From Kineococcus sp. NBC_00420 (GTDB lineage Bacteria > Actinomycetota > Actinomycetes > Actinomycetales > Kineococcaceae), in contig NZ_CP107930.1 of assembly GCF_036021035.1 (NCBI RefSeq), forward strand, positions 2,790,001-2,854,000: 64,000 bases of DNA. Direction: 5' to 3'. Position numbers and translations under genes: made by a program. Position 1 is the stretch's first letter; each line of letters begins with the position of its first letter. This document shows, piece by piece, positions 1 through 64,000 of this stretch. Under the pieces are notes generated by a model. The model did not search any database, was not told the origin of the DNA, and saw only the letters and a list, made by a program, of their open reading frames with translations.

Positions 1-587
1 GCATGGGGACCCTGCTGCGGATCCCGCGCTTCAGCGCCTACCTGGTGACCTCGTGCTGCGCCACCGCGGGGTTCTTCGCCTACATCGCCACGAGCTCGTT
101 CGTCTTCCAGAGCCAGTTCGGCTTCTCGGAACCGGCGTACACGCTCGTCTTCGCCACCAACGCGTCGTGCATGATCGCGAGCACGCTGGTCTTCCGTCGT
201 CTCGTGCGCCGCCACGACGAGGACGTCCTGCTCTCGATCGGGCTGGGCGTCGCCGCCGTGGGGTCGCTGGGCGTCCTGACCGCGGCCCTGCTCGGCGCGG
301 GACCCGGACCGGTCTGGGCCTGCCTGGCCGTGGTCACCGGAGCCTGGGGGTTCGTGATCACCGGGTCCGCGACGCGGACCCAGGCCCTCGGGCAGGCCCT
401 CCCCGGGACGGCCGCGGCGTTGCAGGGCGGTCTGGCCTTCGGCGTCGGCGGTCTGGGGACACCGCTGGCCGGGGCCCTGGGCGGGACCGCCGTCGCCATG
501 GGGGCGGTCATGGCGTCGGGGCTGAGCGTCGCCGTCGTCATCCAGCTCGTCGCGACCCGCCTCGCGGCCCGCGCCCACCGGGGCTGA
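1..587 (+). CDS. MFS drug-resistance transporter, C-terminal part (Bcr/CflA type)
   Basis: The gene runs in from the left edge, so its start is outside the window; the visible 194 residues are the second half of a major facilitator transporter. About six hydrophobic helices are visible. The stretch beginning PRFSAYLVTSC followed by an F-x-F-Q-x-x-x-G-F-S segment is typical of the seventh-helix region of the Bcr/CflA drug-efflux branch. It ends at a TGA 38 bp before the next gene. Proton-driven export of a small molecule is the family role; the substrate cannot be read from sequence. Confidence 0.8.
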   Translation, partial: MGTLLRIPRFSAYLVTSCCATAGFFAYIATSSFVFQSQFGFSEPAYTLVFATNASCMIASTLVFRRLVRRHDEDVLLSIGLGVAAVGSLGVLTAALLGAGPGPVWACLAVVTGAWGFVITGSATRTQALGQALPGTAAALQGGLAFGVGGLGTPLAGALGGTAVAMGAVMASGLSVAVVIQLVATRLAARAHRG

Positions 588-625
588 ACCACCCGCGGAC
601 GGCGGGAATCGGCAAGACTGCGGGC

Positions 626-1246
626 ATGCAGGAGATCACCGACGAAACCGAACTGCGCGAGCTCATCGGCGAACCGCTGCCGCGGGCGTGGGAGAAGGAA
701 CGCACGTCCCTGCACGAGCTGGACCGGGCCTGGCTGGCGGCGTCCCCGTTCTGCCTGCTGGCCACCGCCGGCGCCGACGGCTCCTGCGACGTCTCGCCCA
801 AGGGCGACCCGGCGGGGTACACCCTCGTCCTCGACGAGGGGACCATCGCCATCCCCGAGCGCCCGGGGAACCGTCGCGTGGACAGCCTGCGCAACATCCT
901 GACCAACCCCCACGTGGGGTCGATCCACCTGATCCCCGGACGGGGGGACACCCTACGCATCAACGGTCGCGCCCGCCTCGTGCGCGACGCCCCCTTCTTC
1001 GACGACATGGTGGTCAAGGGCCACCGCCCGGTCCTGGCGATCGTGGTCGAGGTCGAACAGGTCTTCCACCACTGCTCCAAGGCGTTCCTGCGCTCGCAGC
1101 TGTGGCAGCCGGAGACCTGGGCGCCGCAGGCCGTCCCCCCGCGGGCCGTCCTGGCGCAGACCCTGGAACGACCGGACGCGACGCTGTCGGACCTCGAGGA
1201 CTACTACGGTCCGAGCTACGCCGACGGGCTGTACCGCGGACAGTGA
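626..1246 (+). CDS. Pyridoxamine 5'-phosphate oxidase-related flavoprotein
   Basis: A 206-residue protein of the FMN-binding split-barrel superfamily. The first half carries SPFCLLATAGADGSCDVSPK, the usual first strands of the barrel, followed by NRRVDSLRNILTNPHVGSI and a GDTLRINGRARLV strand typical of PPOX-type flavoproteins (the DR2398/MSMEG_1061-like group). The ATG at 626 was chosen because the barrel begins about 40 residues later and upstream in-frame sequence is antisense to the preceding transporter. Cytosolic. The substrate is unknown; members reduce or bind flavins or cofactor-like molecules. Confidence 0.8.
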   Translation: MQEITDETELRELIGEPLPRAWEKERTSLHELDRAWLAASPFCLLATAGADGSCDVSPKGDPAGYTLVLDEGTIAIPERPGNRRVDSLRNILTNPHVGSIHLIPGRGDTLRINGRARLVRDAPFFDDMVVKGHRPVLAIVVEVEQVFHHCSKAFLRSQLWQPETWAPQAVPPRAVLAQTLERPDATLSDLEDYYGPSYADGLYRGQ

Positions 1247-1265
1247 CCCGTGGGCGCCGCGCGGC

Positions 1266-2192
1266 TCAGGCGGTGCGGAGTTCGGTGCGGTGGGCCGCGG
1301 CGAAGTCGGCGACGGTGACGGCGGGGCGTCCCAGCAGGTCGGGGACGTCGGTGGTGCACAGCCGGCCGTCGTCCGCACCGCGGCGCACCACGTCCACGAA
1401 CTGGTGGACGAGGCCCCTGGCCTGCCACGCGGGGGCACCGGTGGCGCGCAGCACGCCGTAGAAGAGCGGCGCAGGAACCTGGACGTAGCGCACGCGGTGC
1501 CCGAGCGCGGCGGTCAGCACGCCGGCGACCTCCGGGTAGGACAGCGGCCGGTCGCCGGTGAGCCGGTAGACCCGTCCGTCGTCCCCGGCGCCACCCTGGA
1601 CGGTGGGATCGGTGAGGACCCGGGCGCCCACGGCGGCGACGTCGAGCACGTCGATCCAGGCCGTCGCCCCGTGCCCGCTGGTCTGCGGCAGCCACCCGCG
1701 CCGGATGGCCGCCGCCTCCACGAGCAGGTTCTTCGTGAACGCACCCGGCTGCAGGCGCGTCCACGCCAGACCGCTGCGCCGCAGGTGCTCGTCGGCCAGG
1801 GCGTGGTCGCGGGCCCAGGGGATCGCCGAGCGGGGGTTGGCGTCGGAGGCGGACACCTTGACGACGTGGCGGACCCCCGCGGCGACCGCGGCGTCGATCG
1901 CGTCGCGGTTCTGCCGGAACTGCTCCAGGCCCGGGGGAGTGTTCAGGAAGACCTGGTCGCACCCGCGCATCGCGGCGCGCAGGCTGTCGGTGTCCTCGAA
2001 GCTGCCGAGGACGGCGTCGAGGCCGCGCTCGGTGAAGGCGCGGACCTGTCCGGGCCGTCGGGCCAGGACCCGGAACGGGACGCCCCGGGCGGCGAGGTCG
2101 TCCACGAGGTGGGTGCCGACGTCCCCGGTGGCGCCGATGACCAGCGACCGGGCCGGGGTGTCGTCGGGACGGGGCGGGGTGGGGAGAGTCAC
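1266..2192 (-). CDS. NmrA-like NAD(P)-binding oxidoreductase/sensor
   Basis: A 308-residue atypical short-chain dehydrogenase. A Rossmann glycine motif (GATGDVGTH) lies at residues 20-28, followed by an arginine-rich turn (LARRPGQV) after the second strand, which favours NADP over NAD. The catalytic Tyr-x-x-x-Lys of true SDR enzymes is not evident, as in NmrA/quinone-reductase-like proteins. It is divergent from a MarR gene, with a palindrome only 11 bp upstream of its start codon (2203-2226), so repression by that MarR is the likely control. Confidence 0.85.
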   Translation of the reverse strand: MTLPTPPRPDDTPARSLVIGATGDVGTHLVDDLAARGVPFRVLARRPGQVRAFTERGLDAVLGSFEDTDSLRAAMRGCDQVFLNTPPGLEQFRQNRDAIDAAVAAGVRHVVKVSASDANPRSAIPWARDHALADEHLRRSGLAWTRLQPGAFTKNLLVEAAAIRRGWLPQTSGHGATAWIDVLDVAAVGARVLTDPTVQGGAGDDGRVYRLTGDRPLSYPEVAGVLTAALGHRVRYVQVPAPLFYGVLRATGAPAWQARGLVHQFVDVVRRGADDGRLCTTDVPDLLGRPAVTVADFAAAHRTELRTA

Positions 2193-2202
2193 GTCGACCT
2201 CT

Positions 2203-2226
2203 TCACTAGCAGGAACCTGTTGGTGA
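2203..2226. promoter_or_regulatory. Probable MarR operator between divergent genes
   Basis: A near-perfect dyad: arm TCACTAGCAGG (2203-2213), spacer AA, arm CCTGTTGGTGA (2216-2226), with 9 of 11 positions pairing. It lies in the 71-bp gap between the NmrA-like gene (start 2192, leftward) and the MarR gene (start 2264, rightward). Size and symmetry fit a winged-helix MarR dimer. Control of both genes is inferred. Confidence 0.7.
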
Positions 2227-2263
2227 GAGACTGCACTCCTCTCGAGGAGGTGGCAAGCCGACC

Positions 2264-2698
2264 GTGGACGTGACCGAGGACGACATCGACGCGCTCGTGA
2301 CGTGGTCGCTGATCCGCGCCGCGCACCGCGCCCAGCGCGAACTCACGGCCGTGTTCGCCCACCACGGGTTGTCGCCGGTGCAGTTCGGCGTGCTCTCGCA
2401 CCTGGGCACCGGAGCCGAGTTCACCCAGGCCCAACTGGCCCGCAAGGTGCTGGTGCGACCGCAGTCGTTGAGCGGGGTCCTGGACGGGATGGTGGCCCGC
2501 GACCTCATCACCCGGGACTCCGAGCGGACCAGGGGACGGCGCAACCCGCTGGCCCTCACCCCCACCGGCCGCGACCTGCTCGCCGAGGTCTGGCCGTCGG
2601 TCCAGGCCGCGAACCGGCCCGAACGGTTGGACATGAGCGCGGCCGAGGTGGCCGCCCTCAACGGGGTCCTGCTGCGGATGGTCGACGGGGACGGGTGA
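2264..2698 (+). CDS. MarR-family transcriptional regulator
   Basis: A 144-residue protein with GTG start and a purine-rich GAGGAGG 13 bp upstream. The winged helix covers residues 30-105: FTQAQLARKVLVRPQSLSGV is the recognition region and DSERTRGRRNPLALTPTGR is the wing plus the conserved Arg/Leu-T-x-x-G-R. MarR proteins are ligand-responsive dimeric repressors, usually of the divergent gene; here that is the NmrA-like oxidoreductase, with a good operator between them. Confidence 0.88.
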   Translation: MDVTEDDIDALVTWSLIRAAHRAQRELTAVFAHHGLSPVQFGVLSHLGTGAEFTQAQLARKVLVRPQSLSGVLDGMVARDLITRDSERTRGRRNPLALTPTGRDLLAEVWPSVQAANRPERLDMSAAEVAALNGVLLRMVDGDG

Positions 2699-2770
2699 CG
2701 CCGTGGCCCGCCTCGGCCCGGAACCCGCACCCTCTCGACACCGCCGCCCGCAGTGGGCACGCTGAGCGAC

Positions 2771-3004
2771 GTGACGTCCTCCGCAGAGCCCCCCAGCGCC
2801 GGGCCCCGGACCTCTCTCCGACGCGTCGTCCTGGCGGCCCTGGGTGCCGCGGTCGTCACGTGGCTGCTGTGGCACTTCGGCTTCGGCGACAGCACCGGCG
2901 GATCCGCCGTCCAGGCCGTCCTCGTCTTCGTCGTCGTGACCGGCCCCGCGGGTTTCGAGCGGTGGAGCGGGCGGCGCGCAGGATCACCGCGGAAGACCGG
3001 CTGA
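2771..3004 (+). CDS. Small membrane protein of unknown function
   Basis: About 77 residues from a GTG at 2771; an in-frame GTG at 2753 is an alternative. Two hydrophobic segments (VVLAALGAAVVTWLLWHF and VQAVLVFVVVTGPAGF) and a basic tail (RWSGRRAGSPRKTG) indicate a two-pass inner-membrane hairpin. No family recognised. It stands alone on its strand, 72 bp after the MarR gene, so co-transcription is possible. Confidence 0.5.
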   Translation: MTSSAEPPSAGPRTSLRRVVLAALGAAVVTWLLWHFGFGDSTGGSAVQAVLVFVVVTGPAGFERWSGRRAGSPRKTG

Positions 3005-3534
3005 CCGGGCGCAGAGCAGCGCGAGAACCACCCCGCTCCGTTCGATGGTCCTCGACCTCGGTCAGCGGTGTCCGCCTCGAGTTCGGATCGGCGGCCGGTA
3101 CGACTGCTCGATCGACGAGCGGCGGTTCGCGGCCGTCTCGACCATGACCGGGGGAGCGCTGTTCGCCCTGGTGACGGGTCTGTGGCCGACCGTGCGCGGC
3201 ACGCCAGCGCACGTCCGAGTTCGACACCCACCGCTGATCCGGCCGGGAGCGGGAGGAGGTCCGCAGACCCCGCAGACCCCGATCCGCGACTGCGCCCCGC
3301 CCCCGTCCGTGCTCTTCCTGGGAAACACAGAAGGATCACGAGTGGGGCGTAGGAACACGCACGCATCGACGGCGCCGGGTTCGTGGAACGAGTCGTCGCA
3401 CTCCAGCGTCTCCACCCGGAGCCCGAACCTGACCGCCCGGCGACCGGACCGAGGCGTGAACTGCGGGAGTTGCACCTCCCGCAGCGTCATGTGGTGCGGT
3501 GGGCCCACGTTCCCGCACCGAGGAAGGCCCGCCC
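3005..3534. other. 530-bp stretch without a convincing gene
   Basis: Open frames exist on both strands because of the GC content. None has the biased third position, hydrophobic pattern or ribosome-binding site of its neighbours, and the translations are rich in Arg, Pro, Ser and Thr without domains. I see no hairpin or repeat of note; it ends with the GAGGAAGG ribosome-binding site of the MerR gene at 3519-3526. Confidence 0.5.
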
Positions 3535-4419
3535 ATGCTCTCGTCCTTCGTCCGGCGTCAGGTCACGATCGGTGACGCGGCCGCGTTCGTCGGCACCACG
3601 CCGCGCGCCATCCGGCACTACCACGACATCGGCCTGCTCCCCGAGCCCGAGCGGGGCAGCGACAACCGCCGCCGCTACGGCTACGACGACGTGCTGCGGC
3701 TGTTGTGGATCCGGAAGACGGCCGACGCGGGGATCGCCCTGGACGACGTCCGGGACGCCTTCACCGACGCCCCGGACCGCTCCGACGGCGACCACGCCGT
3801 CCAGAGCGTCCTGGAGCGACTGGAGGCGACCCTCGCCGCCCAGGAGGCGGAACTGCGGCGGCAGCGCACCGCCGTGCAGCGCATGCGCCGGCGCGGACCG
3901 CGGTCGGGGTTGCTCTCCGACGTCGTCGCCGCCCGCCTCGAGGGCCTGCCCGAGGGTTCCCTGCGCCGGACGGACCTGGACGCGCTGTTGATCACCGAGC
4001 GGATCTTCGGCCCGCTCGGTGCGGCCGTCCAGGCGTCCCGCTTCATCGCCCTGGCGACCCGTGACGACCTGCGGGAGCAGGAGGACCGCCTCGACGCCGC
4101 CGAGGAGGCGCTCGACGACACCGTCGCGGTCGACGACCCCCGGGTGGCCCGGGTCGCCGGTCAGCGGCACGCCTTCGAACTGGCGCTGCACGCCGTCATC
4201 GAGGAGTCCGGCCTGGCCGACGCCGAGGAAGAACTCTTCGACTCCTGGGACGCTCTGCACCCCGCCGGCGTCGACGACGGACCGGACGCGACCGGTGGCT
4301 CCCGCGGCAGGCGGAGTTCCCCGAGCGCCACCGACGCCGTCCGGAACCTGCCCCACGACTGGTCGCCGGCCCGCCGCCGCTGCATGGAACTGGTGCTGGA
4401 ACTCTCCACCCGGGAGTGA
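3535..4419 (+). CDS. MerR-family transcriptional regulator with long C-terminal domain
   Basis: A 294-residue protein. The ATG at 3535 is preceded by GAGGAAGG at 3519-3526. Residues 9-75 form the MerR DNA-binding head (TIGDAAAFVGTTPRAIRHYH, then GLLPEPERGSDNRRRYGYDD), followed by a dimerisation coiled coil at 95-120. The remaining 170 residues are larger than the metal-binding tails of classical MerR proteins and have no obvious Cys ligands, so an organic effector or a different partner is likely. No adjacent target gene is obvious; the next gene converges. Confidence 0.85.
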   Translation: MLSSFVRRQVTIGDAAAFVGTTPRAIRHYHDIGLLPEPERGSDNRRRYGYDDVLRLLWIRKTADAGIALDDVRDAFTDAPDRSDGDHAVQSVLERLEATLAAQEAELRRQRTAVQRMRRRGPRSGLLSDVVAARLEGLPEGSLRRTDLDALLITERIFGPLGAAVQASRFIALATRDDLREQEDRLDAAEEALDDTVAVDDPRVARVAGQRHAFELALHAVIEESGLADAEEELFDSWDALHPAGVDDGPDATGGSRGRRSSPSATDAVRNLPHDWSPARRRCMELVLELSTRE

Positions 4420-4445
4420 CGGGCCACCCGGTCCGGGGATCCGGC

Positions 4446-5540
4446 CTAGGCCTCCGGCCACACCTGGGTGACCACCCGGTTCCTGCCCTGCTGCTTGGCC
4501 GCGTAGAGGCAGACGTCCGCCCGTTCGATCGCGGCCTGCAGCCCGGAGCCGACCAGGCCCCGGCGTTCGGGACGCTCGACCGTCACGACACCCACGCTGA
4601 CCGTCGCCGACCACGGGGCCATCCAGTGCGCCGCACGCGTGCGCAGCGTCTGGGCGAACTCCTCGGCGCGGTCGACCGGGGTCGAGGAGAGGACGAGGAA
4701 CTCCTCCCCACCCATGCGGACGACCACGTCGTCGTGGCGGGTCTCCCGCGCGAGCCCGGCGCTGAAGCAGCGCAGCACCTCGTCGCCCACGGCGTGACCG
4801 TGGGTGTCGTTGATGGCCTTGAAGTGGTCGATGTCCAGCGCGAGGACCGTGCAGGTCCCCGTGCCGGCGGATCCAGCGAGGTGCTCCTGCAGCGCACGGC
4901 GGTTCGACAACCCGGTGAGGGGATCGGTGAGCGACTGCCGCCGCAGGGCGGTCGCGGCGCTCTCGAGCTCCCCGCGCAGTCGCAGGACCACCTCGCTGGT
5001 GCCGACGAAGGCCAGCAGCGGGAGGGCCACCAAGGTCGTCCACTGCAGCGGTTCCGCGGTCACCGCCCGCATGACGACCGCCAGGCACAGCGTCAGGACG
5101 AGCGAGACCACGCGGCACGCACCGCGGGAGAGGTAGACGGCCGCGAACACCGCGTTGGGCAGCAGCAGGACGACGTTGAGCATCCCGCCGGCCCGGCTCT
5201 GGTTGGCCAGCACCGACAGGACGACCAGGCCCATGAGGCCCGTGATGAGTACGACGAGCACCCTGTCCGACCAGCGACGCCCGAGGGTGAGCAGGCCCAG
5301 CGCGCTGAGTCCGCCGGTGGCCAGCGAGCAGTGGAAGGCCACCGTCCACGGTCCCGGGCGCAGGGTCGTCGAATCCAGTCCGGCCAGCAGTCCGATGAGG
5401 ACCGAGACGCCCACCAGGGCCGCGAGCACCCGGGCGCGGGAGGGTGCCGGGGCCGGCGGATCGGCGGACGTGGGCACGCAGGCTCCAGGGCTCGGCGGAG
5501 GAGGCGGACACCGACGGGGTGTCGTTCCTGCATCGGCCAC
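4446..5540 (-). CDS. Membrane-bound diguanylate cyclase (GGDEF)
   Basis: A 364-residue protein. An acidic/proline-rich N-terminus is followed by six hydrophobic helices (about residues 37-185) and a short coil, then a GGDEF domain from about 205 (LTDPLTGLSNRRAL). The active-site loop GGEEF is at 277-281 and an intact RxxD inhibitory site (RHDD, 268-271) lies exactly five residues before it. It should make cyclic di-GMP with product inhibition. The membrane part is a generic six-helix sensor, not one I can name. It converges with the MerR gene. Confidence 0.92.
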   Translation of the reverse strand: MADAGTTPRRCPPPPPSPGACVPTSADPPAPAPSRARVLAALVGVSVLIGLLAGLDSTTLRPGPWTVAFHCSLATGGLSALGLLTLGRRWSDRVLVVLITGLMGLVVLSVLANQSRAGGMLNVVLLLPNAVFAAVYLSRGACRVVSLVLTLCLAVVMRAVTAEPLQWTTLVALPLLAFVGTSEVVLRLRGELESAATALRRQSLTDPLTGLSNRRALQEHLAGSAGTGTCTVLALDIDHFKAINDTHGHAVGDEVLRCFSAGLARETRHDDVVVRMGGEEFLVLSSTPVDRAEEFAQTLRTRAAHWMAPWSATVSVGVVTVERPERRGLVGSGLQAAIERADVCLYAAKQQGRNRVVTQVWPEA

Positions 5541-5697
5541 GAGGCGGCACGGGTTGACCCCGCGTCACGAAGTTCCCCGACGACCGCTCACCCGGGGACG
5601 ATGAGCAGGACGCGGCTCCTGGAGCCGGAATCGACCTGGTCGTGGGCTTCGCCACGGCCCGCTGCTCTGCGATGAGGCCACGTCTCCTCTGATGCCG

Positions 5698-5715
5698 GTT
5701 CGCCTGACGGCGAAC
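5698..5715. promoter_or_regulatory. Short inverted repeat upstream of MFS gene
   Basis: GTTCGCC (5698-5704), spacer TGAC, GGCGAAC (5709-5715): perfect 7-bp arms, 20 bp before the GTG of the transporter gene. It could be an operator or a leader hairpin; no regulator gene is adjacent to decide between them. Confidence 0.35.
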
Positions 5716-5735
5716 GATCAGATCGGACGACCTGC

Positions 5736-7046
5736 GTGCCTCCTCGAATCCTCGACGCCCTGCGTGCCGCGCTCTTCCCGCTCGGGCGCGTCCGGGGCCC
5801 GGTCTCGACCCTGAACACCGCCGATCTCAGAGCCTTCCGCGCCACCCTCCTCGGTACGCTCGTCACGTCGGTGGGGCTCGGACTGACGCTGCCGTTCACC
5901 TTCGTGTACTTCGACCACGTCCTCGGGCTCGCGCTGCCCGTCGTGGGGTTCGTCGTGGCCGGTGCAGCCGTGCTCGCCCTGGGTGCCACCGCCGCGGGGG
6001 GCGTGATCGCCGACCGCATCGGGCTGGGACGGGTCGCGGTTCTCGGTCTGGTGCTCCAAGCCGGCGGAACCACGCTCCTGGCCCTGGCGCGTGAACCGGT
6101 GGCCGGGGCCGCAGGCCTGGCCGTGCTGTCGATGGGCAACGCGTTCGTGTGGCCCAGCCTGAACGGGCTCGTCACCCACCAGGTCCCGGCCGAGCGCAGG
6201 TCGCGCGCCTTCGCCGTGCGGTTCGGCCTCATGAACGTCGGGCTCGGTGCCGGATCCCTCACTGCGGCAACGACGGTGTCGGTCGCGCGTCCGGGCAGCT
6301 TCCACGTGGTCTACCTGCTCGATGGCGCATCGACCGCGGTCTTCGCGCTCATCCTCTTCGTCGGACTCCGGAACACGGCGGGCTGGACGGCGCACGCTCA
6401 CCGCACGAGGGAGGCCGCCCCGACCGGTTACCGGACGGTGCTGCGAGACGGGCACTTCGTCGCCCACCTCGTGGTTCTGCTGGCCTTGGCGATCTTCGGG
6501 AGCTCGCAGACCGAGGGTCCGTGGGCGGCGTTCGTCGCCCTGACGCCCGGCGGGTCCACTCGGGTCATCGGTCTCGGCTTCGCGGCCAACACCGCAGCGA
6601 TCGTCGTGTTCCAACTGCCGGTGGAACGCTGGACCAGGGGACTGCGACGCAGCCGGCTGCTGGCCTCGTGCGCACTCTCGGGGGCTCTGGCGTGGGTGCT
6701 GACCGGGATCGCGAGCCTGCCCGGACTTCCGGCGACGGTGGCGGGAACGCTCTTGGTGTCGGCGTTGGGGGTGTTCGGGGTGGGGGAGACCTTCCTCAGC
6801 CCGGTCATCAACGCCGTGCCGAACGCTCTGGCGCCAGATCACCTCCGCGGTCGGTACAACGCGCTGAACTCGGCCACCTACCCGGTCTCCAAGTTCATCG
6901 GTCCGCCCCTGGCCGGAGTCCTGATCGGGAGTGGAACACCGAACTCCTGGGTCGGCGTGGTCACGATCGGCATGCTCGTCGCGGCCGGTGGCGCCGTCCT
7001 GCTGGGTCGTCGTCTTCCGCTCTCCGTCGAGCTGTCAGGACGGTGA
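5736..7046 (+). CDS. MFS transporter
   Basis: A 436-residue protein from a GTG start, with twelve predicted helices in two halves. The loop between helices 2 and 3 carries the shortened GGVIADRIGLGR form of the MFS motif G-x-x-x-D-R-x-G-R-R; the second half has a matching arrangement ending RGRYNALNSATYPVSKFIGP. It resembles the MdtH-like drug/solute exporters, but substrate assignment is inference. It is preceded by a small inverted repeat at 5698-5715. Confidence 0.85.
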   Translation: MPPRILDALRAALFPLGRVRGPVSTLNTADLRAFRATLLGTLVTSVGLGLTLPFTFVYFDHVLGLALPVVGFVVAGAAVLALGATAAGGVIADRIGLGRVAVLGLVLQAGGTTLLALAREPVAGAAGLAVLSMGNAFVWPSLNGLVTHQVPAERRSRAFAVRFGLMNVGLGAGSLTAATTVSVARPGSFHVVYLLDGASTAVFALILFVGLRNTAGWTAHAHRTREAAPTGYRTVLRDGHFVAHLVVLLALAIFGSSQTEGPWAAFVALTPGGSTRVIGLGFAANTAAIVVFQLPVERWTRGLRRSRLLASCALSGALAWVLTGIASLPGLPATVAGTLLVSALGVFGVGETFLSPVINAVPNALAPDHLRGRYNALNSATYPVSKFIGPPLAGVLIGSGTPNSWVGVVTIGMLVAAGGAVLLGRRLPLSVELSGR

Positions 7047-7331
7047 GGCTCGCTGACGACACCGTCTGCGCCGCTCTGGCGCCGGTGGTCGCGGTTCTGG
7101 GTATCCGTCTACTCGGTTCGGAGCAGGAGGCGTGACGTGGGCCGGTGCCCGCTGCACCACCGCGGACAGTTCGCCTCACACCCATGGCGCACTGCGCATG
7201 CGTCCGGTCGTGGCGCGATCCTCGGCGGCCGGCGACTTCACGCTTCTGGCGATGTCCGAGCGAGAGCTGAGCACGCCGTCACCCCACGAGGTGGAGGAGC
7301 GCTGCCGCTCGAGGACGTTCGAGGTGCTCGC

Positions 7332-7784
7332 TCAGGTCCCGAGCGCAGCCAGGATCGAGTGCAGGTCGAGGTTGAGCCGGGCGTACGCGGTCGGGTCCAG
7401 GCCCAGGGCCTCGGGGGCGAACGCGGCCAGCACGAACGGGGTGACCTCATCCAGGAGCGCGCGACCGGTCGCGGTGGCGTAGACCGCGGACGGCAGGCCG
7501 CGACCGGCGGGAGGTGTGCGCTCAACCATCCCCTCCTCCTCCATGCTCCGGAGCAGTTCGCCCACCGACTGAGGGGTGGCCATCACCTCGCGGGCCAGGT
7601 CGGCCTGACTGCGCCCGGGGTCCTGGACGAGGTGGAGCAGCACGTTGAACTGCTGCGGGGTCAGGTCGTGGGGAGCGAGCGTGGCGATGAAGACCCGCCG
7701 CATGGCCAAGGAAGCGCGAACCAGGGTCAGCGCCGTGAACGCTTCGGGGTCGCCGCCGCTCCAGCCCGTGGGTGCGATGGACAT
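7332..7784 (-). CDS. MarR-family transcriptional regulator
   Basis: A 150-residue winged-helix protein. LTPQQFNVLLHLVQDPGRS (about 41-59) starts the domain, QADLAREVMATPQSVGELLR is the helix-turn-helix, and RTPPAGRGLPSAVYATATGR is the wing and conserved end. It is transcribed away from the cyclase-family gene, with a perfect 8+8 palindrome between them (7810-7827). Repression of that hydrolase is the natural reading. Confidence 0.88.
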   Translation of the reverse strand: MSIAPTGWSGGDPEAFTALTLVRASLAMRRVFIATLAPHDLTPQQFNVLLHLVQDPGRSQADLAREVMATPQSVGELLRSMEEEGMVERTPPAGRGLPSAVYATATGRALLDEVTPFVLAAFAPEALGLDPTAYARLNLDLHSILAALGT

Positions 7785-7809
7785 GAAGTGAGTGTAAGTT
7801 CCCTGATGG

Positions 7810-7827
7810 GCATAAGGCTCCTTATGC
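7810..7827. promoter_or_regulatory. Perfect palindrome, probable MarR operator
   Basis: GCATAAGG-CT-CCTTATGC: perfect 8-bp arms with a 2-bp spacer, AT-rich against a GC-rich background, lying 26 bp from the MarR start and 5 bp from the first possible start of the cyclase gene. Position and symmetry fit a MarR dimer site that overlaps both promoters. Confidence 0.75.
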
Positions 7828-7831
7828 TTTT

Positions 7832-8782
7832 ATGGACTCCCCTCAGGATCGAGTGACCACCATGTCTTCGGTGATCGACGTCGCCAGCAGTGACAGCACC
7901 AGCAGTGACAGCAGCAGCTCGCTCCCCAGCAACTGGGGCCGCTGGGGTGCCGACGACGAACTCGGCACCCTGAACCTGATCACCGACGAGGTCCGCGCGC
8001 GGGCCGTGGCCGAGGCCCGCACCGGCCGGTGGGTGTCACTGGCGATGCCCGTCGACCCGGCCTCGATGCTCGGTGGACCGTTCGCCCCTCCCGCGCCTCC
8101 GTCCCCGCCCGTCCAGCAGGCCCTGCTCTACACCGGTACCCCGCCCATGGGCATGGCTGAACTGCTCGTCCTGAACCCGCACCACCCCGAGCTGACCCAC
8201 CTCGATGCCTTCGCACACATGCCGGTAGACGGACTCGTCTACCCAGGCCGCCCCCTGACCGAAGCCGTGACCGCAGGTGGTGTCGTGCACGGCTCGAGCA
8301 CGGCGTTCGCCGACGGTGTGCTCACCCGAGGGGTGCTGCTCGACCTGGCTCCCGGTGATCGGCTCCCGTCCGCACACCCGATCACCGCCGCCGTCCTCGA
8401 GGCCGCCGAGCTGCGCAGCGGGGTGCACCTGGAGCCCGGCGACGCACTCGTCGTGCGCAGTGGCTGGACATTCTCCTGGGACGGGGAAACCCCGGCACCC
8501 GGCATGACCATGGACGCCGTCACGTGGATGCAGCAGCGCGACGTCTCCCTCTACGCAGGCGACATCAGCGACACCTTCCCGCCGGTGGACCCGCAGGTCC
8601 CGATGCCGCTGCACATGGTCGGATTGACCCGCCTGGGGATGCCGTTGATCGACGGCGTCCAGGTCGATGAGCTGGCCGCGCTGTGCGCCGAACTCGGTCG
8701 CTACGCCTTCCTGCTCACCGTCGCACCGCCTCGACTGCGCGGGGCCACCGGCGTGCCCGTGAACCCCCTTGCGATCTTCTAG
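7832..8782 (+). CDS. Cyclase-family (kynurenine formamidase-like) metal hydrolase
   Basis: Up to 316 residues. ATG at 7832 overlaps the promoter region; the ATG at 7862 (MSSVIDVAS), 12 nt after AGGATCGAG, is the better start on spacing. A low-complexity Ser/Asp linker precedes the domain NWGRWGADDELGTLNLITDE, the signature start of PF04199-type cyclases. The metal-binding segment reads THLDAFAHM, a variant of the family H-x-G-T-H-x-D-x-P-x-H in which the usual proline is replaced. Members hydrolyse amide or lactone bonds; the substrate here is unknown. Control by the divergent MarR is likely. Confidence 0.82.
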   Translation: MDSPQDRVTTMSSVIDVASSDSTSSDSSSSLPSNWGRWGADDELGTLNLITDEVRARAVAEARTGRWVSLAMPVDPASMLGGPFAPPAPPSPPVQQALLYTGTPPMGMAELLVLNPHHPELTHLDAFAHMPVDGLVYPGRPLTEAVTAGGVVHGSSTAFADGVLTRGVLLDLAPGDRLPSAHPITAAVLEAAELRSGVHLEPGDALVVRSGWTFSWDGETPAPGMTMDAVTWMQQRDVSLYAGDISDTFPPVDPQVPMPLHMVGLTRLGMPLIDGVQVDELAALCAELGRYAFLLTVAPPRLRGATGVPVNPLAIF

Positions 8783-8799
8783 TTGGGCGCCTCCGAGTT

Positions 8800-8813
8800 C
8801 ACGGTCATCCCGC
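8800..8813 (-). repeat. Dispersed repeat, left half-copy interrupted by mobile element
   Basis: CACGGTCATCCCGC, the first 14 positions of the window-wide repeat, stops abruptly where the element end TTATGTGGG begins. The missing remainder, CGCGGTGCGCGCG, is found 2.5 kb away at 11353-11365. Confidence 0.85.
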
Positions 8814-8815
8814 TT

Positions 8816-8829
8816 ATGTGGGTGATCGG
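8816..8829 (+). repeat. Left terminal inverted repeat of twin-recombinase element
   Basis: ATGTGGGTGATCGG, an exact reverse complement of 11334-11347. It ends 12 bp before the stop codon of the distal recombinase, so almost no DNA separates gene and element end. Confidence 0.9.
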
Positions 8830-8840
8830 TGTCAAGGGGG

Positions 8841-10127
8841 TCAGGACGCGGGCTGGTCGAGGCCTCTGAGGAGGCCCGCGAAGAGCTGCTGACGCCCTTG
8901 TTGATCATGTTCGGCGGCGTGGTCGTACTGGGCCTGCAACGTCGGTCGGAAGGCGATCGAGGTCTGGAAGAACGTGCAGGTCTCGCAGACCGACTCGAAG
9001 GTGCAGTCCAGCGCCGGAGGTCGTGTGCAGAAGCCATTGCCCAGCATCCGCTGATGCATCTCGCGGTGCAGGCGGGCCATCTCCGGGCCGGCCGCGGAGG
9101 CCGGCAACGCAGTGTTCTCGCCGTCGAGGTTGTCGGGGTCGTGGGCGGCGTAGAGCGCTTCGACCTTCTCGGTGACGGCGAAGTACTCATCAGCGACGGT
9201 CCGATTCGCGATCTTGGCGTAGCGAAGGGTCATGTCCATCGAGTGATGCCCCAGCAGGGCAGCGATGGCTTCCAAACTCATGCCGCGGTTGATGGCCTGA
9301 GTGGCCAGGGTGTGGCGCATCTGATGGGGGTGGACGTGGCCGATGCCGGCGGCGGTGGCGACGTTGTTCAGGCAGCGGGTGACGCTGTAACGGTCCATGG
9401 GTGTGCCGTTCTCCCGCGGCAGCAGCAGCGGGTGGGCAGGGTCGACGAAGCGGTCACGGTAATCGGCGATGAGCTCGACCAGTTGAGGGTGCAGCGGGAT
9501 GTAGCGATCGTCGAGGAGTTTGCCGACAGGAACGTGCAGCCAGTGCCCAGCCCCGATCTGGCGGACGGCGTCGCGGCGCAGACCGGTGAACTCCCCGACG
9601 CGCAGTCCGGTGCGGATCAGGACCTCGCAGATGACCCGCTCGAGCAGACGCGGTCGGGTCTGCGCGGCGCGCAGGAACTTCGCCGCCGCCGCATCGTCCA
9701 GGGCCTTCGGCAGGGGTTTCTCCTGCCGCGGCAGGTCACCGAAGAGGATGGGAACCGTGGGTGGGGCCTGCGGCCAGTCCCAGTCGCGGATGCGGATGAA
9801 GAAGGTGCGTAGGTTGCCCAGGCGGTGGGCGCGGGTGGCGGCGGTGACGGGTTTCCCGCGCTGGTTGGTGCGGGTGGCCAGCCAGGGCTTGTAGTCCTCG
9901 ATGTGGACGCGACGAACGTCAGCCAAGCGGGTGATCTGAGGGTGTTCCTGGAACATGAACTGGGTGAAGCAGCGCAGCGCTATGTCGGAGTTACGGACAC
10001 TGCCGGAGCGCAAGGTGGTGGCGATCTGCCTCAGGTAGGCGTGCATGGGAACGGTCAGCTCTGTTGCGTCACCCATTGCCTCAGAGTCGATCTCGGCCCA
10101 GCTGAGGAAGCGGTCGGGTTGCTTCAT
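8841..10127 (-). CDS. Tyrosine recombinase B of twin-recombinase element
   Basis: A 428-residue site-specific recombinase. An N-terminal SAM-like core-binding domain (about 28-115) is followed by the catalytic domain with Arg176 (TGLRVGE), Lys203, His268-x-x-Arg271 (HPHQMRH), His294 (LLGHHS) and nucleophile Tyr303 (LRYAK); the whole R-K-H-R-H-Y set is present. After the tyrosine comes an unusual 120-residue tail with four cysteines (367, 375, 381, 384), a likely zinc-binding knob of the kind seen in some transposon recombinases. Its start overlaps the stop of recombinase A (ATGA), implying coupled translation and joint action on the element ends. Confidence 0.93.
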   Translation of the reverse strand: MKQPDRFLSWAEIDSEAMGDATELTVPMHAYLRQIATTLRSGSVRNSDIALRCFTQFMFQEHPQITRLADVRRVHIEDYKPWLATRTNQRGKPVTAATRAHRLGNLRTFFIRIRDWDWPQAPPTVPILFGDLPRQEKPLPKALDDAAAAKFLRAAQTRPRLLERVICEVLIRTGLRVGEFTGLRRDAVRQIGAGHWLHVPVGKLLDDRYIPLHPQLVELIADYRDRFVDPAHPLLLPRENGTPMDRYSVTRCLNNVATAAGIGHVHPHQMRHTLATQAINRGMSLEAIAALLGHHSMDMTLRYAKIANRTVADEYFAVTEKVEALYAAHDPDNLDGENTALPASAAGPEMARLHREMHQRMLGNGFCTRPPALDCTFESVCETCTFFQTSIAFRPTLQAQYDHAAEHDQQGRQQLFAGLLRGLDQPAS

Positions 10128-11275
10128 CGCCGACCTCGCAGTCCCATGACCGTTGACGTGATCGGTGAGATGACCTCGGGAGTGGGTGGAGCAGTGCGGT
10201 GGCCAGCGAACGCTTGAGCATCGATGGCTTCGGCGGCGCGGCGATACTGCCCCGCCAGCCAGTCATCGCCGAGGTGGAGGTAGATGCGGGTGGATTCGAT
10301 GGACGCGTGACCGGCCTGGGCCTGGATCGCTTCCAGGGCCATGCCCGCTTCGCGCAGCCGGGTCAGGCAGGTGTGACGCAACTGATGGCAGGTGACGTGC
10401 GCCAGGCCGGCGCGGCGCCGTGCTCCGTCGAGGACCTCGTCGAGTCCCGAGGCCGACAGTGGGTGCCCGCGGCGGGGACCCTTGAGAACGCAGAAGACGT
10501 GTCCGTGCCCCAACTGGTCGGCTTCGGCTGGGCGTTCGAGGCTGAGGTAGTCGCCGAGATGGGTGAAGAACCGCCTGGAGATCGGGATCTGGCGTTGGTG
10601 TCCGCCTTTGCCTTCGGCGATGAACACCCGCCGTGCCCCGACGTTCAGGTCCTCCAGGCGCAGGCGCAGGACCTCGCAGCGACGCAAACCCCCGAGCAGC
10701 ATCGCGGCGACCATGGCGCGGTCGCGGTGGGTGCGGAGTGCTGTGGTGAGGGCGTCGGCTTCGTCGGGGTTGAGGATGACCGGCAGGGTCCGCGGGGAGC
10801 GGACCAGTGGGGTTCTCGATCCGCGACTGCCGCCAGGCCGGTCGTGGGGCTCGTCGTGTTCGCGCCGTGTCGGCAGGCCGAGGGGGACGGGGTTGGCGGT
10901 GATGTCGCCGCGGGCGAGGAGGAAGGTGTAGAAACCGTTGATGCTGGACAACCGGCGTCGAACGGTGCGGGCACTGACCCCTCCAGCAGCGTCGGCGTCG
11001 GCGACGACGGCGATCACCGGGCCGAGCACTTCCGCTGATCCTGTTCGCTGGGCGGTGATGAAACCCAGCACGTCGGCGGCGGTGACCTCCGCCGGGGTCT
11101 TGGCGATGAGGGTGAAGAAGACCTTCAGGTCGTAGCCGGCGGCCAGGACGCTGTTGGGTCGACAGCGGGCGGTGAGGAAGTCGAGGTAGGCGTCCAGCCA
11201 GGGCTCACCCAGGCGCACGGCGGGCAGTCCGGAGGGCGTTGAACCTTGGGTGAGTCGAAGATCCAGAACGGTCAT
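10124..11275 (-). CDS. Tyrosine recombinase A of twin-recombinase element
   Basis: A 383-residue recombinase, promoter-proximal in the pair. The core-binding domain lies at about 25-125. Catalytic residues: Arg198 (GGLRRCEVLRL), Lys223 (EGKGG), His297-x-x-Arg300 (CHQLRH), His323 (AGHAS) and Tyr332 (TRIYLHLG). It is intact, so both recombinases look active. A Gly/Arg/Pro-rich linker (about 136-162) between the domains is longer than usual. It starts 58 bp inside the right inverted repeat; the promoter must lie in that short end, so the terminal repeat may also control expression. Confidence 0.93.
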   Translation of the reverse strand: MTVLDLRLTQGSTPSGLPAVRLGEPWLDAYLDFLTARCRPNSVLAAGYDLKVFFTLIAKTPAEVTAADVLGFITAQRTGSAEVLGPVIAVVADADAAGGVSARTVRRRLSSINGFYTFLLARGDITANPVPLGLPTRREHDEPHDRPGGSRGSRTPLVRSPRTLPVILNPDEADALTTALRTHRDRAMVAAMLLGGLRRCEVLRLRLEDLNVGARRVFIAEGKGGHQRQIPISRRFFTHLGDYLSLERPAEADQLGHGHVFCVLKGPRRGHPLSASGLDEVLDGARRRAGLAHVTCHQLRHTCLTRLREAGMALEAIQAQAGHASIESTRIYLHLGDDWLAGQYRRAAEAIDAQAFAGHRTAPPTPEVISPITSTVMGLRGRR

Positions 11276-11333
11276 GAGGGTGCCTCCACGCTGAGGACGT
11301 CGAGCCGGTGAGGCTCAGACCGGAGGTTAGCCC

Positions 11334-11347
11334 CCGATCACCCACAT
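11334..11347 (-). repeat. Right terminal inverted repeat of twin-recombinase element
   Basis: CCGATCACCCACAT, perfect complement of 8816-8829. Five bases outside it (ATCAT) the dispersed repeat resumes with CGCGGTGCGCGCG at 11353. Confidence 0.9.
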
Positions 11348-11352
11348 ATCAT

Positions 11353-11394
11353 CGCGGTGCGCGCGAAGCGCACGGTCATCCCGCGGTGAGCGCG
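11353..11394 (-). repeat. Dispersed repeat: second half-copy plus one full copy
   Basis: 11353-11365 completes the copy broken at 8813. After GAAGCG, a second full copy follows at 11371-11394 (CACGGTCATCCCGCGG core). The same two-copy spacing is present, uninterrupted and on the opposite strand, at 25241-25290. Confidence 0.85.
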
Positions 11395-11489
11395 TTCCTG
11401 AGCTGCAGACGACGTCACTCATCTGCCTGAAGGCCGCACGATCGCTGAAAACTCCTCTACCGCGTTCAACCTGACCTGACTCGCTCGCC

Positions 11490-11873
11490 TCAGGAGTGCA
11501 CCCACAGTGCGGCGCGATCCGGCCGGAGGGCCGCCCACAACGCCAACCCCACGACCAGCACGTACCCCACCCCGTCGACCACGCCGGCCACGCCGGCCAC
11601 CACTTCGGGAGCATCCCCACGCAGCGGTAGAAGGACGACGAGCAGCACAGCCGCGACCGCGACGACGACAGCCACCGGGGCCACCCAGCGCATGACGGGC
11701 AACGCGGCCCGGTGACCAGCGATCCAGCACTCGTCGCAGTGCTGCGTCGCGGGGGTACGTAGACCGATCCCGCCCTCGAGGCTCAAGGTGCCGTTCTTCG
11801 TCATCGACACGACCACGGCCACCAGGATGGCTACGACCAGCAAGCCCCACCCCGCTGACACCGCAGTGAACAT
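11490..11873 (-). CDS. SdpI-family membrane protein
   Basis: A 127-residue protein. ATG at 11873 is preceded by AAGGAGAG, so longer in-frame starts can be dismissed. It has four hydrophobic helices and, after the first, the signature GIRTPAT-like segment (GIGLRTPATQHCDECWIAGHRAA) of the SdpI/YhfL superfamily, here with two cysteines (CDEC) not usual in the family. SdpI of Bacillus is an immunity membrane protein; most actinobacterial members have no known role, so immunity is only a family hint. Confidence 0.72.
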   Translation of the reverse strand: MFTAVSAGWGLLVVAILVAVVVSMTKNGTLSLEGGIGLRTPATQHCDECWIAGHRAALPVMRWVAPVAVVVAVAAVLLVVLLPLRGDAPEVVAGVAGVVDGVGYVLVVGLALWAALRPDRAALWVHS

Positions 11874-12190
11874 GCGCCCTCTCCTTCGTCCCAGGTCATC
11901 GTGCCCCCGCCGACGAAGATGCACTCGAGGGTCCGCTGCCATCCAGGTGCGGCACCCGGCGGTGCTCAGTGACCGCCGCGGGCTCGGGCGGCGAGGAGTT
12001 CGGGGAGTTCGAGGGCGGCCAGGTACGAGTCGAAGGCGTCACGGCGGGCCGGAGGGCTCGACGACTTCGCAACCGCACGGTCATCCCGCGGAGTGCATGC
12101 GTCCGGCGAACTGCGCGAGACCGTTGGCCAGCAGCACGATCGCGCCGTGCCGCTGATGACCAGATCCTCGATCTACGGCACTCTGAGCAG
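11874..12190. other. Intergenic stretch with two short coding remnants and a dispersed repeat
   Basis: On the minus strand two short fragments read like C-terminal ends of lost genes: one ending DSYLAALELPELLAARARGG before a stop near 11968, and one (about 12086-12165) ending GAIVLLANGLAQFAGRM whose stop TGA is supplied by the dispersed repeat at 12076-12091. Neither has an upstream gene body. The region looks like a graveyard between the element and the 12.2-kb gene pair. Confidence 0.35.
12076..12091 (-). repeat. Dispersed repeat copy
   Basis: CACGGTCATCCCGCGG, an exact core match, intergenic. Confidence 0.8.
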
Positions 12191-12733
12191 GTGACCAGCG
12201 ACGTGTCCTATCCCTTCACCGAAGGCATGGGAGCCCTCGCCCACGGCCCGTGCGTCCTCAGCGCGGGACCAGGCATCGGCATCGGCCTGCGCTGCGTCTT
12301 CGCCTACTACGAAGGCCTGCTGCTCTCCGTCGAGGTCAAGGCCATCGGCCAGGCCGCCCGGGACGCCTACGAATCCGACACCCACCCCCGCAGCGGCCGC
12401 GGTGGTCGACGGAACCTCCCCTCACGCCCGCACAGCTCACCCCGCCTGAGCGTGCCCGCCTCGGCCGCCGGAACTCGACCAGACGGCGAGCTCTGGCTGC
12501 GCCTGGAGCACCACCACAGCAGCACGTCCCACACTGCCCGCGGTCACTCCGAACACGACCCGGGCACCCCGGCCTACGTCCACGACCTCGACGTGTGGTG
12601 GCCGGACCTACCCGCCGACGGACGTCTACCTCTGGAAGCCGGCTGGCCCGAGGTGGGAGCCCCGATGACCACGACCGTGCTGGTCATGGAGAACCTCGAC
12701 CAGCTGGCTGGGCACGTGGTGAGGCTGGGATGA
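12191..12733 (+). CDS. Unknown protein, first of an overlapping paralogous pair
   Basis: A 180-residue protein from GTG 12191 (VTSDVSYPF). No family recognised. Residues 16-50 (GALAHGPCVLSAGPGIGIG, then LRCVFAYYEGLLLS) match the same region of the next gene (GAVVHGP.VLA..PGI.IGLRCVFA), so the two are tandem duplicates that have diverged. The protein is soluble with an extended polar middle and ends in a strand-rich part. It overlaps the next gene by 4 bp (ATGA). Confidence 0.65.
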   Translation: MTSDVSYPFTEGMGALAHGPCVLSAGPGIGIGLRCVFAYYEGLLLSVEVKAIGQAARDAYESDTHPRSGRGGRRNLPSRPHSSPRLSVPASAAGTRPDGELWLRLEHHHSSTSHTARGHSEHDPGTPAYVHDLDVWWPDLPADGRLPLEAGWPEVGAPMTTTVLVMENLDQLAGHVVRLG

Positions 12734-13293
12734 CGAGCGAGTACCCGCAACCGTGGGAGCAGCCGTGGAAGCCGTGGCAGATCGAGGACTCCGACCAGAC
12801 CTGGCGCAGCCTGGGAGCCGTCGTCCACGGACCGGTGGTCCTGGCCCGAGTACCGGGCATCGTCATCGGGCTGCGCTGCGTCTTCGCCCACCCCGACCGC
12901 CTCACCGCCTGGTTGGTGGCCCGCGCGGACCTCGCGTTCATCCCCCAGGTCCTTCCCCCGCGCAGCGAGGCGGAGGCCAGGGTGCGAGGGGACCTGGAGG
13001 CGGTGTGGCCGGGGCAGCTCAACGACCCCCTCGTCCACGCCTTCCTCGATCACGTGCCGCAGCGACTGGCCCTGGGTGAGCGCATCGACACCTCCGACGA
13101 CGGTCGCGTGCGGCGCCTGTCCTGCGCGGTCCGCATCTTCGGGTTGCCCACCGACGACGAGCTGGGGTTCGAGGTGTCCTGGGGACCGGCCTTGGCTCCG
13201 ACCTCCACGACCCTGGATCTGCCCGGCGTGCGCCAGGTCGCGGCGTCGGCGGTCTCGTTCGTGAAGGACGGGCCGGCGTCTTCAGCGACCTGA
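12730..13293 (+). CDS. Unknown protein, second of an overlapping paralogous pair
   Basis: A 187-residue protein starting in the ATGA that ends the previous gene. The N-terminus is Trp/Pro-rich (EQPWKPWQIEDSD) and is followed by the shared block HGPVVLARVPGIVIGLRCVF. The second half (about 95-175) has alternating strands ending FEVSWGPALAPTSTTLDLPG. The translational coupling and common fold suggest a two-subunit complex, but there is nothing to show its job. Confidence 0.7.
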   Translation: MTSEYPQPWEQPWKPWQIEDSDQTWRSLGAVVHGPVVLARVPGIVIGLRCVFAHPDRLTAWLVARADLAFIPQVLPPRSEAEARVRGDLEAVWPGQLNDPLVHAFLDHVPQRLALGERIDTSDDGRVRRLSCAVRIFGLPTDDELGFEVSWGPALAPTSTTLDLPGVRQVAASAVSFVKDGPASSAT

Positions 13294-13312
13294 CGCGGGC
13301 CGGCACCCACGT

Positions 13313-13337
13313 CACGGTCGTCCCGCACTGCGCGCGC
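13313..13337 (-). repeat. Dispersed repeat copy (variant)
   Basis: CACGGTCGTCCCGCACTGCG followed by CGCGC: one transition in the core (GTCGTC for GTCATC) and a diverged right side, 20 bp after the stop of the 12.7-kb gene. Confidence 0.7.
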
Positions 13338-13487
13338 ACGGAGAACTCCTGCGGCTCGTCTCCAGGACGCCGGCGAGCTGCCACACCCGCCGTGGCAGGC
13401 CTCGACCGGGGATCGTTCACGGGCAACTCACGTGTCCTCCGTGACAACCGCACCGGTCCGTGATCCGATCGCGAGGAGCGTGTCCCC

Positions 13488-13713
13488 TCACGGCGAGGGA
13501 CGCACCTGCCACAACGCCACCGCGGCGGCGCCGACACCCGGCACGAGCGTCTGCACCATCGCCGCCGCCGAGGTCAGCAGGCCCACCACAGCCCCCCACC
13601 AGCGCAGCGATCCCGCGACGTAGCCCATCAGGAACACGCTGAACGGGTCCTCGGCAACCCTCGGCGCCGCACTCCACCCCGCGCAGCAGACCGAGCCCCA
13701 CGGTCGCGTTCAT
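13488..13713 (-). pseudogene. Small membrane protein gene with probable frameshift
   Basis: From ATG 13713 the frame reads MNATVGLGLLRG, then loses coding character. Shifting by one base inside the GGGG run of the next codons gives a continuous, codon-biased reading (AEDPFSVFLMGYVAGSLRWW, GAVVGLLTSAAAMVQTLVPG, ending ALWQVRPSP and TGA at 13488) with two membrane helices. Read across the shift it would be about 75 residues. Either a decayed gene or a homopolymer error in the sequence. Confidence 0.4.
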
Positions 13714-13803
13714 CGGCCGCGTGCGGACGACTGCCTCGTGCTCCACCACCGCAGGACGACAGTCGGCACGCCGAGGCTCAGCGGTCCGCGCGTCGGCGGA
13801 CCG

Positions 13804-15384
13804 TCAGTAGCGGAAGCGGCCGACCACGGTCTTCAGGCGCTCCGCCATCCCGGCCAGGTCCTCGGAGGCCTCGCGCGTGGAGCGCACCCCGGCGCTGGTC
13901 TCCTGCACCGCGGACGCGACCGTCTCGATGGTGACCGCGATCTGCGAGGACCCCGTGGCGGCCTCGGCGACGCTGCGCGACATCTCCCGCGTCGTCGCCG
14001 ACTGCTCCTCCACCGCGGCGGCGATGGTGGTCTGGAAGGCGTTGATCCGCGAGATGATCTCGCTGATCCCGCCGATCGCCTCCACCGCCCGGTCGGTGTC
14101 CTGCTGGATGGTCGCGACGCGCCCGGTGATGTCCCCGGTGGCGCGGGCGGTCTCCTGCGCCAGTTCCTTCACCTCGCTGGCCACGACCGCGAACCCCTTG
14201 CCCATCTCACCCGCCCGCGCCGCCTCGATGGTCGCGTTCAGCGCCAGCAGGTTCGTCTGCTCCGCGATCGCGGTGATGACCTTGACGACGTCGCTGATCT
14301 GACGCGAGGACTCCCCGAGCGCGGTGACGATGCGGGTGCTCGTGTCGGCCAGGGCCACGGCCTCCCCGGCCACCCCGGCGGCCTGCGTGGTGTTCGAGGC
14401 GATCTCCTCGATGGAGACGCCCATCTCCTCCGCGCCGGCTGCCACGGACTGCACGTTCGCCGACGTCTGCCCGGCGGCGGCGGCGACGGAGGAGACCCGG
14501 CCCGTCACGACCTCCGACGCCGCCTCGATCCGCGCCGCCGTGGCCTGCAACCCGCCGGTGGCCGCGGTCAGGTCCTCCGCGGCCTGCGCGGTCTCCCGCA
14601 CGGTGGCCTGCACCTTGGCGACGAAGCGGTTGAAGGCCGTGGCGGTGTCCTGGAACTCGTCGGCGCGGTCCTCGGGCAGACGCTGGGTCAGGTCCCCCTC
14701 GCCGTCGGCGATGCCCGCGAGGCGGGTGTTGACCCCCCGCAGCGGCACCACGATGCTGCGCGTCACGACGACGTTGATGACCAGGAAGGCGATCAGGCCC
14801 AGGACCGTGCCACCGATGACGGTGCGCTCGATCGTGGCGTGCGCACTGGCCGAGGCCGCGGCCCGCACGGTGAGCAGGCTGTCCTCGTCGTCGCTCATCT
14901 GGGTGGTCAGGGCGCGGATCTGGTCCATGACCGTCTTGCCCGCGTTGGTCAGGACGACCGCCTGGGCGGCGGGGAAGCCCTGCGCCCTGCGCAGGTCGAT
15001 GGTCTGCTGCATCTCGGTGATCTTCGCCTGGATCAGCGGACGCAGCGTGGCGATCCGCTGCTGCTGCGCCGGGTTGTCCTTCGTCAGCTCGGCGACGGTG
15101 TCCAGGTGCCCACCGACCGCCGCGGTGGCGGTGGTGAACGGCTGCAGGTAGTCGTCGACCCCGGTGATGACGAAGCCGCGCTGCCCCGTCTCGGCGTTCT
15201 TCAGGTCCTCACCGACCGCGTCGATCCCGGCCAGCACGGCGTAGGTGTGGTTCACCGCCGCCTCGTTCTTCGACAACTGGCCCGAGCTGCGGTAGGACAC
15301 CCCGCCCACGGCCATGAGGAGGAGGGCGGCGATGACGAAACCCGCTGCCAGTCGCTTGCCGATCGTCCAACGCAGTCGCGGCAT
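13804..15384 (-). CDS. Methyl-accepting chemotaxis protein with CHASE3 sensor
   Basis: A 526-residue protein; ATG at 15384 follows GAGAAGGG. N-terminal helix ([20 protein letters not shown]), extracytoplasmic four-helix CHASE3 domain (about 35-185; [13 protein letters not shown] is its hallmark), second membrane helix (about 190-210), HAMP (about 212-265), then the signalling hairpin with the tip [20 protein letters not shown] and [19 protein letters not shown]. No C-terminal pentapeptide tether is seen. It should signal through CheW/CheA to the flagellar motor. It is adjacent to a second, soluble receptor. Confidence 0.95.
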
Positions 15385-15619
15385 GTGCCGACCCTTCTCG
15401 CGCCGGGTCGAGCCCGGGCAATCACGGCCTCCCCGATGCTCGAGGACGTCTGCGTGACTCGTAGGAGATCGGCGGTCGCAGGGGAGAACTGAACGGTTTC
15501 CGAGCACGCGTCGGCGGGACACAGCAGCGTTCGCGCCCCACGCCTCGAACTCGTCCTGCACCTCGTCGAAGGACGCGGTCTCGGCACGAGTGTGGTCGCC
15601 GTCGTGCGCGGCGGCCGAC

Positions 15620-15887
15620 ACCTGGTCCACCCCGAGCGATCGACGCAGTTCTCGGTCGGCGGGCCGGGGACCGAGGTGGAGCCGATGTGTTCGAAGGACG
15701 CAGCGCCTCCCAGCAGTGTCACCGCCGGCTCCACCGCCGCGAGGAGGAGCCAGCCCACCTCGGCGTGCTCCCCGACCCAGCGCGTCGGCGTCTCGCCGTG
15801 GTCCACCGGGACACCGGGGCGCCTCTCGGCTTCTCCGACACACCGTCCGGCCCCCACGACAGCTGTCGCGCCCCGTCCCTCGTCCAC
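15620..15887 (-). pseudogene. Remnant of a GrpB/UPF0157-family gene
   Basis: The minus strand reads [20 protein letters not shown], an unmistakable variant of the family signature [18 protein letters not shown], preceded by an alpha-helical part ([16 protein letters not shown]). The lysine of the usual AKP motif is lost and the frame runs into non-coding sequence, so the second half of the domain is missing or frameshifted. It is read toward the CHASE3 receptor. Confidence 0.5.
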
Positions 15888-15914
15888 GTCTCGTGCGTGA
15901 CCGTGGCCCCTGGT

Positions 15915-17465
15915 TCAGTTGAGCAGTTCGTGGGTCAGCGCACTCTGCTGCGTCAGGACGCCGCTGATCAGACTCTGGGTGTCGTTGATCTGCGCCACCA
16001 CGGCGTCGATGCCCGACAGGGCGATCACCACTTCGCTGGCGTCCTCCTGGATCGCCCGCACCTGCTGGATCGCCTGCTCGGTGGCGCGGGCAGTCTGCTG
16101 GGCCAGCTCCTTGACCTCCCCGGCCACGACGGCGAAGCCCTTCCCCATCTCCCCGGCCCGGGCCGCCTCGATGGTCGCGTTCAGCGCCAGCAGGTTCGTC
16201 TGCTCGGCGATGGAGGTGATGGCCTTGACGACGTTGCTGATCTGCACCGACGAGGAGGAGAGCCGGTCGACGCTCCCGTTCGCCTCGGCCGACAGGCGCG
16301 CAGCATCCGCGGCGATCGCCGTGGCCTGGACGACGTTGTGCTCCACGTCGTTGATGGAAGCGATCAGGCGGGCACCGGCCGCGCTGAGCTTGCCCGACTC
16401 CAGGACGCGCTCCATCGACTTGACGACCAGGAAAGCGGTGTTCCGCAGCGCGTCACGTCGTTCCGGAGTGAGCGTCAGGGTGGAGGTGGAGAAGAAGTCC
16501 ATCGTGCCCACCACGCGACCGTCCACCAGGAGTGGCAGGCAGACTCCGGACTTGACTCCCGCACGTTGGGCGGCGGGGGCGCGCACGCAGTCCGTCATGG
16601 TGCCCAGGTCGGCCACGAAGACGAGGTCACGGGTCTTCCACGCCCGTCCGGAGAGTCCCACCCCCTCGGCGAAGGACGCCGCCAGGGTCACCTCGCGGAA
16701 CTCCTGCCCGGCCGTGCCGGACTCCTGGACGAACCTCAGCACGCCGGCGGTGGGATCGATGGCCCAGTACGAGCCGTACTCCCACCCGAACTCGCGACGG
16801 ATCGCGTCCAGGGCAGCCTGCACGGCCCGCTTCTGGTCCGGGACGCTGGCGACGTCACGCAGTACGGCGTTCAGGGCCGCACTGTTCACCGCCGCTTCGG
16901 ACTGCCGTTCGATCTCGGCGATCCGCGCGGCGGCCTGGGAGACCATGAGCCCGATGCTGCGCAGAGCGTCCAGGCGCTGCGCCGTCGGCGTCAGGGTGGA
17001 GGTAGAGAAGAAGTCCATCGTGCCCACCACGCGACCGTCCACCAGGAGTGGCAGGCAGACTCCGGACTTGACTCCCGCACGTTGGGCGGCGGGGGCGCGC
17101 ACGCAGTCCGTCATGGTGCCCAGGTCGGCCACGAAGACGAGGTCACGGGTCTTCCACGCCCGTCCGGAGAGTCCCACCCCCTCGGCGAAGGACGCCGCCA
17201 GGGTCACCTCGCGGAACTCCTGCCCGGCCGTGCCGGACTCCTGCACGAACCTCAGCACGCCGGCGGTGGGATCGATGGCCCAGTACGAGCCGTACTCCCA
17301 CCCGAAGGCCTCCCGCACCGAGTCCAGCGCGCGCCCCACGGCCTCACCGGCGGACGAGGTCGTCGACACGGCCTTCAGCACCTGAGCCGTAGCGCTGAGG
17401 TCGGCCAGGGCTTCGTCTCGAGCCAGTTCGGCCGATTCTGCGCGAAGCCGCTGGGCAGAGAACAT
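15915..17465 (-). CDS. Soluble chemoreceptor with two nearly identical GAF domains
   Basis: A 516-residue protein; ATG at 17465 follows GAGGAA. There is no membrane helix. GAF1 covers about residues 40-180 and GAF2 about 210-350, then a short MCP signalling hairpin ([40 protein letters not shown]) and 60 further residues. The GAF domains share more than 100 identical consecutive residues because the DNA is duplicated (16472-16790 and 16988-17306). GAF2 feeds straight into the signalling helices, with no HAMP. It is probably a cytoplasmic chemotaxis sensor of a small ligand or redox state. Confidence 0.93.
16472..16790 (-). repeat. 319-bp direct repeat, copy 1 (GAF2 coding)
   Basis: Equal in length to 16988-17306 and differing at only a couple of positions that I can see (for example GAGGTGGAG against GAGGTAGAG, and CTCCTGGACG against CTCCTGCACG). 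It encodes nearly all of the second GAF domain. Confidence 0.92.
16988..17306 (-). repeat. 319-bp direct repeat, copy 2 (GAF1 coding)
   Basis: Partner of 16472-16790. The near-identity includes silent positions, so it reflects a recent duplication or ongoing gene conversion rather than protein-level selection. The sequences on each side of the two copies are unrelated in detail. Confidence 0.92.
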
Positions 17466-17716
17466 GGAGGGTTCCTCACGCTGGGTGTAATCGTCCGTCG
17501 GCGCTGCATCGACACCCCCGAAGGTGATCTGGAGCTCGCAGGGCACCCTGGAGCCAGTCGTTCCGACGGTCCAGAGCCGCCCGCACCGATTCCGAGCCGT
17601 CGCCGGACCGTGGCCGACGTCCCGCGGGCGGAACCGTGACCCAGGGCCGGCCGCGTCCGTCGGCAGAGCGGCGTCCCGGGTGGCGCTCGCGACCCGCAAC
17701 CCTTCGTGTCGTGGCG

Positions 17717-19051
17717 TCAGGCGGGGCCCGCCACCACGTGCTCGTCGTCGAGTCGGGCACCGCGCAGCGCGGAGGTCGTCATCACCGCAGCCGTGCCGAT
17801 GACCACCGCAGCCGCGACGACGAGTGCGAGCGGGTAACCGGCCGCGTCGCCGAGCAGACCACCCAACGGCGCCGCGACCACCACCGCGGCCCGGTTGAAC
17901 GAACGCATCGTGGTGTTCATCCGACCCTGCAAGCGGTCCGGGGTCACGACCTGGCGGTAGCTCATCTCGTTCGCGTTCGACGCGCCCATGCACAACCCCA
18001 GGAACAGCTGTCCGAGCGCGAACACGCCCCAGGCGATCCCGCCGGCCCACGGTCCGTCGCCGCCACCGGCGGGCGCCACCGAAGGGGCGAGCGCCATGAC
18101 CGCCCACGCCAGTCCCGTCCCCGCCTGGGTCGCGATGATCACCCGCCCCGCCCCCCAGCGTCGGCCCAGGCGGACCGCGACCGTCGCCCCCGCCAGCGCC
18201 CCCAGGCCCGCGGCCGTCGTCGCCAGCCCGAGCGTGGCCGCGCTCAGGCCCAGGTCGCGCAGGGCCATCGGCGCGAGCACCGCCCCGGCCACGGCCGAGC
18301 CCGCGAACCACAGGTGCGTCGAGATCGCGAACGGCCGCAGCGTCGGGTGCCGGTAGACCCACCGCAGGCCCTCCGCGACGTCGGTCACGACACCGCGCGC
18401 CCCGCCCCGCAGGCCGTCGCCCTGCCGCGGTGTCGCTTCCGGGGCGACGGGTTCGGTGACCTGGACGGTGGCCACCAGGACCGCCGAGCCGAGGTAGCTC
18501 ACCGCGTCGACGAGGACGGCCGACGCCGACCCGAGCAGGGAGACCACGACGCCGGCCACGGCGGGACCGCTGCCCTGCGCGACCGCGTCGGCCTGGTCGA
18601 TGCGCGCGTGGGCCGCGCCCAGCAGCGGGCGGGGGACGACCCGGGGCAGGAAGGACTGGGACGCGGCGTCGCCGACCAGGGTCGCCGTCCCGAACACGAC
18701 CATCGCCGCGACGAGGCGGCCCAGGTCGAGGTGCCCGGTCACCGCGAGCACGGGGATCGACGTCAGGACCAGCGCGCAGGCCAGGTCGGTGGCGACCATC
18801 AGCGGGCGCCGCCGCACCCGGTCCACTAGGACCCCGACGAGCAGACCGACGACCAGGTAGGGCAACCACCGGGCGGCGTTGACGAGGCCGACCGCGGCGC
18901 CGCTGCCGTGGAGGGTCTCCACGACGAGGACCTGGATCGCCAGCGCCGTGATGTAAGAGCCGAACGCCGAGGTCACCCCGGCGGACCACAGCCGCCCGTA
19001 CCCGCGGCACTCCCGCAACGACCGTGGCTGCGCGTCCGCCGACTCGTTCAC
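17717..19051 (-). CDS. MFS transporter (enterobactin-exporter/TetV-like)
   Basis: A 444-residue, twelve-helix protein. The loop after helix 2 reads [14 protein letters not shown], the MFS D-R-x-x-R-R motif; [19 protein letters not shown] and the later [20 protein letters not shown] are typical of the EntS/macrolide-efflux branch. Substrate unknown. The 250 bp between it and the GAF-MCP gene hold nothing I can identify. Confidence 0.87.
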
Positions 19052-19093
19052 GTGCGCCGTCCGGTGGCCTCGCCGATCAGCGCCGGTGAGGGG

Positions 19094-19273
19094 TCAGGAG
19101 CTGGGGAACTGCTCGTGGCGGTAGGTCGCGACCCCCTCGGAGGTGGCGCGGTCGAAGTCACCGCGCTCCGGCTGCCGGCGGGCCGAGCGGTCCCGGCCGC
19201 GATCACGCAGGACCAGCAGGACGACGAGAGCCACCAGCACGACACCGACAGCGATGACCGTAGCCAGGATCAC
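19094..19273 (-). CDS. Small single-pass membrane protein
   Basis: 59 residues from a GTG at 19273 preceded by GAGGAG. One helix (VIAVGVVLVALVVLLVLRD) followed by a basic-acidic tail. No family recognised. It lies 42 bp upstream of the MFS gene on the same strand and may share its transcript. Confidence 0.6.
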   Translation of the reverse strand: MILATVIAVGVVLVALVVLLVLRDRGRDRSARRQPERGDFDRATSEGVATYRHEQFPSS

Positions 19274-19435
19274 GAGTTGCTCCTCTGCGTCGACGAACCT
19301 CCACCCTGGCACACCCGACGCCTGCCGGGGCGTGCACCTGGCACCCTGGTGCGCGCCGCCGACCTCGTCGCGTGGTGACCGTCGATCCGCCGACCCCGGC
19401 GCTCCCGTCAGCCCGGTCGGGACGATGATCGCGAC

Positions 19436-20458
19436 GTGGACGGCGCCGGCACCTCGAGAGCACGACGACCACGCCCACGCCTGAGCGCCACGACCATCGA
19501 CGACGTCGCGCGGGCGGCGGGCGTGTCCCGGCAGACGGTCACCCGCGCCGTGAACGACATGACCGGCATCAGCGCCGTCACCAAGGAGCGCGTGCTGCGC
19601 GCGGCCGCGGAGCTGGACTACCGCCCGTCCCGGTCGGGACGAGCGATGGCCCGCGGCCGTCACGACGCCCTGGGCGTCGCCGTCAGCGACCTGACCGACC
19701 CCTTCTACGCACCCCTGGCCGCGGCGACGATGCGCCGGGCCGGTCAGGCGGGTCACGACGTCGTCCTGGTCGACGTCGCGTCGTCGCAGAACCCCGTCCG
19801 GCTGCTGACCGGTCTGACCCGACAGGTCGACGCCGTCATCGCCTACCTCGGCCGCCACGAGAGCTGGACCGACGTCCTCTCCGACGTCCCCACCGTCTGG
19901 GTCGGTGCGCCCGGCGACCCGCTGCCCACCACCGGGGCGCGGATCACCCCGGACCCCACGACGGCGCTGGCCGCCGCGGCCGCGCACCTGCGCGCGAGCG
20001 GGTCGGTGCACGCGGTGGTCTTGAACGCCTGGGCCGGGCCCGACCGCCGCACCGAGATCGTCCTGGAGGCCCTGGCCCGCGCGGGCCTGCACGCCGTGAC
20101 GCACCCCGCCGGTGGCCCGGGGTACCGCGACGGACACCGCGCCACCCACGAGGTCCTGCGGCGCGGCGTTCCCGACGTGGTCGTGGTCTGGAACGACCCG
20201 ATCGCCATCGGCGCCCTCGCCGCCCTCGCCGAGCGGGGGATCGGTGTTCCCGACCAGACCCAGGTGCTCGGCATCGACGGGTTGTCCGTCGCGGAGTTCA
20301 CCGCCCCCGCCCTGTCGACGGTGGTGCTGGACCCGGAGGTCGTCGCGCAGGTGAGCGTGGACGCGGCCCTGCGGTGGTCGACGGGTGCGGCGCTCGGTGC
20401 GGAGGATCGGCAGCAGTTCGTGCACCACACGTTCGTGCCTCGGGGGACGACCCGCTAG
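19436..20458 (+). CDS. LacI-family transcriptional regulator
   Basis: 340 residues, GTG start. Residues 18-65 are the LacI head (ATTIDDVARAAGVSRQTVTR, then hinge YRPSRSGRAMARGR), and 70-330 the periplasmic-binding-protein-like effector domain (LGVAVSDLTDPFYAPLAAA; late motif VLGIDGLSVAEF). The expected effector is a sugar or nucleoside. No sugar operon is adjacent, so the target may be elsewhere or autoregulatory. Confidence 0.9.
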   Translation: MDGAGTSRARRPRPRLSATTIDDVARAAGVSRQTVTRAVNDMTGISAVTKERVLRAAAELDYRPSRSGRAMARGRHDALGVAVSDLTDPFYAPLAAATMRRAGQAGHDVVLVDVASSQNPVRLLTGLTRQVDAVIAYLGRHESWTDVLSDVPTVWVGAPGDPLPTTGARITPDPTTALAAAAAHLRASGSVHAVVLNAWAGPDRRTEIVLEALARAGLHAVTHPAGGPGYRDGHRATHEVLRRGVPDVVVVWNDPIAIGALAALAERGIGVPDQTQVLGIDGLSVAEFTAPALSTVVLDPEVVAQVSVDAALRWSTGAALGAEDRQQFVHHTFVPRGTTR

Positions 20459-20483
20459 GACCCGGCGCGTTCCGCCCGGGTCG

Positions 20484-21632
20484 TCACGGCTCGAGCTGGG
20501 CCCGGGTGCGGGGTTCGGCCTCCTCGCGGGACCCGTCCTTCGCGCGGTCGCTGAACTCGAAACCCTCGAGCACCGACCGCAACACCGCGGAACCCTGGCC
20601 GGCCAGTTGCGCGACGACCTCGTTCAGCCCGGTCGCGCCGTTGAGGACGGTGACGTTCGCACCGCCCAGACCGGCGCCGGCCGCGCGGACCATCTCGGGC
20701 AGCAACTCGATGAGCCGTTGTTCCAGGGCGATCCGGTCGCTGCTGGCCGCGGCCTCGGCGCGGCGGCGGATCGCGTCGGCGTCCGCCTCCGCGGCGATCC
20801 GGACCCGGGCGGCCTCCGCCTCGGCGGGCCGGACGACCTCGGCCGTCAACTGTTCCCGCCGGAGTTCACCGTTGCGGCGGGCGACCTCCTGCTGGGCCTC
20901 GATGACCGCCTGCTGGGCCGTGGCGTCGGCGAGCGGGCCGGCGGCGGCGGCCTTGCGCTGCTCGGCGTCGACCTCGGCCTGGTACTGGGCGCGCACGATC
21001 GCGGTCTGGCGGGCGTACTCGGCCTGGTTGCGCGCGCTCTCCTGCTCCGCCGCAGCCGCCTGCTGCGCCGCCCGCGCCGCCGCGACGGCCGCGGCCTTGT
21101 TGACCTCCGCCTGGTGGGGTTTCGCCAGCGCGGCGATGTACCCGGCGTCCTTGTCGTCGATCTGGCTGATCTGCAGCGAGTCGACGATCAGGCCGATCCG
21201 AGCCAGTTCGGGTTTGGAGGCGCTCATGATGTTCTCCGCCAGCGCCTGTTGGTCGCGGATGATGCTCTCCACCGTCATGCTCCCGACGATGGAACGCAGG
21301 TGCCCGGAGAAGATCCGACCGACCAGGGCCGGCATCTGTCGCTGGTCGCGGCGGAAACGCCGCGCGGACTTGGTGATGCTCTCCGGGTCGTCGCCGACCT
21401 TGAACGCGATCACCGCGCGGACGTGGACGGCCAGACCCTGCGTCGTGTAGCAGTCCTCGTCGACCTCCGCCTCCTGCATCGCCAGGGTCAGCGTGCTGGC
21501 GCGACGCAGGACGGGGACCACGAAGACACCGTGGCCGGTGACGATCCGGAAGGGGGTTTCTCCACCGTCGCGGGCGCGGCGGCCGGAGATCAGCAGCGCC
21601 TCGTCCGGCTGCGGGATGCGGTACCCGAACAT
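20484..21632 (-). CDS. SPFH/band-7 (flotillin-like) protein
   Basis: 382 residues. The SPFH domain spans about 5-170 (AMQEAEVDEDCYTTQGLAV, AVIAFKVGDDPESI), and a long Ala/Glu/Gln-rich coiled coil follows (about 170-300) as in flotillins. There is no clear N-terminal membrane helix; attachment may be by a hydrophobic hairpin or a partner. It lies 3 bp downstream of an NfeD-like OB-fold gene, the classic pairing of membrane-microdomain scaffolds. Confidence 0.88.
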   Translation of the reverse strand: MFGYRIPQPDEALLISGRRARDGGETPFRIVTGHGVFVVPVLRRASTLTLAMQEAEVDEDCYTTQGLAVHVRAVIAFKVGDDPESITKSARRFRRDQRQMPALVGRIFSGHLRSIVGSMTVESIIRDQQALAENIMSASKPELARIGLIVDSLQISQIDDKDAGYIAALAKPHQAEVNKAAAVAAARAAQQAAAAEQESARNQAEYARQTAIVRAQYQAEVDAEQRKAAAAGPLADATAQQAVIEAQQEVARRNGELRREQLTAEVVRPAEAEAARVRIAAEADADAIRRRAEAAASSDRIALEQRLIELLPEMVRAAGAGLGGANVTVLNGATGLNEVVAQLAGQGSAVLRSVLEGFEFSDRAKDGSREEAEPRTRAQLEP

Positions 21633-21635
21633 CGT

Positions 21636-21881
21636 TCAGATCTCCTCGGCCGGCGGGTTGCGCGGCGGCACTCGTAGGTGGTTGACGGGGTAGACCTCGA
21701 CGGCGCGGTCGCCTCGGCTGGCGGCCACCAGGACGGCCTCACCGAGTTGGACCTCGCCGTCGCAGTAGGCGATGAAACTCTCACTGGCGCCGCGGACCTC
21801 GACGGTCACCTCTCCCGGCCGGCCCGCGCCGCGGATGCGGACGGTGACCCGCCCCTGTCGACCCACCACCTCGCGATCCAC
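21636..21881 (-). CDS. NfeD-like OB-fold protein paired with flotillin
   Basis: About 81 residues from GTG 21881, which has GGGGGAA just upstream; an in-frame GTG at 21914 is an alternative. It is strand-rich (GRQGRVTVRIRGAGRPGEVT, then CDGEVQLGEAVLVAASRGDR), the pattern of the soluble NfeD C-terminal beta barrel, but without the usual membrane helices. The stop lies 3 bp from the SPFH start, so they form a two-gene operon. The family is thought to tune flotillin assembly. Confidence 0.7.
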   Translation of the reverse strand: MDREVVGRQGRVTVRIRGAGRPGEVTVEVRGASESFIAYCDGEVQLGEAVLVAASRGDRAVEVYPVNHLRVPPRNPPAEEI

Positions 21882-22170
21882 CGGTTCCCCCACTCCGTTC
21901 GTCCAAGCACACACTAGTGATCCGCCGGCGTTCGCGGGGTGTGGTCGGGAGTTTCGCCGCCGGTCCCGTTCGGGGCCCCCACCGGAACCGCACGCGAAGG
22001 TTCCAGGGAACCATCGGATCCTTCCCAGCAAACTCCGGACGGTGCCGGTGGTCACGACGTCACGGAGGAGTTCGGCTCCGCGGAAGTTCCCGGAACGCCA
22101 CTACCACCACGGATTCCCGGACCGTTCACGGCGACGCGGATCCGCACCCGGTCACCCGGCGGCTCGACGA

Positions 22171-22368
22171 GTGGGCACACTTCCGTCGTGGACGTCGACA
22201 CCGGTGTGGGTGGTCTACGTCGTGGTGCTGTTCACCGCGGATCTGCAGGACGTGGGGGCCCAGGGAATCCAGTGCTTCGCGCCGGCGTCCTTCCTGGACA
22301 CGGTCATCAACGTCTCGATCACCGCGGTGCGCAAGTCCAGGCACCGTCGCGTGAGCCAGGTGCGGTGA
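22171..22368 (+). CDS. Possible small protein with one hydrophobic helix
   Basis: 65 residues from GTG 22171 with GGCGG upstream. Third codon positions are almost all G or C, the main argument that it is coding. VWVVYVVVLFTADLQDVG is a membrane-type segment, and the end is basic (VRKSRHRRVSQVR). No family recognised. Confidence 0.4.
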   Translation: MGTLPSWTSTPVWVVYVVVLFTADLQDVGAQGIQCFAPASFLDTVINVSITAVRKSRHRRVSQVR

Positions 22369-22411
22369 GGGCGTCGTCATCGGCGTCTACGACAGCGGCA
22401 GACCGAGCGCA

Positions 22412-22603
22412 TCAGTCGGGGCGTGGCTCGCTCTTTCGACGGTTCTCCACAACGAGCCCCAGCGCCAAGGCCGCGAGAGGTAGCGCGGCCCCGATGAGAC
22501 GTGGCGGCGTGGTGTCGTTGTAGATGCCGACGATCTGCAGGACCAGGCCCGCGAGGAAACCGACGATCACGAACTTCTTCCACGTCTTCACGGCGTCCAG
22601 CAT
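22412..22603 (-). CDS. Small two-helix membrane protein
   Basis: 63 residues: a basic start (MLDAVKTWKKF), helix FVIVGFLAGLVLQIVGIY, a polar turn, helix IGAALPLAALALGLVVE, and a basic/acidic end. The pattern is clean for a two-pass inner-membrane protein. No family recognised; it converges with 22171-22368. Confidence 0.6.
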   Translation of the reverse strand: MLDAVKTWKKFVIVGFLAGLVLQIVGIYNDTTPPRLIGAALPLAALALGLVVENRRKSEPRPD

Positions 22604-22704
22604 GCCCTGGTGGCGATCGTCGTGGGGTGTTCAACGGCATCCGCACCTCAGTAGGACCGTCGGGTCGGTGGCCGCGAACTGCCACGAACTGCCTCCGAGT
22701 CACC

Positions 22705-23112
22705 TCACCGGACGTCTGGGCTCGAGGAGGCCGGACGGAGCAGGTGCAGGGCCAGGGCTGCACTGGCCAGGGCCAGGAAGCTGACGACGGCTTGGCCGAT
22801 CGGTGCCAGCGACCCACCCAGGTCCAGGACGTGGATGGCGTAGCCGTTGGCCGCGGCGTCGGTGAGCAGGATGGTCGGGGCCAGCAGGACGCCGGTGCGG
22901 AAGCGGAAGGCGAGCAGGACCGCGGCCAGGGGATCCAGCGCGGTCAGCGCGCTCCAGTAGGTGGCCAGCCAGGTCGGGGCGTCGGTGTAGGGGCGCGGGC
23001 CGTCGGTGGCGAAGTTGAGGAGGTGCTGCAGGCACCCCCAGGCCAGCAGGAGCACCAGAGTGGTGACGGCGAGGCGTGTCCAACGTGGTTCGTCGGCCCA
23101 CCTGGACGGCAT
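22705..23112 (-). CDS. Four-helix membrane protein of unknown function
   Basis: 135 residues from ATG 23112. Helices are at about 12-32, 57-73, 78-95 and 105-125, the last rich in Ala/Leu (VVSFLALASAALALHLL). It resembles small DoxX-like or unknown actinobacterial membrane proteins in size, but no signature is clear enough to assign. Confidence 0.65.
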   Translation of the reverse strand: MPSRWADEPRWTRLAVTTLVLLLAWGCLQHLLNFATDGPRPYTDAPTWLATYWSALTALDPLAAVLLAFRFRTGVLLAPTILLTDAAANGYAIHVLDLGGSLAPIGQAVVSFLALASAALALHLLRPASSSPDVR

Positions 23113-23152
23113 GGGCTCAGTGTGGCAGGGGTGGGGAGAGCGGTCCACGCCC

Positions 23153-23175
23153 GCGCACAACGCGGGATGTGCGTG
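23153..23175 (+). repeat. Dispersed repeat copy (variant)
   Basis: GCGCACAACGCGGGATG followed by TGCGTG, upstream of the membrane-protein gene and just past the end of vapC; ACC of the core is changed. Confidence 0.65.
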
Positions 23176-23201
23176 ACGTCGCAGCCGCAGTGACGAGCCC
23201 G

Positions 23202-23570
23202 TCAGACGGCGATGACCTCGACGAGTTCGTCTGCCCCTTTGAGGTCTGTTGCGTTGCGGGTGTAAAGGCGAGCGTCGTGCGCGTGGGCGGTGGCGGCGAT
23301 GAGCAGGTCCATCGTGCGACCGCGTGGTTGCCGTCCTGCGGCGGCGACTGCGGCAGCCAGTTGCCCGTAGCTGGCGGCGACGGCTTCGTCCAGGGGGAGG
23401 GCGTCGAACCGTCGCTGCAGGAGGGACAGCCGGCGAAGGCGTTCGGCGCGGACTGCCGGGTCGGTCGTGACCAGGACTCCGAAGTGCAGTTCGGCCAAGG
23501 TCGCAGAGCTGATCGCCAGTTCCCCGGGGAGTGGGCCGATGTCCCCGGCGATGACGACGCTGGTGTCCAT
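23202..23570 (-). CDS. vapC: VapC-type PIN-domain RNase toxin
   Basis: 122 residues. PIN acidic residues are in place: Asp2 (MDTSVVIAGD), Glu in SATLAELHFG, and Asp in GRTMDLLIAATAHAHDARLY followed by TRNATDL. PIN toxins cut specific RNAs in a Mg-dependent manner. Its start is 8 bp from the stop of the antitoxin gene. Confidence 0.92.
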   Translation of the reverse strand: MDTSVVIAGDIGPLPGELAISSATLAELHFGVLVTTDPAVRAERLRRLSLLQRRFDALPLDEAVAASYGQLAAAVAAAGRQPRGRTMDLLIAATAHAHDARLYTRNATDLKGADELVEVIAV

Positions 23571-23578
23571 GACCGCCC

Positions 23579-23827
23579 TCACCGTGGTTCCCAGGGGTCG
23601 CGGACCTCGGAGTCGATGAGGTCGCGGTCCTGCTCCCAGGTCGGGTCGGCGGGGCCGGAGAACAGTTCCTCGACATCGGTCCAGGTGCGCCAGGACCTGT
23701 TGCTGGCGGGTACGAGTCGGGCGCTGGCTCGGCCGGCCACGGTGATGGTGACCTCCTCGCCTGCTTCGACGCGGCGGACGAGGTCGGAGGCTTGCTGGCG
23801 CAGTTCGCGAAGACCGACGACTGTCAT
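23579..23827 (-). CDS. vapB: Phd/VapB-type antitoxin
   Basis: 82 residues. The N-terminus MTVVGLRELRQQASDLVRRV is the Phd/YefM DNA-binding fold with VEAGEEVTITVAGRASARLV completing it; the C-terminus (TWTDVEELFSGPADPTWEQD) is the acidic, toxin-wrapping part. Promoter-proximal, with a perfect palindrome 9 bp upstream (23836-23853) that is the probable autoregulatory site. Confidence 0.9.
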   Translation of the reverse strand: MTVVGLRELRQQASDLVRRVEAGEEVTITVAGRASARLVPASNRSWRTWTDVEELFSGPADPTWEQDRDLIDSEVRDPWEPR

Positions 23828-23835
23828 GGACTGAG

Positions 23836-23853
23836 GGTAGCACTTGTGCTACC
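23836..23853. promoter_or_regulatory. Perfect palindromic operator of the toxin-antitoxin pair
   Basis: GGTAGCAC-TT-GTGCTACC: perfect 8-bp arms, immediately upstream of the antitoxin ATG (23827). Its position across the leader suggests binding of the antitoxin or the complex. Confidence 0.75.
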
Positions 23854-23876
23854 GGACAGGCCTCGGTCCGTCGTAG

Positions 23877-23900
23877 CGCGCAGCCACCGCGGGATGACCG
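23877..23900 (+). repeat. Dispersed repeat copy
   Basis: GCGCAGCCACCGCGGGATGA followed by CCGG. The core is intact except for the last bases; it lies 23 bp outside the VapB operator. Confidence 0.8.
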
Positions 23901-24052
23901 GACGTTCTGGCACGCGACCACCCGGCCTGCAGACCGAGCCAGGCCAGGACAGGCCCGGTAGGACTCCGACCAGCTGCACTGCTGCGGCAGACGGCTCAAC
24001 ACTGTGGCGGCCTCACCCTCGTGGTGGCTGCACGAGCACCTACCGGACAAAG

Positions 24053-24457
24053 ATGGAACCCGTGTCGACTTCCTCCCCCGCGGACCTGACCAGGGCACTG
24101 ACCCTGCGTGAGCGCGAGGCGATCATCGCCGTGCTGGATCGGGGCACCAACATCAGGAAGCTTCCCATCACCACCGCCGACCGCGCCCGGTGGCTGAGTC
24201 AGGTGCCCCACACCCTGGCCGGCCGCTCGTGCGAGTGCGGCATCTGTCCCTCGATCGAGCTCACCGACGCCGAGGGCCACACCCCGGCCACCGTCGACGG
24301 TCGCGTCGTGCTGCAAGCCGAAGCTCCCGGGGCAGTGCTGATGCTCTTCGTCGACGAGGACCGACTCAGCTACTTGGAACTGGCGCCCCTGGCGGGCGAC
24401 AGCATCACGGTGTTCCCCGCCTCCAAGGACATCACCACGGACCTCAGCGCCTGGTGA
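24053..24457 (+). CDS. Unknown protein with C-x-C-x-x-C motif
   Basis: 134 residues (ATG 24053; GTG 24062 possible). An N-terminal helix (LTLREREAIIAVLDRG) is followed at about 60-70 by RSCECGICPSIEL, three closely spaced cysteines that could hold a metal, then an acidic strand-rich half ending ITVFPASKDITTDLSAW. I have seen similar actinobacterial proteins of unknown function but cannot name a family. Confidence 0.6.
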   Translation: MEPVSTSSPADLTRALTLREREAIIAVLDRGTNIRKLPITTADRARWLSQVPHTLAGRSCECGICPSIELTDAEGHTPATVDGRVVLQAEAPGAVLMLFVDEDRLSYLELAPLAGDSITVFPASKDITTDLSAW

Positions 24458-24631
24458 CTGCCGCTTGCTCATCGCTACGAAGGCCCGTTGACGATCCCGA
24501 ACGACTGCGCAGGAAGCGAGTTGGCCGCGCGGTCTGATCCTGGCGTGGCGTCCGATGGGGCGCTACGGAACTCCGCGACCGACCGGATCTCGTCTGACCG
24601 TGACGTTCGTGACCGTGGAGTCGAGGCGGTG

Positions 24632-24657
24632 CGGGTGAGCCGTTGACGGCTCACCCG
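24632..24657. terminator. Strong hairpin between converging genes
   Basis: CGGGTGAGCCGT-TG-ACGGCTCACCCG: a 12-bp perfect stem. There is no U-run on either side, which is common in high-GC actinobacteria. It lies between the converging 24053 and 24805 genes, so it could serve both. Confidence 0.6.
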
Positions 24658-24766
24658 GTGGTGCTCGCCATGGTCGTTCCGGTCCCGCTGGCCGCGTGTT
24701 CACCGCCACCCAGCTCGCCTCACGCGGGGGTGCAGTCCGCGCGCTGCGGGGCGGCCGGCTGAGTGC

Positions 24767-24788
24767 ACCGGATCGCGGGATGACCGGT
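24767..24788 (+). repeat. Dispersed repeat copy
   Basis: GCACCGGATCGCGGGATGAC followed by CG. Intergenic. Confidence 0.75.
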
Positions 24789-24804
24789 AGGTCGGCTCAG
24801 CGGT

Positions 24805-25212
24805 TCATTCGGTGACGATGGTGCCCTGGTGGTACAGGACCTGCCAGCCCGTCTCGGCCCGACGCCATGCCGTGACGCGTCGAGTGAGGCGTCGATCCTG
24901 GCGCAGCGTGTAGGTGAGCAGGTAGGTGCTGGAGCCCAGGTCGCGGCAGTGGAAGTTGGAGGTTTCCCACGGGTCGTCTTCGCCTGCGGCGTAGCGGCGT
25001 AACAGGACGTCTTTGACGTAGTGGCGGCTGTAGCAGCGACCCGAGGCGCCGACTTCCCAGAAGTCGGGGGCCATCTGCTGTTCCAGGTCCTCAGCGCTGG
25101 TCCCCAGCTCGGGGCGGTGGAAGATGGGCTCCCGTTCTTGCAGTTCGGCTTGCACCGTCAGGAGGGCTGGTTGGGTGGCGGGAGGCGTCTCGACACTGTC
25201 CACAGCCATCAT
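24805..25212 (-). CDS. DUF4440/NTF2-like protein
   Basis: 135 residues starting at ATG 25212 or 25209; longer frames run into the dispersed repeat and are not credible. NTF2-like cone: LQEREPIFHRPELGTSAEDL, MAPDFWEVGASGRCYSRHYV, and a last strand pair RRVTAWRRAETGWQVLYHQG. This is the DUF4440 pattern (helix, D-F-x-E-x-G, W-x-x-x-x-x-x-W). Such proteins bind or convert small ligands; the ligand here is unknown. Confidence 0.8.
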   Translation of the reverse strand: MMAVDSVETPPATQPALLTVQAELQEREPIFHRPELGTSAEDLEQQMAPDFWEVGASGRCYSRHYVKDVLLRRYAAGEDDPWETSNFHCRDLGSSTYLLTYTLRQDRRLTRRVTAWRRAETGWQVLYHQGTIVTE

Positions 25213-25240
25213 GATCCCGCACGGCCATCGCCAGTCACGC

Positions 25241-25290
25241 GAACAACGCGGGATGACCGTGTGCTTCGCGCGCACCGCGGGATGACCGTG
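25241..25290 (+). repeat. Two-copy dispersed repeat (intact reference for the element insertion site)
   Basis: Copy one is at 25241-25262 (ACGCGGGATGACCGTG), copy two at 25268-25290 (GCGCACCGCGGGATGACCGT), joined by a short spacer containing GCTTCGCGC. Reverse-complemented, it matches the rejoined flanks of the twin-recombinase element at all but two of 45 positions. Confidence 0.9.
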
Positions 25291-25350
25291 ACGCCACGCG
25301 CAGCGTGGGGCCCGCTTTACGAAATGAGCGCACCCGTGAAGCAGGAGGGG

Positions 25351-26184
25351 TTACTGGGGTGCGGGGATCGTCACTGCCTGCAGACGCGGGTCGGTCACGA
25401 TCGCCCGGAGGGCATCTGCCGTGGCCGGTGAGTCCGCCGGGTAGACGCTGTCGACGGGAATGTCGGGAGCAGCGATGGAGGCGACCACGGCGATCTTCCG
25501 GCCATCAGGGAGGTCGAGCGACGCGAACGGTTCGACCGGTCGCGCAGGCTCGGGCATCGACCCCAGCTGCACGAGGGTTTGGCTTGTGCCGACCGTCAGG
25601 AAGCTGCCGTCGGCCAGCGTCTGCTGCGAGCAGGAAGCGGTCTCGTGGCACAGCGCGTCCTTGTCGACCGGCTCGTTCGTAGCGTCCCGGCTCACCTCGA
25701 TCTGGAGGGTGACCGCCGGGGAGGTAGCGGTGCTGGTCGCCTTCCAGTTCACCAGCGTGACGGAAGGCAATCGCCAGCCTTCGACGACACCGCCGGCGGA
25801 CCAACCCGGCAGGTGAGCTTCGACGACGGTGTCCATGGTGTCGGCGGCCGCGGCGGTCACGGCGGGATCGACCTGCACCCCGCCGTGCTCAAGGGTCTTC
25901 AGCGGCGTCGGGGCCGGGTCAGACTGGCCCAGGATGGGACCGGCCACGGACAGGCCCAACGGCGTGGGTTCCAGCAGGTGCGCCCCACCGACGGCCCCGG
26001 CGGTCAACAGAGCAGCGGCCAGGGAGCCGACGCCCCAGCGGGTCCGGCGTTGACGGCGCAGTCGCGTGCGGCCGCGGCCGGTGGCCTCGGCGATGAACGC
26101 GGAGGAGTCCCCCACGGGTCCGGCGGCGGCGTGCAGGTCAGCACGTAGGGCGGCGGGGAAGGGGTCGTGGGTCTCGGTGTTCAC
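25351..26184 (-). CDS. Membrane-anchored anti-sigma-like protein (CU044_5270-like)
   Basis: 277 residues. The GTG at 26184 forms a GTGA overlap with the sigma-factor stop, which decides the start. Basic cytoplasmic N-terminus (RTRLRRQRRTRWG at about 43-55), one membrane helix (VGSLAAALLTAGAVGGAHLL), then a 190-residue extracytoplasmic domain with two cysteines (CHETASC). The architecture and coupling fit the membrane partner of a SigE-type sigma factor, although a zinc anti-sigma motif (HxxxCxxC) is absent. Confidence 0.7.
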   Translation of the reverse strand: MNTETHDPFPAALRADLHAAAGPVGDSSAFIAEATGRGRTRLRRQRRTRWGVGSLAAALLTAGAVGGAHLLEPTPLGLSVAGPILGQSDPAPTPLKTLEHGGVQVDPAVTAAAADTMDTVVEAHLPGWSAGGVVEGWRLPSVTLVNWKATSTATSPAVTLQIEVSRDATNEPVDKDALCHETASCSQQTLADGSFLTVGTSQTLVQLGSMPEPARPVEPFASLDLPDGRKIAVVASIAAPDIPVDSVYPADSPATADALRAIVTDPRLQAVTIPAPQ

Positions 26185-26762
26185 GAGCGGTTCCAATCCA
26201 CGAAAGAGGCAGCAGAGGAGACAGTGGAGGAGGGAGTGTCCGGACTCGACCGGTCCGGCTGAGATCGCTGCTCAGCCGCGAGGTCGGGCAGGGTCTGGCG
26301 CAACCGGACCAGCGCGCGTGAGGCCTGGCTTTTGACGGTGCCGACGCTGATGTCGAGCAGGTCAGCGACCTGTTCGTCGCTGCGGTCGTCGAGGTAGCGC
26401 AGGACGATCACGGCGCGTTGGCGTGGTGGTAGGGGGCGCAGGATGGCGAGGAGGTCGGCGCGTTGTTCGAGGTCGACCAGCGGCTGGGAGGGTTCGGATC
26501 CGGCGAGGTGGTCGTCGACGTCGCGGACGGCTTCGTAGCGGTGTGAGCGGCTGCGCCAGCGTGAGGTGGCGGCGTTGGCTAGGGCGCGGCGGGCGTAGGC
26601 GCTGGGGTCTTGGATGCGTGGCCAGCGGGCGTACATCTTGGCGTAGACGTCTTGGAGGAGGTCTTCACCGATGTGGAAGTCGCCGGCCAGTAGTCGGGCG
26701 ATGCGCCGCAGCTGCGGGGTTGCCTCGTTGGCCCAGGAGGTGAAGTGCTCTTCCCGGTTCAT
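26181..26762 (-). CDS. SigE-family ECF RNA polymerase sigma factor
   Basis: 193 residues from ATG 26762. Region 2 is at about 10-80 (LAGDFHIGEDLLQDVYAKMY, RWPRIQDPSAYARRALANAA), region 4 at about 110-165 (LPPRQRAVIVLRYLDDRSDE, VADLLDISVGTVKSQASRAL). This is the SigE-like actinobacterial subgroup (TIGR02983 type). An unusual 25-residue Ser/Pro/Thr tail follows region 4. Translationally coupled to its presumed membrane regulator. Confidence 0.93.
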   Translation of the reverse strand: MNREEHFTSWANEATPQLRRIARLLAGDFHIGEDLLQDVYAKMYARWPRIQDPSAYARRALANAATSRWRSRSHRYEAVRDVDDHLAGSEPSQPLVDLEQRADLLAILRPLPPRQRAVIVLRYLDDRSDEQVADLLDISVGTVKSQASRALVRLRQTLPDLAAEQRSQPDRSSPDTPSSTVSSAASFVDWNRS

Positions 26763-26915
26763 GTCGTCCACACTGCCCTGACGCGGAAGGGTCAAGATCT
26801 GGTTGCACGTCGAGGCGGTGTTTCTGGGCAGACCCTGATGTGGCTCAGGTACCTGCTCGAGTTCCGTCTCCTCCGCTCTTCGGCAGATCCGCGAGGTCGC
26901 CGGCCGCCAGCGACA

Positions 26916-26940
26916 GCGCACACAACGCGAGATGGGCGTT
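26916..26940 (+). repeat. Dispersed repeat copy (degenerate)
   Basis: GCGCACACAACGCGAGATGG followed by GCGTT, overlapping the stop of the peptidase gene. Several core bases are changed. Confidence 0.55.
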
Positions 26941-27634
26941 AGGACTCGCTGAGGTCCCAGGCCATGCCTGCTGGTCGAGCCTGGAGGCCGGTCGGGCTGA
27001 AGACTTGCACTGCCTCAGGTCCGACGTTGCGCGCCATGACGCGGCCGGCGGTGTCGGTGACGACGACACCGCTGCGTTCGGGCAGGGCGAGCACCACCTG
27101 CTGGTGCACCGTGGCCCACTGCTGCAGCTCGGTGTCCTGCTCCGGTTGGTAGTGCGGTCGTACCACTGCCCCGGCTAAGCGGTTCAGACCGCGAGTGTCG
27201 CTTACGCCAGCGTCGTTGGGGTCCTCGGCCTCGGCGATGGCGATGTCCGCGCCGAGCAGAATCGCGCCGGCGCTGCCGCCGTACACCTGGCCTCCGTCGT
27301 TGAGGAAGGCGTTCAGTGCGCTGAGCAGGTCGTGCTGCTGTAGGTGGTGCAGCAGGTCGAAGGTGTTGCCGCCGGGGATGGCGACGACCTGACTGCGTTG
27401 TAGACGCTGGGCGCTGTGGTCGTCATCGGTCTTCTCCAGGCCCCAGGCGTCGAGGGTGAAGTCCCCTCGGGTGTGCAGGGCGTTGGAGAGCCACTGGGCG
27501 CTGCCGGTTCGGGCCGGGCCGAGAGGCATCGCGAAGGACCAGATGCTCACGCGCTGGCCAGGGGTGAACGCCTCGTCCCACAGCGCTGCTTCATCGTGCT
27601 CGCTGCCGCCGCCGCCAAGGTAGATCCCCGTCAT
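26939..27634 (-). CDS. Peptidase S51 (dipeptidase E-like)
   Basis: 231 residues from ATG 27634 (MTGIYLGGGGSEHD). Class I glutamine-amidotransferase-like fold. IPGGNTFDLLHHL precedes the nucleophile elbow YGGSAGAILL, whose serine is the S51 nucleophile, and NRLAGAVVRPHYQPEQD carries the His/Asp partners. It cleaves Asp-X dipeptides or cyanophycin-like peptides in family members. Cytosolic. Its stop codon touches a degenerate dispersed repeat. Confidence 0.85.
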   Translation of the reverse strand: MTGIYLGGGGSEHDEAALWDEAFTPGQRVSIWSFAMPLGPARTGSAQWLSNALHTRGDFTLDAWGLEKTDDDHSAQRLQRSQVVAIPGGNTFDLLHHLQQHDLLSALNAFLNDGGQVYGGSAGAILLGADIAIAEAEDPNDAGVSDTRGLNRLAGAVVRPHYQPEQDTELQQWATVHQQVVLALPERSGVVVTDTAGRVMARNVGPEAVQVFSPTGLQARPAGMAWDLSES

Positions 27635-27746
27635 GGTGATCACAGTGCCGAGGTGGTACCTGGCTAGTCCAGCCACTTTCTGGCGGTGCTGCGAGACCTC
27701 GCGCAATTCGCCACGAGCGCGACGTCGTCGGCCCCAGGCAACTGCC

Positions 27747-27766
27747 CGGAGAGCGGGATGACCGCG
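27747..27766 (+). repeat. Dispersed repeat copy (core only)
   Basis: CCGGAGAGCGGGATGACCGC: the core GCGGGATGACCG is intact while the left arm has diverged. Between peptidase E and the IS-split gene. Confidence 0.65.
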
Positions 27767-27785
27767 AGGTAGAGATCTCTTCTAC

Positions 27786-28166
27786 TCACATGATCCAGAT
27801 GTCCTGTCCAGGAGAAGCTCCGCACTCCGTCAGGGCTTGGGCCGCTTCCTCCGACAGGTCGGCGATCTCCGCTGTGGAGTTGCCGCCACCGATTTGCATC
27901 TCATCGCCGAGCTGGGTGGTGCTGCCGTCAGCGAGGGTGAGTGTGGAGGTTGAGGCGTCCCATGTTGTTCCCGCCGACCAGATCACCAGGATGTCGTGCA
28001 CCCCGAGGCAGGAGCCGACCCGTGACAGGGGGCCCTGGAGGGCGGCGGCCATGTGACCGCGCTGCTCCTCGGAAGCAACGATGATCTCGCCCTGCCGGGA
28101 CGCGTCGAAGGGTTGCCGCGTGTTGTTTGCATCAGTGATGTCGCTGGGTGCGGTGGCGGGTAGTGG
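27786..28166 (-). pseudogene. C-terminal part of a gene cut by the IS256-type element
   Basis: The coding-quality reading starts at the IS boundary (PSDITDANNTRQPFDASRQG) and ends at a natural stop at 27786 (QALTECGASPGQDIWIM). An N-terminal piece of similar style lies on the other side of the element in the same orientation (29605-29812), so one gene was probably split. It is a soluble protein with two cysteines near the middle and end; no family recognised. Confidence 0.6.
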
Positions 28167-29604
28167 AGTCCACCAGAGTGGTGTACGGCGCCCCCGGTGA
28201 GTGAGGGCGTGTCCACCAACGTGTGAGGCGGCCACCGCGTGATGCTTCGACCTGAGTTCCCGCTCGAGACCGAAGAAGGACAACGCGATGACCGCCAACC
28301 CCATGATGGACCCTGCCCACTTCATCGACGAGCAGCTCGCCCAAGCCAGCCCAGACCTGCTGCGCGAGCTCATGTCCACGTTCATCAACACCCTCATGTC
28401 CGCTGACGCCGACGCCGTCTGCGGAGCCACCTACGGCGCCTCGTCCCCGGAGCGGGTGAACTCCCGCAACGGCTACCGCCACCGCGACTTCGACACCCGC
28501 CTCGGCACCATCGACGCCGCCATCCCAAAGCTGCGTCAGGGGTCGTACTTCCCCGACTGGCTCCTCGAGCGCCGCCGACGGGCCGAACGGGCGCTGACCA
28601 CTGTGGTCGCCACCGCCTACCTGCTCGGCGTCTCCACCCGCCGGATGGAGAAGCTCGTGGAGTCCCTCGGGATCACAAGGTTGTCGAAGTCGCAGGTCAG
28701 CGAGATGGCCAAAGACCTCGACGCCCAGGTCGAAGCCTTCCGGACGAGGAGGTTGGACGCCGGTCCCTACACGTTCCTCGCCGCCGACGCGCTGGTGATG
28801 AAGGTCCGCGAGGACGGCCGGGTCGCCAACGTCCACGCGATGCTGGCGGTCGGGGTGAATGCTGATGGGCACCGGGAGATCCTCGGCCTGCAGACCTCGA
28901 GCGCGGAGGACGGGGCCGGCTGGTTGGGGTTCTTCCGGGATCTGACCGCCCGGGGCCTGAGCGGTGTCAGGTTGGTGACCTCCGACGCCCACGCCGGTCT
29001 GGTCGCCGCGATCGGCGCGACCCTGCCCGGCGCGTCCTGGCAGCGGTGTCGGACGCACTACGCGGCGAACTTGATGGCGGTGACTCCGAAGACGTCCTGG
29101 CCTTGGGTGAAGACGTTGCTGCACAGCGTCTACGACCAGCCTGACGCAGACTCGGTGCACGCCCAGTTCGACCGCCTGCTGGACGCCGTCGAGCAGAAAT
29201 TGCCGAAAGTCGCCGCCCACCTCGACACCGCCCGCGCCGACGTCCTCGCGTTTACGGCATTCCCGAAGGAGGTGTGACGTCAGGTCTGGTCGAACAACCC
29301 GCAGGAGCGGTTGAACCGGGAGATCCGCCGCCGCACCGACGTCGTTGGGATCTTCCCCGACCGTGATTCCCTGATCCGCTTGGTCGGGGCGGTGTTGGCT
29401 GAGCAGGACGATGAGTGGACCGAGGGCCGGCGCTACCTCGGTCTGGACCTACTTGCTCGCTGCCGGATGACCTCCGTCGCTGGCGAAGGCGAGGGCACCG
29501 TGGAGACCGTGGTGGAGGTGAACTCTGACCTCACGATGCAGGCCTTGACGGCCTGATCGCACGGAGCATCACGCGGCGAACGTCGTACACCACCTCAGTG
29601 GACT
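28167..29604. mobile_element. IS256-family insertion sequence
   Basis: About 1.44 kb with imperfect inverted ends: left AGTCCAC-N4-GTGGTGTACG (28167-28187), right the complement of AGTCCAC-N4-GTGGTGTACG (29584-29604); the four central bases differ. It carries one transposase gene with an internal stop. I do not see the 8-bp target duplication usual for the family (flanks GGTAGTGG and TGACCTCG), so the insertion may be followed by a deletion. Confidence 0.85.
28288..29556 (+). pseudogene. IS256-family transposase (mutator type) with in-frame TGA
   Basis: Full-length would be 422 residues. The DDE core is recognisable: NSRNGYRHRDFDTRLGTIDA near the N-terminus, the first Asp in FLAADALVMKVRED, VTSDAHAGLVAAI for the second, then [20 protein letters not shown] with the catalytic Glu. 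At 29275-29277 a TGA replaces the TGG (Trp) expected in [15 protein letters not shown], separating the last part including the Glu. One substitution would restore it; as it stands the protein lacks its third acidic residue. Confidence 0.9.
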
Positions 29605-29812
29605 TGACCTCGATGGGGGACAGGGAGGAGCCGTGCTCGACCCAGCGGTCGGCGGCGAGGTCGATGACCAGGCTGGCGGTGACCGGGCGCAGGACGTCCA
29701 GGGTCGCCACGACGGCCCGGGCCCGGTCGATGGGGTCGGGCCAGCTCGGGTTCACCTGTCGTGGTGCGATGACGTGGATGGTTCGACCGGGCAGGTCTGA
29801 GTGGGACAGCAC
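29605..29812 (-). pseudogene. N-terminal part of a gene cut by the IS256-type element
   Basis: Reads from GTG 29812 MLSHSDLPGRTIHVIAPRQV, then an Ala/Val/Leu-rich helix region (VVATLDVLRPVTASLVIDLA) up to SLSPIEVK at the IS edge. Past that point the frame enters IS DNA. Presumed first half of the gene continued at 28166-27786. Confidence 0.5.
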
Positions 29813-29934
29813 TTGGTGATCCTGCCCGGGTCGTGGCTTCGAGCGCAGGCGAGTTTCAGCGCGCTGGCTCAGTCTTTCGGGATGAAGGCGACATCGCGAC
29901 CATCGTCAAGACCGCGACGCCGCCGGCAGCTCAG

Positions 29935-29963
29935 CACCGCGCACATCGCGGGATGACCGTGCG
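29935..29963 (+). repeat. Dispersed repeat copy
   Basis: GCGCACATCGCGGGATGACC followed by GTGCG, with the core intact. Intergenic. Confidence 0.82.
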
Positions 29964-30031
29964 TCTGCGTTCCGCGCTGCTCGCCAGCCACATGCCGACT
30001 GGGCCCTTTGGCCGAGCGCTCAACGGCCGCG

Positions 30032-30241
30032 TCAGGGCTGAGGAGTTGGACGCTTCCGCTTCTCGATCCACTCGGCATCCTTCTCGCGCTGGCGCACGAT
30101 CGAAGGCATGGTCAGCCGCAGCAGGACGGCGACCAGGACGACGATGACGACAGGGATCCAGGACCTCATCGCGATCGCGACGCCGGCCACGATGACTGCC
30201 GCGATCACCATGCCTGCGATGCGTTGTCGTCCGGTCAACAT
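30032..30241 (-). CDS. Small membrane protein
   Basis: 69 residues from ATG 30241 (MLTGRQRIAGMVIAAV); ATG 30277 would add 12. A double hydrophobic stretch (MVIAAVIVAGVAIAMRSWIP and VVIVVLVAVLLRLTMP) is followed by a highly charged tail (RQREKDAEWIEKRKRP). No family recognised. Confidence 0.55.
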   Translation of the reverse strand: MLTGRQRIAGMVIAAVIVAGVAIAMRSWIPVVIVVLVAVLLRLTMPSIVRQREKDAEWIEKRKRPTPQP

Positions 30242-30395
30242 GCTGAGCAGTGTCACTGACCACCCGCCCAGATGCATCGCCAACTGCTGACACCGCTGGA
30301 GCTGATCAAAGCTGGGCGGTGGAGGCCCGGTGCTGCCCGTACCTCTCCTCAAGACCGCGGGGACATCGATGTGATGGCGGCAGCACCAGCGACGA

Positions 30396-30575
30396 TCAGA
30401 TCAGGGGTAGAGCCTGCGACAAGACGACGAGGGACATGGACACGACCCCCAGCTCGTGACCTGTGGTCCACCCCTGCTCCCCGCGCCGTCGCCGCCGCTT
30501 GACCTCGACGATGGCGGCGGCGATGAGTGCCAGAGCGGCAACGATGAGGACGACGTTGCTCCACGGTCGGAACAT
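30396..30575 (-). CDS. Small membrane protein
   Basis: 59 residues from ATG 30575, chosen because AAGGA lies 8 nt upstream; ATG 30584 is the alternative. Helix VVLIVAALALIAAAIVEV, a strongly basic stop-transfer (KRRRRRGEQ), then a second hydrophobic end (VVSMSLVVLSQALPLI). Topology and size resemble the neighbouring 30032 gene, but the sequences are not alike. Confidence 0.55.
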   Translation of the reverse strand: MFRPWSNVVLIVAALALIAAAIVEVKRRRRRGEQGWTTGHELGVVSMSLVVLSQALPLI

Positions 30576-30717
30576 GATCTGCATCCTTGCTGGTGCACCC
30601 CGCGAGGGCACCTCGCGGTGCGCCTGTGAGTGACCGCTCATCGACGATGTGCGGGCGATCTTCGTGCTGGGCTTGCATCCGGACATCGATACGACCTCGA
30701 TGTCGCTGCCAGCTCGG

Positions 30718-30744
30718 GACCGCGCACGACGCGGGGTGACCGTG
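30718..30744 (+). repeat. Dispersed repeat copy
   Basis: GCGCACGACGCGGGGTGACC followed by GTGAA. One core transition (GGGATG to GGGGTG). Confidence 0.75.
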
Positions 30745-31121
30745 AACTGTCGCGGACGCTGTCGACCGATGTGGACCCCGTCCGGTCCACCTCATCCAGG
30801 TACTCCTCCCCGTCCCGGTTGCCGAGGGTCAGGTTCGTTTCCGTGGCCACCGCCCGGTTCGCCACGACCCGCACCTCCACGGCCACGTCGTCGATGACGT
30901 GCAGCACGAGCAGGGGTGGTTCGGGGGCGGACAGCGTTTCGGCATCGGCTGTGACGCGCATCCCCGTGTCGGGAAACGCCTCGAAGAGGTTGGTGTCCGG
31001 TGCGTTCTCCCCGCGGGGAAGGGGCGGTCGTCCGGGTGGAACGGCTCCTCGTGGTTCTCCGGCGGGAGTACTCCGGGAACTCGTGGAGACGCCCGACGTC
31101 GACCCGTCGAGGGCCGTTCAA
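30745..31121 (-). pseudogene. Decayed gene with two apparent frameshifts
   Basis: Three frames each give a coding-like piece in order: RRVDVGRLHEFPEYS (from ATG 31121), then PPENHEEPFHPDDRPFPAG, then ENAPDTNLFEAFPDTG continuing through TLSAPEPPLLVLHVIDDVAV to GNRDGEEYLDEVD. The second shift falls in a GGGG run. The last frame runs into the dispersed repeat at 30718-30744, so the original end is also gone. Acidic, soluble; family not recognised. Confidence 0.4.
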
Positions 31122-31248
31122 CCGATCCTCCTCACCAACGCGGATCCTCGGGGAGGACCGGACCGGGGCAGATTCCCTGGGCTGTCAGCGCCCCGTCAGG
31201 CACGTCGGTCGCCGCTCGACACTGACGCCGTCGCCCAGTGCTCGGCTC

Positions 31249-32064
31249 TCACTCCACCTTGTCTCGTTCTTCCGCGACGCGGTGGGGAACACGGAGCAGG
31301 CGGACGGCGGTGACGAGGACGAGGCCGCCGACGACGTTGCCCAGCACCGCCCACGCGGCTGTCCTGGCCCAGTCCGCGTAGCCGAACGGCGCACCGACGT
31401 GGAGGGCGGCGAACATCAGCAGGGAGTCCAGGACGCTGTGGAGCAGTTGCGTCCCCGCCAGGAGCGCACCGAAGAGGATGGCGGGGACGAGTTTCACGCC
31501 GACGGCCTCGGTGGCGTGCTGCATGCGGGTCATGAGGGTGATGACGGCGCCGGCCAGCACGGCCAGGGCGAAGGACTCCTTGCCGACGCCGAGGTCGATG
31601 AAGTGGCGGGCGGAGTCCACCGCCGTGCTCGCGAGGTCGGGGAGGGCGGTCATGATGATCCAGGTGATGACCCATCCGGCGAGGAGGTTCGTCAGCAGGG
31701 TCGTCCCCCACAGCCGGGCGAGCTGGGCGAGGGTGCCCCGGCGGGCGACGACGGCGATCACCGGTACGAGGAAGTTCTCGGTGAACAGTTCGCTGCGGGC
31801 CAGCAGGAGTGCGACGAAGCCCACCGAGAAGGCGAGACCGGCGAGCAGGTCGTTGCCGGTCTCGTGCTTGACGACGAGGTAGGCGAGCAGACCCGTTCCG
31901 ACGTCGATTCCTCCGAGGAGGCCGACGCTGAGCAGCGGCAGCAGCGGGCGGCGCAGACGGTCCTCGCCTTCTTCGACGAGGCGGTCGAAGGCGTCTTCCA
32001 CTTCGTGTTCGGGTTCGTCGGGGCGGTCTGCCGCGCCGGGAAGGTCTGATGCCGTCTGGTCCAT
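31249..32064 (-). CDS. Formate/nitrite transporter (FNT) family channel
   Basis: 271 residues, six helices after an acidic 40-residue N-terminus (EPEHEVEDAFDRLVEEGEDR). FNT features: LLGGIDVGTGLLAY, the LARSELFTENFLVPV segment near the pore, and LVPAILFGALLAG. The relatives are YfdC-like proteins rather than FocA/NirC proper, so the permeating anion is open. Pentameric channel in the membrane. Confidence 0.85.
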   Translation of the reverse strand: MDQTASDLPGAADRPDEPEHEVEDAFDRLVEEGEDRLRRPLLPLLSVGLLGGIDVGTGLLAYLVVKHETGNDLLAGLAFSVGFVALLLARSELFTENFLVPVIAVVARRGTLAQLARLWGTTLLTNLLAGWVITWIIMTALPDLASTAVDSARHFIDLGVGKESFALAVLAGAVITLMTRMQHATEAVGVKLVPAILFGALLAGTQLLHSVLDSLLMFAALHVGAPFGYADWARTAAWAVLGNVVGGLVLVTAVRLLRVPHRVAEERDKVE

Positions 32065-32472
32065 GTCACGACTGTCGATGTGACGGCGAAGGCCCGCCAG
32101 TGGGAGTTCTGGACGGCTTCGACCGTGCTGGTCCCGGGACGACGGAACGGCCGGACGTCAGGCGGAGGCAGCCACCACCTGCCCCCGACCGACGCGCTGC
32201 GACCAAGAGGCCGGCGACAGGTCGAAACGTGCACGCTCACGGGGTCAGCCCACGATCAGCGCCGGCGGCGGAATCCTCACGTTGCTGTGCAGCGACCGTG
32301 CCTGGTTCTCGACGACGACCGGAGCGGTGGTGGTGGTGGTCCGGGTCCGAACCCGCGCGTCGTGCAACGCCGCGACCACCCGTTCGGCTCGGTTTCGACC
32401 ACCGACCTCACTCGCTAACATTTTTCTGTTAGCGTCTAAGTCAAACGTTCATCCCCGACCCCAGGAGCACCC
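32065..32472. other. 408-bp intergenic region upstream of amidase
   Basis: No coding signal. It contains the AT-rich palindrome at 32413-32434 and the CAGGAG ribosome-binding site (32462-32467) of the amidase gene. Near the FNT start there is a GTCAC...GTGAC dyad (about 32065-32084) of uncertain meaning. Confidence 0.6.
32413..32434. promoter_or_regulatory. Perfect AT-rich palindrome, probable TetR operator
   Basis: CGCTAACA-TTTTTC-TGTTAGCG: perfect 8-bp arms with a 6-bp spacer, 38 bp before the amidase GTG, in one of the few AT-rich spots of the window. The TetR gene downstream of the amidase is the likely binder. Confidence 0.7.
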
Positions 32473-33969
32473 GTGCCGATCCAGAAACCCTCGCCCGCGC
32501 AGATCGCCGGCCTCGCCGCCGAGATCGGCTACTCCTCGATCGCCGCAGCACCGGAGGAGTACACCGGGATGATCTCGGGCATGCTCGGGGTGTACGACGC
32601 TCTCGACGCGTTCCCGGAGCCACAGGTGCTGGCCGGCCGCGACGCGGTCGAGCACACGGTCCCCTCTGCGGAGGAGGACCCCCACCACGCGTGGGAGGTC
32701 CGTGCGTCGATCCGCGGAGCCGCGGGGGGTCTCCTCGCCGGAGTTCGCCTGGGGGTCAAGGACAGCATCCTCGTGGCCGGTCTCCCGATGCGGAACGGTT
32801 CGAAGGAACTCGAGGGTTTCGTCCCGAACGCTGATGCCACGGTCGTCACCCGAGCCCTCGCCGCCGGCGCGGAGGTGGTGGGGAAGACCACCAACGAGTA
32901 CTTCTGCATGTCCGGGGGCAGCCACACCGCAGCGACCGGCGTGGTGCACAACCCGCACCGGAGGGGTTTCTCCTCGGGTGGCTCCTCCAGCGGCAGCGCC
33001 GTCGCGCTCGTCACCGGCGACGCCGACATGACCCTCGGCGCCGACCAGGCCGGTTCCATCCGGATGCCGGCGTCCTGGTCCGGTGTCGTCGGCCTGAAAC
33101 CGACCTACGGACTCGTCCCCTACACCGGCATCGCGACGCTCGACGGCTACTTCGACCACGTCGGCCCCATGACCCGCACGGTCGAGGACAACGCACGCTT
33201 CCTCACCGTCCTGGCCGGCTCCGACGGCATCGACCCGCGCCAACGCGACATCTCCGTCGGCGACTACCTCACCGCCCTCGACGCAGGAGTCCGAGGACTC
33301 CGGATCGGCATCCTCACGGAAGGGTTCGGCGGCGACCACGCCGAAGCCGGCGTCGACGAGATCGTCGTCGCAGCGGCGGAAGCGTTGCGCGAGCGTGGTG
33401 CGATCGTGGACGAGGTGTCGGTGCCGCTGCACGAGCTGGCTCCCGCGCTCTGGACGGCCATCGCCATCGAGGGCATGGCCGAGACGGTCCTGCGCAACCA
33501 GGGTTTCGGGTTCGGTCGTCCCGACCACTACCCCGTCGACATGATGCAGCACCTCTTCGACCACCGTGCGGCCGCCGCGGAGCACCCCGCGAACGTGCAG
33601 TTGTTCACCCTCGTCGGTCGCTACGTCGACCAGCAGCAGGGTCGCCTGAACTACGCCAAGGCCGTCAACCGGGCCCGGACCCTCCGCGCGGCCTACGACC
33701 AGGCGCTGGAGCGCTTCGACGTCCTGATCACCCCGACCACCCCTCAGACCGCGCGCCCGCTGCCGGACCCGGCGCACGGCGCCGGCGCGGCCATCGGGGC
33801 GTCGATCGAGATGTCGGCGAACACCACCCCGTTCAACATCACCCACCACCCTGCTCTCAGCGTGCCGTGCGGCACGCTGGACGGACTCCCGGTGGGACTC
33901 CAGATCATCGGACGCCACTTCGACGAGGCCGTGCTGTTCCGCGTCGGTCGGGCGATCGAGCAGAACTGA
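32473..33969 (+). CDS. Amidase-signature family hydrolase
   Basis: 498 residues, GTG start after CAGGAG. The catalytic triad is visible: Lys96 (LGVKDS), the cis-Ser in FSSGGSSSGSA (171/172), and nucleophile Ser195 in GADQAGSIRMPA. The usual G-T/S-D-T-G-G is changed to G-A-D-Q-A-G, as in some amidases related to AtzF/AmiE-signature enzymes. It hydrolyses a carboxamide; the substrate is unknown. It forms a probable operon or control unit with the TetR gene 134 bp downstream, under the palindrome at 32413. Confidence 0.92.
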   Translation: MPIQKPSPAQIAGLAAEIGYSSIAAAPEEYTGMISGMLGVYDALDAFPEPQVLAGRDAVEHTVPSAEEDPHHAWEVRASIRGAAGGLLAGVRLGVKDSILVAGLPMRNGSKELEGFVPNADATVVTRALAAGAEVVGKTTNEYFCMSGGSHTAATGVVHNPHRRGFSSGGSSSGSAVALVTGDADMTLGADQAGSIRMPASWSGVVGLKPTYGLVPYTGIATLDGYFDHVGPMTRTVEDNARFLTVLAGSDGIDPRQRDISVGDYLTALDAGVRGLRIGILTEGFGGDHAEAGVDEIVVAAAEALRERGAIVDEVSVPLHELAPALWTAIAIEGMAETVLRNQGFGFGRPDHYPVDMMQHLFDHRAAAAEHPANVQLFTLVGRYVDQQQGRLNYAKAVNRARTLRAAYDQALERFDVLITPTTPQTARPLPDPAHGAGAAIGASIEMSANTTPFNITHHPALSVPCGTLDGLPVGLQIIGRHFDEAVLFRVGRAIEQN

Positions 33970-34103
33970 GCCCTTCCGGTGCTCCGGCGCGTTCGCCCGT
34001 GATCGAGGAGCGGCTGCGCCGGCTGGACGTCACCGGTGGGATGATGGTGGATGGCCGTCGTCCCACCGGCCGTCATGTCGTCACCGGCGGAAGAGGAAGC
34101 GCG

Positions 34104-34784
34104 TTGACCCGTTCTGACGAGATGCGAGTCCGCATCCTCGACACCGCGTTCGCGCTCCTCACCGACGGCGGTCGTGACGCGGTCACGACGCGCGCCATCA
34201 CCTCGGCGCTGCACATCCAGGCCCCGACGATCTACCGGATCTTCGGGGACAAGCAGGGTGTGCTCGATGCGGTGGCCCTGCACGGATTCTCCAACCACCT
34301 CGCCAGCTGGACCGGGTGGAAACCGGGTTCCGACCCGGTCGAGTCGATCCGTCAGGGTTGGGACATGCACGTCGAGTGGGGACTGCTGAACCCGCACGTC
34401 TACTCGATCGCCTACGGCGAACCGCACCTGGGCACGTCGACGTCGGCCGCGTCCGCGATCGACGAGATCCTGCGGGTGCAGATCCGGGAGGCGGCCAAGG
34501 AGGGCCTGCTCGCCGTCCCCGTCGACGACGCGGTGCACGTGGTGCGGGCCGTGGGCGTGGGGGTCGTGTTCACCCTTCTCGCCATGCCGGAGGAACACCG
34601 CGACCTGCGTCTGTCGGTGCGGGGTCGCGAGTCGGCCCTCCGCACGATCCTCAGTGCCCCTGACGCGAACGGCGACCGCTCAGGAGCCGCCATGCAGCTC
34701 AGGCACCAGATCGCCGAGACGACAGCCCTGACCGCGAACGAGCGCGCACTCCTGGGCGATTGGCTCGACCGCCTCGCAGAGTAG
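34104..34784 (+). CDS. TetR-family transcriptional regulator
   Basis: 226 residues from a TTG at 34104, chosen because AGAGGAAG sits 5 nt upstream; ATG 34122 would cut the first helix. Helix-turn-helix: RDAVTTRAITSALHIQAPTI followed by YRIFGDKQGVLDAVALHGF. The C-terminal ligand domain has a WTGWKPG and HVEWGLLNPHVYS pocket-like segment. It likely represses the amidase through the 32413-32434 palindrome and senses the amide or its product. Confidence 0.85.
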   Translation: MTRSDEMRVRILDTAFALLTDGGRDAVTTRAITSALHIQAPTIYRIFGDKQGVLDAVALHGFSNHLASWTGWKPGSDPVESIRQGWDMHVEWGLLNPHVYSIAYGEPHLGTSTSAASAIDEILRVQIREAAKEGLLAVPVDDAVHVVRAVGVGVVFTLLAMPEEHRDLRLSVRGRESALRTILSAPDANGDRSGAAMQLRHQIAETTALTANERALLGDWLDRLAE

Positions 34785-34929
34785 GCAGCGAGCGCAGGGT
34801 GCGCCTGCCGCCCCGTCCGAACCGTGGTCGCGCTGCGTCCCACGTCGCGCGAAGGACGTCTCGAGACGCACCCGGCGGCGGTCGTCGCAGTGCCTCGGAG
34901 GTTCGCCGCCGGCGCAGTTTGATCCGTGG

Positions 34930-35611
34930 GAAACCCCTCGGTGCTGTTCGCCTCGATGGATGCACGGAACGACGAACACCCCTGCGGACGCGACGAGATC
35001 GATGATCTCCGGCGTCGGCGCCTCGTCGACGAACAGGTGCGCGAGACCGTCGATCCCCGCCTCGAGGGCCGTCCGCGTCGCGCGGACGGTGAGCGTGTGG
35101 GTCAGCGTCATCATGCCGAGGCGTCGAGCCCCGGCGACGGCGTTCAGCGTGGCCTGGTCGAGCATCGGAAGCCCGGGAGCGCTCGCTGTGGACCCGTCCT
35201 CGATGAGGAACTCGATGAGGAACTCGATGTGGTCCGATCCCGACGCGATCAGTTTCGGGATGAAGGACACGGCTTGCTCGGGATCGGTGGAGAGCGGCAT
35301 CACGATGTCGCCGGACCCTGGTTCCCCCTGGCCGGGGAACGCAGCTTCCGGGACGAGTGCGTGTGGGTATCGATGAGTCCCGGCAGCTGGGTCTTGCCGG
35401 TCCCGTCGATCGACGCACCGGTCACGGTGTGCGCCTCGTCGTCCGTGGACGAGGGACGAACCGAGGCGATCCTGGTCTCCTCGATCGTCACCGTCTGGTT
35501 CTCGAGCACGTGTTCGCCGACGAAGACGCGAACGTTCGAGATCGTCGTGGAAGCCACGTCAGTCCTGTTCAGCGGGCGGGTCACGAGTTTCGGCGGCGTT
35601 GACAGAACCAC
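34930..35611 (-). pseudogene. Broken amidohydrolase (imidazolonepropionase-like)
   Basis: The first piece (35611 to about 35330) ends with the metal-site motif LPGLIDTHTHS. The second piece, in another frame (about 35360 to 34950), reads PEAAFPGQGEPGSGDIVMPL, TDPEQAVSFIPKLIASGSDH, an IEFLIEFLIEDGS duplication, and IDGLAHLFVDEAPTPEI. About 60-80 residues between them and the C-terminal third of the fold are missing. The 12-bp tandem duplication (GATGAGGAACTC) occurs within the family's IKIxIEDGS motif. Converges with the TetR gene; it may once have acted on the same substrate as the amidase. Confidence 0.75.
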
Positions 35612-36137
35612 CTCAGCACGCCACGGGAGGATCGAGGGCTGCGAGGAACCCTCAGCCCGCGTGTCCTGACGGGCCGCCGCGGAACTGTCCGGTCGTTGCG
35701 GCTGTCGGTTGCGCGTGGGTGCCCCGGCCGCAGGTGTGGTCGTCGGGAACGATGACGTGGTGACCGAGCACGGCCACTTCGGGCAATCTGTTGCGTCGCC
35801 GTCAGCACCGGAGCGCCAGGAAACTCAACTCGATCAACGACTGCGGCCTGACGCGCCACCTGCCGGTGGCGCCCCGGTCACCGGCGGGTCAGGACGTTGC
35901 CGGCTGTCGATCTTCGTCCAGAGGAACGCCCTGACCGAACGTCTCGGACCGGCGAGCACCGGTGCGAGGGGGGCTGGTCGTGTCGGGGTCGACACGTCAC
36001 GACCAGCCCCTGGCCCACACCCGAGGGGGGCGAGGCGCGGGCCGGTCATCAGTTCATTCCGTGACCGCGGCGTTGGCCACCTGACGCTTCGCGCACCGCG
36101 CCCACGACCCGGACCAGCTGGCGCTGCGGCCCAGGGT
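35612..36137. other. 526-bp region, mostly without gene
   Basis: No convincing reading frame. It contains the large hairpin at 35970-36010. The left part may be upstream DNA of the dead amidohydrolase gene. Confidence 0.5.
35970..36010. terminator. Large hairpin with alternative inner stem
   Basis: The outer stem GGGGCTGGTCGTG pairs perfectly with CACGACCAGCCCC (13 bp). A competing inner stem CGTGTCG-GGGT-CGACACG (35979-35996) shares bases with it. It lies 128 bp after the end of the secreted-protein gene (36138, minus strand), for which it could be the terminator. Confidence 0.55.
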
Positions 36138-36668
36138 TCAGCGGCTGGACCAGGTGCAGCTCTTCCGTCCAGGCTGAGGTTCCACGGGGAAGGTGAAGCT
36201 CTGCAGGAGGTAGCCGTCGGCGGGGGTGGGGTTCAGGAACACCTGAGTGGGGGCTCCGTAGCCGGCTTCGGCGAGTACCTGGCCGTGGGTGTCGTAGGCG
36301 GTCAGGTAGGCGGAGCTGCCCCGGGTGGAGCGGTGCGCATCGGGTCGACTGAGGACGTCGGCGGCTCTGGCCATGGCGCGTACCTGCCAGACGTCGAGGG
36401 TCCCGGCTTCGGGGAGGTGAGCGGTGAGTTCCTTCGCCTGGAGGGCGAGGTCTGCCTGGGCCGCGTCCAGGTCTGAGATGAGTCCCACCGTGTCTGAGTC
36501 GTGGTCGAGGATGCTCGTGACGTAGCAGTCGGCGGGGATGTACTCCGCGGAGGCCCGCAGCGATGAGAGCGCCGGTGTGGAGATGTCCTGCTGGACTTGT
36601 CCACCGGAGAGGAACAGCAGGGGGAGGGCGGCGGCGACGGTCGTCGTGGTGCGTGTCGCGCTCAGCAT
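36138..36668 (-). CDS. Secreted protein of unknown function
   Basis: 176 residues. ATG follows GAAGAGG. N-terminal signal peptide (RTTTTVAAALPLLFLSGGQV, cleavage about residue 25), then a mixed helix/strand domain with ADCYVTSILDHDSDTVGL and a helical DLDAAQADLALQAKELTAHL part; single cysteines occur near positions 48 and 171. No family recognised. Likely exported by Sec. Confidence 0.65.
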   Translation of the reverse strand: MLSATRTTTTVAAALPLLFLSGGQVQQDISTPALSSLRASAEYIPADCYVTSILDHDSDTVGLISDLDAAQADLALQAKELTAHLPEAGTLDVWQVRAMARAADVLSRPDAHRSTRGSSAYLTAYDTHGQVLAEAGYGAPTQVFLNPTPADGYLLQSFTFPVEPQPGRKSCTWSSR

Positions 36669-36818
36669 GCGTGCCTCTTCGACCGTTGCGTCTCGGTGCT
36701 TGAGGGTGCCGCCTGAGTGCTCCCTGCGGGTGAGCGGTCGTGGTCCTCGCCATGACCGTGCACTCCACGACCGTGACGTCGGGGACCGACCCCGCAGGGG
36801 TTCCGGTCCCCGGCGAGA

Positions 36819-37832
36819 TCACGTCGGCCTCGAGGTGGCTGCGGGCCGCGCGGGTCGGGTCGCGGGGAGGAGGGCGGGGTGGGGCCGACGGACCACGAGG
36901 ACGGTCGTGGTGACGACCGCGGCCAGGGCGAGTCCGCACCCGAGGACCAGGACCACCCCCGCGGGGTGGACGACGGACTGCCCCCGCCACGCCTGGACGG
37001 TGAGGAGGACCGTGGCGGCGGCGTAGACCACGGCCGCGGTGAGGCTCAGGTGCCGCCGCGTGGTGGGCGAGTCCGGCCGGGTCACGCGCCGGCCCGCGGC
37101 GCGGGTCAGGAGGGCGAGCAGCGGGAGGACCTGCAGGGCGTGGATCCCGACGAAGTGGGCGACCCGGAAGTCACCGCCGTTCGTGCTCCACCCCAGCAGC
37201 GGGAGGCCGGGTCCGCCGTCGGGCACGCCGACGGCGTGGGCCCCGATGATCCCGGTCGGGGCGCTGAGCTGCGCCGGCGTCGGGGCGGTCATGAGGAAGG
37301 CGACCCCGATGCCGACGAGCGCGACGAGCACCCCGGCCCGCAGCGCGAGGGTCAGGGCCGGGTCCTCGAAGCGGACGAGGAAGACGGCCGCGGAGGTCAC
37401 GAACGTGGCGAGGTACATGACGGTGATCGAGACGGCCATCACCGCCCAGACGGTGGCGTGCAGGCCGTTGCTGACGTTGAAGTGGCTGGTGGTGCCGGTC
37501 GCGGCGGCCCAGACGATGAGCACCTGCTCGACGACGAGGGTGACGGCGATGACCGTGCCGAGGGCGCGGGTCAGCGAGCGCCACCGGGGCAGGTGGGCGA
37601 TGAGCCAGGCCCAGGTGAGCGTGTAGAAAAGGATCGAGAGCGAGAACTTCAGCGGTTTCGCCCAGGCCGGGGCGCCGAGGATCTCGCGCGGGTCCACGAC
37701 GAGTCCGACCGCGCTGACGAGCGCGCAGACGCCCATGAGGGCGGCGACGGTCATCAGCGGGGGGTGCCACGCGTGGGCGCGGCGCCAGGCGGCGACGCTC
37801 ACGACAGCGACGCGCACGACGGCGACGGTCAC
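36819..37832 (-). CDS. Eight-helix membrane protein, last gene of three-gene operon
   Basis: 337 residues from a GTG at 37832 that overlaps the stop of the previous gene (GTGA). About eight membrane helices (for example KFSLSILFYTLTWAWLIAHL and LGTVIAVTLVVEQVLIVWAA). HFVGIHALQVLPLLALLTR contains membrane histidines that might bind haem or metal. No family recognised with certainty. The first residues come from a 15-bp triplet repeat (37800-37844). Confidence 0.75.
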   Translation of the reverse strand: MTVAVVRVAVVSVAAWRRAHAWHPPLMTVAALMGVCALVSAVGLVVDPREILGAPAWAKPLKFSLSILFYTLTWAWLIAHLPRWRSLTRALGTVIAVTLVVEQVLIVWAAATGTTSHFNVSNGLHATVWAVMAVSITVMYLATFVTSAAVFLVRFEDPALTLALRAGVLVALVGIGVAFLMTAPTPAQLSAPTGIIGAHAVGVPDGGPGLPLLGWSTNGGDFRVAHFVGIHALQVLPLLALLTRAAGRRVTRPDSPTTRRHLSLTAAVVYAAATVLLTVQAWRGQSVVHPAGVVLVLGCGLALAAVVTTTVLVVRRPHPALLPATRPARPAATSRPT

Positions 37833-37844
37833 GACAGCGACGCC
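37800..37844. repeat. Three 15-bp tandem repeats across a stop/start overlap
   Basis: CACGACAGCGACGCG, CACGACGGCGACGGT, CACGACAGCGACGCC back to back. They code both the last residues of the epimerase-like gene and the first (V-x-V-A-V-V) residues of the membrane-protein gene. Confidence 0.8.
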
Positions 37845-38800
37845 GTCCGTGACGATGCGGTGGGGCGGGCTGCGGCGAGGCTCGCGGTGATGCCGTCCAC
37901 CACGGGGGTGGGGGAGACGCCGAACGTCGTCTCGTAGGCCGTCGAGTCGAAGACGTAGGGGGCGCGGTACTGGTAGCTGAGCTCCAGGGTCTCCCGGGCG
38001 GAGGTGATGAAGAGGGCCCCGATCCGCATCGTGGTGGAGCTCATGACCCCCAGGGGGACGTCGGCCGGCGCGGTCGTGCCCGCCGCGACGTCGACGGCCG
38101 TCCGGACGTACTGCCGGCCGGTGAGGGCGGGGGCGGTGGGCAGGTGCCAGGTGCGTCCCCGGGCCCGGTCGTCGGTGCCGAGGACGGTGAGGGCCCGGCC
38201 GATGTCGGGGGTGTAGGTCAGGGAGTGGGGCTGGTCGGCGTCGTAGAGCCAGGTGCTCCTGCGGCCGGCGGCGACCTTGTCGAGGACGAAGCCGTTGAAG
38301 ACGCTCGTCGTGGCGCCGGGGCCGTAGAAGTCGGCGCTGCGGCCGACGGTGACGTCGACGCCGCGGGCGGCGGCCCGGGCGAGCAGGTCCAGCGCGGCGG
38401 CGCGCACCCGGCCCTTCCTGCCGCCGGGTCGGACGGGGGTGTCCTCGGTCATGGGGCCGTCGACGGGGCCGTAGGCGTAGACGTTGTCGAGGTAGACGAG
38501 GTGGGTGCCCTGCTCGGCGGCGACGGCGGCGACGTTGTCCAGGATCACGGGCCACTGCCGGGCCCAGACCCGGGAGGAGTAGGGCAGTCCCGCGACGAGG
38601 TAGGCGACGTCGGCGCCGCGCAGGGCCCGGTGGACGTCGTCGTGGTCGAGGAGGTCCGCGACGAGCGGGACGACCCCGTCCACGTTGGTGGGGTGCCGGC
38701 CGACGGACGTCGGGGTGTGGCCGGCGGCGACGAGGGCCCGGAGGGTCTCGCGGCCGACGACGCCGTTGCCGCCGAGGACGACGTGGGTGGCTGCGGTCAT
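37829..38800 (-). CDS. NAD(P)-dependent epimerase/dehydratase-like protein
   Basis: 323 residues. Rossmann motif LGGNGVVGRETLRAL at 9-23, acidic/Arg turn (SVGRHP), YLDNVYAYGPVDGPMTEDTP with the YxxxK-like region altered (extended SDR, atypical), and ARGVDVTVGRSADFYGPGA typical of the family. It starts in the ATGA overlapping the MerR stop. Middle gene of the MerR-SDR-membrane operon; the substrate is unknown. Confidence 0.85.
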   Translation of the reverse strand: MTAATHVVLGGNGVVGRETLRALVAAGHTPTSVGRHPTNVDGVVPLVADLLDHDDVHRALRGADVAYLVAGLPYSSRVWARQWPVILDNVAAVAAEQGTHLVYLDNVYAYGPVDGPMTEDTPVRPGGRKGRVRAAALDLLARAAARGVDVTVGRSADFYGPGATTSVFNGFVLDKVAAGRRSTWLYDADQPHSLTYTPDIGRALTVLGTDDRARGRTWHLPTAPALTGRQYVRTAVDVAAGTTAPADVPLGVMSSTTMRIGALFITSARETLELSYQYRAPYVFDSTAYETTFGVSPTPVVDGITASLAAARPTASSRTASLS

Positions 38801-39483
38801 GGCGTGGCTCGTTCCGTGAGGGGGGCGGGGTCGGGCTCGGGGGAGACCGGTCCTGGTGCGGCGACCGGGAAGAGGTGGTGGGTGGCGTTCTCCTGGGCGA
38901 GCCGGCGCAGGCCGGCGAGGAGCGGGTCGCCGAGGACGGTCCCGACGACCATGAGCTCGGCGACGGCGTCGCGGCCCTCGCGGTGGGTCAGGGCCCGCAG
39001 GTCGGCCTCGGCCGCGGTGGCCGCGGCGTCGGCGTAGGCGTGCAGGTAGGTGTCGGGCGCGTCGAAGTCGATGGCGCGCAGTCCGTCGAGGGCGCGCGCG
39101 GCCGCGTCGTAGCCGGGGTTGTCGGCGCTGACGGCCCAGCCGCGGGCGGCGACGACGGCTTCGACGGCGCGCCGGGCGTCGTCGCTGGGGGCGGAGTCCT
39201 GGGTGCGGGGGCCGCTCATGGCGTGCTGCGCCACGCCGAAGGTCTCGGCGAGGGGGGCGGAGTCGGTGTCCAGGGCGGTGATGACGTCCTTCGTGGCGGC
39301 GACGGAGAGGTTGCCGGTCTCGAGCAGCGCGCGGATCAGTCGGACGCGCTGCAGGTGGGAGTCGTCGTAGGACACCTGGTTCGGTGCGGTCCGGACGCCC
39401 GCGGGCAGCAGACCTTCGCGTTGGTAGTACTTGACGGCGGAGAGCGGGACACCGGCTCGGTCGGCCAGAACAGATATTCGCAC
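38797..39483 (-). CDS. MerR-family regulator heading a three-gene operon
   Basis: 228 residues from a GTG at 39483. Head domain: MRISVLADRAGVPLSAVKYY, EGLLPAGVRTAPNQVSYDDS, LQRVRLIRALLETGNLSVAA. The large C-terminal domain has no Cys pair. The operator-like dyads at 39482-39512 overlap its own start, so autoregulation of the whole operon is likely. Confidence 0.88.
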   Translation of the reverse strand: MRISVLADRAGVPLSAVKYYQREGLLPAGVRTAPNQVSYDDSHLQRVRLIRALLETGNLSVAATKDVITALDTDSAPLAETFGVAQHAMSGPRTQDSAPSDDARRAVEAVVAARGWAVSADNPGYDAAARALDGLRAIDFDAPDTYLHAYADAAATAAEADLRALTHREGRDAVAELMVVGTVLGDPLLAGLRRLAQENATHHLFPVAAPGPVSPEPDPAPLTERATP

Positions 39484-39512
39484 TATCGGATAGTAGCACT
39501 ATCCATAATAGG
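39482..39512. promoter_or_regulatory. Compound dyad at MerR gene start
   Basis: GGATAGT-AGC-ACTATCC (39488-39504) is a perfect 7+7 dyad. It overlaps a second dyad ACTATC-G-GATAGT (39482-39494) that includes the start codon. It is strongly AT-rich for this genome, as a MerR-type promoter spacer would be. Confidence 0.7.
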
Positions 39513-39651
39513 TCTGCGGGTCTCCTGGCGTGGACCGCGACCACGGCCCGCGCGGTGGACCCGTGGTCGTCCTGGCTCGGCACCCCACGGCTGACCGGTT
39601 CCCGCCCGGGGCAGGATCAAGGGGGGATCGCCCGCGACCGATGAGTTGAGG

Positions 39652-41811
39652 GTGAACCGGGAAGACTGGCTGGCCCTGGCGCAGGCGAGCGTGCAGGAGG
39701 ACGTCGCCCGCTCCGAGGCCGTCCCGGCGCTCCCCGGCCCTCCCGTCGTCCCCCTCGTCCTGTCCGCCCTCACGACCGCGCCGGCGGCGGCGCGGCTGGC
39801 GGCCCTGCACGAGTACGGCCTGCTCGACGCCCCCGCCGACGACGAACTCTCCGCCGTGGTCCGGGCGGCGGCGCTGGTGGCCGGGGTCCCGCACGCCACG
39901 CTCAACCTCATCGACGAGAACCGCCAGTGCCAGCTGACCACCGTCGGCTTCGACGGCGCGGACTCCGCCCGCACGGACTCCATGTGCGCCCTGCACTTCG
40001 AGGCCGGCGAGGTCGTCCACGTCCCCGACGCCTCCCAGGACCCCCGGTTCGCACGCAACCCGTGGGTGGACGGGCGGATGGCGCACGTGCGCCTCTACGC
40101 TTCCGCCCCGCTGGTCAGCCCCGCCGGTCACGCCCTGGGCTCGCTCTGCGTCTTCGACACCGTCACCGGCCGGCTCAGCGAGCAGCAGCTCGGCGTCCTG
40201 CGCGACCTCGCCGGGGTCCTCGTCGCGCTCTTCGAGCGTCGCCGCCAGGCCCGGCGCGCCGTGGAGGAACGCCGCCAGGCCTTCGAGCAGCGCGAGCAGG
40301 CCGCGGAGGCCCGCGAGCTGGCCATGCTGGCGATGAACGAGTCCGAGGCGCGCTGGGAACTCAGCGAGGTCGTCGCCGAGACCATCGAGGTCGGCCTCGT
40401 CGTCGTCGACGCCGACGGGCAGGTCGGTTCCCTGAACCGGGCCATGCGCCAGTGGCAGGGCAGGTCCGCGACCCCCTCCGAAGCTCCCGCGACCTTCTTC
40501 GCCGCCGACGGGACCACCCCCCTGAGCGCCCGGGAGCTGCCGTGGCTGCGGGCCCTGCACGAGGGTGCGGTCGAGGGCGCCGAGATCGTCCTGGCCGCGC
40601 CGGGGCAGCCGCGCCGCACCCTGGTGTGCTCGGGACGGGCGATGCGCCGCATGGACGGGACCCCGCTGGGGGCGGTGGTCGCCGTCAACGACGTCACCCA
40701 CGCCCGGGAACGGGAGCAGGCCCTGGCCGCGGCCCACGCGGACCGGGCGGCCGCGCACACGACCATCGAGGAGGCCCACGCCGCGCTGGCCCGGCACAGC
40801 CGACGGGTGCAGGCCCTCGCGGACGCCTCCCGCGCCCTGGCCGTCGCCGCCGACCCGCAGGAGTCCGTCTGCCGGTCGCTGCAGGAACTCACCGGCGCCG
40901 ACGCGGCCTACCTGCTGCGCCCGGACACCCGGGACGGCATCGCGGGGTTGCGCGCCGTCGTCACCTCGGGCTTCGCCTCCGACCTCAGCTCGCCCCTCGG
41001 CGCGGGGGCGGGGGCCGGCGGCGTCTTCTACCGCGACGCCGAGTCCTCCCTGGCCGCGACCTGCTTCGCCACCGCCACCCAGGTCTTCGTCGCCGACGTC
41101 GGCAGTGACCCCCGGACCGCCCTGCGCGTCGTCGCCTCCACCGGGGTCGTGTCCGGGCTCTGGTACCCGGTGGTGCTGTCCGGGCAGCGGACCGTGGGTG
41201 TCCTGGGGGTGTTCTGGCGGACCCCGCTGGCGGACCTGCCCGAGCACGTGCTGCCGGTGCTGCAGACCCTGTCCGGGGAGCTGGCCCACGCGCTGGAGCG
41301 CGCGGACCTCGTGCAGCGCCTGGCCTCGGCCGCGGAACGCGACAGCCTCACGGGGCTGGCCAACCGCCGCCGCTGGGACGAGGCGATCACCACCGAGGTC
41401 GCCCGCGCCGCCCGCAGCGGTGAACCGTTGAGCCTGGTGCTGATCGACCTGGACCACTTCAAGGACTACAACGACACCCACGGCCACCTCGGCGGGGACG
41501 CCCTGCTGCGCGAGTTCGCCGCCGCCGCCGGCGACTGCCTGCGCGAGGTCGACACCCTGGCCCGGTGGGGCGGGGAGGAGTTCGTCGTCGCCCTGCCCGG
41601 CTGCACGGCGGAGGCCGCGGCGGTGGTGGCCGACCGCATCCGCGCCGCGGTCCCGCGACGCCAGACCTGCACCGTCGGCGTCGCGCAGTGGCAGCCCGGG
41701 CTGCTGGCCGAGGACGTCATCGCCCACGCCGACGAAGCGCTCTACCGGGGCAAGCAGAACGGGCGGAACGCCACCGTCGTCCACACCGCGGGAGTTCCGA
41801 CCGGCTCGTAG
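39652..41811 (+). CDS. GAF-PAS-GAF-GGDEF diguanylate cyclase
   Basis: 719 residues, GTG start. GAF1 spans about 40-190 (NLIDENRQCQLTTVGFDGAD), with a helical linker at 195-240, a PAS-like domain at 245-355 (VGLVVVDADGQVGSLNRAM), GAF2 at 395-545 and GGDEF at 560-719. The catalytic loop GGEEF is at 640-644, with the RxxD inhibitory site (REVD, 631-634) five residues before. It is soluble and should sense a cytosolic signal to make c-di-GMP. The PAS region is paralogous to that of the histidine kinase downstream. Confidence 0.93.
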   Translation: MNREDWLALAQASVQEDVARSEAVPALPGPPVVPLVLSALTTAPAAARLAALHEYGLLDAPADDELSAVVRAAALVAGVPHATLNLIDENRQCQLTTVGFDGADSARTDSMCALHFEAGEVVHVPDASQDPRFARNPWVDGRMAHVRLYASAPLVSPAGHALGSLCVFDTVTGRLSEQQLGVLRDLAGVLVALFERRRQARRAVEERRQAFEQREQAAEARELAMLAMNESEARWELSEVVAETIEVGLVVVDADGQVGSLNRAMRQWQGRSATPSEAPATFFAADGTTPLSARELPWLRALHEGAVEGAEIVLAAPGQPRRTLVCSGRAMRRMDGTPLGAVVAVNDVTHAREREQALAAAHADRAAAHTTIEEAHAALARHSRRVQALADASRALAVAADPQESVCRSLQELTGADAAYLLRPDTRDGIAGLRAVVTSGFASDLSSPLGAGAGAGGVFYRDAESSLAATCFATATQVFVADVGSDPRTALRVVASTGVVSGLWYPVVLSGQRTVGVLGVFWRTPLADLPEHVLPVLQTLSGELAHALERADLVQRLASAAERDSLTGLANRRRWDEAITTEVARAARSGEPLSLVLIDLDHFKDYNDTHGHLGGDALLREFAAAAGDCLREVDTLARWGGEEFVVALPGCTAEAAAVVADRIRAAVPRRQTCTVGVAQWQPGLLAEDVIAHADEALYRGKQNGRNATVVHTAGVPTGS

Positions 41812-41955
41812 CGGCCGGAACCGGTGTCATTTTCCGTCACTCCCCGTCGAGGTGGACCCGGTGGCGGACACCCCTACAGCCCAGGGGCGCGGAGGCCGAA
41901 GGGGTGAGGGCCACCGGCATCCCGGCTGCGTGGCGCGCTCAGCCAGGAGGCCCCC

Positions 41956-44900
41956 GTGTCCACCCCTCGTGTCGCACCGCGCCGCTCGGGCGCAGCTGCC
42001 GCGAGCGGGGTCCCGCTGACGACGGGGGCGGTCCTGCGCAGCGTCGCGTTCGCGGTCGTGTTCGGCCTCTCGGTGTTCCTGGGGCGCCTCACCCTCATGG
42101 ACGGCACCAGCCTGAGCCTGGTGTGGCCCGCCGCGGGGGTGGCCGCGGCCTGGTTCTGCGCCCAACGGCGCGCCGGGACCCGCGGGCTGGACGTCGCGCT
42201 GCTGTCCGTGACGACGTTCGTGCTGAACACCCTCACCGGCGCCCCTCCGGTGCTCGCGGTGTGCTTCGTCGCCGCGAACCTCGCCCAGGTCCTCACCTTC
42301 GCCGTCCTGTTCGCCCGCTGGTGCCCGCAGGCCTGGGGCGCGGGGGGCCGTGAGCCGCTCACCGGCATCGCGCAGCTGATGCGCATGCTCGCCGCCGCGG
42401 TGCTGGCCACCGGAGCCGGAGCCCTGCTGGGCCCGACGTCGGTGTGGGTGCTGACGGGGAACTGGTCGTGGCTGACGGCCCTGGTCTGGATGACCCGCAA
42501 CACCGCCAGCGTCCTGCTCGTCACGGCCGTCGCCTTCCGCGTCGGCTGCGTGCTCACCGCCCGTCGCGACGCCCGGGACGCCCGGGACGACACCCTGGGA
42601 GCCGCCCCGCGCGTCCTGGTCCAGGTGCGCTGGCCGCGGGGGTGGCAGCTGGTGGAGCTGGCCGCCGCCCTGGCGTGCTCGGCGGTGGCCTACGCGCTGA
42701 TCTTCGGCCGCTACGACGGCCTGCCCATCGCCTTCCCGCTGGTGGCCCTCTCGGCCTGGGTGGCGTTGCGCTTCGACACCACCATCGTCGTGGTCCACGA
42801 CCTGGCCATGGGGGTGGTGGCGGTCGTCCTCACCCTGGCCGGCAACGGCCCGTTCGCCATGATCGCCGACGACGCCACCCGGGCCGTCGTGGTGCAGCTC
42901 TACGTGGTGATGCTGGCCGTGCTGGGGTTGTCGCTGGCCATGGGCCGCGACGAGCGGGACGTCCTGCTCGCACGGATGACCCTCTCCACCGCCGCCAGCC
43001 GGGAGCTGGCCGCCGAGGCCGCCGTCCAGCGCGCGCTGGCCGAGGAGGCGCGTGCCCTGGCCGAGGAGGCCCGCCGTGAGGCGGTGCGCGCCACCGCCGA
43101 GGCCGAGGCCCGCGGGGAACTGGCCCAGGCCGTCCTGGAGTCCGTCGAGGTGGGCATCGTCGTCGCCGACGCCGACGGGCACCTCACGATGCTCAACCGC
43201 GCCGCGCAGACCTGGCACGGCCTGGACGCCGACGCCGGCCTGGACCCCGCCGAGCACGCCGGGCGCTACGACCTCTTCACCGGCGACGGCACCACGCCCC
43301 TGGCGGCGGAGGACGTCCCCCTCGCCGAGGTCCTGCGCACCGGCGGCGTGCGGTCGGCCGAGATCGTCGTCGCGCCCACCGGCCGCCCGGCGATCACCGT
43401 GACCTGCTCGGGACGGCGCATGCACCGCGCCGACGGCAGCGCCCTGGGGGCGGTGGTGGCCATGACCGACGTCAGCGCCGACCGCGCTCTGCGTCGCGAG
43501 CTGGAAGCCGCCCGCAGCCGGGCCGACGAGCAGGCCACGCTGCTGCAGGCCGCCTTCGAGGCGTCGATGGTGGGCAACCTCCACCTGGCCCTCGACGGCA
43601 CCGTCCTGCGCGTCAACCCCGCAGCCGCCGCCCTGGTCGGTCGCACCCCCGCGGAGCTCGTGGGTCAGGACTGGAGCCCCCACCTGCACCCCGAGGACCG
43701 CGAGGTGCGCCGTGGGGTCCTGCGCGACCTCATCGCCGACACCGCCCGCCGCGCCGCCGACACCGCGGCCCACGGTGGCGACGTCGCGTCGATCCCCGCC
43801 GCGACCGTCGACGGGGAGGTCCGCTACCTGCACCGCGACGGGCGCACCGTCCACACCCAGGCCTCGACCGTCGTGGTGTGCGACGCCGCGGGGCAGCCGG
43901 CGTACCTGGCCAGCCAGCTCCTCGACGTCAGCGACCGGGCGGCGGCCGAGGAGAGCGTGCGCCGTCAGCGCGACGTCTCCACCCGCCTGCTACGGGCGCT
44001 GAGCGACCTCGGGGAAGGCGTCCTGGTCGAGCACGGCGAGCAGATCACCTACGTCAACGACGCCATGGCGCGCCTGACCGGTCGCCGCACCCCGGGTCTG
44101 CTGGCCCTGCCGACGTCCCTGCTGCTGGTACCGGAGGCGGAGCAGGACGCCTGGACCGCGCGCCGCGCCTCCACCGTCGGGCAGGTCGGCGCCTCCGCAC
44201 CCCTGGTCACCGCCCTGCGCCGCGGCGACGGGACCGTCGTGCCGGTGGAGGTCACGACCGTGCCGCTGCCCGACGCGGGCGGGCACGCCACCCTGACCCT
44301 GGTGCGCGACCTCTCCGAGCGCCTGCGCGCCCAGAGCGCCCTGGCCGCCTCCAACGAGCAGCTGCAGGAGGCCAACCGCCTCAAGGACGACCTCGTGGCG
44401 ACCCTCAGCCACGACCTCCGCCAGCCGCTGTCGACGACCATCGGGTTCGCGGAACTGCTGCTGGACGACTGGCAGGAGCTGCCCGAGGCCGACAAGCGGC
44501 AGTACCTCACCCGCATCCAGAAGGCCGGCCGGTGGGCCAACGACCTGCTCGAGGACATCCTCACGATGGCGCAGCTCGACGCCGGGGCACCCACCCCCCG
44601 CACCACCCGCGTCCACGTCCCGAGCCTGGTCGCCGACGTCCTCGACCGCTGCGGCCACGACGGGTCGACGGTGGACAGCACCGGCGTCCAGGACCTCACC
44701 GTCCTCGCCGACCGCGGTCACCTCGAGCAGGTGCTGACCAACCTGGTCTCCAACGCCGTCAAGTACGGCGCGACGCCGGTGCGCCTGGTCGCCCGCCGCC
44801 GCGGCGAGCTCGTCGCCCTCGACGTCGTCGACGCCGGTGCGGGAGTGCCCGAGTCCTTCGTGCCGCACCTCTTCGACCGCTTCGCCCGCGCCACCACCGG

Positions 44901-45111
44901 GGCCGCGGTGGACAAGAAGGGCACGGGGCTGGGCCTCTACATCGCCCGCGCCCTGGCCAACGCCAACGGCGGGAACCTCACCTACCAGCCCGCCGTCGGG
45001 GGTGGCGCCCGCTTCACCCTCACCCTCAACGCCCTCACCGTGGACGCCGCGGACAGCGACGACAGCGGGGACCCGCGGCGAGCGCTGGAACAGGCGCTCG
45101 GGACGTCCTGA
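41956..45111 (+). CDS. MASE1-PAS-PAS-PAS sensor histidine kinase
   Basis: 1051 residues, GTG after GGAGG. The N-terminal MASE1 membrane sensor (about 25-335, eight helices; SLSLVWPAAGVAAAWFC is its mark) is followed by a coiled coil. PAS1 is at about 395-515, PAS2 at about 525-665 (NPAAAALVGRTPAELVGQDW) and PAS3 at about 680-800. HisKA has the phospho-acceptor His at about 819 (LSHDLRQPLSTTIGF); the HATPase boxes are NLVSNAVKYG, DAGAGVPE and GTGLGLYIARAL. No receiver domain or adjacent response regulator, so the partner lies elsewhere. Confidence 0.94.
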   Translation: MSTPRVAPRRSGAAAASGVPLTTGAVLRSVAFAVVFGLSVFLGRLTLMDGTSLSLVWPAAGVAAAWFCAQRRAGTRGLDVALLSVTTFVLNTLTGAPPVLAVCFVAANLAQVLTFAVLFARWCPQAWGAGGREPLTGIAQLMRMLAAAVLATGAGALLGPTSVWVLTGNWSWLTALVWMTRNTASVLLVTAVAFRVGCVLTARRDARDARDDTLGAAPRVLVQVRWPRGWQLVELAAALACSAVAYALIFGRYDGLPIAFPLVALSAWVALRFDTTIVVVHDLAMGVVAVVLTLAGNGPFAMIADDATRAVVVQLYVVMLAVLGLSLAMGRDERDVLLARMTLSTAASRELAAEAAVQRALAEEARALAEEARREAVRATAEAEARGELAQAVLESVEVGIVVADADGHLTMLNRAAQTWHGLDADAGLDPAEHAGRYDLFTGDGTTPLAAEDVPLAEVLRTGGVRSAEIVVAPTGRPAITVTCSGRRMHRADGSALGAVVAMTDVSADRALRRELEAARSRADEQATLLQAAFEASMVGNLHLALDGTVLRVNPAAAALVGRTPAELVGQDWSPHLHPEDREVRRGVLRDLIADTARRAADTAAHGGDVASIPAATVDGEVRYLHRDGRTVHTQASTVVVCDAAGQPAYLASQLLDVSDRAAAEESVRRQRDVSTRLLRALSDLGEGVLVEHGEQITYVNDAMARLTGRRTPGLLALPTSLLLVPEAEQDAWTARRASTVGQVGASAPLVTALRRGDGTVVPVEVTTVPLPDAGGHATLTLVRDLSERLRAQSALAASNEQLQEANRLKDDLVATLSHDLRQPLSTTIGFAELLLDDWQELPEADKRQYLTRIQKAGRWANDLLEDILTMAQLDAGAPTPRTTRVHVPSLVADVLDRCGHDGSTVDSTGVQDLTVLADRGHLEQVLTNLVSNAVKYGATPVRLVARRRGELVALDVVDAGAGVPESFVPHLFDRFARATTGAAVDKKGTGLGLYIARALANANGGNLTYQPAVGGGARFTLTLNALTVDAADSDDSGDPRRALEQALGTS

Positions 45112-45122
45112 CGCATCGTGCG

Positions 45123-45166
45123 GCCACCTCCCACCCGGACGCACGCGCGCCCGGGTGGGAGGTGGC
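45123..45166. terminator. Strong bidirectional hairpin
   Basis: A 16-bp perfect stem (GCCACCTCCCACCCGG with CCGGGTGGGAGGTGGC), 12-nt loop, between the converging kinase (stop 45111) and oxidoreductase (stop 45172) genes. The best terminator in the window. Confidence 0.85.
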
Positions 45167-45171
45167 ACCGC

Positions 45172-46377
45172 TCAGACCGGGTCGCCGAAGTCCGGGACGG
45201 GCAGGCGCGCGCCGTCCTGCTTCGCCGACTCGTTGGCGACGATCCCCGGGAGGGTGAACCGGGCCGCGACCCACGCGTTGACCGGCGGGTGGACGCGGTC
45301 GCGGACGGCCACGACGAAGTCGTCGGCCAGGAAGTGGTGGGCTCCCTCGTGCCCGTTGGGGGCCCCTTCGAACTCCTTCGGCAGCCGGCTGCGGTCATGC
45401 ACCTTCGCCGTGCCGGACCGGAAGCTGCTGAGCAGCGCCGGGTCGATGTCGCTCATGTCCTCGGGGACGTCGGAGTGCTCACCGGCCCGCAGCTCGTCGC
45501 TGATGTCGACGGTGCTGCCCTTGTGGTAGTCCTCGCCGTCGGACTTCACGGTGACGACGGTGCTGGTGACGGACTGCTCCATGACCTGTTCGGTGCCGTA
45601 GAAGCGGAACCGCGACTCCGGACCGTTCCAGTACCCGACGCGACGGAACTCGTTGGTCCGCATGACCCCGCCGTCGGCGAGGGTGAAGAGCGCCGACATG
45701 TTGGAGAAGTCGTTGTCCCAGCGCGAGACCGCCTTGTCGAAGACGCCGTCGTCGCGGGTGTCGCTGATGCCGGTGCAGCTGACGCTGACGGCGTGGGTCG
45801 GCCAGGCGCCCAGCACGCCGCCGATGGCGTGGGTCGGGTAGAGCATGGGCGGGTAGCTGGCCGTCTCCTTCCAGTCCTCCCCGCCGCTGTACTGGTAGGC
45901 GGCGTAGAAGCCGTTGTCCATGTCGTGGACGTAGTCGCCCTCGCCGTAGAACACCCGGCCGAACTCACCGGCCGCGATGTGCTCGCGGGCCCAGACGGTG
46001 GCGGGGTTGTAGTAGCTGGTCTCGCCCATCATGTAGACGAGCCCCGTCTCGCGGACCGCGGCCACGATGGCCTCGACGTCGTCGACGGTCGTCGCCATCG
46101 GCACCGCGGAGTAGACGTGCTTGCCGGCGGCCAGCGCCTGGCGGACCAGGGGACCGTGCGACCAGCGCTGGGTCATGATGGCGACGGCGTCCACGTCGGA
46201 GGCCAGCGCGTCCTCGAAGCTCTCGAAGGACCCGGCGAGGCCGTGGGTCTCGACGTGCTGCTGCGCACGCTCGGGCACGACGTCGGTGACCCACACCTCT
46301 TCGACGTCGGGGTGCAGCTGCCACAGAGCGATGAAGCTCCGGGCGAACTGGCCGGTGCCGATGACAGCGATCTTCAC
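45172..46377 (-). CDS. Gfo/Idh/MocA-family oxidoreductase
   Basis: 401 residues from GTG 46377, preceded by AGGAGAG. Rossmann VKIAVIGTGQFARSFIALW, AGKHVYSAVPMATTVDDVEA (the family E-K-P motif is changed to A-V-P, so the usual catalytic Lys is absent), then GETSYYNPATVWAREHIAAG and YPPMLYPTHAIGGVLG, the His-containing substrate motif. Acts on a sugar or inositol derivative with NAD(P). The altered EKP motif makes catalysis uncertain. Confidence 0.85.
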   Translation of the reverse strand: MKIAVIGTGQFARSFIALWQLHPDVEEVWVTDVVPERAQQHVETHGLAGSFESFEDALASDVDAVAIMTQRWSHGPLVRQALAAGKHVYSAVPMATTVDDVEAIVAAVRETGLVYMMGETSYYNPATVWAREHIAAGEFGRVFYGEGDYVHDMDNGFYAAYQYSGGEDWKETASYPPMLYPTHAIGGVLGAWPTHAVSVSCTGISDTRDDGVFDKAVSRWDNDFSNMSALFTLADGGVMRTNEFRRVGYWNGPESRFRFYGTEQVMEQSVTSTVVTVKSDGEDYHKGSTVDISDELRAGEHSDVPEDMSDIDPALLSSFRSGTAKVHDRSRLPKEFEGAPNGHEGAHHFLADDFVVAVRDRVHPPVNAWVAARFTLPGIVANESAKQDGARLPVPDFGDPV

Positions 46378-46515
46378 GAAGGACTCTCCTGTGAGCCGAG
46401 GGGACGAACGGTGAACCCCCAGGATGATCCACACCGTCGCCGGCGGCGAGGTCGGGGGCGGGCGGCGCGCCGCTGCGGAGAGCATCGTGTCGCTCGTGGA
46501 CGGACGGTGGTGGCG

Positions 46516-46677
46516 GTGAGCGGGTTCGCCCGGTGGTTGCCCGACGGGGTCGCGCGGCTCGTCCGGGCGCTGCGTCCGGCGCGCACCAGGCCGGTCAAGC
46601 AGACGAGGGTGGCGCGGGAGCTCAGGTACCTCGACCCGCCCGACGCGGCTCCCACCGGGGTGCGGGAGCGGCGCTGA
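46516..46677 (+). CDS. Possible small basic protein
   Basis: About 53 residues from GTG 46516 (GTG 46507 possible): SGFARWLPDGVARLVRALRP, then basic (RTRPVKQTRVARELRYLD). High GC third positions and an amphipathic first helix support it; there is no clear ribosome-binding site or family. Confidence 0.38.
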   Translation: MSGFARWLPDGVARLVRALRPARTRPVKQTRVARELRYLDPPDAAPTGVRERR

Positions 46678-46698
46678 CGGTTCCGGGCACGCCCCGGC

Positions 46699-46980
46699 TC
46701 AGTGCGGACGTCGCCGGTTCCCGCCGCGCACCACGAGGAACAGACCCCCGACCACGGCCCCGTACGCCCCCCAGCGCAGCGCGACGTGGCTCAGCAGCAC
46801 GTCCCACGTGTCGGAGCCGCCGGGACCGGAGGGTCGGTGGGCCGCCGCGACACCGTGGAAGGCCACCCCGGCGACGGTCAGGACGACCCCCGCCACCAGC
46901 AGCAGCGTCGTCCGGGCCCGGCGCCGCGGGCGGTGGTCCCCGTCGGTGCTCGCCCCCGGATCCTGACGCGCGACCCTCAC
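46699..46980 (-). CDS. Small two-helix membrane protein
   Basis: 93 residues from a GTG overlapping the previous stop (GTGA). After a basic start come helix TTLLLVAGVVLTVAGVAFHG, polar loop RPSGPGGSDTWDVLLSHVAL and helix RWGAYGAVVGGLFLVV. Coupled to the 46977 gene; function unknown. Confidence 0.65.
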   Translation of the reverse strand: MRVARQDPGASTDGDHRPRRRARTTLLLVAGVVLTVAGVAFHGVAAAHRPSGPGGSDTWDVLLSHVALRWGAYGAVVGGLFLVVRGGNRRRPH

Positions 46981-47369
46981 CGCTCCGCCCCGTCCACCGG
47001 CGCGCCCCGCTGGACCAGACCCACGGCGTCGGCCAGCCCCAGCCGCGGGTCGGCCCGGCGCAGCGCGCGCACCTGCTCCACCCGCGGAGCGTTGCCCGCA
47101 CCGGCCGCAGCGAGGGTCTCGGAGACCCGCTGCGGCGACCACTGCTGCGCGGCCTGCAGGGAAGCCAGCACCCGACGACGCTTCAACGGCAGGGACAGCA
47201 GGACGATCCCGACCACCAGCGGGAGCAGCCCCTGCCCCCACTCACCCCTCACGCAGGCGCCGGCGCCGAACCCGACGAGGAGGACTCCCGCCACCGCTGC
47301 CGCCCAGCGGACCACCGTCAACGTCACCAGCGGCGACACCCTGGGCTCACCGTCTCCACGTCGGATCAC
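46977..47369 (-). CDS. Membrane protein of unknown function
   Basis: 130 residues: two helices (VVRWAAAVAGVLLVGFGAGA and GLLPLVVGIVLLSLPL), then a 65-residue cytosolic part with repeated Q/R helices (SLQAAQQWSPQRVSETLAAA). First gene of a two-gene unit with 46699-46980. No family recognised. Confidence 0.68.
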   Translation of the reverse strand: MIRRGDGEPRVSPLVTLTVVRWAAAVAGVLLVGFGAGACVRGEWGQGLLPLVVGIVLLSLPLKRRRVLASLQAAQQWSPQRVSETLAAAGAGNAPRVEQVRALRRADPRLGLADAVGLVQRGAPVDGAER

Positions 47370-47467
47370 GAGACGACGCTAGCGAATCCGCCCAGCCACC
47401 GCGCTCCCCAGTTCTCCCACCCGGCAGACCACCTCTCCGGTCCGCAGGCACGCCCAGACCACGGTGT

Positions 47468-47500
47468 CGTGATCTCGCTGGGAATCCCCGCGAGATCACG
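47468..47500. terminator. Hairpin terminator
   Basis: CGTGATCTCGC (47468-47478) pairs with GCGAGATCACG (47490-47500); inside the loop GGG-AAT-CCC can stack further. 63 bp beyond the stop of the 47563 gene (minus strand). Confidence 0.65.
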
Positions 47501-47562
47501 GATCAGGAGGGGGAGGTGGGGCCGTCGCCGCAGCGGAAGACCGGTCCTCGGTGGCGAAGGGC

Positions 47563-49308
47563 TCAGCGCGGCGAACTCGGGAAGAACCGGGCCGCGGCGG
47601 CAGCGAGGACACCTGCACGTTCATCGTCACCAGCGGTGAAGGCAGCCGTCCACAGCGTCTCGGTCGCCGCGCGGAGGGCATCGTCGTCGACGGCTTGGCG
47701 GATGACGGGCAGCGTGAAGTGCCACCCGGAGCAGTTGGCCATCCCGTCGACGACGACGAGGTGGTCGCTGACGCGCGGGTCGTCCCCGATCAGCGCCCAC
47801 TCCCCGCCCTCGCGGTCGAAGGGGGCCGGCAGCGCACCGCCCCGATCGACCGCGTCCAGAGCGGCCACCACCTGCGGGAGAACGGTGAGCCCGGCGTTCT
47901 CGCACGCCCGCCGCGCCGCCCAGCGCGCCACCGCGCGCTGCACCTCGGGGTCGGCCGAAGCGATCGCTTCGGCCAGGGCACGGTCGGCGTTTCCCAACGC
48001 CCACGCCTGCACCCCGAACAGCCGGGGGCTGGGCAGTTCCCCCTCCCACAACGAGCGGTGCATCCAGTAGTGCTCGGGGTCGAAACCGTCCGGCACCACC
48101 TCCTCCAGCTCCCCGGCCGGCACACGGGGGTCGGGAACCGGGCCCTGGCCGTGACGAGCCGTGGACTCCGCCTCCAGCGCGCGCAGCGCCTCCCCGGCCT
48201 CGCGGACCAGCACGTCGACGCGGTCGTCGCCGAAGACGCTGTGAGCGGCGGACAAGGTGCTCACCGCCGCGTCCAGAGCACCACCCCACGTGGCGTGCAG
48301 GAGGGTGAACAGCGCCTGGCCGCCCTGCTCGGTGTCGGAGTGACCGTGGGCGGTGACCGTGCGCCGCGGAGCGCGATCATCAGCATCCAGCCGGGCGTAC
48401 ATCGCGGCAGGTTCGTCGAAGGGTGCGGGAAGCTCCTCGTCCCGGTGCAGGGCGGCCAGCCCGGCCGCGATCCAGTCCAGTCGGTCCAGGCCCGCCTCGC
48501 GGCACGTGCGCTGCGCGGCCCAGTACGCCACGGCCCGCTGGACCCCGGGTTGCGCGGCGCCCAGAGCCTCAGCCAGGTCCCGGTCGCGTTCGACCAGCCA
48601 CGGCGCACCCCAGACGTCGATGAGCCGCTCGCTGGGCGGGTCGTCCCCCCACACCGCCTGGACGTGCATCGCCCTGGCCTTCACGGGGTCCTGCGTGGTG
48701 TGCCGGTAGGCCGCGATCTCGCTGCCCTGCCGCAGGACCACGTCCGGACCGGGCGCTGCGGGCCAGAACACGAGTTCGTAGGAGTCCAGGAGCGGCTCGT
48801 CCTCCATCACCACGTCTGCGGCGCTGCCGGCGTCCATGCCCTTGGCGCACAGCCGCACCCGGTAGCCGGGTTCCTCTAGCCGGAAGGTGCACACCGCGTC
48901 CGAGAGGCACCCGGCGATGCTGACGTCCGGATCGTCGGGGTGGAAGGAGACCTCGACGGCGTCCTCCCACTCCTCACCGATCGGCGGGGCCTGGTCGGTC
49001 ACCAGGACACGAAGACCGACGACGCCGGTGTGCACGCCGACCATCATGGTCAGCGCACCGGGCAGACCGGCTCCCAGGAGTCCGTTGACCTGCCCGTCGA
49101 ACGCGCCGTCGTAGGTGCCGTAGGAGTCCCCCGAGGAGACGTAGGCCTGGCTGTAGGAGACGTGCATGCGTCCCTCGAACACGACGCGCACGCCGACCTC
49201 CGCACCTGACACCGTCACCGCACCCCACGGTGGACCGCGCCGATCATGCAGCACCGCCGCCCCTGAACGCTGAGGATCCACGCGGCACCACTCCAACGCC
49301 GCAGCCAC
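47563..49308 (-). CDS. Large soluble protein with two internal repeats, unknown function
   Basis: Up to 581 residues (GTG 49308; a GTG near residue 32, V-T-V-S-G, has a better GGGGTG leader). The N-terminal 200 residues are strand-rich with an acidic metal-like segment (VEVSFHPDDPDVSIAGCLSD). Two repeat units follow: about 232-360 (DRDLAEALGAAQPGVQRAVA, ELPAPFDEP) and about 430-560 (DRALAEAIASADPEVQRAVA, ALPAPFDRE). Each ends in an ALW/LFTLLHA-type helix. I know no family; immunity-like proteins of contact-dependent systems have a similar make-up, but no toxin gene is adjacent. Confidence 0.75.
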   Translation of the reverse strand: MAAALEWCRVDPQRSGAAVLHDRRGPPWGAVTVSGAEVGVRVVFEGRMHVSYSQAYVSSGDSYGTYDGAFDGQVNGLLGAGLPGALTMMVGVHTGVVGLRVLVTDQAPPIGEEWEDAVEVSFHPDDPDVSIAGCLSDAVCTFRLEEPGYRVRLCAKGMDAGSAADVVMEDEPLLDSYELVFWPAAPGPDVVLRQGSEIAAYRHTTQDPVKARAMHVQAVWGDDPPSERLIDVWGAPWLVERDRDLAEALGAAQPGVQRAVAYWAAQRTCREAGLDRLDWIAAGLAALHRDEELPAPFDEPAAMYARLDADDRAPRRTVTAHGHSDTEQGGQALFTLLHATWGGALDAAVSTLSAAHSVFGDDRVDVLVREAGEALRALEAESTARHGQGPVPDPRVPAGELEEVVPDGFDPEHYWMHRSLWEGELPSPRLFGVQAWALGNADRALAEAIASADPEVQRAVARWAARRACENAGLTVLPQVVAALDAVDRGGALPAPFDREGGEWALIGDDPRVSDHLVVVDGMANCSGWHFTLPVIRQAVDDDALRAATETLWTAAFTAGDDERAGVLAAAAARFFPSSPR

Positions 49309-49362
49309 GGCCGTCCGCCACGGCCGGTCGACGACCCGACGGTCAGGACGGGTCGAGGACGT

Positions 49363-50028
49363 TCAGCGCCGTGGCGGCGGGTGCGGGGCGTCCAGCCAGG
49401 TGCTGAGCAGCGGCACCACGGCGCGCAGGTCGCCTCCCTCAGCCTCCACGTGAGCGGCAGCGGAGGCTGCCGGGGTCGCGTTGAAGGCGATGGCCAGACC
49501 GACCGCGGCGAACAGGGGCAGGTCGGAGCGACTGTCACCGACGGCGGCACAGCCCACCGGTGCCACACCGAGCTCGGCGGCCACGGTGAGGGCGAAGTCC
49601 CGCTTCCCCTCCTCGTCGAAGTGCTCGGCGACCTCACCGCTGTAGCGCCCGTCGACCACTTCCAGGACAGGCCCGCTGGCGCGGGTGAAGCCGAACCGCC
49701 CACACAGGTAGGTCCCGACCGGCTGCCACGCGAGGGTGGCCAGGACCGGGGCCAGGTCGTGCTCTCGGCACCAGGCCACGGTTTCGGCGATGCCCTCGAC
49801 CAGCGGCAGCGACCCCAGGAAGCCGTGCACCTGCGCCGGGGTGTGACCGGCCCAGCCGCGGGCGTCGCGGACGGAGACCTCCTGGTTGCTGAACGTCCCG
49901 GCGGCGTAGCCCGCTTCCGCCTCGCGCACCACATCGGCATGACCGAGCAGGTCCGCCAGGTGCTGCCCGCTGCTGGTCCGCGGCACCAGGGTCCCGTCGA
50001 CGTCGAAGAACACCGCTCCACGCACCAC
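49363..50028 (-). CDS. HAD-superfamily phosphatase (HAD-IB, SerB-like)
   Basis: 221 residues. Motif I FFDVDGTLV (Asp nucleophile and acid Asp), motif II Thr in VLATLAW, motif III Lys in EEGKRDFAL, motif IV GDSRSDLPLF. Helical cap between I and II. Hydrolyses a phosphomonoester; relatives are phosphoserine or other small-metabolite phosphatases. Upstream of the 47563 gene by 54 bp, same strand. Confidence 0.9.
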   Translation of the reverse strand: MVRGAVFFDVDGTLVPRTSSGQHLADLLGHADVVREAEAGYAAGTFSNQEVSVRDARGWAGHTPAQVHGFLGSLPLVEGIAETVAWCREHDLAPVLATLAWQPVGTYLCGRFGFTRASGPVLEVVDGRYSGEVAEHFDEEGKRDFALTVAAELGVAPVGCAAVGDSRSDLPLFAAVGLAIAFNATPAASAAAHVEAEGGDLRAVVPLLSTWLDAPHPPPRR

Positions 50029-50137
50029 GTCTGGAGGCTACGGACCAGATCGACAGCACCTGTGCCGGCCTGGCGAACGTCCGCACACGCCGATCAGGGC
50101 GACCTGAGGCACTCCTCGGATTCTGGCCAGAGTCGCC

Positions 50138-50413
50138 CTACCGACTCCCCACCGCCGGCTTCCGGCGGGCCTGGCGCCTGCGTCGCTGCCACTCCGCGGT
50201 CACCAGGATCAGCGAGGGGCAGAAGATCCACAGCGACAGGCGGACGGCTTGCTCGACGGAGAAGTGCAGCGCGAAGAGGGTGACGGCTGCGAAGAGCAAG
50301 GCCAGTACGAACGGCACCGCGAGCAGCCACCGTCGACCGGGCCCACGCGGCAGGAGCAGGTTCACGCCCCCAGCGTCACCCACCGCGAGCCCGCCCAGGT
50401 CCTCATCGCTCAT
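50138..50413 (-). CDS. Small two-helix membrane protein
   Basis: 91 residues: acidic N-terminus, helix WLLAVPFVLALLFAAVTLFA, polar/amphipathic HFSVEQAVRLS, helix LWIFCPSLILVTAEW, and a basic end (RRRRQARRKP). The end-in charge pattern is typical of a cytosolic-tail membrane hairpin. Unknown family. Confidence 0.65.
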   Translation of the reverse strand: MSDEDLGGLAVGDAGGVNLLLPRGPGRRWLLAVPFVLALLFAAVTLFALHFSVEQAVRLSLWIFCPSLILVTAEWQRRRRQARRKPAVGSR

Positions 50414-50469
50414 GAGTTCCTCGCCACCCCTCCGTCACGTTGAGCTGCTACCTCGACACGTCGCGACTC

Positions 50470-50494
50470 CTCGGTCATCCCGCGGTGCGCGCGG
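50470..50494 (-). repeat. Dispersed repeat copy
   Basis: TCGGTCATCCCGCGGTGCGC followed by GCGGG: an uninterrupted copy that shows the centre (CCCGCGG) that is split by the 8.8-kb element. Confidence 0.85.
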
Positions 50495-50593
50495 GCTCAG
50501 GCGACGACCGGCCGGGCGGCGGTTCGGTGATCAGGACGTGGAGTCTCTGGTCTGAGCCGGGCAGCGCCGTCGGGCTCAGCGCAGGATCGGTTC

Positions 50594-50914
50594 GTGGGAC
50601 GGACACCGGGGAGCTGGCTCGGTGTCGCGGCAGGGGCGGTCCTGGCGGTGGTTCTGACCGGCTGCGGCGGGGGTGGTGACCTGTCCTTCCGCAACGACGG
50701 ACCCGACGACGTGAGCGTCGTCTCCGACGGCCAGACCTCCACCGTCGACGCGGACGGCGGGATGGTGATCCTCGACGCGGGATGCACGGACGGGGACGTC
50801 CTGGTCACCTTCCCCTCGGGCAGGACCGTCACGCTCGCGGGCCCCGTGTGCCCGGACCAGGAAGTCGTCATCCACGACCAGGAGGTCGATCTGCGCACCC
50901 GCGCCGACGACTGA
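50594..50914 (+). CDS. Small lipoprotein
   Basis: 106 residues from GTG 50594. Signal peptide with lipobox VVLTGCGGGGDLSFRN (Cys24), then a 75-residue strand-rich domain with two cysteines (DAGCTDGD and GPVCPDQE) likely forming a disulfide. Membrane-anchored outside; unknown role. Confidence 0.75.
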   Translation: MGRTPGSWLGVAAGAVLAVVLTGCGGGGDLSFRNDGPDDVSVVSDGQTSTVDADGGMVILDAGCTDGDVLVTFPSGRTVTLAGPVCPDQEVVIHDQEVDLRTRADD

Positions 50915-50921
50915 GCCGACT

Positions 50922-51145
50922 GCGCGGTCATCGTGCGGTCGCCCGGCCGCACCTCGAGGGACGACGGGAACGACGCTGTGATCGCCGGGTCGTGACCTGC
51001 CCGGAGCGATCAGCAGGAGACTCAGGCCGAGGAGGACCGACATCGAACCCGGTGCGAGAGAACGACGATCATCCGGTGCGACGAGCACCACGGTCGCGAC
51101 TCCCACCAGCGCCACGACCACCGCGAACAGCGCGGAGGCGTGCAA
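50922..51145 (-). CDS. Possible small membrane protein with unclear 3' end
   Basis: From ATG 51145: MHASALFAVVVALVGVATVV, then a second hydrophobic run (SMSVLLGLSLLLIAPG). After about residue 60 the frame continues into a degenerate dispersed repeat (50922-50941) and then antisense to the lipoprotein gene, so the true end is not clear and it may be truncated. It is divergent from the frameshifted sigma-factor gene. Confidence 0.35.
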
Positions 51146-51189
51146 CCTGGCGGTCGGCCCGTGCGTGCAAGGGGGTAGGAGGTGGGTGC

Positions 51190-51719
51190 GTGAACGCCAC
51201 GACGAGTGAGTCCTTCGAGGACTTCGTCGTCGCCTCGGTCCCGCGGCTGCGGCAGGTGGCCTACGCCTGCTGCCACGACTGGCACCGAGCCGACGACCTG
51301 GTCCAGGACACTCTCGAACGCCTCTACGTCGTCTGGGGCCGGGTGATCCGGCACGTGACGTCTTCGGCTACGCACGAGTCGTCCTGGTGCGCCGCTTCAT
51401 CAGCGAACAGCGCCGCCCGTGGCGACGGCGCGAGCACTCCACCGGCCGTGTCGAGGACCACGACGTCGCGGCCACCGACGTGGACACCGGTCAGCGTCTG
51501 GACCTGCTGGCCGCACTCGCCGCGCTGCCCCCACGACAGCGGGCGGTGGCCGTGCTGCGCTTCGTCGAGGACGTCGACGTGGCCGAGGTCGCCGAGATCA
51601 CGGGATGCAGCGAAGGCACCGTCGAGAGTCAGACCAGCCACGCCCGGCGGGCCCTGCAGCAGCGGCTGCGGCCACCCTCGGCACCTTTCGTACCCACGGA
51701 CGAGGTGAGTCCCCGATGA
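51190..51719 (+). pseudogene. SigE-family sigma factor gene with frameshift
   Basis: GTG 51190 after AGGAGG. Region 2 reads ESFEDFVVASVPRLRQVAYA, HDWHRADDLVQDTLERLYVV up to TGG at about 51335. Then the frame must shift by one base in TGGGGCCGGG to continue as GDPARDVFGYARVVLVRRFI and region 4 (LPPRQRAVAVLRFVEDVDVA, ITGCSEGTVESQTSHARRAL). No natural start exists for the second half alone. Overlaps the next gene by ATGA. Either a dead gene or a G-run sequencing error. Confidence 0.82.
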
Positions 51720-52327
51720 ACCCTCCCGGCACCCGACCTGGACCGGACGAGGTCGCCGCGCAGCTGCGCGCGGCCCTGGCCGCGGCACCCCCGCCGGCCT
51801 CGCGCATCACCCCCGCCGGGGTCACCCGAGGCGGGAGACGCCGCAAGCTGCGCCACCAGGTCCTGCCCCGCTCGCTGGCAGCAGCGGTGGTGGTGGCTGC
51901 GGTCACCGGTGGGCTGCACTTCGTCGGCGGGAGCAACGCCGTCCTCCTGCCCGCCTCCAGCGCACCGTCCTACACGCCCTCGGCGACCACGTCACCGGAA
52001 GACGTCGTGCGGACGTACCTGCAGGCCCTGCAGCGGCACGACGAGTCCACCGCGCGGGCGCTGGAGACCTCGAGGTTCGCCGGCCGGAGCGACTGGGCCG
52101 AGGATCCCCCTCGGATCGACGACGTCGAGGTGGGTACCAGCCTCCGTGAAGACCCCACGGGCACCGCAGCCGAGGGGCACGCCCAAGCCGTCTTCGTCCC
52201 CGTGACCTTCACCCTGCACGGCGCGGGTGACGAGACCATGCCGGACGGCCCCACGTCGTGGGGTTACCTGCTGATGCGCGACAGCGACCAGGAGCCCTGG
52301 CTCATCCAGGACAACGGCGACGGCTGA
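51716..52327 (+). CDS. Membrane-anchored protein coupled to a sigma factor (anti-sigma-like)
   Basis: 203 residues from the ATG overlapping the sigma-factor stop. Cytosolic N-terminal helix (PDEVAAQLRAALAAAPPPAS), basic RGGRRRKLRHQVLPR, membrane helix (SLAAAVVVAAVTGGLHFVGG), then an extracytoplasmic DUF4878/NTF2-like domain (SPEDVVRTYLQALQRHDEST). Same arrangement as 25351-26184 next to its sigma factor, but the outer domain differs. Confidence 0.72.
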   Translation: MNPPGTRPGPDEVAAQLRAALAAAPPPASRITPAGVTRGGRRRKLRHQVLPRSLAAAVVVAAVTGGLHFVGGSNAVLLPASSAPSYTPSATTSPEDVVRTYLQALQRHDESTARALETSRFAGRSDWAEDPPRIDDVEVGTSLREDPTGTAAEGHAQAVFVPVTFTLHGAGDETMPDGPTSWGYLLMRDSDQEPWLIQDNGDG

Positions 52328-52359
52328 ACCACGCCTCAGGCCGTGGACGCCGGCGACTC

Positions 52360-52380
52360 CACGGTCGTCCCGCGTCCGTG
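52360..52380 (-). repeat. Dispersed repeat copy (variant)
   Basis: CACGGTCGTCCCGCGTCCGT plus G. One core transition and a diverged right arm; between the anti-sigma-like and acetyltransferase genes. Confidence 0.7.
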
Positions 52381-52404
52381 TCGGCAGCACGGGACAATGG
52401 GCGC

Positions 52405-52932
52405 GTGGATCTCCTGCGCGTCCCCGACCCCGTCCCGACCGACCTCCTCGCCGGCCTCGTGGAGGTGCTGCGGGACGTCGTCCAGGACGGTGCCAGCGTC
52501 GGCTTCGTCCGCGTCCCCGACGTCGTGGACGCCGAGCAGTGGTGGCGCCGGTACCTCGCGGGCGGGTGGACGTGGGTCGCGGTCGAGGAGGTGCAGGGAA
52601 CGACACGGGTCGCCGGGACCGTCAGCCTGCGCCTGGACCAGCCCGAGAACGCCCCGCACCGCGCCGAGCTGACCAAACTGCTGGTCCACCGCGACTTCCG
52701 GGGGCGGGGGCTCGCCTCCCGCCTGGTGACCGCGGCGGAAGAGGCAGCTGTGCGAGCGGGGCGAACTCTGCTGGTGCTGGACACCGAGACGGGGAGCCCC
52801 GCGGAGGGCATCTACGAACGGTGGGGCTGGCACCGCGTCGGGACCATCGAGGGATACGCGGTGAACCCCGACGGGGACGTGAGGGGCACGACGTTGTTCA
52901 GCAAGGTGCTGGACGAGCCGCTGGATCGGTGA
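52405..52932 (+). CDS. GNAT-family N-acetyltransferase
   Basis: 175 residues, GTG start. GNAT fold: VAGTVSLRLDQPENAPHRAE is strands 3-4, LTKLLVHRDFRGRGLASRLV contains the acetyl-CoA loop (R-D-F-R-G-R-G-L-A), and LVLDTETGSPAEGIYERWGW is the last strand-helix. Small-molecule or antibiotic acetylation is possible; the substrate is unknown. Confidence 0.88.
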   Translation: MDLLRVPDPVPTDLLAGLVEVLRDVVQDGASVGFVRVPDVVDAEQWWRRYLAGGWTWVAVEEVQGTTRVAGTVSLRLDQPENAPHRAELTKLLVHRDFRGRGLASRLVTAAEEAAVRAGRTLLVLDTETGSPAEGIYERWGWHRVGTIEGYAVNPDGDVRGTTLFSKVLDEPLDR

Positions 52933-53153
52933 ACGACCGACACCAGGGCGTCGAGGCGCACCCGCCGCGATCCACAGCAACGGCTCACTACGCGGTGGCA
53001 GGGCGTACCGCCCCAGGGCCTGGTCGAGGTCCCGCCAGCAGGACCAGACCCACCAACGACCTCACGGTCACCCCGCTGACCAGGACGTCGCCGACCTCAC
53101 CGTCTCGTTCGTGGGCATTCACCGCCGTCTGAACACGCGGCTACGTAGCGGAC

Positions 53154-53552
53154 GTGCACGTCAACGGCGCCGACCTGAGCGGTCTCTGCAACGCGCTGAA
53201 CGAAGTCCTCCATGGACCGGAAGCCATCGAAGCGTGGGAGTTCCAGACGCGCTCAGGAGTCGACCGCGATGCAGCGGTACTGCTGCTCGCCAGGCTGAGC
53301 GATGAGTTGTCGACCCGAACTCAGGATGGGTGGTCGGTCGCGGGACGCTCGGTCATGGCGATGTCGTGGCGTTCGCCCAAGCCGTCGCACCCATCGCTGT
53401 CACCACGTGATGTCACCCGTGGGTGCGCCGATCCGGTCGTCAGAGCGACCGGATCAGCGCACCCACGTCGTCCCCCACGACGGCAACCGCCCGCTGCCGC
53501 GCAACCTCACGGTCATCCCGCGATCTGGGCGCAGTCGTGGACGGTCGGATGA
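53154..53552 (+). CDS. Conserved-looking small protein with degenerate C-terminus
   Basis: GTG 53154. The first 60 residues (GADLSGLCNALNEVLHGPEA, IEAWEFQTRSGVDRDAAVLL, LARLSDEL) look well conserved and helical. After about residue 62 composition changes to Arg/Pro/Ser, and the frame passes through a dispersed repeat at 53508-53531. The gene probably ended near 53340 and has lost its stop by a frameshift. Unknown function. Confidence 0.5.
   Translation: MHVNGADLSGLCNALNEVLHGPEAIEAWEFQTRSGVDRDAAVLLLARLSDELSTRTQDGWSVAGRSVMAMSWRSPKPSHPSLSPRDVTRGCADPVVRATGSAHPRRPPRRQPPAAAQPHGHPAIWAQSWTVG
53508..53531 (-). repeat. Dispersed repeat copy
   Basis: CACGGTCATCCCGCGATCTG followed by GGCG: left arm intact, right arm changed. 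Confidence 0.78.
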
Positions 53553-53798
53553 TCCTGCGGCCCGCGCCGCTTCACGCCGGGACGTGGTGCGGCAGCACTG
53601 CTCCCCGGCACCGGGGCCCGGACCCGGCGTACGCCGAGGGGTTGGAGGATCGGGCACGGGATGCAGGAACGTCACCGGTGAAGCGCTCATCGCCGTCCAC
53701 GCTCACCGCGCCGCCGTCCAGGCCGACACCGCCGCGCCCCGAGATCCACGGGGATCCACGAAATTGCTTTCGCTGCCTCGATCGGGTAGCCACACCTC

Positions 53799-54335
53799 GT
53801 GAAGACATCGCGGTTCGCGCTCGACGTGGCGACGGGTTTCCTGGCCGGCTGGGTGGCGGTGCGGGCGAAGGCGAAGGCCGAGTCCACGCTGCAGGGCTGG
53901 GGCGAGAAGCTCCTCCCGCCCGCACCCGGTCAGAAGGAACTCCCCGGTGCCGACCCCGCGGGCCACGGCGACCGCATGCCCCCCTCGGTGCTGTACCGGC
54001 GTCTGGTCGACCTGCGCGGCGGGAACGGCGATGCCCTGGAGGGCGACGACCTGGAGGCGGGCGCCGTCTGGTTCCACCGCGCCCTGGCCTACGGCTACCC
54101 CGTCGCCTACTCCGTGGTGTCGCGGCGGGTGCCGCTCGCGCGGGCCGGGGCGGGGACCCTCGGCGGCGCCGCGCTGTTCGGCGCCTTCCACGCGACGCTG
54201 CTGCCCGTGATGGGCGTGCAGGCCCCGGTGTCGGACCTGCCGAGGGCGTGGTGGGTCTGGGAAGGCGGGTCGCACGTGGTGTTCGGCGTCGCCGTGGACG
54301 TGGTCGTGGGGGCGGTCCGGCGCGTCACGGGCTAG
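53799..54335 (+). CDS. DUF1440/YagU-like membrane protein
   Basis: 178 residues, GTG start. First helix TGFLAGWVAVRAKAKAESTL (G-W-x-x-x-x-K-A-x-x-E is typical), central WFHRALAYGYPVAYSVVSRR, then two further helices and a final WVWEGGSHVVFGVAVDVVVG. The order of features matches the YagU family, inner-membrane proteins linked to acid tolerance in E. coli. Role here unproven. Confidence 0.65.
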   Translation: MKTSRFALDVATGFLAGWVAVRAKAKAESTLQGWGEKLLPPAPGQKELPGADPAGHGDRMPPSVLYRRLVDLRGGNGDALEGDDLEAGAVWFHRALAYGYPVAYSVVSRRVPLARAGAGTLGGAALFGAFHATLLPVMGVQAPVSDLPRAWWVWEGGSHVVFGVAVDVVVGAVRRVTG

Positions 54336-54448
54336 CCGCGATCCTTCGTCGGTCGACGGCTGAGGTCGGCGATGGGCTCCGGCGTGATGCTCCTCGCGCC
54401 ACGCATGCCCCTGGCGACTTCACCCCCCACATCGAACAGCCTGCAGCC

Positions 54449-54477
54449 TCACGGTCGTCCCGCGGTGCGCGGGCGCG
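54449..54477 (-). repeat. Dispersed repeat copy
   Basis: TCACGGTCGTCCCGCGGTGC followed by GCGGGCGCG; one core transition. Close to the stop of the 54493 lipoprotein gene. Confidence 0.8.
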
Positions 54478-54492
54478 CTGTGCTGGGTGGGC

Positions 54493-55698
54493 TCAGCTCG
54501 GCAACCGGAAGAACCATCCGTCGGCGGAATCGACACTGCCCTCGGCCCCGGGCAGCACCCGCCCACCCCACCGCACCACGACGTCACCGACGAGTCCCAC
54601 CGCACGCCCCACCTCCCGCGGACCAGGCACGGCGGGGAGCTTCGCCCACTCCCCGTCTGGGCCCAGCAGCGCGGTCTGACGATCCGACACCACCAGTACG
54701 TCACCACCACCACGGGTCAAGGCCACCGGCTCGGCCATCGACCCCTCACCGGGCAGGGAGGCGAGCTCTTCGACGTGAGCGGTGTCCACGGCGACCGACG
54801 CGAGGACGACGTCCTGCCCGAAGGTGACCCCGACCACCCGCCGCCCGTCCCACAACAACTCGTCGAAGCCCACCCAGTGACCCGGTGAGCGGTCCACCGC
54901 CCGGCCGGGGTCTCCGTCGACGCCGGCGGCGGGTCCGATCGCCCACTCCGCGACCTGGTCCCACCCGCCCTGCGGTGACCAGGTCACCACTCGCCGGCAC
55001 GCCTGCTCGTCGGAGCAGCCCGCACCGATCGCCTTGACGATGATCACCAACTGCGTCCCCGTCCACACGCTGACCAGCTCCTGCTGGTAGGCGTCGGGCA
55101 ACGGCCACGGATCCACCCTCCACCGCCCCGTGTCGGCGTCGAAGGAACCCACGGCCACCGGCTTGCGCACACGGTCGTCCTCGGTGGCGTTCGACCAGCC
55201 GGCGACGACGAACGTGCGACCCACCCAGCGCCCGCTCTCCCCGGGGGTCAAGGGCAGTGGCGAGGGTGCCTGGGCGACGTCGAAACCCGTGGGCCCGAGC
55301 CACGGCTCCAGGAACGGGCCCCTGCCGTAGCTGTCCACCCCGTGCAGTGCCGGCTGCGGGGTCCAGGTACCGGTCGCCGCCGACCAGGACGCGCCGTCGT
55401 CGCGGAAGCTGGGGACCGGTCCCGCGCAGCTGCCTCCGTCGCCGCAGGGTGCCGGGGTGGGATCGGGGTAGACGTAGCCACCGGCGACGGCGAACTGCCC
55501 GTCCCGCACCGTGCTCGCGGCATCACCTCGGGCACTGAGCGGCGCCGGTGCCATCTTCGTCCAGGCGCCGCTCAGGACGGGAACGTCCCACGTCGGCTCC
55601 GGCGGCACTGCGAGTTCCTGCTCGCCGCGGCAGCCCGTGAGGGACACCACCAGGAGCGACACCAGCGACCACGCCACCACACCTCGCCCCCACCTCAT
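54493..55698 (-). CDS. Lipoprotein with kelch-like/beta-propeller repeats
   Basis: 401 residues from ATG 55698. Signal peptide and lipobox (SLLVVSLTGCRGEQ, Cys about 23). The rest contains repeating blade-like units: GAWTKMAPAPLSARGDAAST, RTFVVAGWSNATEDDRVRKP, TGRWRVDPWPLPDAYQQELV, GEWAKLPAVPGPREVGRAVG. This is the W-x-x-x-x-x-P-L-P/x-x-R pattern of kelch or galactose-oxidase-like propellers, five to six blades. Surface-anchored; ligand unknown. Confidence 0.75.
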   Translation of the reverse strand: MRWGRGVVAWSLVSLLVVSLTGCRGEQELAVPPEPTWDVPVLSGAWTKMAPAPLSARGDAASTVRDGQFAVAGGYVYPDPTPAPCGDGGSCAGPVPSFRDDGASWSAATGTWTPQPALHGVDSYGRGPFLEPWLGPTGFDVAQAPSPLPLTPGESGRWVGRTFVVAGWSNATEDDRVRKPVAVGSFDADTGRWRVDPWPLPDAYQQELVSVWTGTQLVIIVKAIGAGCSDEQACRRVVTWSPQGGWDQVAEWAIGPAAGVDGDPGRAVDRSPGHWVGFDELLWDGRRVVGVTFGQDVVLASVAVDTAHVEELASLPGEGSMAEPVALTRGGGDVLVVSDRQTALLGPDGEWAKLPAVPGPREVGRAVGLVGDVVVRWGGRVLPGAEGSVDSADGWFFRLPS

Positions 55699-55792
55699 GG
55701 GGAGTGGACGAGACCCGGCGGCGTCGGGTTCCACCCCCCGCATCGGCCCACGTGCTGCGCTCGGCCGAGTCCCCGTGAGGCACTGTGGACAC

Positions 55793-56545
55793 GTGAACCC
55801 CAGCGTCAAGACCGCGGGCGGCTGCGCCGGCGTCGCCGTCGTCCTGATCGCCCTGCTGACGGGCTGCTCGTCGTCGACCCGGACCGCAGCCGAGGGGGCC
55901 GCCACCGGAGCTGCTACGAGCCCGGCCCCCACCACCGCGTCCACCCCACCCGTCCAGGACCCTGACGCGCCGCGTCTGGAACCGGCGAGCACCACCAGCA
56001 CCGACGCGACCGTGGAAGCCGACGGCGAGGGGTGCGCTCGGATGGGCCAGGGACGCGCCGCCCACCGCGCCGGTGACGACGGGCCCGACCCCCACGCCCT
56101 GCCCGCAGGAGCCACCGACCACCTGCGCCGGGTCTTCGCAGCCTCCACCGACGTCTCCGACGCCACCGCCTACCGCGAGGACGACGGTGACAGCATCTTC
56201 ATCTGCATCGGCTACACCCTCCGCGAAGACTCCAGCGGAGCCATGTCAGCCGTCATCCCCGTCCCGGCCGCCACCTCGGTGATCGCCACCGTGGCCGGCG
56301 CCGGCGGCGGGTACAGCCCGGGTGAGAACGTCGTGGACTACTACGGCTACGCCTCCGACGACGTCGCTCACGTCGTCGTCACCACACCCGACGGCCGGCG
56401 GCACCTCGCTGCGGTCGAGGGTCACGTCTGGTGGGCCGCACCCGTGGTGGACGAAGCGGTAGCGGCCCGCTCGCAGGAGGGCACCTGGCAGGCGCTGGAC
56501 CACGCCGGCGCCGTCCTCGCCGAGGGTCAGACCCGACCCGTCTGA
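55793..56545 (+). CDS. Lipoprotein of unknown function
   Basis: 250 residues, GTG 55793. Lipobox VVLIALLTGCSSSTRT, a Thr/Ala/Pro-rich linker (about 30-75), then a domain with GDSIFICIGYTLREDSSGAM, YSPGENVVDYYGYASDDVAH and DGRRHLAAVEGHVWWAAPVV. Cysteines in the domain (GEGCARM, ICIG) may pair. Its 3' end overlaps the arsC 3' end by 19 bp. Divergent from the 54493 propeller lipoprotein. Confidence 0.72.
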   Translation: MNPSVKTAGGCAGVAVVLIALLTGCSSSTRTAAEGAATGAATSPAPTTASTPPVQDPDAPRLEPASTTSTDATVEADGEGCARMGQGRAAHRAGDDGPDPHALPAGATDHLRRVFAASTDVSDATAYREDDGDSIFICIGYTLREDSSGAMSAVIPVPAATSVIATVAGAGGGYSPGENVVDYYGYASDDVAHVVVTTPDGRRHLAAVEGHVWWAAPVVDEAVAARSQEGTWQALDHAGAVLAEGQTRPV

Positions 56546-57003
56546 CCTCGAGCAGGCGACCCCACGGTCGAGGTGGCGGTGCCGGCGGGCAGCAGGTCAG
56601 CCAGGAGCGCCTGGACGCGGGCGCGGATCTCGTCGCGGATCGGACGGACCGCCTCGATGCCCTGCCCGGCGGGGTCCTCCAGGACCCAGTCCTCGTAGCG
56701 CTTGCCCGGGTAGAACGGGCACGCGTCGCCGCAGCCCATGGTGATGACCGCGTCGGAGGCCTGCACGGCCTCGGGGGTGAGGACCTTGGGCTGCTCGGCG
56801 GTGATGTCGATGCCGACCTCGGCCATGGCCCGCACCGCGGTGGGGTTGATCTGGTCGGCGGGCGCGGAGCCGGCCGAGCGGACCTCGACGGCCCCACCCG
56901 ACAGGGCCGTCATGAACCCCGCGGCCATCTGCGAACGGCCGGCGTTGTGCACGCAGACGAAGATCACACTCGGCTTGTCACTCACAGATCTCTCCTCGGT
57001 CAT
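56527..57003 (-). CDS. arsC: Arsenate reductase, low-molecular-weight phosphatase type
   Basis: 158 residues from ATG 57003 (an ATG at 57132 overlapping the upstream stop would add 43 residues of poor quality). P-loop VCVHNAGRSQMAAGF (C-x5-R) begins at about residue 17. GSAPADQINPTAVRAMAEVG and MGCGDACPFYPGKRYEDWVL provide the Cys pair region for the thiol cascade and the catalytic Asp. Cytosolic; reduces arsenate with mycothiol/mycoredoxin or thioredoxin in relatives. No arsR or efflux gene is adjacent. Confidence 0.9.
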   Translation of the reverse strand: MTEERSVSDKPSVIFVCVHNAGRSQMAAGFMTALSGGAVEVRSAGSAPADQINPTAVRAMAEVGIDITAEQPKVLTPEAVQASDAVITMGCGDACPFYPGKRYEDWVLEDPAGQGIEAVRPIRDEIRARVQALLADLLPAGTATSTVGSPARGQTGRV

Positions 57004-57128
57004 GGCTCTCACCTCTCGGAAGCTGCTCGCCGGGCCCCTCCGAACTGGCCGCCCGTCCACCACCGGCACCACACCGCCCTCGGTGGTCAGCACGTCCAGC
57101 ACCTCGGTGTGGCCACGACCGGTCGAAC

Positions 57129-59732
57129 TCATCGTGGACGCTCGGACTCCTCGGCGTCGGGCCGTAGCACCAGCAGGGCGACGTCGTCCTCGACGCGGTC
57201 GCCGACCTGGGCGAGCAGGGCATCGCAGATCTGCTCCGGGGGCAGGTGAGCCACTTCAGCCGCAGCACGCGCCAACCAGTCCAGGCCGTCCTGCAGCCAG
57301 GCCCCACGCCGTTCGACGAGGCCGTCGGTGAAGAACAGCACGGTCGATCCCGGGGCCAGGAGCAGCTCGTGGTCGGCGCGGGAGGTGGCGGGGTCCAGGC
57401 CCAGCAGCAGGTCCGGTGCGGTGTCGAGGTAGCACGTGGTGCCATCGGGAGTGAGGAGCAGCGGGGGCAGGTGACCGGCGTTGGACCAGCGCAGGGTGCG
57501 CAGGCCCGCTGCCTGCTGCGGGGGGCTCGGGTGGACCTGGGCGAGGACGACGGTGGCCATCTCGACCACCCCCAGGTCGTGGGCCGCCTGGTCCAGCACG
57601 CTCAGGATCGCGGCGGGCGGTCGACCGAGGGCGTAGCCGATCCCGCGCAGCAGGTTGCGGAACTGCGCCATCGCGGCCGCGGCGTGGCGGTCGTGGCCGG
57701 TGACGTCACCGATGACCAGGCTGGTGATCCCCTCGGAGGTCACGAAGGCGTCGTACCAGTCCCCTCCGACCTGTACCTGACTGGCTGCGGGCACGTAGCG
57801 CACCGCGACCTGCAGGTCGGCCGGCGCAGTGGGGCCGCTGAGCAGGGAACGCTGCAAGGTCTCGGAGAAGCGGGCGACTTCCGCACCGGCTTCACGTTCG
57901 GCGTCCCGGGCCCCGATGCGTTCCAGGGTCTGGGCGACCAGCGTCGCGCAGGCCGCCAGCAGGTCCCGATCGCTCTGCGGCCAGGGGTGGGGGTGGGGGT
58001 AGGTCACCGACAGGCAGCCCAGCAGCTGACCGCGCGCGTGCAGCGGGACCGCGGCGGAAGCCTCGACGCCACCGGCGGCGTAGGAGTGCGCCGCGCCGGG
58101 GACCGCCGCGAGGCTCTGGGCCCGGTCGGTGTGGAAGAACGGCACCCCGGTGACCGCGGTGCGGACCGCAGGCAGGTCGAAGTCCACCGGCAGACGCCGC
58201 AACCGGTCACGGATGCGTTGGTCGTAGGCGTCGGTGGTCGTCAGGACCCGCACGTGGGAGTCCCCCGCCTCACGCAGGCACAGGACCGCGCCGTCGGCCT
58301 GCAGCAACGACGCCGCCCGCTCGGTGAGCACGGTGACGACCTCCTGCTCGCTGTCGGCCTCGCCCAGGGCCCGGGCGAGGGCGACCAGCGCCGCCTGCTG
58401 CGCGGTCGCGGCCCGCTCGGCCTCCCGGGCGGCCAGGCGCTGCAGGGTCTGGGCGCACTGGGCGGCGTAGGTCTCCAGCAGCTCCAGCTGCCTCTCGTCG
58501 AACGACTGCGCCTCGCGCCAGCCCAGCGTGAGCACGCCGATGACCGCCCCGTCGGCACGCAGCGGCAGCGAAGCCCACGCCTGGCAACCGGTGACCACGT
58601 TCGCAGCCACCACGTGGGGGGAGAAGGCCTCGCACGCCGCCTGGTCGCCCAGCAGCATCCGCTGCCCGGTCCGGGCGGTCACCGCGACCGACAGTTGCGC
58701 GTCCACCGGGAGACGGGCGAAGTCCGAGCGGGTGTCCTCGACGAGGTTGTCGGTGATGTAGGACAACAGGTACGCAGGGTCGGTGGGGTCGGGAACGGCG
58801 ATCGAACTACCCTGCGCGTCCAACGCCGCCAGACCCCGGCGCGTCATGACGGTGACGACATCGCCGATGTCCTCGGCGTCGGCCAAGGCCAAGGCGGTCT
58901 CCCCGAGCGCAGCCAGCCGGCGGGTGCTGCGCTCAGCGGCCTCCTGGGCCGCGTGGCGGGCGGTGATGTCGAGGAAGAAGACCGACAGACCCTCCGCTCT
59001 GGGCCAGACCCGGATCTCGAACCACGCGTCCAGCGGCCGGGGGTAGTACGCCTCGAAGACGGCCGGCTCCCCGGTGCTGAGCGCATCGCGGTAGGTGGCC
59101 TCGATGACGGTGCCCCGCGCTTGGGGGAACAGGTCCCACACCACCTGCCCCACCGCCTCCTGACGCGTGAACCCGATCAAGGTCTCAGCCGGGCCGTTGA
59201 CGTAGGTGAAGCGCCAGTCGCGGTCCAAGGAGTAGAACGCCGCCGACATCGTCTCCAGGATCTGGATGGTGCGCGCGGACTCGGCCTGCGTGCCCGCCGC
59301 GCCGGGTGCGCCCACCGCCGCGGGCCCGCCCTCCCGTCCTTCGACCACCCCGACCACCGCGGTCACGGTGCCACCGTTGCTGTCGCCGTCCTGGCCGACC
59401 ACGCTGCGCCCTCGCACGGCGACACGACGGCGCACTCCGTCGCGACCTGAGATCGAGTACTCGCCGCTCCACGTCCCGGCCGTCACCACCGCTCGTGTCA
59501 GAGCGGTGGTCGCCGCGGTGGCCTCGTCCTCGTCGAGACGGGCGAGGAGGTCACCGCCCCGGCCGGTGAAGTCGGCCCGGTCCACGCCCACCAGATCCAA
59601 CAGGCGGTCATCGACGACCAGCTCCTGACTCGGCAGGTGCAGGACGAAGGTGCCGACCCCGCTGGTCTCGAGCACGAGGTCGCTCACGCTCTCCCGCGCA
59701 GCCTCCTGCGCGGCGGTCCGTGCTGCGTCCAC
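57129..59732 (-). CDS. PAS-PAS-GAF-GAF SpoIIE-type serine phosphatase
   Basis: 867 residues. GTG 59732 was chosen for the GGGAGG 6 nt upstream, although a longer frame exists. PAS1 is at about 15-125, PAS2 at about 155-270 (YSLDRDWRFTYVNGPAETLI), GAF1 at about 290-440, GAF2 at about 460-610 and PP2C/SpoIIE at about 635-860. Metal-binding aspartates occur in VGGDWYDAFVT and VIGDVTGHD, with the C-terminal FFTDGLVERRG. It should dephosphorylate an anti-anti-sigma factor and so activate a stress sigma pathway (RsbU/RsbP style); no partner is adjacent. Confidence 0.93.
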   Translation of the reverse strand: MDAARTAAQEAARESVSDLVLETSGVGTFVLHLPSQELVVDDRLLDLVGVDRADFTGRGGDLLARLDEDEATAATTALTRAVVTAGTWSGEYSISGRDGVRRRVAVRGRSVVGQDGDSNGGTVTAVVGVVEGREGGPAAVGAPGAAGTQAESARTIQILETMSAAFYSLDRDWRFTYVNGPAETLIGFTRQEAVGQVVWDLFPQARGTVIEATYRDALSTGEPAVFEAYYPRPLDAWFEIRVWPRAEGLSVFFLDITARHAAQEAAERSTRRLAALGETALALADAEDIGDVVTVMTRRGLAALDAQGSSIAVPDPTDPAYLLSYITDNLVEDTRSDFARLPVDAQLSVAVTARTGQRMLLGDQAACEAFSPHVVAANVVTGCQAWASLPLRADGAVIGVLTLGWREAQSFDERQLELLETYAAQCAQTLQRLAAREAERAATAQQAALVALARALGEADSEQEVVTVLTERAASLLQADGAVLCLREAGDSHVRVLTTTDAYDQRIRDRLRRLPVDFDLPAVRTAVTGVPFFHTDRAQSLAAVPGAAHSYAAGGVEASAAVPLHARGQLLGCLSVTYPHPHPWPQSDRDLLAACATLVAQTLERIGARDAEREAGAEVARFSETLQRSLLSGPTAPADLQVAVRYVPAASQVQVGGDWYDAFVTSEGITSLVIGDVTGHDRHAAAAMAQFRNLLRGIGYALGRPPAAILSVLDQAAHDLGVVEMATVVLAQVHPSPPQQAAGLRTLRWSNAGHLPPLLLTPDGTTCYLDTAPDLLLGLDPATSRADHELLLAPGSTVLFFTDGLVERRGAWLQDGLDWLARAAAEVAHLPPEQICDALLAQVGDRVEDDVALLVLRPDAEESERPR

Positions 59733-60106
59733 GCTGCCTCCCGTCCGGTGTCGTGCACCTCGTCGTGCCCAGAGGTCGGGTCCGGACTCAGCGCGCCCGC
59801 GGTACGGGCGAAGAGCGTCGCACTGAGTCACCGGAGCAATCTTGCCCGCCCCGTCCCTCCAGCGCTCACCACTTCCTCACCCGCCACCACGGCATCCGCT
59901 GCGGCTCCACCGCCCTGGCCCCCGCCGACCCTCGCTCCCTGCACCGACTGCGGCGCCGCTACCGCTGTGGTCGTCGAAGTGCACTCGCCCGGAGCAGGAG
60001 CGGCGAGACCTCGGCTCGGCTGTGCCAGGTCCTGCTCCTCACAGGACGTCGCGGTCTTCCGGCACCGCCGGAGGAGGCGACGCTCGCGCGGTGTCAAGAT
60101 CGCTGC

Positions 60107-60481
60107 GTGCAGCGCTATCCGCAGGGAGAACTCGTCATCGTCCTGGACACCAGTGACCTCGACCGATCGGCGGACTTCTGGACGACGGTCCTGGGTTACC
60201 GGCGCGACAGCTACGGAGGAGGGCCCTACCTGAGCTTGAGTCCGTCCGGTGGAGAGGGCGTGGAACTGCTCCTGCAGCGCACGACGGATCGCAAGACCGA
60301 GAAGAACCGGGTGCACCTCGACCTGCGGACGGAGGACCTGGAAGCTGAGGTCGCCCGAGTCGAAGCGGCCGGCGGCGTGCTCCTGACGTCCGAGGCTGTC
60401 GTCGAGCACGGTTGGCGTTGGCACGTTCTCGCCGACCCGGACGGCAACGAGCTGTGCGTGCTGCAACCGCCCAGCAGCTGA
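60107..60481 (+). CDS. VOC-family (glyoxalase-like) protein
   Basis: 124 residues from GTG 60107. Paired beta-alpha-beta-beta-beta modules: VIVLDTSDLDRSADFWTTVL and NRVHLDLRTEDLEAEVARVE, ending HVLADPDGNELCVLQPP, the standard VOC end with the metal Glu. Member of the Glyoxalase_6-like group; may be a hydrolase, dioxygenase or antibiotic-binding protein. Confidence 0.85.
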   Translation: MQRYPQGELVIVLDTSDLDRSADFWTTVLGYRRDSYGGGPYLSLSPSGGEGVELLLQRTTDRKTEKNRVHLDLRTEDLEAEVARVEAAGGVLLTSEAVVEHGWRWHVLADPDGNELCVLQPPSS

Positions 60482-60997
60482 CGCTCTCCTCCAGCCGTGG
60501 CTCCTCCGGTGCGGGGTCCGGCGCACGAGGCCTTCGTCACCAGTGCGTGTCAGGTCCCCCGGTCGATCGACCACCCGCTCCGGCGGAGCTGACGTCCCCG
60601 CGTCGTCGGACGGCGCCGGGAGCGTCACCAGACACGCCTGGTCAGACTCATCCACCCTCCCGCACGGACCGCGGAGGTAGTTCGAGACCCGCATCGAGCG
60701 TCGGGACGCGGATGCCCCCGTCGAGGTGGGGGCATCCGCTGGTCCTCCACCGGCGCGGCGGCCGACAGCTGGATTCTCTGGACGGCTCCGATGCGGTGGA
60801 GCAGTGTCAGGTCTTCGCTCGCCGGGGAAGGCCCGCCGAGCATCCACGCGTTCTCTGCGTCGAACCGGTACGCCGCGCCCACCAGCCCACTTCCAGCCGA
60901 GCCCTGGCCGCACACCAGCCACGAGACACCACCCCCGACGACGGCGAGACTGCGGGTGCGTCCCCCACCGACGCGATCACCGGCGAGGAGGCACGGC
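60482..60997. other. 516-bp region with one hairpin and a doubtful reverse gene
   Basis: No confident gene. A minus-strand frame (about 60975-60625) has some coding character (SAGSGLVGAAYRFDAENAWM, LLHRIGAVQRIQLSAAAPVE) but lacks a good start and its end is Arg-rich; I hold it at low belief. The hairpin is at 60708-60739. Confidence 0.4.
60708..60739. terminator. Perfect 12-bp hairpin
   Basis: GCGGATGCCCCC pairs with GGGGGCATCCGC around an 8-nt loop, 227 bp past the VOC gene stop. May end its transcript; there is no T-run. Confidence 0.5.
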
Positions 60998-61759
60998 ATG
61001 GGTCGACGAGCACGAGCGGTGCGGCGAGTCGCGGGCCTGACCGCGGCCGCGTACGTCCTCTGCGGTTGCGGAAGCACCCCGGGCAGCTCCCCTCCCCCCG
61101 AGGACGGCAGCCGACCCGCGCTGGTGCTGACGCCTGCTCAGGAGAGCGCCGTCGCGGCGCTGACCGCGCCGGAGTTCTCCCGTCGCGGGGACCCGCTGGC
61201 GCTGCTCGACAGCGTCGCCGACCTCGTGGGTACCACCCTGGCGTGCGACGAGGTCGCGGAGCACCTCGACGTCCCCGTCCCCAGCTTCCCGACGTTGCAG
61301 GAACGCGGTTTCACCCCCGTCTGCGGCAGCTCCGAGGGTGCCGCCGTCTTCGAGCACCTGGTCCCCTCGGCGGCCGATCCACCGGCACCGTCGGCGGATC
61401 CGGCCACCGACGTCCACGGCGTGACCGTCGCCTACCTGCCCCCGGGTGTGGACGCCGACGGCACGCCCTTCGCCGAGGCCCGCAGCGAGGGACTGGTGTG
61501 GATGACGATCCTCTACGGCGGGGACACCGCCCAGCCGCCGACCGCTGCGGCGACGAGTGAGCCTTCCCGGTCCGACTTCACCCGTCTGCGGTGGCGCAGC
61601 GGCACCGTGCTCGGGGTCCAGTACGTGGACTCCGGGGACACCCACCTGGCCTGGCGCAGCACCGCGGCCGACCACGTCTTCGACGTCAGCGTGAACACGT
61701 CCGGCGACCCGGTGGCCGGTGTCGCCCTGCTGGCGGACGGGGTGGACCTGCCCACCTGA
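60998..61759 (+). CDS. Probable lipoprotein of unknown function
   Basis: 253 residues; ATG follows GAGGAGG. The N-terminal signal AVRRVAGLTAAAYVLCGCGS has a lipobox-like L-C-G-C (atypical Cys at -2). After a Ser/Pro linker comes a domain with ACDEVAEHLDVPVPSFPTLQ, GFTPVCGSSEGAAVFEHLVP (a Cys pair likely bridges), and a strand-rich end (TVLGVQYVDSGDTHLAWRST). Same general style as the 55793 lipoprotein, but no shared motif. Confidence 0.7.
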   Translation: MGRRARAVRRVAGLTAAAYVLCGCGSTPGSSPPPEDGSRPALVLTPAQESAVAALTAPEFSRRGDPLALLDSVADLVGTTLACDEVAEHLDVPVPSFPTLQERGFTPVCGSSEGAAVFEHLVPSAADPPAPSADPATDVHGVTVAYLPPGVDADGTPFAEARSEGLVWMTILYGGDTAQPPTAAATSEPSRSDFTRLRWRSGTVLGVQYVDSGDTHLAWRSTAADHVFDVSVNTSGDPVAGVALLADGVDLPT

Positions 61760-61934
61760 ACCCCGGTGCGGCCGGCGACGCGCACTCAGCGATCGCCAGC
61801 CCGCCCGCCCCGGTCTCCTCCCGGTCAGCCGGTGGCAGCTCCAGGGCCCGCGCGGTGCTCGCGGCCGACCTGCGCCACGGTCCCGCGAGAAAACCCGGGC
61901 GACGACGGACGCGTCCGACCTAGGCTCGCTGCCC

Positions 61935-63362
61935 ATGGCACCGGTCACCCACGAGCGAGGTCCGGTCCTGACCCCCCGGGCCCAGGACTTCCCGCGCTGG
62001 TACCAGGACGTCGTCGACAAGGCGGAACTCGCCGACAACGGTCCCGTCCGCGGCACCATGGTCATCCGGCCCTACGGCTACGCCCTCTGGGAGCGGGTCC
62101 AGGCGGAGGTCGACGCCCGGATCAAGCGGGCCGGCGCCGAGAACGTCTACCTGCCGTTGCTCATCCCCGAGAGCTACCTGCAGCGTGAGGCCGAGCACGT
62201 CGAGGGGTTCAGCCCCGAGCTGGCCGTCGTCACCCACGCCGGGGGCAAGGAGCTGCCCGAGCCGCTGGTCGTGCGTCCCACCAGCGAGACCGTCTTCGGT
62301 GAGTCGATGGCCAGGTGGATCCAGGGCCACCGCGACCTGCCCCTGCTGCTGAACCAGTGGGCGAACGTCGTGCGCTGGGAGCTGCGCCCGCGCCTGTTCC
62401 TGCGCACCACCGAGTTCCTGTGGCAGGAGGGGCACACCGCCCACGCCACGCGGGCCGACGCCTCGGCCTACGCCCGCCGCATCCACCTGCAGGTCTACCG
62501 CGACTTCTTCCACGACGTCCTGGCGCTGCCCGTGCACGTCGGGCTCAAGACCGCCCGGGAACGCTTCGCCGGCGCCGTGAACACCCTGGCCTGCGAGGCG
62601 ATGATGGGCGACGGCAAGGCGCTGCAGGTGGCCACCAGCCACGAGATGGGCCAGAACTTCGCGACCGCCTTCGACATCCGCTACGCCGACGCCGACGGCG
62701 GGAGGCCCCTGTGCTGGACCACCAGCTGGGGTCTCAGCACCCGTGTCGTCGGCGGGCTCGTCATGGGCCACGGGGACGACAGGGGTCTCGTGGTTCCCCC
62801 GGCGCTGGCCCCCACGCAGGTCGTGGTCGTGGTGGTGAAGGAGGACGAGGCCAGCCTCGGCGCCGCCCGGCGGATCCAGGAGCAGCTGTCGGCGGCCGGG
62901 GTGCGCGTGAAGGTCGACCGCCGCACCGATCAGGGCTTCGGACGCCGGGTCACCGGCTGGGAGCTCAAGGGCGTGCCCGTCCGGCTGGAGGTCGGACCGC
63001 GCGACGTGGGCGAGGGCGTCGTGACCCTGGTCCGCCGCGACAGCGGTGAACGACGGCGTCCCACCCTGGAGGCGGTCGCCTCGCTGGTGCCCGCGCTGCT
63101 GCAGCAGGTGCAGGGCGACCTGCTGCAGCGCGGCCGGCAACGCCTGCGGGACCGCACCGCGGACGTGTCCTCGGTGCCGGAAGCGGCGGAGGCGGCACGG
63201 ACCGGGTTCGGGCGGATCCCGTGGCGCACCCTCGGCGTCGACGGGGAGGCGGAGCTGGCCCGGAACGCGGTGACGGTGCGGTGCCTGCAACGGCCCGACG
63301 GCTCCCTGCCCGAGGCCGACGACGAGGACGACCTGGTCGCCGTCGTCGCCCGGAGCTACTGA
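61935..63362 (+). CDS. proS: Prolyl-tRNA synthetase, type 3 (archaeal/eukaryotic-like)
   Basis: 475 residues. Class II synthetase: motif 1 GTMVIRPYGYALWERVQAEV, motif 2 region ELRPRLFLRTTEFLWQEGHT, motif 3 TTSWGLSTRVVGGLVMGHGD, then an anticodon-binding domain (QVVVVVVKEDEASLGAARRI) and a C-terminal extension. The bacterial-type insertion (editing) domain is absent, which is the short ProS form used by some actinobacteria. Charges tRNA-Pro. It may be the only ProS or a second copy; the window cannot say. Confidence 0.95.
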   Translation: MAPVTHERGPVLTPRAQDFPRWYQDVVDKAELADNGPVRGTMVIRPYGYALWERVQAEVDARIKRAGAENVYLPLLIPESYLQREAEHVEGFSPELAVVTHAGGKELPEPLVVRPTSETVFGESMARWIQGHRDLPLLLNQWANVVRWELRPRLFLRTTEFLWQEGHTAHATRADASAYARRIHLQVYRDFFHDVLALPVHVGLKTARERFAGAVNTLACEAMMGDGKALQVATSHEMGQNFATAFDIRYADADGGRPLCWTTSWGLSTRVVGGLVMGHGDDRGLVVPPALAPTQVVVVVVKEDEASLGAARRIQEQLSAAGVRVKVDRRTDQGFGRRVTGWELKGVPVRLEVGPRDVGEGVVTLVRRDSGERRRPTLEAVASLVPALLQQVQGDLLQRGRQRLRDRTADVSSVPEAAEAARTGFGRIPWRTLGVDGEAELARNAVTVRCLQRPDGSLPEADDEDDLVAVVARSY

Positions 63363-63376
63363 CCGCGACCGAGCCG

Positions 63377-64000
63377 TCAGGGGTGGCTGAGCGGACGGTT
63401 CCCGTGCCGGTGGGCGCGGTTCTTGCCGCCGCGCTTGGCGTCGTACATCGCCTCGTCGGCCTCGGCGAGGACCGCCTCGGCCAGCGCACCCACGCCGTCG
63501 GTCCCGTCGGTGTCCTGGCTGCCGCCGATCGGGGTCACGGCGTGCACCCCGGCCGGGACGCAGGCCGACGTCATCCCGATGCTGGCCCCGACGGTGAAGG
63601 TGCCGCGCGTCAGCACGACGGGCGCCCGCAGGCTCGCCAGCAGGCGTTCGGCGATGGCCGACAGGTCCTGCTCCTCGGTCAGCCCGGGGCAGACGACGGC
63701 GAACTCGTCCCCGCCGAGGCGGGCCAGGGTGTCTCCCGGGCGCAGGCAGGTGGAGAAGCGGTCGGCGACCTCGCGCAGCAGGTCGTCCCCGGTGGCGTGC
63801 CCGGCGGCGTCGTTGACGGCCTTGAACCCGTCCAGGTCGCAGAACAGGACCCCCACCCGGGTGCGGTCCCGGCTGGTGGCGGCCAGGGCGTGGGTGAGCC
63901 GGTCGTGCATCAGGGTCCGGTTGGGCAGCCCGGTCAGGGGGTCGTGCAGGGCCTGGTGCCGCAGGAGGTCCTCGGCGGCCCTGCGGACGGTGATGTCCTC
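63377..64000 (-). CDS. GGDEF diguanylate cyclase, C-terminal part
   Basis: Runs off the right edge; only about 207 residues are visible, beginning in a linker (EDITVRRAAEDLLRHQ) and the domain start HDPLTGLPNRTLMHDRL. Canonical GGDEF loop in LARLGGDEFAVVCPG, with an RxxD inhibitory site (RPGD) five residues before, so it is probably active and feedback-controlled. Likely has PAS sensors upstream, outside the window. Confidence 0.93.
   Translation of the reverse strand, partial: EDITVRRAAEDLLRHQALHDPLTGLPNRTLMHDRLTHALAATSRDRTRVGVLFCDLDGFKAVNDAAGHATGDDLLREVADRFSTCLRPGDTLARLGGDEFAVVCPGLTEEQDLSAIAERLLASLRAPVVLTRGTFTVGASIGMTSACVPAGVHAVTPIGGSQDTDGTDGVGALAEAVLAEADEAMYDAKRGGKNRAHRHGNRPLSHP

Follow-up and report, generated by a model that had tools for sequence, protein, structure and literature searches.

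A two-recombinase transposon of Kineococcus that probably uses a pre-existing REP-like repeat as its attachment site

The window, by which is meant the whole stretch of 64,000 nucleotides that was analysed, carries a compact transposon in which two overlapping tyrosine recombinase genes lie between inverted end repeats (here called arms), each adjoined by an 8-nt spacer (Table 1). Both proteins score above the PF00589 cut-off, the Xer-type NCBIfam models being matched below theirs, and inspection of the translations finds in each of them what we take to be the R, HxxR, GH and Y pattern. The second recombinase gene ends only 12 bp from the 3' arm, and the gene to the left of the element (7832-8782) encodes a protein of 316 aa. 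In agreement with the initial annotation, the element sits within a copy of a short repeat and has CGC at both of its borders.

Table 1. Features of the transposon, of the repeat that it splits and of the unoccupied repeat pair in the same window.
Feature	Coordinates	Strand	Remarks
Transposon	8814..11355	-	2542 bp, assuming strand exchange between spacer positions 1 and 2; the 3-nt core leaves the exact ends ambiguous
Inverted end repeat (arm), 3' end of genes	8815..8829	.	15 bp; TATGTGGGTGATCGG as read on +
Inverted end repeat (arm), 5' end of genes	11334..11348	.	15 bp; CCGATCACCCACATA as read on +
3' spacer	8807..8814	-	AGCGGGAT in gene direction; A element-derived, positions 2-8 repeat-derived
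5' spacer	11349..11356	-	CGCGATGA in gene direction; position 1 repeat-derived, positions 2-8 kept by the element
Core CGC, left border	8811..8813	.	
Core CGC, right border	11353..11355	.	
Split repeat, left part	8800..8813	+	CACGGTCATCCCGC
Split repeat, right part	11356..11388	+	right part from 11356, then a second, intact copy at 11371-11388
First tyrosine recombinase	10124..11275	-	383 aa; PF00589, E 8.2e-33
Second tyrosine recombinase	8841..10127	-	428 aa; 4-bp overlap with the first; PF00589, E 2.7e-25
TTGACA beside 3' arm	8830..8835	-	possible -35 box; a circle junction would put TTGACA upstream of the genes
Two tandem REP-like repeat copies	25241..25290	-	unoccupied candidate attB; units 25244-25261 (1 mismatch) and 25273-25290 (exact)

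Six copies of the element are present in the genome, five of them at 98-100% identity and one (L006) at 82%. The five near-identical copies stand at distant places with different outer flanks, and each is bordered by CACGGTCATCCCGC at one end and by CGCGGTGCGCG at the other, the repeat thus being split at the same base, in the same orientation and with CGC on either side each time. They are also so alike that they may go back to few events. The diverged copy does not split the repeat. It lies outside the repeat at 165441-167898, with one of the near-identical copies (L004) about 1.5 kb away, and a frame change interrupts the second recombinase gene of L006, such that there is no single-frame read-through.

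The repeat itself is a genus-wide feature of high copy number. In the genome, CACGGTCATCCCGCGGTG is matched 265 times with up to 3 mismatches, compared with 6 matches for a control pattern, and the 18-base repeat, at the same tolerance, has 12 matches in the window where 0.44 would be expected, a count reached in none of 100 shuffles. All 10 congeners contain it (12-133 matches, versus 0-2 for the control), and 17 genomes of the order from outside the family have 0-5 matches each. Many copies stand in tandem arrays devoid of element arms, and among the first places listed, exact or near-exact copies crowd near both contig ends (40-430 kb and about 5.35-5.40 Mb). As a short imperfect palindrome in high copy number, with arms GCGCAC and GTGCGC and a weak fold, the repeat is REP-like. 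A role as a hairpin has little support, the folding being modest when set against shuffled sequences (z of -1.25 for one unit and -2.22 for an array piece) and no better than shuffles for the pair of copies at 25241-25290 (+0.71). The REP-associated Y1 transposase (RAYT, PF01797) was found in none of 12 genomes, with 5 of 14 control genomes positive; the window contains no Rfam family at the gathering threshold, and the plasmid records searched yielded no repeat array of the kind seen in this genome.

The first recombinase is not matched at E <= 1e-60 in any of the 10 congeners, and since all 10 contain the repeat, the repeat predates the element. In one of these genomes (G004, contig 33, 3426-3566), a stretch of 47 aa with 64% identity to the first recombinase is perhaps the remnant of a related element.

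The repeat pair at 25241-25290 had been described in the initial annotation as an intact empty site for the element, and the likeness on which that description was built is real. When the flanks of the element are joined (8800-8812, then 11355 onward), the product agrees with the reverse complement of the pair at 43 of 45 positions, a comparison that takes in the spacer separating the two copies of the repeat and has its mismatches at 29 and 45. On the reversed sequence of 424 kb, the best score of this 45-mer is 28/45, so that the match is not due to chance. These 424 kb comprise the window and 18 stretches picked for their richness in the repeat, and in them 29 places score at least 34/45, with four at 45, eight at 44 and three, 25246-25290 among them, at 43, counting overlapping registers of tandem arrays separately and including two places that are element borders. 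Twelve places are therefore closer to the joined site than is 25246-25290, and as a model of attB the pair has no advantage over a dozen other copies. Furthermore, its flanks resemble those of the element loci in the repeat only. The pair lies upstream of, or, if a GTG start is used, within the first part of, the minus-strand frame 24805-25275, and 61 bp separate it from the end of the neighbouring frame (25351-26196). It is a paralogous copy of the repeat at another place, and as such an unoccupied candidate attB rather than the element's own empty site.

An orthologous empty site was sought in other genomes. Searches with the DNA of the left flank and with that of the right flank found none in 19 genomes, the match to the right flank in three congeners starting no nearer than about 720 bp from the insertion, and the joined flanks of two further copies (L002 and L003) found none in 12 genomes each. 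As a protein, the 316-aa product of the left-flank gene has no match at E <= 1e-60 in 11 other genomes, 8 congeners among them. The flank of L002 shares a stretch of 383 bp (94% identity) with another congener (G005, locus L163), but this stops some 50 bp before the insertion is reached, and the sequence beyond it in G005, when read, holds neither a split nor a whole repeat of the right kind. The surroundings of the 383 bp differ between these two species of the genus, which suggests the transfer of a small segment.

Relatives of the element were found at 76 loci in a scan of genome contigs, mostly in Actinomycetota. In a class-level scan, 4 of 394 genomes, the element's own included, match at E <= 1e-60, and among plasmid records 10 match the first protein and 38 the second; a scan of viral contigs with the recombinase gave no relative. 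The ends of the relatives carry no repeat. To compare junctions, the relatives' arms were sought by their likeness to those of the window, and 37 of the 76 loci gave usable end pairs, so that the sample may make any rule look tidier than it is in the family at large. With the six copies of the genome itself and four further loci (L029, L033, L112 and L113), these make up 47 insertions. Left out were two loci with the same flanks as L056 (L057 and L059), two dropped for a contig edge (L063 and L082), one with an irregular 3' end (L036), and those scanned loci at which one or both ends were not found by motif. At L055, L095 and L097, which have several successive 3' arms, the outermost was taken by eye. 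Two or three copies of the 3' arm in succession are in fact seen at the 3' end of four elements, these three and L070, and in Terrabacter sp. Root85 (L037) the 5' end is present twice, about 106 bp apart, as though the start of an older copy had been the target of the element.

Read in the direction of the genes, the 8-nt spacers of the 47 insertions follow a simple pattern. Position 1 is A in 47 of 47 cases at the 3' end and variable at the 5' end (A 18, C 12, G 12, T 5). Positions 2-4, to which CGC (GCG in the direction of the genes) corresponds in the window, agree between the two ends in 45, 47 and 35 of the 47 insertions, the disagreements thus lying at position 4 (12/47) and position 2 (2/47). 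Taken together, this amounts to 127 of 141 comparisons, against a mean of 59.6 and a maximum of 86 in 5000 shuffles, and the excess persists when the five own copies are set aside (112/126; shuffle mean 59.7, maximum 86). Positions 5-8, on the other hand, agree in 41 of 188 comparisons, no more than in shuffles (mean 41.3).

Across the sample, positions 2-8 occur in 18 forms at the 5' end and in 30 at the 3' end. Where copies of one element stand in different targets, the 5' spacer is constant and the 3' spacer varies with the target, the one exception being L060. This is illustrated by five distinct insertions in Mycobacterium sp. SM1, of which four have 5' TGTTTGA and all five differ at the 3' end; L060, from the same genome, has a 5' spacer and arm unlike those of the other copies and resembling an inverted 3' end. 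The core is likewise kept from target to target: TG in all five SM1 insertions, GTG in L078 and L079, and TGC in G414 and Terrabacter. In addition, the two flanks are complementary to one another more often than in shuffles (221/564, mean 174.5, maximum 212; without the own copies 192/504, mean 152.2, maximum 189), from which it follows that targets tend to be imperfect palindromes.

A further regularity is seen near the 3' arm. TTGAC stands 13-18 nt from this arm in 39 of the 47 insertions, the background being 0.013 per 45 nt, and in a circular form of the element it would precede a -10-like hexamer at the 5' end by 17-19 nt. This hexamer, scored as the best of four spacings, is weak (4/6 matches in 19 rows, 3 in 18 and 2 in 2). 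The two motifs hint at a putative circle-junction promoter.

The genes interrupted by relatives were sought at 12 loci by comparing each flank separately with the two proteins of the window. In the 3' flank of seven of them (L056, L058, L060, L061, L062, L072 and L073), tyrosine recombinase coding sequence can be followed as far as the His of LLGH, which is residue 294 in the 428-aa protein, and at L086 as far as the equivalent position in the 383-aa protein, residue 323; we take this His to be catalytic. The pieces at L062 and L073 are 53-56% identical to the 428-aa protein, and the split gene is therefore a relative of the family's own second recombinase. The flanks of L087 and L090 match neither recombinase. 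At L052 the interrupted gene has an rve domain (E 1.5e-25), and at L050 rve_3 only is matched, at E 0.0057 and below the cut-off; the motif split in these transposase cases is presumably typical of IS3.

In a tree of 46 first recombinases (from which L108 was omitted because too little of it matched), the five copies inserted in the REP group together in one clade (support 100/97), sister to L006 with its spacer CTTGA, and both are nested in a clade of 20 rows (100/98) in which the spacers CTTGA and CTTGT prevail. Insertion into recombinase genes requires two changes on this tree and insertion into IS3 one, and all four target groups require four, compared with 14.1 in shuffles, a difference that near-copies help to produce by clustering and in which the group of other targets is a mixed one. 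The small number of changes indicates that the target follows the lineage, and the REP habit with the spacer GCGATGA looks derived.

From these junctions and copies, we consider it likely that the repeat is a pre-existing attB of a two-recombinase transposon, which would circularize with an inherited spacer and be exchanged at spacer position 1/2, with the transfer of one strand suggested. The best reading of the element is accordingly a Tn554-like lineage using a REP-like repeat as attB. In the mechanism envisaged, the element would form a circle in which the arms flank the inherited spacer AGCGATGA. Both recombinases would join this circle to the repeat, exchange taking place between spacer positions 1 and 2 and adjoining a check of homology over 3 nt, with up to three bases of homology next to the cut. 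At the 5' end, target base 1 would then be followed by element bases 2-8, and at the 3' end the A of the element by target bases 2-8. One strand would be exchanged and replication would complete the reaction, as proposed for strand-biased circularizing elements; the constant asymmetry of the junctions, always on the same side, leads us to infer that exchange is perhaps one-stranded in this way, with the spacer inherited.

Extended to the relatives, this would describe a widespread actinobacterial family addressed by its inherited spacer, in which three carried bases must match the target, one strand is exchanged, the spacer travels with the element, and each lineage has a spacer and a target of its own. 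The targets would be REP-like repeats, the codon for the LLGH His in tyrosine recombinase genes (some of them related to the family's own second gene) and an IS3-type transposase gene. We put this forward tentatively, as a possibility short of a probability. Equally tentative is its part on the lineage of the window, in which a spacer change from TGCTTGA to GCGATGA may have accompanied a move to the genus-wide repeat.

The initial annotation had left open whether CGC is a 3-bp duplication or a shared core, and of these the family-wide junctions favour the shared core, sequences alone leaving slight room for a short duplication. CGC is best read as the crossover core rather than as a target duplication, because positions 2-4 agree between the ends throughout the family and the 3' position 1 is invariably A. 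If it were instead a short target site duplication left by a staggered cut, the element merely preferring palindromic, GC-rich sites, a direct repeat of 2-3 bp would be expected and does flank all five near-identical copies, the two ends would likewise co-vary, and the palindromic tendency of the targets would find its place. However, the genes of the element encode tyrosine recombinases, enzymes that do not fill staggered gaps, and the core stays constant from one target to another, as it would if borne by the element, although a target preference could mimic this; the duplication is thus improbable. A more serious competitor, possible if still short of probable, is an ordinary two-strand exchange by tyrosine recombinases over an overlap of 6-8 bp, the mismatches being repaired or segregated later. 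The 8-nt gap between the inverted arms is what classical core sites of these enzymes would fit, and both recombinases look complete. Yet unlike spacers should then segregate both ways, and at the 3' position 1 it is the element's A that is found in every insertion, and at positions 5-8 the two ends agree no more often than in shuffles.

The two remaining explanations concern the repeat rather than the chemistry. That it is part of the element's ends, its many copies being footprints or relics of past insertions, is compatible with the half-repeats attached to every one of the five near-identical copies, but is very hard to reconcile with the presence of the repeat in all congeners, where the element is absent, and its rarity outside the family, with tandem-array copies that lack arms, and with relatives whose ends are free of it; we regard it as highly improbable. 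Least credible of all, to the point of being practically dismissed, is the notion that 25241-25290 is the ancestral empty site and that a segment has been duplicated in the window, one version having the element and the other lacking it: the 43/45 identity and the location of both in one window speak for it, and against it stand the differing flanks, the end of the likeness at the limits of the repeat and the dozen closer places. The reading of the repeat as a pre-existing attB, entered by a circle with an inherited spacer, is the one retained here.

Several known systems resemble the element. Tyrosine recombinase pairs related to Tn554 have been described in Actinobacteria (Van Houdt et al., 2012; PMC3414803), and the passages of that paper considered here portray them, like the present element, as two adjacent genes in the same direction, with several near-identical copies and a site preference. 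The plasmid pREL1 of R. erythropolis PR4 carries such pairs in more than one entry of that paper, and an adjacent pair on it (341 and 611 aa) shows 56.7% and 49.8% identity to the first and second proteins of the window, respectively; this homologous pair is likely to be a pair of PMC3414803. As far as those passages go, the actinobacterial class has one long recombinase of 611-828 aa, whereas the length is 428 aa for the second recombinase of the window and 412 aa in Nocardioides pCHL, and Tn554-related elements have TnpC as a third gene, which is lacking here, although pairs without TnpC are also included. The same passages name neither a REP target nor a junction rule. They also describe RIT elements, which have overlapping tyrosine recombinase genes between inverted end repeats, as does the present element, but three such genes rather than two.

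Compared with the SEs and Tn554, as treated in the parts of PMC10214605 drawn on here, the element shares tyrosine recombinases, target specificity, inverted end motifs and a spacer that is asymmetric at the two ends. In those systems, 6 bp of the old left flank are carried to the new right end, whereas here the 8-nt spacer stays with the element save for position 1. An SE comprises four genes (intA, tfp, intB and srap), and the present element two, without genes for Tfp, Srap or TnpC. SE-6945 is, according to that paper, inserted into insJ of IS3, and a relative of the present element into an IS3-type gene. Strand-biased exchange has been reported for SEs, which are characterized by circles formed with a strand bias and by the lack of a remaining empty site, and the junctions seen here would be compatible with the exchange of one strand; the route of Tn554 transposition is stated there to be unresolved (PMC10214605). 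In this context, the 47 natural insertions define a junction rule by which one-strand exchange becomes testable, and a family that keeps its spacer, with lineages differing in spacer and target, would offer a simple handle on site choice by paired tyrosine recombinases.

The literature, as represented by open PMC papers, yielded no tyrosine recombinase element that targets REPs, and the word 'tyrosine' is absent from PMC1525189. The insertion sequences treated in the passages of that paper used here (Tobes and Pareja; PMC1525189) are like the present element in having several copies, each within a REP at a set place, and belong to IS3, IS110, IS4, IS256 and IS5, in distinction to the tyrosine recombinase type found in the window. 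Insertion into REPs, which those passages describe for DDE and IS110-type insertion sequences, is here the habit of a tyrosine recombinase element.
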